In this document: positions 1 to 24,454 of the stretch, piece after piece
Layout of the letters: every line of letters starts with the position of its first letter
How positions within the stretch are numbered: the stretch's first letter is position 1
Virus record (IMG/VR): IMGVR_UViG_3300022687_000031
Span: 1 to 24,454 of that record
Direction: 5' to 3' (one strand)
Source: a virus
Length of the DNA: 24,454 bases
The notes under the pieces: model-generated
What the model was told of the DNA's origin: nothing
Seen by the model: only the letters and a program-made list of their open reading frames with translations
The model's database searches: none
Translations under genes and position numbers: made by a program

Positions 1-351
1 GCCGCACCCGCCGCGCCCGCCCGGCCAGCGACGGCCGCGGCCGGTGAGGATCCGGTGAAAGCTGCGCAGGATCGCATCAAGGGCATCCTTGAGCATGAGG
101 CCGCCTCTGGCCGGGAAGCGCAGGCGAAGACGCTCGCGTTCGACACGGACCTGTCGATTGAGCAGGCGGTTGCCGTTCTCGAGAAAGCCCCCAAGGCGGA
201 CGCCGGCGCCGGCGGCTACGAAGCCCAGAAAGCCGGACAGGGTCCTCTTGGCCTGGAGCTCGCCGGGCCGGGCGGCACGACGCAGAGCACTGCCCCGAAG
301 ATCAACGCAACCAGCATTTACGCCAATCGCCGCAAGGCGGTCAGCGCCTGA
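1..351 (+). CDS. Phage capsid-maturation protease, S49 type (C-terminal end)
   Basis: Reading frame 1 is open from the first base to a TGA at 349-351, giving the last 116 residues of a longer protein that starts left of the window. An Ala/Pro-rich linker (about residues 1-18) leads into RIKGILEHEAASGRE and LAFDTDLSIEQA, the C-terminal tail typical of S49/ClpP-like phage head proteases, which cleave scaffold and capsid precursors during prohead maturation. The catalytic Ser/Lys domain is outside the window and cannot be checked. Its place directly before decoration and major capsid genes is the lambda gpC position. A GTG at 55 could open a shorter product, perhaps an internal scaffold start as in lambda Nu3, but I see no strong ribosome binding site there. 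Confidence 0.72.
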   Translation, partial: AAPAAPARPATAAAGEDPVKAAQDRIKGILEHEAASGREAQAKTLAFDTDLSIEQAVAVLEKAPKADAGAGGYEAQKAGQGPLGLELAGPGGTTQSTAPKINATSIYANRRKAVSA

Positions 352-428
352 TCCGGGCGGTCTGCCCCTGAGCTGACCAAACGCAGCCCCCGGCACCGAT
401 ACCGGGTGAGCAAAGGAGTATTCGAGAC

Positions 429-1073
429 ATGGCTACCCTTAATGAAGGCCGTCACACGGCCGAATTCATCCTCTCGATGGCGAACCGCACCCGGAGCCTG
501 GAGAACCGTATCCTCGCTTCCGGCAATGCCGTCGTGCCTGGCGAAGTGCTCGGCAGGCTCGTGTCCGGCGCCAGCGCCGAGGCTGCCGCGGACGCCGGCA
601 ATGCGGGCGACGGGACAATCGGCACGCTGAGTGTTGGCGACGGCGCAGTCGAGGGCGCCTATCGCGCGGTTTGCATCGAGGCCGACACCGATGCCGGCAC
701 CTTCAGCGTCGAGAATCCGGCGGGCCAGCAGATCGGCACCGCGACCGTCGGCGAGGCCTTCGACAATCAGGTCGGCTTCACGATTGCCGACGGCGCGACG
801 GATTTCGCCGCCGGCGACGCCTTCACCATCACCGTGAGCGGATCCGATGGTGAGTTCGCGCCGTTCGATCCGGACGGGACGGACGGCTCCCAGACCGCTG
901 TGGCGATCGCCTATGCGGCGTCGGATGCCACCGATGCCGATGCGGACCTTGTCACCGTCGAGCGCGAAGCCGAGGTCATCGCGGACTCCCTGGTCTGGCC
1001 AGAAGGGGCGACCGACGATCACAAGGCCGCGGCGCTTGCCCAGCTGGCGTCCGCCAGCATCATCGCCCGCTAA
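429..1073 (+). CDS. Head decoration protein, lambda gpD-like with insertion domain
   Basis: This 214-residue protein is predicted to trimerise on the outside of the capsid and stabilise it after expansion. The N-terminal part (FILSMANRTRSLENRI, then GEVLGRL) and the C-terminal part (LVTVEREAEVIADSLVWP) match the head decoration protein family (lambda gpD). Between them, about residues 58-138, lies a Gly/Asp-rich beta-strand block (AYRAVCIEADTDAGTFSVENP, FTIADGATDFAAGDAFTITV) that explains why it is about twice as long as lambda gpD (about 110 residues). The start is fixed by AAAGGAG at 413-418, ten bases before the ATG. It sits between the protease and the capsid gene, as in lambda. The family call is firm. 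The role of the insert is inferred to be surface display. Confidence 0.88.
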   Translation: MATLNEGRHTAEFILSMANRTRSLENRILASGNAVVPGEVLGRLVSGASAEAAADAGNAGDGTIGTLSVGDGAVEGAYRAVCIEADTDAGTFSVENPAGQQIGTATVGEAFDNQVGFTIADGATDFAAGDAFTITVSGSDGEFAPFDPDGTDGSQTAVAIAYAASDATDADADLVTVEREAEVIADSLVWPEGATDDHKAAALAQLASASIIAR

Positions 1074-1160
1074 TCGCGGACCCACCTCACAACAACCGAA
1101 TCTGACGCCGCCGGCACGCCTTCGCCGGCCACGGCGGGAGTCCATGTAAGGAGTAGGACA

Positions 1161-2177
1161 ATGCCAAGCCTCGACGTCTTCAACCAGGACGCATTTTCCG
1201 TCGTGTCGCTCACGGCGCGCGTGAACGATATGCCATTCGTGCCGCGGCAGGTTGGCGCCAGCGGGATTTTCGAAGAGGATGGCGTGTCCACCACGACCGT
1301 CATGATCGAAAGCCGCGATGGCAGCCTTTCGCTGATCGAGCCGACGCCGCGCGGCGGCCCGGGCGAGGCGATCGACCATGACAAGCGCTCGATTCGCTCC
1401 TTCGCGCTGCCGCACTTCCAGCGCGACGACACGGTGATGGCCGACGAGGTCCAGGGCGTGCGGGCGTTCGGTACCGAGAGCGACGTGGAAACCGTCGAGG
1501 CGAAGGTCGACCAGAAGATGGCGCGCCATGCGCGCGATCTCGATGCCACGCTCGAGCATCAGCGCGTCGGGGCGGTCAAGGGGCTGGTCCAGACCAAGGG
1601 CGGCAAGACCCTGTTCAATCTCTACAACGAGTTCGGGATCTCGGCACCGTCTCCGATCTCCATGGGGCTCAGCTCGGATTCGACCAAGGTCCGCTCGAAA
1701 TGCTTCGACGTGATCAACGGCATCGAAGACTCCCTTGAGTCCGAAACCTATGAAGGCATCCTCGCCTGGTGCGGCCGCGACTTCTGGAAGGACCTGATCG
1801 AGCACAAGTCGGTCAAGGAAACCTACCTGAATACGGTGCAGGCGGCCGAGCTGCGCGGCGACCCGAACGTCTACCGCTTCGAGTTCGGCGGTATCATGTG
1901 GGAGCGGTATCGCACCGGCGCCAAGGCCAAGGCCGCTCTGGGCAATCCCTACATTGCCGACAACGAGGCGCGTGTCGTGCCGCGCGGCGTGCCGGAGCTG
2001 TTCATCACTCGCTTCGGTCCGGCCGACTATGAAGAGACGGTCAATACCAACGGGCTGCCTCGCTATGCGCGGCAGTATCCTATGCAGAACGGGAAGGGCC
2101 GGCACCTCGAGATCCAGTCCAACCCGATCACGCTCTGCACCCGTCCGCAGGTGCTGCGCCAGCTGACCATCAGCTGA
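1161..2177 (+). CDS. Major capsid protein, lambda gpE family (HK97 fold)
   Basis: At 338 residues it is almost the length of lambda gpE (341). Family hallmarks are the N-terminal VNDMPFVPRQVG, the early segment TTTVMIESRDGSLSLIEPTPRG, the FALPHFQRDD motif, the FGTESDVETVEAKVDQKM helix and the C-terminal run RYARQYPMQNGKGRHLEIQSN. It would assemble the icosahedral shell around the scaffold and bind the upstream decoration protein. AAGGAG at 1148-1153 precedes the ATG by a suitable distance. The 87-base gap before it contains a GC-rich hairpin but no T-run, so head genes are probably cotranscribed. Together with the decoration protein it marks the head as lambda-type rather than Mu-type. Confidence 0.92.
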   Translation: MPSLDVFNQDAFSVVSLTARVNDMPFVPRQVGASGIFEEDGVSTTTVMIESRDGSLSLIEPTPRGGPGEAIDHDKRSIRSFALPHFQRDDTVMADEVQGVRAFGTESDVETVEAKVDQKMARHARDLDATLEHQRVGAVKGLVQTKGGKTLFNLYNEFGISAPSPISMGLSSDSTKVRSKCFDVINGIEDSLESETYEGILAWCGRDFWKDLIEHKSVKETYLNTVQAAELRGDPNVYRFEFGGIMWERYRTGAKAKAALGNPYIADNEARVVPRGVPELFITRFGPADYEETVNTNGLPRYARQYPMQNGKGRHLEIQSNPITLCTRPQVLRQLTIS

Positions 2178-2216
2178 TCGCTTCGACGCGATTCCACACA
2201 CAATCAGGTCTCGCCG

Positions 2217-2615
2217 ATGTTCGACTGGGACAGCTGGGAAAACCGGCTCAGCGATACGTGCGACGCCCATTTCGGCGAGACCTTTGAATTCCGGCCGCAG
2301 CGGCGCGCGACCGTGAACGAGCGCGGTTCGGCGGATCCCGATCGGCCGGTCAAGACGGTGAAGGGAATCTGGCACGACCCGACGCTCAGCATGCCTGAGC
2401 TTGGCCGCCGCCGCAGTGGCGGCGCGTTCCAGTCCGGTCCGGAAACGACCCTCAGCGATCCGGTGATCCGGATCGACGAGCGGGAGTTCGACCATCCGCC
2501 GAAGCGACAGGATCACATGCAGCGGATCAAGACGGGCGGGCTCTGGTCGATCGCCGATATCAGGCCTGACGGCCAGGGCCGGCTGGTGCTCGAGCTCAAC
2601 CGGGTGACGAAATGA
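2217..2615 (+). CDS. Candidate head-tail joining protein (gpFII-like)
   Basis: A 132-residue soluble protein, rich in Arg/Asp, without membrane segments. It begins MFDWDSWENRLSDTCDAHFGE and ends GRLVLELNRVTK. Its size (lambda gpFII is 117 residues), its position directly after the major capsid gene, and its plan (short N-terminal helix, then a compact beta domain with ending IRPDGQGRLVLEL) agree with the FII/head-tail attachment group, which caps the connector so that the tail can dock. The sequence match I can recall is weak, so the role rests mainly on synteny. Its stop overlaps the next start (ATGA at 2612-2615), implying translational coupling. A Mu gp36-like neck protein is the alternative. 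Confidence 0.55.
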   Translation: MFDWDSWENRLSDTCDAHFGETFEFRPQRRATVNERGSADPDRPVKTVKGIWHDPTLSMPELGRRRSGGAFQSGPETTLSDPVIRIDEREFDHPPKRQDHMQRIKTGGLWSIADIRPDGQGRLVLELNRVTK

Positions 2616-3385
2616 GCCTCAATCGTGCCGCGTTCCGGCTGGCGACGATCTGTGCGCTCACCAACAACTGGACCGCCCCCTGGCCGACGATGGCCGAAGG
2701 CCGGGTATTCGACTCCCGGCTGGATCCCCGTCAGGGCTGGGACGTCGGCGACATGGTGCCGGCGCTCGTCGTTTACACCGAAGACGACAACGGTTCGGCG
2801 CTCTCCAGCAACAATGGCGGGCCACCCTGGCGCCGGATGCTCAATCTGAACATCGAGGTCATGCTCGGTGCGGTGGGCGAGGACGATCACGGCATGGCCT
2901 TTCAGCTGGCTGTGACGGATGCGGAGCTCGAGGCGCAGCTGGATCTGTTCGAGCACCAGATCAGGTTCGGCCTGGCAAACGTCCTCAACCCCTGGACCGC
3001 GTTGCTGCAGGACCACTTCCTGACCCGCATCAACGACTGGTCCTCGCAACGCTTCGTGACGTCGGAAGGGCAGGTGCCGCTTTCGGGCCGCATCATCACC
3101 GCGCAGGTGGAGATCGATGACGATGATCTGCCCGTGGTCGACACCGTGGCGCCAAATCCGCTTCCGGTGCCGGCGAACATCCAAACCCTGCTCGATGCCA
3201 TCGAAGCCGATGCCGATGGCGAGGACGATCCCAAAGGCTACGCCAAGCCCCTGATCGACCTTCTGAAGGGCGCCGGCATTCCGCACACGGTGATCGCACC
3301 GGCGCTGGAGACCGTGACGGTCAGACAAGTGACGCCGGAGCACAGTCCCGACGTCGACGCAACAATCGAAAACCTGGACGACTAG
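2612..3385 (+). CDS. Candidate tail terminator / tail completion protein
   Basis: A 257-residue acidic protein. The N-terminal 170 residues contain VPALVVYTEDDNG, MLNLNIEVMLGAV, LEAQLDLFEHQI and a late VPLSGRIITAQVEIDD strand. This pattern of one central strand set, a helix LDLxExQI and a final beta strand is what I associate with gpU-type tail terminators, which cap the finished tail tube and sheath. The C-terminal 85 residues (Pro-rich, then LIDLLKGAGIPHTVIA) look like an added domain. It is coupled to the preceding gene by a four-base overlap and stands just before the gp38-like gene, the slot of Mu gp37. The function is inferred from context and general pattern, not from a firm family match. 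Confidence 0.5.
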   Translation: MSLNRAAFRLATICALTNNWTAPWPTMAEGRVFDSRLDPRQGWDVGDMVPALVVYTEDDNGSALSSNNGGPPWRRMLNLNIEVMLGAVGEDDHGMAFQLAVTDAELEAQLDLFEHQIRFGLANVLNPWTALLQDHFLTRINDWSSQRFVTSEGQVPLSGRIITAQVEIDDDDLPVVDTVAPNPLPVPANIQTLLDAIEADADGEDDPKGYAKPLIDLLKGAGIPHTVIAPALETVTVRQVTPEHSPDVDATIENLDD

Positions 3386-3396
3386 CGAGGTAGACC

Positions 3397-3660
3397 ATGC
3401 CGATTCTCGGTGGAGTGAATGTCCCGGAAAGCGCTGTGGTGCGCGACACCGGAACCAACAGGATCATCAAGCTGCGGCTGCAGCCCGCCCAGCCCGACAC
3501 GGTGGTGCGGGACGATGAGACCGGCCGCCTGCTCGGTCCGGCCGGCGGCATGGTGCCGAACAGCACCTATTGGCGCCGCCGCCTCACGGACGGGAGCGCG
3601 ATTCCCTCGCCGGCGGTCACACCGAAACCCAAACCCAAGGACGAAGCGCCGGACGCGTGA
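3397..3660 (+). CDS. DUF2635 tail protein (Mu gp38-like)
   Basis: An 87-residue protein whose middle, RLLGPAGGMVPNSTYWRRRLTDGSAI, has the YWxRRLxDG signature of the short DUF2635 family found directly upstream of the sheath gene in Mu-like phages (Mu gp38). The last 20 residues are a Pro/Lys tail. The exact function of this family is unknown. Its fixed place before sheath and tube suggests a role in tail assembly. AGG at 3387-3389 lies just upstream of the ATG. The family call is good, and nothing in the sequence allows a more precise role. Confidence 0.72.
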   Translation: MPILGGVNVPESAVVRDTGTNRIIKLRLQPAQPDTVVRDDETGRLLGPAGGMVPNSTYWRRRLTDGSAIPSPAVTPKPKPKDEAPDA

Positions 3661-3701
3661 TCAGCGTCCTTTCCGCCGCCGCCAAGTATCGGGAGTAAAT
3701 C

Positions 3702-5216
3702 ATGGCCGTTCTCTTCAACAATATCCCCGGCAACATTCGCGTTCCGCTGTTCTATGCAGAATTCAATGCCGGCGGGACGCCCTATCAGAATATCGCCCGC
3801 CTGCTGCTGATCGGGCAGATGCTCGACACCGGCACAGCAGCCGCCAACGTGCCGGTGGGTCCGATGCGCGATGGACAGGAAGACGGCTTCTTCGGCGCCG
3901 ACTCGATGCTCGCGCAGATGTACAAGATCGCTCGGGAGAACGCGCCGTTCCAGGAAATCTGGTGCCTGCCGCTCGCCGATGACGGCGCGGCCGTCGCCGC
4001 GACCGGCACGATCACCGTCGCCGGCACGCCCGTGGCGGCCGCCGGCACGCTCACGATCTATATCGCAGGCCATCGCGTCCGGATCCCGGTGAAGACCAGC
4101 GATGCCGAAGAGGATGTCTGCGCCAACCTGGTGGCCGCTATCAACGCGACGCCCGGCATGCCACTCACGGCTGCCGTGGACGGCGAGAATACAGAGGTCT
4201 GCAACCTTACTGCCAGGCATGGCGGGGCGCTCGGCAACGAGATCGCCATCGATCTCGATCTGATCGGCGATGAAGGCACCTACGGCGCAGACCTTCTGAC
4301 GATCGTTCCCATGGCAGACGGTGCGGGTGACCCGGAAATCGCCGATGCCCTCGACAGTCTTGGCACCGACGAGTTCGACTGGATCGGATCGCCCTATGCG
4401 GATGCGACCAATCTCGGCGCGGCCGACGATCTGCTGAATGACATTTCCGGCCGCTGGTCGCCCATTCAGCAGCTCTACGGCCACTACATCACCGCGAAAC
4501 AGGCAAACCTCGCCGGCCTCACGACGCTCGGGAACGGTCGCAACGATCAGCATGTGTCGATCATGGGCTACTACAGGTCGCCCACGCCGCCCTGGCTCTG
4601 GGCCGCGGCGGTGGCCGCAAAGGCTGCGCAGCATCTGCAGTCGGCCCCGGAGCTTTCCCGGCCGCTGCAGACCCTCGACCTGCGCGGCATCATCGCGCCG
4701 AAAATCGAGGACCGCTTCAACATCACCGAGCGCAATACGCTCTACTATGACGGGATCGCCGGCTTCCATGTCGAGCGCGACGGCACTGTCTCCATCGATC
4801 GGCTGATCACGACCTATCAACTGAACGAGTGGGGCAGCCCCGATGCGACGTGGCTGGACGTGAACACGCTGGCGCAGTCGATCTTCGGCATTCGCTATCT
4901 CAAGGCGAAGATCACGAACGCCCATGCGCGGCAAGCCCTGGCCGACTCCAACCCGCTTGGGCTGCAGGGGCTGGCCACGGCCGACGAGATCCGCAACACG
5001 ATGGTACACGGCTATGCCGAGCTGATCGCGCTGGGCGTGTTCGAGAATCTCGACCTGTTCGAGAACGATCTGATCGTCGAGCGGAACGCCACCGACGCGA
5101 ACCGGGTCGACTGCTACCTGCCGCTCGATCACGTCAACCAGCTGCGCATCATCGCGGTCAATGCGACCTCGTTCATGCAGCGCCGCAGCGCAGCCGACCA
5201 GCTGCTGGTGGCGTAG
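3702..5216 (+). CDS. Contractile tail sheath protein (Mu gpL-like)
   Basis: The 504-residue length is close to Mu gpL (495). It starts MAVLFNNIPGNIRVPLFYAEF, the usual N-terminus of Mu-type sheaths, followed by ARLLLIGQML. A beta-rich insert (about residues 105-200, GTITVAGTPVAAAGTLTIYI onward) is followed by the conserved core with GRWSPIQQLYGHYITAKQ, NDQHVSIMGYY, SPTPPWLWAAAVAA and a C-terminal domain with TTYQLNEWGSPD, which in this family joins neighbouring subunits. Sheath subunits form the outer cylinder that contracts and drives the tube through the envelope. GGGAGTAA just before the ATG is the ribosome binding site. It makes the particle a myovirus. Confidence 0.93.
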   Translation: MAVLFNNIPGNIRVPLFYAEFNAGGTPYQNIARLLLIGQMLDTGTAAANVPVGPMRDGQEDGFFGADSMLAQMYKIARENAPFQEIWCLPLADDGAAVAATGTITVAGTPVAAAGTLTIYIAGHRVRIPVKTSDAEEDVCANLVAAINATPGMPLTAAVDGENTEVCNLTARHGGALGNEIAIDLDLIGDEGTYGADLLTIVPMADGAGDPEIADALDSLGTDEFDWIGSPYADATNLGAADDLLNDISGRWSPIQQLYGHYITAKQANLAGLTTLGNGRNDQHVSIMGYYRSPTPPWLWAAAVAAKAAQHLQSAPELSRPLQTLDLRGIIAPKIEDRFNITERNTLYYDGIAGFHVERDGTVSIDRLITTYQLNEWGSPDATWLDVNTLAQSIFGIRYLKAKITNAHARQALADSNPLGLQGLATADEIRNTMVHGYAELIALGVFENLDLFENDLIVERNATDANRVDCYLPLDHVNQLRIIAVNATSFMQRRSAADQLLVA

Positions 5217-5256
5217 CGCCAACGCCAGTCTCAACCCCTGATCAGAGGACAATTCA

Positions 5257-5640
5257 ATGGCCAAAGGACTGAACGCTGGCGGCCGGGTCGCCATCAAGCT
5301 GAACAACCAGTGGTACCACCCGGTGGGCGACGTCGAGATCGAGCCGACCGGCATCGCTCCGGAAGAAGTCGTAAACCAGGACGGGTCCGTGCAGCGCACC
5401 GTCACGCCGAAGCCGTACCGGTTCAAGATCAAGATCCGAGACCGCCAGGGGCTCGACATCGAGGCGCTGATGGCCGCACACGGCTTCGATGCGACGGTCG
5501 AGGAGATCGACATGAAGCGCAACGTCCTGCTGACGAACGCCTTCGCCGTCGGCGCGCCGAACCGCAACACCCAGAACGGCGAGATCACCGAGATCACGAT
5601 CGTCTCCGACCAGTACAAGCATATCGAGAGGGCGGCCTGA
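5257..5640 (+). CDS. Tail tube protein (Mu gpM-like)
   Basis: A 127-residue protein (Mu gpM is 118) that should polymerise as the inner tube inside the sheath. It has the usual features of the Mu-type tube family: N-terminal NAGGRVAIKLNNQWY, a central VQRTVTPKPYRFKIKI strand pair, and the C-terminal NVLLTNAFAVGAPNRNTQNGEI segment. An AGAGGA motif at 5244-5249 precedes the ATG. The gene is immediately downstream of the sheath. Its last two codons and stop codon lie inside a perfect 20-base palindrome followed by TTTT, described separately as a probable terminator. Confidence 0.9.
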   Translation: MAKGLNAGGRVAIKLNNQWYHPVGDVEIEPTGIAPEEVVNQDGSVQRTVTPKPYRFKIKIRDRQGLDIEALMAAHGFDATVEEIDMKRNVLLTNAFAVGAPNRNTQNGEITEITIVSDQYKHIERAA

Positions 5641-5654
5641 TCAGGCCGCCTTTT
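5631..5654 (+). terminator. Intrinsic terminator or attenuator overlapping the tube stop codon
   Basis: Bases 5631-5650 are a perfect 20-base palindrome (GGCGGCCT, GATC, AGGCCGCC), able to form an 8-bp stem almost entirely of G-C pairs with a four-base loop. TTTT follows at 5651-5654. The TGA stop of the tube gene (5638-5640) lies within it. The stem plus T-run form a standard Rho-independent terminator, though the T-run is short, so partial read-through is likely. As the next tail gene begins at 5684 and no obvious promoter lies between, it may act as an attenuator that lowers transcription of the chaperone and tape-measure genes relative to sheath and tube. Confidence 0.65.
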
Positions 5655-5683
5655 CGCCTTCGTAACGCAAAAAGGCATCCTAC

Positions 5684-6103
5684 ATGACCGACGTGAAGCC
5701 TGCGGGCCCGCCGCAGCCCCCCAGCACCGCCACGGCCACAAGCGAAACGCCGGCGCCGGCCGCCCCAGCCAAGGCAAACGACGGCCTGCAGAAGGACGGG
5801 ACATGGCGGTTCACGCTGTCGCGGCCGCTGGAGACGCATGAGGGTCCGAAGTCGACCCTTACCCTCAAAGAGCCGCCAGGCATCATGATGCTCCGGCAAG
5901 GCCTGCCCTGGCGCAACAAGGTTCGTCCCAACGCCGCAGGCGGGGTGGACTGGATCGACGTCGAGTATGACGCTCCAAAGATGGCCGCGTACCTGGAAGC
6001 CATGAGCGGGCTGGAGCTGATGACGCTCGAAACGATGGCCGCGCGCGATCTGTCCGCCTGTTTCGACGCGATCTTCCACATGCTGCAGCCGGCGGGAAAC
6101 TGA
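5684..6103 (+). CDS. Tail assembly chaperone, zero-frame product (Mu gp41-like)
   Basis: A 139-residue protein with a Pro/Ala/Thr-rich, probably disordered N-terminus (about residues 1-36) and a conserved core: FTLSRPLETHEGPKSTLTLKEP, then GVDWIDVEYDAPKMAAYLEAM and LMTLETMAARDLSACFDAI. This matches the phage tail assembly chaperone family of Mu gp41 and P2 gpE. Such proteins coat the tape measure during tube polymerisation and are absent from the virion. AAAAAGG at about 5669-5674 is a good ribosome binding site. The gene lies between tube and tape measure, the invariant position. Its 3' end contains a -1 frameshift signal giving an extended form (see the next entries). Confidence 0.85.
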   Translation: MTDVKPAGPPQPPSTATATSETPAPAAPAKANDGLQKDGTWRFTLSRPLETHEGPKSTLTLKEPPGIMMLRQGLPWRNKVRPNAAGGVDWIDVEYDAPKMAAYLEAMSGLELMTLETMAARDLSACFDAIFHMLQPAGN

Positions 6104-6231
6104 CCGAGCGGGTCGACGAGCTGGTCTTTCTGTTCGGTTTCGACCCGCTGAGTGTTGGCGCCATGTCCCTGTCGGACATTCTCTACTGGCACGGCCGTGC
6201 CGTGATCTTCACCAAATCAAGGAACATGTGA
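5684..6231 (+). CDS. Tail assembly chaperone, -1 frameshifted long form
   Basis: Translation in the starting frame to base 6100, a -1 slip and continuation from the codon beginning at 6100 gives a 182-residue fusion. It adds 43 residues (LTERVDELVFLFGFDPLSVG, then SLSDILYWHGRAVIF) before the TGA at 6229-6231. The extension has the second-domain pattern of the frameshifted chaperones of long-tailed phages (lambda gpG-T, P2 E+E', Mu 41/42): a hydrophobic helix with a phenylalanine pair, then a D-x-L-x-W helix. The long form is thought to bind the tape measure while the short form binds tube subunits. No independent ribosome binding site is visible for the downstream frame. The tape-measure ATG follows three bases after its stop. 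Confidence 0.82.
6094..6149 (+). promoter_or_regulatory. Programmed -1 ribosomal frameshift signal
   Basis: G GGA AAC at 6094-6100 is a canonical X XXY YYZ slippery heptamer in phase with the chaperone frame, directly before its TGA (6101-6103). Lambda uses GGGAAAG at the same point in gpG/gpG-T. Six bases downstream, 6107-6116 (AGCGGGTCGA) and 6140-6149 (TCGACCCGCT) are perfectly complementary over 10 bp with a 23-base loop, giving a stimulatory stem-loop at the usual spacing. Heptamer, spacer, structure and an open -1 frame with a family-like extension all agree. Confidence 0.85.
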
Positions 6232-6234
6232 GCC

Positions 6235-8358
6235 ATGGCGCAGACCCTCCATGCCAAGGCCATCATCCAGGCCGTGGATGGTGTGTCGGGGCCGCTGGCG
6301 GGGATCGCGCGCTCGTTTGCGCGACTGGAGGGCCGGCTCGACCGGTCCGTAGGGGCATTGGGACGGGCAGCCTCCAGCACCGGCCGCGCGCTGACTTTCG
6401 GTGTAACGGCGCCCGCCGCCCTGGCGGTGAAGGCAACCGGCGAGCTGCAGGACGCCATGCTGGAATGGCAGAAGGCAGCCGACGAGCTCGACAATCCTGC
6501 GGCCTATGACGCAGCCAAGCGCGGGATCAAGGATCTCAGCAAGGAACTGCCGATATCCTCGGCGCGGCTGGCCAACATGGCCGCGTCGGCCTCACGGGCG
6601 GGCGTAGCATTTCGCGAGGTGCCGCAGTTTGTTCAGCTGGCGGCGCAGGCCGCCGAAGCCTTTAACCTGCAGGCGGAGACGGCGGGCGACGAGCTGGCCG
6701 GTCTCAAGCAGAGCGCGCGGCTCTCTGTTGATGGTTTGCGGATGCTGCTCGGGCAGATGGACCTGCTCGAGAACTCGATGAATGTGAAGGGTGCTCAGCT
6801 CGTCAACTTCCACAACCGGATCGGCGCGATCGGCCGCATGTCGGGCTTCACCGACGCCCAGCTCGCGGCGCTCGGCGCGACGATCATGGACAACAAGATC
6901 GAAACCGAAGTCGCCGCGACATCGGCAAAAAACCTGTTCAAGGTCCTGACCGGCGGGGCGGCGCTGCCGAAGCCGGCGATGAAGGTGTTCAAGCGCCTGG
7001 GAATGGATGCCCAGGACTTCGCCAAGGCCGTTCAGCAGGATGGCGTGAAGGCACTTGGTCAGCTGCGGAACCGCATTTACGACGTCATCCCGGAACATGA
7101 GCGCCTGTCGGCGCTGATGGAACTGTTCAAGGACCAGGCGGCGCCCGGTATCGCCTTGCTATTCCAGAACTGGGATAAATATCAGGCGGCGCTCAAACGG
7201 GTGGGCGACGAACAGAAGGCGCATCAGCAACTGCTCGCATCCTTCCAGATCAAGATGCAGGGCTTCAATCAGAAGCTGCAATTGTCGAAGAACCACCTGC
7301 TGTCGATCGCCGATACGCTCGCCACGCGCTGGGTCCCGACGATCGAGCAAGCCTTGGCCGTCGCCGTGGACTGGATGAGCCGGCTTGAGGCAACGCCGGG
7401 AATGCTGGACGCAATCGGCATCAGTATAGGGGCCCTGGCGGTCGCCGGTCCGATACTCTGGGCACTCGGCGCCGCACTGCAGGGCATCGTCTCGATCGTC
7501 GGCGCGGTCGGCAGGACATTCGCCTGGCTGGCAGGACTGAGCGCACGTTTTCTTGGCCCGATCGGCCTGATCGCGACCGTCGGTGCAGCGATCTACGCCA
7601 AATGGGACCTCGTCGCGCCGGCTTGGGAGCGGGCGAAGACAGCCGCCGGCGACCTGGCGACCGCTGTCGGCAGCCTCGTCGGTATCGACACATCGAAATG
7701 GAGCCTCGACGGACTGTTCGACACAATCAACACCGGAATAGCGGATGCGGCGGCAAAAGCTCTGAACCATCTGAGCACTGGCATTGAGAACCTGACCCGC
7801 GCGATCAAGGCTTTCAAGGAAGAAGGACTGGGCGGTGGGCTGAAGGGCCTGTTGAACTGGGCCTGGGAAGGGTCGGTTCCCGATATCGCCTTGGAGACGA
7901 TCAACAAGGGCCTGGAGGCCGCCAGAAAACGCCAAGGCGCCCGGATGCCCGACGGCACAGAACGGCCGCGCGAGCCGTTTGAGAGCCTCGGGATCTCGCC
8001 CAAGCGACCGGAAATCAATGGCGGCGGACCTTCGGTCCCCTCGGTGCCGCGTTCTATCGTGTCGCCGCAGCTGATGAAGAGCATGTTGGAGTACAGCCGG
8101 TCACAGCAGCAGCCGGCCAGTCAGGCCGCCGGCGCGGCGTCGCCAGGTGGCCTGGTGCGCGACATCACCCGGGGCGAAAGCGGTCCGCAGAAGATAGACG
8201 TCACGGGCAAGGTCGCAGCCGAGCTGACGGGCAAGGGCCAGGTCTTTGTCAATATCGCAGTGGACGGCCCCGGCCGCGTGACCGGGATCACTGCCAACGA
8301 TGACGGCAAGAACATCCAGTTGAATGCCGGCACCACCATGCAGGATTCGGGGCGCTAG
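6235..8358 (+). CDS. Tail tape measure protein
   Basis: At 707 residues it is the longest gene of the tail block, as expected of the protein that sets tail length. The N-terminal third resembles the TP901/PhageMin tape-measure domain (IKDLSKELPISSARLANMAA, VAFREVPQFVQLAAQAAEAF, LTGGAALPKPAMKVFKRLG). A hydrophobic stretch at about residues 390-460 (ISIGALAVAGPILWALGAAL and the following segment to IGLIATVGAAIYAKW) is the usual membrane-active region used for channel formation at infection. The C-terminal 150 residues are Pro/Ser/Gly-rich. AAGGAA just upstream overlaps the end of the frameshifted chaperone frame, linking translation of the two partners. The stop TAG abuts the next ATG with no gap. 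Confidence 0.9.
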   Translation: MAQTLHAKAIIQAVDGVSGPLAGIARSFARLEGRLDRSVGALGRAASSTGRALTFGVTAPAALAVKATGELQDAMLEWQKAADELDNPAAYDAAKRGIKDLSKELPISSARLANMAASASRAGVAFREVPQFVQLAAQAAEAFNLQAETAGDELAGLKQSARLSVDGLRMLLGQMDLLENSMNVKGAQLVNFHNRIGAIGRMSGFTDAQLAALGATIMDNKIETEVAATSAKNLFKVLTGGAALPKPAMKVFKRLGMDAQDFAKAVQQDGVKALGQLRNRIYDVIPEHERLSALMELFKDQAAPGIALLFQNWDKYQAALKRVGDEQKAHQQLLASFQIKMQGFNQKLQLSKNHLLSIADTLATRWVPTIEQALAVAVDWMSRLEATPGMLDAIGISIGALAVAGPILWALGAALQGIVSIVGAVGRTFAWLAGLSARFLGPIGLIATVGAAIYAKWDLVAPAWERAKTAAGDLATAVGSLVGIDTSKWSLDGLFDTINTGIADAAAKALNHLSTGIENLTRAIKAFKEEGLGGGLKGLLNWAWEGSVPDIALETINKGLEAARKRQGARMPDGTERPREPFESLGISPKRPEINGGGPSVPSVPRSIVSPQLMKSMLEYSRSQQQPASQAAGAASPGGLVRDITRGESGPQKIDVTGKVAAELTGKGQVFVNIAVDGPGRVTGITANDDGKNIQLNAGTTMQDSGR

Positions 8359-9624
8359 ATGGCCGGATCGGATTGGCGGAAGCGCCTGCGGCGCGCCTCG
8401 TTCCGCGGCGCCGGCTTCTGGGTCGATGGCGACGGCTTCGAAGGTGGCCGGCGCATCGCGATCCACGAGTTCCCGCATGCCGAGGCCCCCTATAACGAAG
8501 ATCTCGGACAGCAGGCGCGGCGCTACAAGGTCACGGCTTACACGGTAGGCGATCAGGCGGATGCCGAGGCGAAGGCCCTCATGGCCGCCTGTACGGCGCC
8601 AGGCGGCGCATCCCTCGTGCTGCCGATGTTCGGCGGGCTTAGGGCACGCTGCCTCGAGATCTCGACGGACAGGCGGAAGGACAAGCATGGTTATGTCGCG
8701 TTCCGGCTTCTCTTCATCGAAGACGGGGCGGGCGACCGGAGCGGAACATCCACACCACAGCAGACGGCGCGCCAGGTCGAATATTCGGTCTCGCTGATCA
8801 CCGACAGCCTGCAGGTAGCGTTCCGGGCCGGCTACAACGGTCTCGACGTGCCAGAGTTCGTGCTCGACAGCGCCGCACGCCAGATCCGCGAATTCGCGGT
8901 CACCTTCGACGATGTAAGGACGCGCACGCCGCTTGCGGCCGAGGCCGAGCCAAAGATCAAGGATGCGATCGAAGCCCTGTACGTTGATGCGCGTGATCTG
9001 GCCCATATCGGCGCCCGCGGCAACCGCTTCGACTTTCTGGTGTACATCGAGCAGGCCCGGCGTCTCGAGGACTCGCTGACAGGGCGTGTCTTCGCGCTGA
9101 TGGACGATTTCCGCAAGGCTGCTGCGCCTGAAGACGCCAGGTCCGGGCTCTTGACCTTCGTCGACTATGAGAGCGGCGAGTTGCCGGTGCCCGTAACGAC
9201 GCTGTCGCGCCGGCGCGAAGCGGAGAACAGGGAAAGCCTGATCTCGCTGTTCAGGCGATCCGCGCTCGCGCATTTCGCGGTGGCGGTGGTACAGCGGTCA
9301 TACGAGACCCGCCGTGAGGCGATCGCGGCCCGGGCCGAGGTCGCAGGCCGCTTCCAGGCGGAGCTCGACAAGATCACCCGCGCCAACCAGTTTGGGCTTT
9401 ATGGCGCGATGCAGGATCTGCTCGGCCTGACGGTGGACTTCCTGAGCCGGTCCATGGCCGATCTCGCGCCGGTGCTGACCATCGAGGCGAAGCAACTGAT
9501 GCCCTCGATATACTGGGCAGCGCGTCTCTATGACGATGCGACCCGGGCAGAGGAACTTTGGGCGCGGAATGCCGTCAAGCATCCGTCGTTCATGCCGGTG
9601 CGGTTCGAGGCTCTCGCGAAATGA
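8359..9624 (+). CDS. Baseplate/tail protein of DNA-circularisation family (Mu gpN-like)
   Basis: The 421-residue product opens with the family N-terminal domain (about residues 1-95): DWRKRLRRASFRGAGFWVD, GGRRIAIHEFPHAEAPYNEDLG, then a GDQADAEAKALMAAC helix and GLRARCLEI. In Mu the homologue is gpN, a structural tail protein that enters the cell with the DNA and was historically called a circularisation protein. The middle and C-terminal parts are mostly helical and more variable, with a C-terminal SIYWAARLYDDATRAEELW segment. It begins immediately after the tape-measure stop and overlaps the next start by four bases (ATGA at 9621-9624), consistent with an equimolar baseplate-hub operon. Confidence 0.85.
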   Translation: MAGSDWRKRLRRASFRGAGFWVDGDGFEGGRRIAIHEFPHAEAPYNEDLGQQARRYKVTAYTVGDQADAEAKALMAACTAPGGASLVLPMFGGLRARCLEISTDRRKDKHGYVAFRLLFIEDGAGDRSGTSTPQQTARQVEYSVSLITDSLQVAFRAGYNGLDVPEFVLDSAARQIREFAVTFDDVRTRTPLAAEAEPKIKDAIEALYVDARDLAHIGARGNRFDFLVYIEQARRLEDSLTGRVFALMDDFRKAAAPEDARSGLLTFVDYESGELPVPVTTLSRRREAENRESLISLFRRSALAHFAVAVVQRSYETRREAIAARAEVAGRFQAELDKITRANQFGLYGAMQDLLGLTVDFLSRSMADLAPVLTIEAKQLMPSIYWAARLYDDATRAEELWARNAVKHPSFMPVRFEALAK

Positions 9625-10652
9625 CGCTGAACGCAGAGCATGTCATCGTCGTCGCCGGGGGCGAGTTCGACATGTGGGAACGCGTGGAGGTCAGCTATTC
9701 GCTGAAGGACGCCACCCGGACATTCCGCCTCGAAGCGGCAGAGCCGCCGGGCGCCTGGTTCTTTCCGCCTGGCACGCCGCTCGCGATCCTGGCGAACGGG
9801 TCGCTGATCCTGACCGGCTACGTCAACCGCTACAAGCCGCAGGGCGATGCCCGCTCGCACAACCCGGTCATCGAGGGCCGGGGCAAGGGGCAGGACTTCG
9901 TCGACTGCGCGGCGGTGCATACGCCCGGCTTCTGGGAGAATGTCACGCCCGACCGGATTGCACAGGACCTGGACCTGTTCGGAATTGGCCTAAACGCGGA
10001 AGTGCCGCTCGAGAAGATCCCCTATTTCCAGATCAACCAGGGGGAGACGGCCTTCGCGGCCGTCGAGCGGGCGCTGCGGCCGCAGGGCGCCACCATGTCG
10101 GAGCGCCCCGACGGCAGCATCGCCATCACAAACGCGCTGGTGGCGCCGCGTCATGCCGGCGGCCTGATCGAGGGCCGGAACATCAAGGCGTTCCAGGGTG
10201 TGCTGAGCGACGAGAACCGGCACAGCGAGGTGGAGGTCAAGGGCCAGTCCCGCACGGGCGTCGGCGATGCCGCGCTCCGGATCGCGGAGAAAGTACCGGA
10301 TGCGGGCGTGCGGCGGTACCGGCCCAAGATCATCATCAACGAGGGCGACACGGACATAAAGCGCGCCCGGGCGCGTGCCGAGCATGAGCGTGACCGGCGA
10401 CAGGGCCTGAGCGTCAGCGCAACCATCACCACCCAGGGGTGGCGCGACGACGGTGGTGCGGTGTGGGAACGCAACTGGCTCGTATGGGTGCAGAGCCCGT
10501 CGCTGAAGATCGCCGGCGACATGCTGATCGAGTCGGTGACGCTCACCCAGGACAATGGCCGCGAAGGCTCGATCGCGCGCCTCAACGTGGTGAACGCCCA
10601 GGCCTACAAGGGCAGCGGCGGAACCAGCAGTTCGGATGGTGCGTGGCAATGA
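9621..10652 (+). CDS. Baseplate hub protein (Mu gpP/gp44-like, gpD family)
   Basis: A 343-residue protein with the gp44/gpD hub pattern: N-terminal barrel (GGEFDMWERVEVSYSLKDAT, then PPGTPLAILANGSLILTGYV), a GRGKGQDFVDCAA segment typical of the family, and later GWRDDGGAVWERNWLVWVQ and IESVTLTQDNGREGSIARL. Such hubs form the trimer that joins tube to spike. The ATG at 9621, overlapping the previous stop, is preferred to an in-frame ATG at 9558 that would run deep into the upstream gene. The next gene's ATG overlaps its stop in turn. The family call is firm. The receptor or lytic activity seen in some hubs is not apparent here. Confidence 0.85.
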   Translation: MTLNAEHVIVVAGGEFDMWERVEVSYSLKDATRTFRLEAAEPPGAWFFPPGTPLAILANGSLILTGYVNRYKPQGDARSHNPVIEGRGKGQDFVDCAAVHTPGFWENVTPDRIAQDLDLFGIGLNAEVPLEKIPYFQINQGETAFAAVERALRPQGATMSERPDGSIAITNALVAPRHAGGLIEGRNIKAFQGVLSDENRHSEVEVKGQSRTGVGDAALRIAEKVPDAGVRRYRPKIIINEGDTDIKRARARAEHERDRRQGLSVSATITTQGWRDDGGAVWERNWLVWVQSPSLKIAGDMLIESVTLTQDNGREGSIARLNVVNAQAYKGSGGTSSSDGAWQ

Positions 10653-11152
10653 GCTATTTCGGCGACACGGATATCGGCCGCAACGAGCTGCGGCGGGTCG
10701 AGGTCCTCGAGATCGACGACACCGGCGGCCAGCAGCTGGCGATCGTCAGGGGCATGGCCGGAGAGGTCATGAAGCTGGCGTATCGCGGGCAGTATTTCGG
10801 GGCGACGGGCGTGCCGCCTGTCGGATCCGACGGATTCGCCATGCTCGTTGGCGGGCGCCCGGACCAGGCGGTGTTCCTCGGGATCGAGCATCCCGATCAC
10901 CGCTACAAGAACCTGCAGCCTGGCGAGAAGGCGATCTACGATGCGCACGGCCAGGTCATCAAGCTGCTGCAGGGCAAGAAGACCGTGATCGAAGTCGGCG
11001 AACTGCGCATCATCGCGGACAAGGTCATCGTCGAGTCGAGCGACATCAATCTCGGCGGCGAGGGCGGCGTTCCGGTGGCGAAGGAGGGCACGCTGGATAC
11101 CGCCGGCGACGCCTGTGTCAGCAACCTCAGCACCACGACAAAAGTGATCTGA
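10649..11152 (+). CDS. Baseplate spike/assembly protein (Mu gp45, gpV-like)
   Basis: With its start at the ATG overlapping the hub stop (10649-10652) the product has 167 residues. A longer in-frame extension to 10439 lies wholly inside the hub gene and is rejected. Motifs of Mu gp45-type spikes are visible: RRVEVLEIDDTGGQQLAI near the N-terminus (OB-fold), GEKAIYDAHGQVIKLL in the middle, and a C-terminal row of short beta turns (KTVIEVGELRIIADKVIVES) ending in GGEGG, as in the triple-stranded beta-helix of gpV spikes. It is predicted to form the membrane-piercing trimer at the tip of the tube. I do not see the HxH iron-binding apex motif of P2 gpV. Confidence 0.83.
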   Translation: MSYFGDTDIGRNELRRVEVLEIDDTGGQQLAIVRGMAGEVMKLAYRGQYFGATGVPPVGSDGFAMLVGGRPDQAVFLGIEHPDHRYKNLQPGEKAIYDAHGQVIKLLQGKKTVIEVGELRIIADKVIVESSDINLGGEGGVPVAKEGTLDTAGDACVSNLSTTTKVI

Positions 11153-11153
11153 C

Positions 11154-11750
11154 GTGGCGGACGATCTGATCCGGATCCGGTCTGACGAGGCCTGCGATCC
11201 GCAGCCGTTCCTGCTCTGGGATACGATCTGGGTGCAGGCGCCCGTGCCGGAGCTCACGGCGCAAGGGGGCTATGGCGACTGGGGGGTGGCACGGCCGGAC
11301 GAAGTTCAGAACGCCGGCGGCTTGAGCGCGCGGGCCGCGCTGCACACCGCGGTGATGATCCAGCTCTTCACCGATCGGCGGTTGCCGGACGACATGCGCC
11401 TCGGTGACGGGTCGGAGGATCCGCGCGGCTGGTGGGGGGACAGCGTGCTCTATGTTCAGGATCCGCTCGACCAAGCGATGGGATCGCTGCTCTGGACGCT
11501 CGAGCGCGGAACGCTGTCGGAAGAGACGGCGCTGCAGGCGAAAGAATATGCCGAGCAGGCACTGGCCGTGCTGATCGACCAGGGCGCGGCTGAGCGGATC
11601 GACGTCACGGCCGAAGCCTGGGTGGCCGAGGGTCAGCTGCGGCTCGGCGTCGATGTCTTCAGTCCGCGCTACGCGAATACCCGATTTCTGTTCAACCTCG
11701 CACACCCCGCCATGCAGGTCGTGTGGCAGCAATTGCAAGAGTTCCGCTGA
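11154..11750 (+). CDS. Baseplate wedge protein (Mu gp46-like)
   Basis: A 198-residue product started by GTG one base after the preceding stop. The region GLSARAALHTAVMIQLFTDRR and the near-invariant RGWWGDS are the hallmarks of the phage GP46 family, related to gpW/gp25 baseplate proteins that link the sheath to the wedges. The C-terminal third (LAVLIDQGAAERIDVTAEAW) matches the usual ending in this family. Its stop overlaps the gp47 homologue start (TGATG at 11748-11752). At 198 residues it is somewhat longer than the typical member, with extra sequence at the N-terminus (DEACDPQPFLLWDTIWVQ). Confidence 0.86.
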   Translation: MADDLIRIRSDEACDPQPFLLWDTIWVQAPVPELTAQGGYGDWGVARPDEVQNAGGLSARAALHTAVMIQLFTDRRLPDDMRLGDGSEDPRGWWGDSVLYVQDPLDQAMGSLLWTLERGTLSEETALQAKEYAEQALAVLIDQGAAERIDVTAEAWVAEGQLRLGVDVFSPRYANTRFLFNLAHPAMQVVWQQLQEFR

Positions 11751-12835
11751 TGGCGTTTCAGATCCCGACATTGCCGGAGCTGGTGGAGCGGGCCAGGCAG
11801 TCGTTCCGGACCCATCTTCCGGGCAGTGACGCCTGGATCTGGCCAAACAACCTCAACGTGGCAGCCAAGGTGAAGGCGGCGCTCGTCTTCGAGAATTTCC
11901 TCTGGCTCAAATACATCGAAAAACAGCGATTCGTGACCACGGCAGACGCCGAATTCCTAGAGAAGCATGCCCAGCAATACGGGATCTCGCGGCTTCCGGC
12001 CTCATATGCGAGCGGCAACGGCACCTTTACCGGAACGCCGGCGGCGACGGTGCCGGCCGGTCTGATCGTGCAGCGCACCGACGGCTTTCGTTATGAGGCG
12101 ACGGCTGCGGCGATCATCGACGGCAATGGCGACGTCACGCTGCAATTGCGTGCGCTCGAGGCGGGCGCGGAAGGCAATGCGCTGGCCGGTGCCGGTCTGT
12201 CACTGATCACCGGTTTCGGCGGGCTGAACAGCACGGGCCAGGTTGCGGCGGCGGGTATCGGCCTGGGCGCCGACGACGAATCCGACGAGTCCCTGCGCCA
12301 GCGCATCCTGCACCGCCTGCAGTATCCACCGCATGGTGGTGCCGCGAGCGACTATGTGGCCTGGGGCCGGGAGATTGCCGGGGTCACGCGCGTGTTCGTC
12401 GAACCGCTGGCGGATGGCCCCGGCACCGTGCACGTGTACTTCCTGATGGACGACGTCTATGCCAACGGCGTGCCGCAGGGCGCGGACGTTGCGGCCGTCC
12501 AGGCCTACATCAATGAGCTGCGCCCGGTGACCGCGGTGGTTTCGGTGATCGCGCCGACGCCGGTGCCGGTAGACATCGAAATTACCGGACTTTCCCCCGA
12601 TACGACGGGGGTGCGCGATGCCGTAAAGGCTGAACTCGCGGATCTCTTCCGCCGCTCGGTGGTTGTCGGCACGGATTCGACGCCCTTCACGCTGTATCGT
12701 TCGAAGCTGTGGGAGGCGATCAGCCAGGCCGCCGGCGAAGATCATCACGAGCTCACGGATCCGGCAACTGATGTCGAGTATGACGGCGGCGACCTGCCGG
12801 TGCTGGGGACCGTGACGTTTGCGGCCGAGGAATAG
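11750..12835 (+). CDS. Baseplate J-like protein (Mu gp47-like)
   Basis: A 361-residue baseplate wedge component. Recognisable blocks are the N-terminal PTLPELVERARQSFRTHLPGSDAW, YLDxx-like FLWLKYIEKQRFVTTADAEFLEKHA, the beta domain GTFTGTPAATVPAGLIVQR with FRYEATAAAII, and the very typical ESLRQRILHRLQYPPHGGAASDYV followed by WGREIAGVTRVFVEP. J-like proteins form the outer wedges that hold fibres and rearrange when the tail contracts. Start: the ATG overlapping the gp46 stop. An in-frame start 27 bases upstream lies inside gp46 and has no advantage. Confidence 0.9.
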   Translation: MAFQIPTLPELVERARQSFRTHLPGSDAWIWPNNLNVAAKVKAALVFENFLWLKYIEKQRFVTTADAEFLEKHAQQYGISRLPASYASGNGTFTGTPAATVPAGLIVQRTDGFRYEATAAAIIDGNGDVTLQLRALEAGAEGNALAGAGLSLITGFGGLNSTGQVAAAGIGLGADDESDESLRQRILHRLQYPPHGGAASDYVAWGREIAGVTRVFVEPLADGPGTVHVYFLMDDVYANGVPQGADVAAVQAYINELRPVTAVVSVIAPTPVPVDIEITGLSPDTTGVRDAVKAELADLFRRSVVVGTDSTPFTLYRSKLWEAISQAAGEDHHELTDPATDVEYDGGDLPVLGTVTFAAEE

Positions 12836-12838
12836 CGG

Positions 12839-13573
12839 ATGACGACGGTCAGTTGTCCGCAGGACCGCGAGGATCCGTTCCGCTGTCCGACAAAGTGGGA
12901 ATATTTCCAGCAGATCATGGCACTGCTGCCCCGCGGCCGGGCCTGGCAAAGCCATGAAGCGCCGACGCGCGTCCGTCATGGCGAGAACGCCGGCTATGGC
13001 GAGGCGGAATACGGTCACGCCGTCTACGGGCACAGCGCCATCGAAACGGCGCATACCGTCATGCAGCAATATTGGCTGTCCTATGGTGCGGTGCTGGAAT
13101 ATTTCGCGGAGCGGGCCTGCGCGCTCGTCGCGGAATTCTTCTGCTTTTCGGCACGCGAAACGCTGGAATTCTGGGGGGCGGACTACGGCTTCCCGGATCC
13201 CTGCGATCCCTGGGAGACGCTGTGCGAGAAAGTGGCGGCCCAGGGTGGTGCGACCTGCGCGTATATTACCTGGGCGGCCGCGCGGCGCGGCTGGGCCATC
13301 GGCTGCAGCGATTGCGTGACGGGCGGCGCCATGGCCGGCTGCCTCGAGGCCGGCTGCGACAGTCTTTGCGCGCCGGAATGCGTACCCAATACGCTCTACA
13401 TCACGATCCGCCTGGCCGACAGCCCGGCCTATACAGCCGAATTCGTCCAGCCGCTCGCCGGGCGGATGACAGCGGGCTGCTCGCTGCTCTGCGAGCCCAA
13501 TACTGCCCACGTCGAATGCCTGATCGAGCGGATCAAACCCGCGCATGTGCAGGCGATCTACGAGATCGCCTGA
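12839..13573 (+). CDS. Baseplate/tail protein (Mu gp48-like, YmfQ/DUF2313 family), cysteine-rich
   Basis: A 244-residue product whose N-terminus (WEYFQQIMALLPRGRAW) and C-terminus (ECLIERIKPAHVQAIYE) are the characteristic ends of the YmfQ/DUF2313 family, which connects J-like wedges to fibres in Mu-type tails. It is unusual in having 16 cysteines. Eight of them lie between about residues 155 and 217 as CxxC, Cx4C and Cx3C spacings (GCSDC, GCLEAGCDSLCAPEC, GCSLLC). The extra central region HGENAGYGEAEYGHAVYGH is Gly/Tyr-rich. The context (after the gp47 homologue, before the fibre genes) is exactly that of gp48. Whether the cysteines bind metal or cross-link in the virion cannot be decided here. 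Confidence 0.82.
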   Translation: MTTVSCPQDREDPFRCPTKWEYFQQIMALLPRGRAWQSHEAPTRVRHGENAGYGEAEYGHAVYGHSAIETAHTVMQQYWLSYGAVLEYFAERACALVAEFFCFSARETLEFWGADYGFPDPCDPWETLCEKVAAQGGATCAYITWAAARRGWAIGCSDCVTGGAMAGCLEAGCDSLCAPECVPNTLYITIRLADSPAYTAEFVQPLAGRMTAGCSLLCEPNTAHVECLIERIKPAHVQAIYEIA

Positions 13574-13602
13574 TCCCCTCAAGCCCCTGAAGAGAGCCGA
13601 AC

Positions 13603-14685
13603 ATGACCAACATCATTGGGCCCGGCGGTGCCGGCATCAACGAGACAACGACGCGTCCGGCCAGTCCGGCGACCGAGTCCCCGGATGATACCTGGTTCCA
13701 GGATTGCTCGAGCCCGACGGCAAATGACGGCACCAAGGTATCGGCCCGCTGGCTGAACCTGATCATCGCCCAGCTGCGCCGTGCGATCCGCGGCATGGGC
13801 GTCGCGGAAGACGAAACCGACGACGACATGCTGCTGAAGGCGATCCAGGCGGCCGAGGCGCCGCCGGTCACGTTCCACGACCTCACGGCGGGCGAGGGAC
13901 TGTCGGGCGGCGGCAACATGGGCGCCGACGTCACCGTCAATCTCAACATTCCCGAGCTCAGCGCGCTGGTCGCCGTCGATCCAGAGGCGGATGTGGTCGC
14001 GCTCTACGATGCCAGCGCGAGCCAGCATCGGAAGGTCAAGGTCGGCGACCTGGCGAGCGCGGCAAGCTATTTCAACCTGTCCGCGGGCGAGGGCCTCTCG
14101 GGCGGCGGCAACATGGGCGCGAACGTCGAGCTCAATCTCAGCATCAGTGAGCTGAGCGCGATCGGCGCGGCCGACCCGAACGCGGACTATTTGGCGCTGT
14201 ACGACACCAGCGCCGGCAATCATCGCAAGGTGCTCCCGAAGGACCTCGGGCTGCTGCAGACCTATTACACGCTGACGGCCGGCGACGGGATCTCCGGCGG
14301 CGGCAACATGGGCGGAAACATTTCCGTGGCCATGGACATCAATGAACTCTCCACGCTGGGTGCGGCCGATGCGAACAATGACTTCCTCGCACTCTATGAC
14401 GTCAGCACGGGCGCGCATCGCAAGATCAACCCGGCCGATCTCGGCATCGGCGGCGGCGGTATCAGCAGCGCATCCGGCTCATGGGATGGCAGTTCGAATA
14501 TCGGCGTTGGGTCGGGGCATAACGGCAAACGCTATGCGGTCTTCGCTGTAGCCCAGGGCTCGGCCGCTGCAGAAATCAGGATAGGCAGCGGCTCCGGGAC
14601 CGTGAACAGCGGCCAGGTGTCCGTCAGTATCGCCGGCGCGGGTTCGATTGAGAATGGCCGCTATGTCGTCATCATGGATGCCTAG
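13603..14685 (+). CDS. Tail fibre protein with three 65-residue repeats
   Basis: A 360-residue protein directly after the gp48 homologue, where the fibre gene stands in Mu-like phages. Residues 42-85 (DGTKVSARWLNLIIAQLRRA and onward) resemble the same region of the two propeller fibres downstream and probably form the virion-attachment part. From about residue 92, three repeats of exactly 65 residues each carry (T/S)AG(E/D)GxSGGGNMG, an xELSxL segment, ADxxxLALYD and HRKVxxxDL. The C-terminal 75 residues (Gly/Ser-rich, GKRYAVFAVAQGSAAAEIRI) could be the receptor tip. AGAGAG precedes the ATG. Identity as a fibre rests on position and repeat style. No adhesin domain was recognised. Confidence 0.72.
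   Translation: MTNIIGPGGAGINETTTRPASPATESPDDTWFQDCSSPTANDGTKVSARWLNLIIAQLRRAIRGMGVAEDETDDDMLLKAIQAAEAPPVTFHDLTAGEGLSGGGNMGADVTVNLNIPELSALVAVDPEADVVALYDASASQHRKVKVGDLASAASYFNLSAGEGLSGGGNMGANVELNLSISELSAIGAADPNADYLALYDTSAGNHRKVLPKDLGLLQTYYTLTAGDGISGGGNMGGNISVAMDINELSTLGAADANNDFLALYDVSTGAHRKINPADLGIGGGGISSASGSWDGSSNIGVGSGHNGKRYAVFAVAQGSAAAEIRIGSGSGTVNSGQVSVSIAGAGSIENGRYVVIMDA
13876..14448 (+). repeat. Three in-frame 195-bp coding repeats
   Basis: Units begin at about 13876, 14071 and 14266, a constant spacing of 195 bases (65 codons). The SGGGNMG core and the LALYD and HRK blocks are the best conserved parts. The equal spacing implies that each unit folds as one structural module of the fibre shaft and arose by tandem duplication. 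Confidence 0.85.
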
Positions 14686-14688
14686 AGC

Positions 14689-15063
14689 ATGATCTTACTT
14701 ACCAACCGAGACGGCCTCGTCGTGCAGACGATCGAGAGCGATGATGCCAGCGCCTTCACCGAGGAGGACGAACTCGCGCCGCATGTGAGCCGGTCGAAGC
14801 GGGCCGGTATCGGCTGGATTCTGCGCAACGGGCGCTTCGTTCCGCCGGTGGTCACGCAAGATCTCGCGACTGAGGCGATGGAGCTGCGAATTGCTAGCGA
14901 TCTGCCGCCTTCGCGCCAGGCGCGGGCTCTGGCCGCGGGCAAAGGTGAGGCGCTGATCGAATATCTCGACGCGATGGCGACTGCCGCGCAGGCGCTCGTC
15001 GGCGAGAACAAGGATCCGGCCGAGGCGAAACACTGGCCGAAACCGGCGACGTTCGAGCTCTGA
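14689..15063 (+). CDS. Small fibre-associated protein, possible fibre chaperone or tip protein
   Basis: A 124-residue soluble protein not assigned to a named family. The N-terminal half (LTNRDGLVVQTIESDDASAF, then GIGWILRNGRFVPP) has the short beta-turn style GWxLxNGxFVPP common at the start of small tail-fibre assembly proteins. The C-terminal half is a helix pair (SRQARALAAGKGEALIEYLD, TAAQALVGENKDP). It starts three bases after the first fibre gene stops and ends four bases before the second begins, so it is translated within the fibre block. A fibre-folding chaperone is a reasonable inference from position, size and the ending PKPATFEL, but remains unproven. Confidence 0.5.
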   Translation: MILLTNRDGLVVQTIESDDASAFTEEDELAPHVSRSKRAGIGWILRNGRFVPPVVTQDLATEAMELRIASDLPPSRQARALAAGKGEALIEYLDAMATAAQALVGENKDPAEAKHWPKPATFEL

Positions 15064-15067
15064 GCCC

Positions 15068-16939
15068 GTGACATTCTCATTTGACGGCCGTGGTGCGGTG
15101 AAGGTCCGGCCGCGGCACAAGCGGCCCTTGTCGCGCCGGAACTGGGCGCGTGACGAAACCGCGCCGGGTGAGGCCGATGGCACGGTCATCACCGCGAGCC
15201 TGGTGAACCTGATCGTCGCCAACTTCCGCCGCCTAGTCGACGCGTCGGGTGAGCCGCTCAGGGAAGGGGCGGACGACAACCTGCTGCGGGCCGTACAGCG
15301 GATCTGCAGCGACGCGGTGGAAGCCTTTCAGGGTGTTCACGAAAATCTCGCCGCTCTCCAGGCGGCGCTGCCAGAGGCCGAGGCCGGGGACTGGGCTATT
15401 CTCAGCCATGGCGAGGACCCGGCGACCATCGCCCTTTGGGACACGGATTCGGAGCCGGCGGACTGGGTCGATACGGTAGAATCCCTCCCGGGGTCCAGTC
15501 TCTCCACCAGCCGGGATGCCGACAGCGTAACAGTGGAGAATTCGAGCGGGACCGCCGGGACGATTCTCGCGGCGGACGCGGACCATGCCGGCGCGATGAG
15601 CGCGGCCGACAAGTCGAAGCTCGAAGGTATCGAAGCCGGCGCGACGGCCGATCCGACCGGCGCGGCGCTCCGAACGCTTTACGGCTCAGAAGCCGACACC
15701 AACATTTTCACGGACGCGAAAGCCTCGAAGCTCGCCGGGATCGAGGCCGGTGCGACAGCCGATCAGACCGGACCGGAGTTGAAAGCCGCGTATGAGGGCG
15801 AAACGGAGACCAACGACTTTACCGATGCCGAGAAGACGAAGCTCGACGGCATCGAGGCCGGCGCGACAGCCGATCAGACCGGACCGGAGCTGAAGGCCGC
15901 CTATGAGGGCGAGTCGGAGACCAACGCCTTTACCGATGCCGAGAAGACGACGCTCGCCGGGCTCGAGACCGGCGCGACCAACGGTGCCGGCATTCAGGCA
16001 TGGATGCACAACCGTGCGGTGCGGGAGTGGAAGGCGCGTGTCAGCCCTGCCGACAAAGACTGGTTCGGGATTGCCTGGTCGCCGGAGCTGGAGCTCTTCG
16101 CGGCGGTCGCATTCGGCGGCACCGGGAACAGGGCGATGACTTCGCCAGACGGCATCAGCTGGACCGCGCGCGCAACTCCGGCCGACAACGACTGGCAGAA
16201 AATAGCCTGGTCGCCGGAGCTTGGACTCTTCGCGTCGGTTGCAGTCAGCGGTACCGGGGACCGTGTGATGACGAGCCCGGACGGCATCACCTGGACCTTG
16301 CGTGCCAGCGCCTCCGATTTGAACTGGTTCGACATCGCCTGGTCGCCGGAGCTTGGGCTGTTCGCGGCCGTTGCCGCCAGTGGATCCGGAAGCCGGGTGA
16401 TGACCAGTCCCGACGGCATCAACTGGACGCTGCGCTCCACGCCAGACGATCAGAGCTGGTTCGGGGTCGCCTGGTCCCCGGAACTTGGACTGTTTGCGGC
16501 CGTCGCCGGCAGTGGCTCCGGAAGCCGGGTGATGACCAGCCCCGACGGCATCAACTGGACATTGCGCAGCACGCCGGCGGACAACCTCTGGCTCCGGATC
16601 GCCTGGTCGCCGGAGCTTGGGCTGTTCGCGGCCGTTGCCACCAGTGGTTCCGGCAATCGGGTAATGACGAGCCCGGACGGCGTCAACTGGACGCTGCGCT
16701 CCACACCAGCCGACAACAGCTGGCAATCGATCGCCTGGGCATCAGATCTTGGGCTTTTTGCCGCCGTCGCGGCGTCGGGCAGCGGCAATCGTGTGATGAC
16801 CAGCGCCGACGGCGTCAACTGGACCCTTCGCGCGAGTTCCGCCGACAACCAGTGGGCGGCTGTCGCGTGGTCGCCAGAACGGGCTCTCTTCGCCGCGGTC
16901 GCGGTGGACGGCGACGTTCGCGTGATGACGAGCCGATAG
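15068..16939 (+). CDS. Tail fibre A with stalk repeats and a predicted seven-bladed beta-propeller
   Basis: A 623-residue protein with a GTG start, chosen because MTFSFDG aligns exactly with the start of the paralogue downstream. Layout: shared N-terminal segment (residues about 37-80, DGTVITASLVNLIVANFRRL), a domain with GDWAILSHGEDPATIALWD, four 37-residue stalk repeats from residue 184 (KLxGIEAGATADQTGPELKA type), then from residue 332 seven 44-residue repeats of the form WxxIAWSPELGLFAAVA, SGSGNRVMTSPDGINWTLRS, TPADN. SPDGxxWT resembles an Asp-box turn of beta-propellers. The seventh repeat stops after VMTSR, and a matching strand (REWKARVSPADK) precedes repeat 1, as expected for ring closure. 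The likely role is host-surface, probably glycan, binding. No catalytic motif was seen. Confidence 0.8.
   Translation: MTFSFDGRGAVKVRPRHKRPLSRRNWARDETAPGEADGTVITASLVNLIVANFRRLVDASGEPLREGADDNLLRAVQRICSDAVEAFQGVHENLAALQAALPEAEAGDWAILSHGEDPATIALWDTDSEPADWVDTVESLPGSSLSTSRDADSVTVENSSGTAGTILAADADHAGAMSAADKSKLEGIEAGATADPTGAALRTLYGSEADTNIFTDAKASKLAGIEAGATADQTGPELKAAYEGETETNDFTDAEKTKLDGIEAGATADQTGPELKAAYEGESETNAFTDAEKTTLAGLETGATNGAGIQAWMHNRAVREWKARVSPADKDWFGIAWSPELELFAAVAFGGTGNRAMTSPDGISWTARATPADNDWQKIAWSPELGLFASVAVSGTGDRVMTSPDGITWTLRASASDLNWFDIAWSPELGLFAAVAASGSGSRVMTSPDGINWTLRSTPDDQSWFGVAWSPELGLFAAVAGSGSGSRVMTSPDGINWTLRSTPADNLWLRIAWSPELGLFAAVATSGSGNRVMTSPDGVNWTLRSTPADNSWQSIAWASDLGLFAAVAASGSGNRVMTSADGVNWTLRASSADNQWAAVAWSPERALFAAVAVDGDVRVMTSR
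15617..16060 (+). repeat. 111-bp stalk repeats of fibre A, about four units
   Basis: Units start at 15617, 15728, 15839 and 15950, spaced exactly 111 bases (37 codons). Each has K-L-x-G-(I/L)-E-(A/T)-G-A-T near its start and TNxFTDAEKT near its end. The fourth copy is truncated at GATNGAGIQAW, where it leads into the propeller. The spacing is the same as in fibre B. Confidence 0.85.
16061..16939 (+). repeat. 132-bp propeller-blade repeats of fibre A, seven units
   Basis: The first tryptophan codon of each unit lies at 16061, 16193, 16325, 16457, 16589, 16721 and 16853, an invariant 132-base period. The tryptophan at 16028 stands 33 bases before unit 1, the same distance that separates the WTLRS tryptophan from the next unit elsewhere. 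The last unit lacks its final strand. Long stretches are nearly identical at DNA level between units 3, 4 and 5. Confidence 0.9.
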
Positions 16940-16947
16940 GAGCATTC

Positions 16948-18807
16948 ATGACATTCTCGTTTGACGGCGCGAACGCCGTCACAGAGCGCCCCGCGCACAA
17001 GCAAGCGGCGAGCTTGCGGAACTGGGCGCTGGACGAAAGCTATCCCGGCGCCGGCGACGGGACGCGGATCACCGCGAGCTTTGCCAATGCCATTGTCGCC
17101 AACCTGCGGGCGCTGGTCGACGGCGTCGATGAGCAGTTACTCGAGGGCGCGAACGACAATCTTTTGCGCGCCGTCCAAAAGGCGGCGGCCGACGCCACCA
17201 TGAATTTCAAGGGCGTCCACGCGGATCTCGGGGCTCTGCAGGCAGCACACCCCACCGCAGCCTCCGGCAACTGGGCAATCCTGAGCCATGGCGAGGATCC
17301 GGCGACGATCGCTGCCTGGGATCCTGACTCGGACCCGGCCGGTTGGGTAGACACGGCACTGAGCGGCGGCGCCGACCTGAGCGTCAGCCGCGACGTCGAC
17401 AGCGTCACCGTCGAAAGCTCCAGCGGTACGAACGCCGTAATTCCGGCCGCCGACACGAGCGATGCCGGTGTGATGACGGCAGCGGACAAGACGAAACTGG
17501 ACGGTGTCGAGGACGGGGCGACGGGTGATCTGACGGGCACCGAGATCAAGACGCTCTACGAGGCCGAAGACGATACCAATGCCTTTACCGATGACGAGAA
17601 AACGAAGCTCGCCGGCATCGAGGACGGGGCGACGGGTGATCTCACCGGTGCCGAGATCAAGACGCTCTACGAGGCCGAGGGCGATACGAACGCTTTCACC
17701 GATGACGAGAAAACGAAGCTCGGCGGGATCGAGGACGGGGCGACGGGTGATCTCACCGGGGCCGAGATCAAGGCACTGTACGAGGCCGAGGGCAACACGA
17801 ACGCCTTTACCGACGGCGAGAAGACGAAGCTTGCCGGCATCGAGGACGGCGCGACCAACGATGCCGGGGCCAGGGCCTGGGCCCAGAATGCGGCGACAAG
17901 AGAGTGGATAAGCCGCGTCACGCCGGATGCCAGGAGTTGGCAAGGGATTGCCTGGTCGCCGGAGCTGGGGCTGTTCGCTGCGATTTCGAATGATGGTGAA
18001 GGCAGCGACATCATGACGAGTCCTGACGGCATCACCTGGACGCTGCGCACCACGCCGGGCAGCACTGCCTGGAGAGCAATTGCCTGGTCGCCGGAGCTGG
18101 GGCTGTTCGCGGCGGTCTCTGACGACGAGAGCGGCAATGACGCCATGACGAGCCCCGACGGCGTTGTCTGGACGGTGCGGAGCACGCCCGCCCAGCAGTG
18201 GATCGCGATCGCCTGGTCGCCCGAACTTGAGCTGTTTGCGGCCGTATCTATAGGCGGCGAGGGGAACGACGTCATGACAAGTCCCGACGGACTCACCTGG
18301 ACGGCGCGCACGACTCCTGCACAGCAATGGACCTCGATCGCCTGGTCGCCCGCATTGGGGCTGTTCGCAGCCGTTTGCGAGGACGGCAGCGGCAACGACG
18401 TCATGACGAGCCCTGACGGTCTCGCCTGGACGGCGCGCACGACTCCTGCACAGCGATGGAAATCGATCGCCTGGTCGCCCGACCTGGGGTTGTTCGCTGC
18501 GATTTCGGATGATGGCGCCGGCAACGACGTCATGACGAGCCCCAACGGTGTCATCTGGACGCTGCGGAACACTCAAGGCAGCAACAATTGGATAGCGATC
18601 GCGTGGTCACCCGAGTTGGGGCTGTTCGCAGCCGTTTGCGAGGACGGCAGTGGCAACGATGTCATGACAAGTCCTGACGGTCTCGCCTGGACGCTGCGCA
18701 GCACGCCGACGCTGCCCTGCAAGGACATCGCCTGGTCGCCCGAGCTTTGTCTGTTTGCCGCCGTCTCCGATGACGGCAGTGGCAACGACGCCATGACCAG
18801 CCTTTAG
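16948..18807 (+). CDS. Tail fibre B, paralogue of fibre A, with seven-bladed beta-propeller
   Basis: A 619-residue protein beginning at the ATG at 16948, with AGGAG at 16938-16942 overlapping the stop of fibre A. The frame is open far upstream inside fibre A, but only this start aligns with the paralogue. The architecture is the same, domain by domain: shared N-terminal segment from residue 37, NWAILSHGEDPATIAAWD, four 37-residue stalk repeats from residue 183 (KLAGIEDGATGDLTGAEIKT type), and seven blades from residue 331 with IAWSPELGLFAAV, GSGNDVMTSPDG and WT(L/A)R(T/S)TP. Blade length alternates between 43 and 44. The strand REWISRVTPD before blade 1 supplies the piece missing from blade 7. 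Acidic blade loops (DDGSGND) contrast with basic ones in fibre A, suggesting a different ligand. Confidence 0.8.
   Translation: MTFSFDGANAVTERPAHKQAASLRNWALDESYPGAGDGTRITASFANAIVANLRALVDGVDEQLLEGANDNLLRAVQKAAADATMNFKGVHADLGALQAAHPTAASGNWAILSHGEDPATIAAWDPDSDPAGWVDTALSGGADLSVSRDVDSVTVESSSGTNAVIPAADTSDAGVMTAADKTKLDGVEDGATGDLTGTEIKTLYEAEDDTNAFTDDEKTKLAGIEDGATGDLTGAEIKTLYEAEGDTNAFTDDEKTKLGGIEDGATGDLTGAEIKALYEAEGNTNAFTDGEKTKLAGIEDGATNDAGARAWAQNAATREWISRVTPDARSWQGIAWSPELGLFAAISNDGEGSDIMTSPDGITWTLRTTPGSTAWRAIAWSPELGLFAAVSDDESGNDAMTSPDGVVWTVRSTPAQQWIAIAWSPELELFAAVSIGGEGNDVMTSPDGLTWTARTTPAQQWTSIAWSPALGLFAAVCEDGSGNDVMTSPDGLAWTARTTPAQRWKSIAWSPDLGLFAAISDDGAGNDVMTSPNGVIWTLRNTQGSNNWIAIAWSPELGLFAAVCEDGSGNDVMTSPDGLAWTLRSTPTLPCKDIAWSPELCLFAAVSDDGSGNDAMTSL
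17494..17937 (+). repeat. 111-bp stalk repeats of fibre B, about four units
   Basis: Units start at 17494, 17605, 17716 and 17827, each 111 bases apart. GATGDLTG and TNAFTD are repeated almost unchanged at protein level. At DNA level units 1 to 3 share long identical runs such as GAGGACGGGGCGACGGGTGA. The last unit ends at GATNDAGARAW, parallel to fibre A. Confidence 0.85.
17938..18807 (+). repeat. 129/132-bp propeller-blade repeats of fibre B, seven units
   Basis: Anchor codons lie at 17938, 18070, 18199, 18328, 18457, 18589 and 18718, giving spacings of 132, 129, 129, 129, 132 and 129 bases. The last anchor is TGC (Cys) instead of TGG (Trp). The closing tryptophan upstream is at 17905, again 33 bases before unit 1. 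Confidence 0.9.
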
Positions 18808-18816
18808 GAGAGCGCC

Positions 18817-19158
18817 ATGGACAGTGGAATCGACGTCAATACAGTCCTGCAGATTCTGGCCCTGCTGATCTCGGCGCTGATCCTGTTCTCGCGCCTGTCG
18901 TCGCGGATCGACGGCATGCGGAGCGAGATCATCAGCGCGATGGATTCCAAGGTCGGCAAGCTGCACGATCGCATCGAGAAGATCGACGAGAAGTATGACG
19001 GGAAGCATAACGACCTGACCTCTCGCGTGAACGAGCACGGGAACCGGATGAGCGAAATGCAGAGCCAGCTCCTGCTTCCGGTGATCCAGATGGTGTCGGA
19101 ACAGACGAGTGACGGCCGGGCCGCATCCGGCCGCCGGCGCTCATCCCGGGCCAACTAA
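18817..19158 (+). CDS. Small membrane protein with coiled coil, at head of lysis cassette
   Basis: A 113-residue protein with one N-terminal membrane segment (about residues 8-25, NTVLQILALLISALILFS) followed by a long heptad-rich helix (residues 27-85: SRIDGMRSEIISAMDSKVGK, LHDRIEKIDEKYD, VNEHGNRMSEMQ) and a basic Ser/Arg tail. The layout recalls XhlA- and DUF2730-type phage proteins. It lies ten bases after the last fibre gene and just before holin and endolysin, so a part in lysis (holin partner or antiholin) is the main guess. AGGAG at 18806-18810 is the ribosome binding site. No family can be named with certainty. Confidence 0.6.
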   Translation: MDSGIDVNTVLQILALLISALILFSRLSSRIDGMRSEIISAMDSKVGKLHDRIEKIDEKYDGKHNDLTSRVNEHGNRMSEMQSQLLLPVIQMVSEQTSDGRAASGRRRSSRAN

Positions 19159-19177
19159 CCCTTTCAGGGACATTTCC

Positions 19178-19438
19178 ATGCCGCAGCCCCGTCCGCGGGG
19201 ACTGTTCGACCGTGTCCGGCTGCTGCCGGACTGGCGGGCTGTCCTGAAATATTCCTGGAGCATCCGCTTCATCGTCCTGGCCGCGATCCTGTCGGCCGCG
19301 GAAGTCGCGCTGCCCTTCGTCGAGCATGCGCTGCCCGTCCCGCGCGGCGTCTTCGCGCTGCTCTCGGCGCTCACCACCGGCGCGGCCGTGCTGGCGCGCC
19401 TGCTCGCCCAATCTCACTTTAGAGGATCAAAGTCATGA
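19178..19438 (+). CDS. Holin (two membrane segments)
   Basis: With the ATG at 19178 (AGGGA eight to ten bases upstream) the product has 86 residues. It has a basic N-terminus, a first hydrophobic helix (SIRFIVLAAILSAAEVALPF), a short turn with Pro-Val-Pro-Arg and a second one (GVFALLSALTTGAAVLARLL), ending in a basic tail. This pattern, with AEVALPF and ARLLAQ, is common among small holins of alphaproteobacterial phages. It would form or trigger lesions in the inner membrane that time lysis. Its stop overlaps the endolysin start (ATGA at 19435-19438). An in-frame ATG at 19109 falls inside the upstream gene and lacks a good binding site. Confidence 0.75.
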   Translation: MPQPRPRGLFDRVRLLPDWRAVLKYSWSIRFIVLAAILSAAEVALPFVEHALPVPRGVFALLSALTTGAAVLARLLAQSHFRGSKS

Positions 19439-19914
19439 GCCGTTTGAAGACAGCGGCCGGCGCGATCACCGCGCTCGCCGTCGCCATTGGTGTGCTGGTC
19501 GGCAGCTGGGAGGGCTATGAGCCGAAGGCCTACCGCGACATCGTCGGCGTCTGGACCGTGTGTTACGGCGAGACGCGGGGCGTGAAGCCCGGGGAGCATT
19601 TCACCAAGGCCCAATGCGACGGGAAGCTCGCGCGCCGTCTGGCGGACTTCGAACGCGAAATCCGGCGATGCCTGACAGCGCCCGACAAGATCCCCGACGG
19701 GCCGTATGCGGCCTTTGTCAGCCTGGCCTACAATATCGGCTCGGCGGCCTTCTGCCGGTCGAGCGTGCGCCGCCACGCCAATGCCGGCCGGATGCGGGAG
19801 GCCTGCGATGCGATCCTCATGTGGAACCGCGCCGGCGGCCGGGTGGTGCAGGGCCTGGTCAACCGCCGCCGGCATGAGCGCGAGGTCTGCCTGCAGGGAG
19901 TGGGGGCAATCTGA
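19435..19914 (+). CDS. Endolysin, GH24 lysozyme with SAR (signal-anchor-release) N-terminus
   Basis: A 159-residue muramidase that should hydrolyse the beta-1,4 bond between MurNAc and GlcNAc. The catalytic triad pattern E-x8-D-x5-T is present as Glu26 (SWEGYEP), Asp35 (AYRDIVG) and Thr41 (WTVCYGET). Conserved FVSLAYNIGSAAFCRSS and CDAILMWNRAGGRVVQGLV follow, the latter with the GLxNRRxxER ending of the family. Residues 7-23 (AAGAITALAVAIGVLVG) form a weakly hydrophobic, Ala/Gly-rich segment, the mark of SAR endolysins that leave the membrane when it is depolarised. The enzyme can thus be exported by Sec and activated by the holin. Several cysteines could take part in SAR-linked disulfide control. 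Coupled by overlap to both neighbours. Confidence 0.92.
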   Translation: MSRLKTAAGAITALAVAIGVLVGSWEGYEPKAYRDIVGVWTVCYGETRGVKPGEHFTKAQCDGKLARRLADFEREIRRCLTAPDKIPDGPYAAFVSLAYNIGSAAFCRSSVRRHANAGRMREACDAILMWNRAGGRVVQGLVNRRRHEREVCLQGVGAI

Positions 19915-20264
19915 TGTGGGCCTGGCTCACTGGCATCGGCGCCTTTCTTGCCGGGCTTTCCATCCGCAAACTGCTCGTCTCCGCCGCCATGACGGCGCTG
20001 GGCCTGGGAGCGCTGTGGCTCTGGCACGGCTGGAACTATGTCTCCCGCGAGGCCTATCGCGCGCTCGAGAGCCGTTACGAGCAGGCACTGAGGGTCATCG
20101 ACGCGAAGGAAGCCGCGGCCGAGGCCGACGCCGAACAGGCCGAGCTCGACTCGCTGCACATGCGTCAACTTGAGGATCTGGTGAATGAACAGGTTGTTCC
20201 TGATGGCGGTCCTGTTGTGTGGGATCGCGATGCCATTGAGCGGATGCGGGCACTCCGGCGCTGA
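19914..20264 (+). CDS. Inner-membrane spanin (Rz-like)
   Basis: A 116-residue protein with an N-terminal membrane segment (about residues 19-37, RKLLVSAAMTALGLGALWLW) and a periplasmic helix rich in Glu/Ala (residues 45-92, EAYRALESRYEQALRVIDAK and following) predicted to be a coiled coil. It begins inside the endolysin stop (TGATG at 19912-19916) and contains the start of the next gene in another frame. Single-TM coiled-coil protein followed by an overlapping lipoprotein is the Rz/Rz1 pattern: the pair spans the periplasm and fuses the two membranes in the last step of lysis. Sequence similarity among spanins is low, so the call rests on architecture. Confidence 0.78.
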   Translation: MWAWLTGIGAFLAGLSIRKLLVSAAMTALGLGALWLWHGWNYVSREAYRALESRYEQALRVIDAKEAAAEADAEQAELDSLHMRQLEDLVNEQVVPDGGPVVWDRDAIERMRALRR

Positions 20265-20469
20265 CCGGCCGGCGCCGATCGCGCTCAACCCCGTGCCCGG
20301 CGGTGTCCGCGCGGAGTTCGACCGGTTGACGCCGGCGCCATCGCGGCCGCTGAACGCAAAGGAGTCGGAAGCCTTCGCCAAGGCGCTGATGATTTCCGAA
20401 GAGCGGAAGAACCGCGCCGGCCGCCGCCTGATCAACCAGATCGACGCGGCTCGGGCGTTTCACAGGTGA
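20185..20469 (+). CDS. Outer-membrane spanin lipoprotein (Rz1-like)
   Basis: A 94-residue protein with a short signal peptide (MNRLFLMAVLLCGIAMP) and a lipobox L18-S19-G20-C21, so the mature protein starts at Cys21 and is lipidated, about 74 residues long. The mature part is Pro-containing (PAPIALNPVPG, TPAPSRPLN) and ends in a helix. It starts 80 bases before the end of the Rz-like gene in the +1 frame, with GAGG at 20172-20175 as ribosome binding site. Partner of the inner-membrane spanin. The last recognisable phage late gene before composition changes. Confidence 0.8.
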   Translation: MNRLFLMAVLLCGIAMPLSGCGHSGADRPAPIALNPVPGGVRAEFDRLTPAPSRPLNAKESEAFAKALMISEERKNRAGRRLINQIDAARAFHR

Positions 20470-20496
20470 GCGCGGGCAAAAGATACGGCGCAGATT

Positions 20497-20522
20497 AAAA
20501 GCGGCGTTTAAAAGCTGCGTTT
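20497..20522. repeat. 13-base tandem near-repeat after Rz1
   Basis: AAAAGCGGCGTTT (20497-20509) is followed at once by AAAAGCTGCGTTT (20510-20522), 12 of 13 bases identical. It begins 28 bases after the last lysis stop codon. Such paired sites can be protein-binding sites, for example transposase sites at the ends of Mu-like phages, but no such role can be shown here. Confidence 0.5.
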
Positions 20523-20668
20523 GGTGCGTCCGCTCCTGAAGGTAGAACGATCATTCAATGTCAGCTCTGTAGAAGGGCGGCTTGGGGGCCGGGAGCGGAA
20601 TGGCGGCTTTTCAGCCACTAAGAAGGCAAAACCGGACGTTCAACCAATTCGGGCCTAGGTCTGATATT

Positions 20669-20843
20669 GACCGATTGTGTTGAAAAAGTCCGCTGCCTGG
20701 CGAATCAGTGCACAGTTGTAGAAATCCGTTTCCGCTTGGAAGGCTTCGCGGAATCACGATTCAAAAATGGGCCCGCCTTGAAACGAAATTCTCAGCGCGC
20801 TCGCCAACGCGCTCGATTGGGGACTTTTTCAACACAATCGACC
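20669..20843. mobile_element. MITE-like element with perfect 19-bp terminal inverted repeats
   Basis: GATTGTGTTGAAAAAGTCC (20673-20691) and its exact reverse complement (20821-20839) bound 167 bases with no transposase frame. GACC stands directly outside both ends (20669-20672 and 20840-20843), a possible 4-base target duplication. If the element and one GACC are removed, the flanks join into GATATTGACCCGAAGCGGA, which restores a motif seen elsewhere in this region. The ends (TTGAAAAAGTCC) resemble those of some DDE-type insertion sequences. The parent family is not identified. Confidence 0.65.
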
Positions 20844-20996
20844 CGAAGCGGACATTGAACACGAAATTTTCCGATCGTTCGATCAAGCGAGGTTGACGAC
20901 AACGACATACAGAAAATCAACCTTACATTTGGCAATTGTCCCGTGGTCTAGGCGGCTTAAGCTAACTCAAATCATTCTAAATTATAAACTCGAATC

Positions 20997-21860
20997 ATGA
21001 CATGGACATCTGCAATACCGATATTGTTGGGTTGCTTTTTTTATTGCGCAATAATTATATGGATTTTGTGGCCTATTCTCACGCGTCCGTCTGAGGCTCG
21101 CAACTATAAGCTACGCATCGCCTTTGGACTTTACATGCTCGGCACAGTCTTAATTCCTTTCCTAGGGGCTCCATTCATCATTTTGGGTATGCTCACCAAA
21201 GTGCATCCCTTTTTGCTTGCTCCCCTCCACACAAAATATCTGATCGCTGCAGCCTACGCGCAGATTGAGAATGTTTACAGGCTGAAGACTGGCAATGCCC
21301 TAACAATCGAGGTCGAGTACGCTTTTGAAGTTACCGGCCATCTACATAAGGCTACCAAGACATATTATTGCTTCCAAAAGCGTTCCGTATCCCCAATGAC
21401 GGACAGAGCAATTGGCTCCATGCTTATGGGACAAGTAAAAACTTTTGGGAAACAGACTGTCGCAATCGGCACTCCCCTTCATATGAAGCTTCCAGATGGG
21501 GAAACGATCAGTGCTGAGAACAAACAAACGCTCTGCCGAGTGTTGCAAAACAGCGGGTGGGAAGCCGGCAAACCCATCGTCAAAAAATGGCCAGATGAAA
21601 CAAAAATATACCTTATCGATGAAGTTGGGAAACAAACGCAGATTATTGAGTTCTATTTGGTCAATCAGGCCCTATCACATGGTGTCATTTCGGCTTTCCC
21701 GCCAATTCTGAAGTCGGTTCGAAAAGTTCCCGCAACGGATACCATCGCTTTCAGTGAAATGTCGCCTTTTCCGGTTCAAGGTAAAACTACTCAGATGCCC
21801 CCTGCCATTAAAGAAGCTATGTCGAACCGTCATGTCATTCTGAAATCGGTCGGCCTTTGA
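20997..21860 (+). CDS. Unrecognised two-TM membrane protein, AT-rich cargo
   Basis: A 287-residue protein that I cannot place in a family. Two N-terminal membrane helices (about residues 7-28, IPILLGCFFYCAIIIWILWP, and 42-66, GLYMLGTVLIPFLGAPFIIL) are followed by a soluble domain of about 220 residues with alternating strand-like segments (LTIEVEYAFEVTGHLHKATK, QTVAIGTPLHMKLPDG, TQIIEFYLVN) and no obvious catalytic motif. Codon use is far more AT-rich than the phage genes, which suggests separate acquisition. No clear ribosome binding site precedes the ATG. It lies after the lysis genes in the same direction, a usual site for moron genes such as superinfection-exclusion proteins, but nothing specific supports that role. 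Confidence 0.6.
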   Translation: MTWTSAIPILLGCFFYCAIIIWILWPILTRPSEARNYKLRIAFGLYMLGTVLIPFLGAPFIILGMLTKVHPFLLAPLHTKYLIAAAYAQIENVYRLKTGNALTIEVEYAFEVTGHLHKATKTYYCFQKRSVSPMTDRAIGSMLMGQVKTFGKQTVAIGTPLHMKLPDGETISAENKQTLCRVLQNSGWEAGKPIVKKWPDETKIYLIDEVGKQTQIIEFYLVNQALSHGVISAFPPILKSVRKVPATDTIAFSEMSPFPVQGKTTQMPPAIKEAMSNRHVILKSVGL

Positions 21861-22265
21861 AATAAGACTCATAAAAGAAAGTCACGGAGCGACAAGACAG
21901 TGAGCTGAGCAAAACTAGATCTGAGTGAAAAGCTAATGTCCGCTATTGGCACGAAGCTGCCATGAAAGACTCGCCTGCTGGAACGTCCTCTTTCGGGCGA
22001 AGGTAAAGTTTGCCCCCACGTCGTATTTGGGGGCGCGAAGCTGACATAAACGGCTCGCTTGCTGACACGTCCGATTGGGCGTGGGCAAAGTCGGGAAACT
22101 GCGACTGACATGGGGGCGCGGAGCGGACTTGCCCGGAAAGCGGGCATCGTTGCTTTTGTGTCGTTGAGGAAATCCATGCCGCCGGCGGGAGCAGCCAGAG
22201 ACGCGGTCAAACTGACCCTCTGGTCAGTCATCATGATGGATCGAAATAATTGGCATGCAAAATTG
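21861..22265. other. Intergenic stretch with degenerate tandem repeats
   Basis: No gene is supported on either strand. The overlapping frames here are low-complexity shadows. Most of it consists of degenerate repeat units (next entry). The remainder, about 22140-22265, shows nothing recognisable. Confidence 0.5.
21948..22135. repeat. Degenerate ~83-base repeats with CGAAGCKGRCAT core
   Basis: Unit 1 (from 21948) and unit 2 (from 22032) align over about 65 bases: GGCACGAAGCTGCCATGAAA versus GGCGCGAAGCTGACATAAAC, then CTCGCCTGCTGGAACGTCC versus CTCGCTTGCTGACACGTCC. A partial third unit begins at 22114 (GGCGCGGAGCGGACTTG). Spacings are 84 and 82 bases. Further isolated cores lie at 20844-20856 and 22818-22830, and a reverse-oriented one at 21935-21944 (AATGTCCGCT). 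Confidence 0.6.
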
Positions 22266-22568
22266 CTAGTGGACGGCGTTGTTCTTAACTGCGCTTGGAA
22301 GAGCAATAAGTTGATCCACGAAATCTTCCGTTGCCTGCTTATTGCCTATCAGGCCCATATGTTCTGTTTCAAGCCACCACAGATACTCGAAAATTTCATG
22401 TCTGGGCCTGCGGGAAATCAGCAATTTATAAATTGATGAAACGTACTGATCATATTCATTCTTCGCTTGGTCAATGTCACGGATTCCAATTGGATCCCAA
22501 TCAGTGCGCAAAACCTCTTTAATTGCATGTTGAAGAGTTCCTGCAAGTATCGTTTTATTTGAGATCAT
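22266..22568 (-). CDS. Small conserved protein of unknown function (DWDPIGI motif)
   Basis: Minus-strand gene of 100 residues. I take the start at the second methionine (MISNKTIL) because the reverse strand has AGAGGTG a few bases before it. The ATG at 22589 would add seven residues. It contains TDWDPIGIRDIDQAKNEYDQ, YVSSIYKLL, EIFEYLWWLETEHMGLI and a C-terminal helix. The WDPIGI...EYDxYxxxIYxLL pattern recurs in small acidic proteins of many bacteria, often near toxins or mobile DNA, with no established function. Alone among the larger genes here it runs against the phage genes, and it shares their AT-rich neighbour's composition, so it is probably part of an acquired segment. Confidence 0.65.
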   Translation of the reverse strand: MISNKTILAGTLQHAIKEVLRTDWDPIGIRDIDQAKNEYDQYVSSIYKLLISRRPRHEIFEYLWWLETEHMGLIGNKQATEDFVDQLIALPSAVKNNAVH

Positions 22569-22958
22569 GGAGCACCTCTTGCAGCTCATCCTGCTAGCAT
22601 CAACTCTAACGCGAACTCGATTTGATCTGTAGCGCTTATGACACAGATAGATCGACAGCCCAAGGGCACTAGGACGCTCTTTCCTTGTATTTGTCCTTTT
22701 CTACCCGCCAGCTATCGTCCTCCAGCCTACAGCCTACAACTTGGCGCCACGCTTGTTCGTTTGGATTTCCGCTTATGAGAGTCCAGCGCGGCCGATCCAA
22801 TGACCGGCATGCGGGCGCGAAGCGGAAGTTCACCACATCGGTTCAGCCGATGCACATTTATGAGTATACCGCCTAAGCGTAGCGCTTCTGACAAATCCGA
22901 GTTCCCGTTGACGTTCATCACATGGCATGATGCCGGCGAGGGGAGTACAGGAGTCGTC
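22569..22958. other. Divergent intergenic region between the minus-strand gene and gam
   Basis: No gene supported. It holds the promoters for two divergent genes, but no clear sigma-70 pair was found: TTGACG at 22908-22913 is a fair -35 for gam without a good -10 at 17 bases. A 15-base near-repeat, GTAGCGCTTATGACA (22629-22643) and GTAGCGCTTCTGACA (22879-22893), and one degenerate CGAAGCGGAAGTT core (22818-22830) are present. Confidence 0.45.
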
Positions 22959-23489
22959 ATGAGCAGCCAGGCTGTCAAAACCCTCAGCCCAACCGCGCGC
23001 CAGATCGGCGATATCGGCGAGATCGATCGCAAGCTCGCCAGGATCCAGTCCACCCTCGATACCGCGACCGCGAAGGCGAAGGAGAAGGCGGAGAAGACCG
23101 CCGCTCCGCTGATCGTCCAGCGTGAGAAGCTGGTCGACAAGGTGAAGCAGTACTGCAACGACAATCGCGACGAGCTGACCGAGCGCGGCAAGCGCAAGTT
23201 CGCCGATTTCCCGACCGGCCGGGTGAGTTGGCGCAAGGGGCGGCCCAAGCTCGAGTTCCCAAAGGACGACGAGGACCGCATCGTCATCGACCTGAAATCC
23301 GCGAAGCTGAAACGCTTCGTGCGCGTGAAGGAGACGGTGAATGTCAAGGCGATCCTCGACGCCGGCGACAAGATCATCGAGAAGGTGACGGCGATCGACG
23401 GTGTCACGCATGTCCCTGCCGGCGAGACTTTCAACGTCGATCCGGTTCAGGTGGATCTCGCGACGAAGTCGAAGGGCGCGGCGAAGTAG
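22959..23489 (+). CDS. gam: Mu-type host-nuclease inhibitor Gam
   Basis: A 176-residue protein (Mu Gam is 174). AGGAG at about 22949-22953 and the following ATG at 22959 fix the start. An in-frame ATG at 22800 has no binding site and would add a non-conserved, AT-rich stretch. A long helical region (residues 15-75, IGEIDRKLARIQSTLDTATA and KEKAEKTAAPLIVQREKLVD) is followed by the conserved core FADFPTGRVSWRKGRPKLE and the C-terminal GVTHVPAGETFNVDPVQ, all typical of the family. Gam dimers bind duplex DNA ends, in the manner of Ku, and protect them from exonucleases. In Mu it belongs to the early region beside transposition genes. Here it stands alone, with phage-like GC content, beyond an AT-rich block. 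Confidence 0.88.
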   Translation: MSSQAVKTLSPTARQIGDIGEIDRKLARIQSTLDTATAKAKEKAEKTAAPLIVQREKLVDKVKQYCNDNRDELTERGKRKFADFPTGRVSWRKGRPKLEFPKDDEDRIVIDLKSAKLKRFVRVKETVNVKAILDAGDKIIEKVTAIDGVTHVPAGETFNVDPVQVDLATKSKGAAK

Positions 23490-23849
23490 ATCGCCTTGAG
23501 CTGATTTGCAGTCCGTTTTGACGCGGGCGATGGCAGGCTGACATACACGACGTTGATTGCAGACGCATGGGCCGATCACCATCGGCCGCGCGGGCGATCA
23601 AAACGCTAGGGGCGACGCGTGCGTGTGACGCTCTAAGAGCGGCCAAACCGTTCGTTGCACCAATTGCCTGACATTAGCGGTGATCCTGCCGCTCGACATC
23701 CTCTGGTCCCTGGCGCCATTAAAAATCGTAGTTCAAGGGAAGCGCGTGCGGGAAGGCGAACTTCGCCAGGTGCAACAGGCTCTCGCCCGAAATGCTTGCC
23801 GGTAAGCGCGGCGCGACAGCGCGCCCTGACGCGGCAGACCGCAATTGCG
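23490..23849. other. Non-coding stretch between gam and the small membrane-peptide gene
   Basis: About 360 bases without a supported gene. A short GC hairpin (GGCGCG, ACAG, CGCGCC, near 23808-23823) lacks a following T-run, so it is not called a terminator. No tRNA-like fold or attachment site was recognised. Confidence 0.5.
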
Positions 23850-23875
23850 GGAACCTAACCTCGCTTCTGAGTGTT
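23850..23875 (+). promoter_or_regulatory. Possible EcfG-type (general stress response) promoter
   Basis: GGAAC at 23850-23854 and TGTT at 23872-23875 are separated by 17 bases. The alphaproteobacterial EcfG consensus is GGAAC-N16/17-CGTT, so this differs at one base. It lies 30 bases before the start codon of the small gene downstream, a normal distance. Single-site matches of this kind do occur by chance. Confidence 0.45.
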
Positions 23876-23904
23876 CGTGGGACAGCCAACCCAAGGAGAT
23901 TTCT

Positions 23905-23976
23905 ATGCCTGCGATCATCATGTGGCTACTGGGCGTGCCGCTTGTCGTCATCGTCCTACTTTATCTGGTTTTTTAG
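23905..23976 (+). CDS. 23-residue single-helix membrane peptide
   Basis: ATG at 23905 follows a near-ideal Shine-Dalgarno, AAGGAGA at 23893-23899, by five bases. The product, MPAIIMWLLGVPLVVIVLL followed by YLVF, is one continuous hydrophobic helix with Trp7, a Gly-Val-Pro kink and no charged residues, long enough to cross the membrane once. Very short proteins of this MxxxIMWLLGVPL type are, as I recall, widespread unnamed genes in alphaproteobacteria. The strong binding site and possible stress promoter upstream support a real gene. Function unknown; a modulator of a membrane complex is a guess from size alone. Confidence 0.7.
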   Translation: MPAIIMWLLGVPLVVIVLLYLVF

Positions 23977-23978
23977 TT

Positions 23979-23996
23979 CCGCCGGATGGCCGGCGG
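23979..23996. other. GC-rich hairpin after the membrane-peptide gene
   Basis: CCGCCGG (23979-23985) and CCGGCGG (23990-23996) form a 7-bp stem with loop ATGG, two bases after the TAG. The T-run lies before the stem on the + strand, not after it, so it is not a standard intrinsic terminator. It may still protect the 3' end of the short mRNA. Confidence 0.4.
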
Positions 23997-24166
23997 TGTA
24001 GCGCGTGATTCTCAAAACGACGATTACGAGTCTTTCGGAGTGACGGGCGACGGAAAGTCGATAATTTTTCGATTCGAATGCTCGAAATCCCGCCCAAGCA
24101 TTGCGGCTGCCGCACCGTCGATCTCTTACCTGTCGCCGTCGAGCACGGGCATCCCGAACGTGCACC

Positions 24167-24454
24167 TTACCGGACATCGCGAACGCGGTCGCGGTCATTC
24201 CCCCACCTTCCCCCTGCAGCGAAATAAGCCTTCTCGGCCTCGAGCGCGGCTTCGCGCGCGCTGTCGGCGTAGCCTACGCCGGCCTTGCGCATTGCAACAC
24301 CCACCTCCCACCACCAGCGGCGGTCCTGTGGTCCGCCGACCGCCAGATAGATCCGGCAATAGTCGTTGCCGTTGCGAGCGATGAAGTCATTATCCTGGTC
24401 CTGCCAGGTCCTGGTCCAGCGCAGGCGGAAGGCGCTATCTGGGATCTCGGTCAC
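24167..24454 (-). CDS. Small hypothetical protein, possibly complete, at window edge
   Basis: A minus-strand frame of 95 residues runs from the last base of the window (GTG read on the reverse strand) to a TAA at 24167-24169. It may begin at that GTG or continue outside. It has RLRWTRTWQDQDNDFIARNG, CRIYLAVGGPQDRRWWWEVG and a helix with GYADSAREAALEAEKAYFAA. The WxxTWxxxDxDFxAR and GYADSAREAALxAE pattern is known to me from unnamed small proteins of alphaproteobacteria. High GC and opposite orientation to the phage genes suggest that it is host sequence, so the prophage or its remnant may end before this point. Confidence 0.6.
   Translation of the reverse strand: MTEIPDSAFRLRWTRTWQDQDNDFIARNGNDYCRIYLAVGGPQDRRWWWEVGVAMRKAGVGYADSAREAALEAEKAYFAAGGRWGNDRDRVRDVR

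Follow-up and report, generated by a model that had tools for sequence, protein, structure and literature searches.

A Predicted −1 Programmed Frameshift in the Tail Assembly Chaperone Gene of a Mu/P2-like Contractile-Tailed Phage

The gene at positions 5684–6103 of a viral DNA stretch of 24,454 nucleotides (record IMGVR_UViG_3300022687_000031, positions 1–24,454, hereafter the window) is, with a probability of about 0.92 in our estimation, the tail assembly chaperone gene of a Mu/P2-like contractile-tailed phage and makes a 182-residue protein by predicted −1 slippage. The putative event would be a new member of an established class, the −1 programmed frameshifts in the tail assembly chaperone genes of tailed phages (G/GT type). 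This reading is supported by the synteny of the tail module, by the GpE domain encoded in the −1 frame, and by the retention of the heptamer and an open −1 frame in many diverged relatives.

Structure of the Predicted Frameshift Site

The site and the tail genes considered here lie on the plus strand. Direct reading shows that the zero frame of the chaperone gene ends with the codons ...CCG GCG GGA AAC TGA. The slippery heptamer G_GGA_AAC occupies positions 6094–6100 and is in phase with the gene, as the original prediction, made from the letters of this DNA, had proposed. The same prediction placed the heptamer one codon before the stop; the proximity holds and the distance does not, since TGA (6101–6103) adjoins the heptamer with zero codons between them. 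The proposed six-base spacer was found as TGACCG (6101–6106, 6 nt), and so was the perfect 10-bp stem, in which the 5' arm AGCGGGTCGA (6107–6116) pairs with the 3' arm TCGACCCGCT (6140–6149) around a 23-base loop (6117–6139). Both arms were identified by sequence, fold and stem count, and according to the fold prediction the loop is itself able to form a small inner hairpin. The fragment 6094–6160 folds with −28.6 kcal/mol (z −2.6), and 1 of 200 shuffles was as good.

The −1 frame is open from 5971 to 6231, across the site. After the slip codon it encodes the 43 residues that had been claimed for it (6100–6231 with the stop codon, whose last base is 6231), with the translation LTERVDELVFLFGFDPLSVGAMSLSDILYWHGRAVIFTKSRNM, and the ATG of the tape measure gene follows at 6235, 4 nt after the end of this frame. 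The predicted long form would consist of 182 amino acids and the short zero-frame form of 139. The junction of the zero and −1 frames is predicted to give the peptide DLSACFDAIFHMLQPAGNLTER (or ...GKLTER), and VDELVFLFGFDPLSVGAMSLSDILYWHGR is a further peptide marking the predicted long form.

Elements of this kind are rare in the window. Only 3 in-phase heptamers of the types X XXA AAZ and X XXT TTZ occur in the 6113 codons of its 22 genes, and perfect 10-bp stems with loops of 3–25 nucleotides have only 3 start positions in 24.4 kb; such a stem starts 4–9 nt downstream of 0.07% of random points. The rare heptamer and the rare stem meet at the end of the chaperone gene, together with a −1 frame matching PF06528, and a chance origin of this arrangement is excluded.

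Tail Module and Encoded Proteins

The module in the window includes genes of a capsid protein E family member, the tail sheath (3702–5216; PF04984, E 1.4e-22), the tail tube (5257–5640; PF10618, E 1.3e-10), the chaperone, the tape measure protein (6235–8358; PF10145, E 1.7e-23), a DNA circularisation protein, a Mu gpP/gp44-like hub and a baseplate wedge. The chaperone was recognised as an open reading frame by its position between tube and tape measure and by a weak match of the 139-residue zero-frame protein to the tail protein family phrog_166 (E 1.9e-4). No match of this protein to PF10109 (Phage_TAC_7) was obtained in the Pfam search at E 0.1. This family was matched by 8 of 9 related zero-frame proteins, several of them below the cut-off, with E-values of 2.1e-4 in L034, the nearest relative by sheath, 2.6e-9 in L079 and 3.6e-11 in Serratia phage BZS1. 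The chaperone also gave a weak Pfam match with ethylbenzene dehydrogenase (E 0.004), which was far under the cut-off of that family and was dismissed as due to chance.

The suggestion that the −1 frame encodes a second chaperone domain is borne out by the match of its residues (6121–6207) to PF06528, Phage_P2_GpE (E 4.5e-5), which in a second search had an E-value of 4.9e-4 and 20 bits, under the cut-off of 23. The same residues match the tail protein family phrog_6416 (E 2.6e-5), and PF06528 was also found in the extensions of 4 of 8 related members, with the best E-value of 2.4e-6.

It might be supposed that the GpE part is a separate small protein, made without any frameshift by reinitiation after TGA or by internal initiation, as the second chaperone part is annotated as a separate gene in some records (CcrSC, RXM) and the only ATG in the −1 frame of the window (Met24 in the alignment of the extensions) does not vary among the eight extensions aligned. 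However, translation from this ATG would yield a product of about 20 residues with a truncated GpE domain, whose beginning lies upstream, and ATG, GTG and TTG are all absent from the −1 frame between the heptamer and Met24. Separate initiation also leaves the conserved in-phase heptamer unexplained. We consider independent initiation very unlikely and reject it on account of the too short Met24 product and the unexplained heptamer.

Elsewhere in the window, positions 15068–18807 contain two tail-fibre-like genes in tandem. They resemble each other at the N-terminus (MTFSFDG...) and have repeated W-rich units (MTSPDG..WT), and the second gene sits within a longer mechanical open reading frame starting at 16000. 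After the late genes, an open reading frame on the plus strand (22800–23489) presumably resembles a Mu Gam-like host-nuclease inhibitor.

Conservation in Relatives

Homologue searches with the short chaperone, in viral contigs and phages, and with the DNA circularisation protein found nothing, and therefore the tail sheath was used as a search handle, by which about 100 viral and genomic loci were gathered. The alignment of the short −1-frame extensions was too variable to serve as a query. The expected conservation of a heptamer and an open −1 frame was confirmed in around 70 sheath-homologous loci, most of those extending into this region, where the −1 frame, with a GpE-like stretch, runs on from the in-phase heptamer at the chaperone end to the tape measure gene. 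The heptamers of relatives are mostly of the TTTTTTN type. Those with GGGAAAC are L034, L032, L079, L033, L006 and L083, which belong to the clade of the window (SH-aLRT 97 in a quick sheath tree, where L022 is on a long branch), as well as L022, L077, L136, L140 and L144.

In seven annotated Mu-like records, identified by sheath homology, the short chaperone alone is listed and the tape measure gene is preceded by a gap without annotation, in agreement with the claim that standard gene calling would lose the long form.

These comparisons bear on the idea that the two frames are the remains of one fused gene, split by an indel or a sequencing error with no programmed shift involved. Indel errors can occur in metagenomic virus records such as that of the window, but the same break is situated at the same heptamer in the independent contigs L032, L033, L034, L079 and L083 and at another heptamer in most other relatives. 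Moreover, the stop stays at the heptamer while the codons that form it change, which decay would not bring about. The probability of gene decay or an indel is, in our opinion, practically negligible, and this explanation was rejected because the break recurs in independent contigs.

The manner in which the frames are connected is variable in the family. L045 (5873–6443), from the window's sheath clade, apparently reaches its GpE-like frame by a +1 (or −2) shift, with TCC TTT CAG near the chaperone end. At the chaperone end, L002 (6340–6400), L049 (6186–6389) and L076 (6209–6439), the last two being members of the same clade, have an overlapping −1 frame that is GpE-like or open, and no X_XXY_YYZ heptamer was found in these three loci or in L011 and L025, which also have such a frame. 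In L003 (6349–6380) and the same region of L008, G GGA AAC is in phase, but an in-frame TAG is located a few codons upstream, so that the zero frame is closed before the heptamer is reached. These differences of L045, L049, L076 and L003/L008 from the window indicate that both the direction of the shift and the heptamer vary within the family. Shifts of −1, −2 or +1 are used in the chaperone genes of different phages (PMC5009743).

It could accordingly be asked whether the frames in the window are joined by some event other than tandem −1 slippage on GGGAAAC, for instance by a +1 or −2 shift or by transcriptional slippage, as −2 (in Mu) and +1 shifts are known from chaperone genes elsewhere among phages (PMC5009743) and L045 appears to need +1. 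In the window, however, the extension and its GpE match are in the −1 frame, not reached by +1 or by a Mu-type −2 shift, and the slip sequence is a −1 heptamer of the classical kind. For transcriptional slippage, a homopolymer longer than the runs at this site, which do not exceed three, is normally required. Such events are extremely unlikely here, and −1 slippage on G_GGA_AAC is preferred.

Downstream Stem

Compensatory changes in the stem of the window, which had been predicted for its homologues, did not appear: in an ungapped alignment of seven sites, 51% of cells were paired and RNAalifold gave no consensus. The prediction fails because relatives have other stems in other registers, or none. 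Thus, L034, L032, L079 and L083 each possess a strong stem of their own in a register differing from that of the window, and folding of L033, L022 and L077 revealed only weak downstream structure. Over all heptamer sites, downstream structure was not stronger than that of upstream controls (p 0.29). Sites of the XXXAAAC type lean to downstream structure (median z −1.0 vs. −0.1, p 0.006), the relatives in this comparison not being independent of each other. Since the pairs are not kept and some relatives are devoid of a strong stem, the stem of the window may be regarded as a plausible stimulator in this phage, not as a conserved element.

Stop Codon Adjoining the Heptamer

The stop codon directly after the heptamer recurs in relatives and in unrelated phages. 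Among the first nine GGGAAAC relatives, the window included, it was found in seven, as TGA, TAA or TAG. A stop likewise directly adjoins the heptamer in Colossus (GGGAAAC), in phiCbK (AAAAAAC) and its relatives CcrSC, Rogue, R5C, Pan1, RXM and RcXuper, and in the archaeal virus HCTV-2. In Gurke, Bajun, Bambus and Xp15, the sequence AAC TCC TAA places it one codon later. Published or annotated XXXAAAC sites of unrelated phages (L123, 15651–16064; L124, 8859–9287; L128, 24176–24652; L164–L173) have the stop at a distance of 0 or 1 codon. Exceptions are HCTV-1 (9 codons later), L077 (9), L144 (7) and L006 (2). The stop is often built with codons that are rare in these phages, such as CTA in phiCbK, which represents 1 of 359 Leu codons sampled, and AGG in L034, a codon absent among the sheath and tape measure codons counted.

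In total, 26 XXXAAAC chaperone sites belonging to three kinds of tail module were compared, and in 22 of them the zero-frame stop is 0–1 codon from the heptamer (at 0 in 17). The corresponding count for TTTTTTN sites, near-copies kept, is 4 of 58, with none at 0. With the amino acids of the −1 frame and codon usage taken into account, the latter proxied from phiCbK or Colossus for several short loci, 8.7 such stops would be expected at the XXXAAAC sites (nominal p 5e-13). Because the relatives are akin and not independent, and the sampling of the 26 sites was partly guided by known cases and not blind, we accept the direction of this bias and not its number.

These data suggest that the adjoining stop is part of the frameshift signal or guards it. 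The more general proposal, that selection has made a zero-frame stop 0–1 codon downstream of the heptamer a functional component of the signal at XXXAAAC chaperone sites, is in our estimation evenly balanced between true and false. With AAC in the P site and a stop in the A site, the ribosome could be detained during re-pairing of the tRNAs, and stop-assisted slippage of this type could offset the weakness of an AAC heptamer in E. coli. Alternatively, the stop could clear non-shifting ribosomes before they unwind the downstream structure; the cases with the stop one codon later fit ribosome clearing better than ribosome holding. A plainer third reading remains, namely that the short form simply has to end at a stop.

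A zero-frame stop directly after the shift site was noted for some bacterial dnaX candidates (PMC5009743), and stop distance is one of the features of the program PRFect, since true sites are situated close to a stop (PMC10885494). A heptamer-specific stop rule was not found in the searchable literature, most subscription papers, including Xu et al. 2004, being outside this search.

Proposed Mechanism and Comparison with Known Systems

That slippage occurs, how efficient it is, in which ratio the products arise and what each of them does are inferences. Most ribosomes would terminate at TGA 6101, giving the 139-residue short form, and a minority, held up by the stem at 6107–6149, would slip back by one base on G_GGA_AAC. 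After re-pairing from GGA_AAC to GGG_AAA, translation would continue to 6231 and result in the 182-residue form carrying the GpE domain. On the model of lambda gpG/gpGT and P2 E/E+E', the short form may coat the tape measure protein, and the added GpE domain may recruit tail tube subunits, so that the long form would link tape measure and tube. In lambda, gpG attaches to the tape measure and the T part to the major tail subunit, and the proportion of the two proteins is important (PMC5009743). The efficiency of an AAC heptamer in the host is uncertain, since in E. coli far less shifting takes place on A_AAA_AAC than on A_AAA_AAG (PMC5009743).

The closest likeness is to systems in which the tape measure gene is preceded by a two-form chaperone. 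P2 E/E+E', with the domains PF10109 and PF06528, shares with the window a contractile tail, a short chaperone and a long form obtained by a −1 shift into a short GpE part just before the tape measure gene. P2 slips on a T-run heptamer, whereas the window uses G_GGA_AAC with an adjoining stop, and its zero-frame protein is too diverged to match PF10109. Lambda G/GT follows the same logic with a GGGAAA-type slip site (GGGAAAG), but lambda is a siphophage with an unrelated and longer T domain, AAG as the second codon and the stop 5 codons later. Colossus and phiCbK also have chaperones before the tape measure and a zero-frame stop directly adjoining the heptamer, as in the window, but these are large siphophages with an unrelated, longer −1-frame part. 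Their heptamers, GGGAAAC in the chaperone gene of the Caulobacter phage Colossus and AAAAAAC in that of phiCbK, are reported in PMC3556154, and GGGAAAC was also given for the HCTV-1 chaperone (PMC5009743).

The original prediction referred to frameshifting in lambda, P2 and Mu. A −1 shift holds for the first two; in the gp41 region of Mu, which has the same gene order as the window and a homologous sheath, the shift is −2 (PMC5009743, PMC2628397).

Conclusions

The chaperone frameshift was described as a conserved device by Xu, Hendrix and Duda in 2004, as cited in PMC2628397 and PMC5009743. The site in the window would be one more case of it, and its main value is in annotation, particularly for relatives whose annotation lacks the long chaperone form. 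The position of the stop directly at the heptamer of XXXAAAC chaperone sites in unrelated phages, in contrast to TTTTTTN sites, would provide a simple sequence rule for finding such sites and would connect termination with −1 slippage in bacteria in a testable way.
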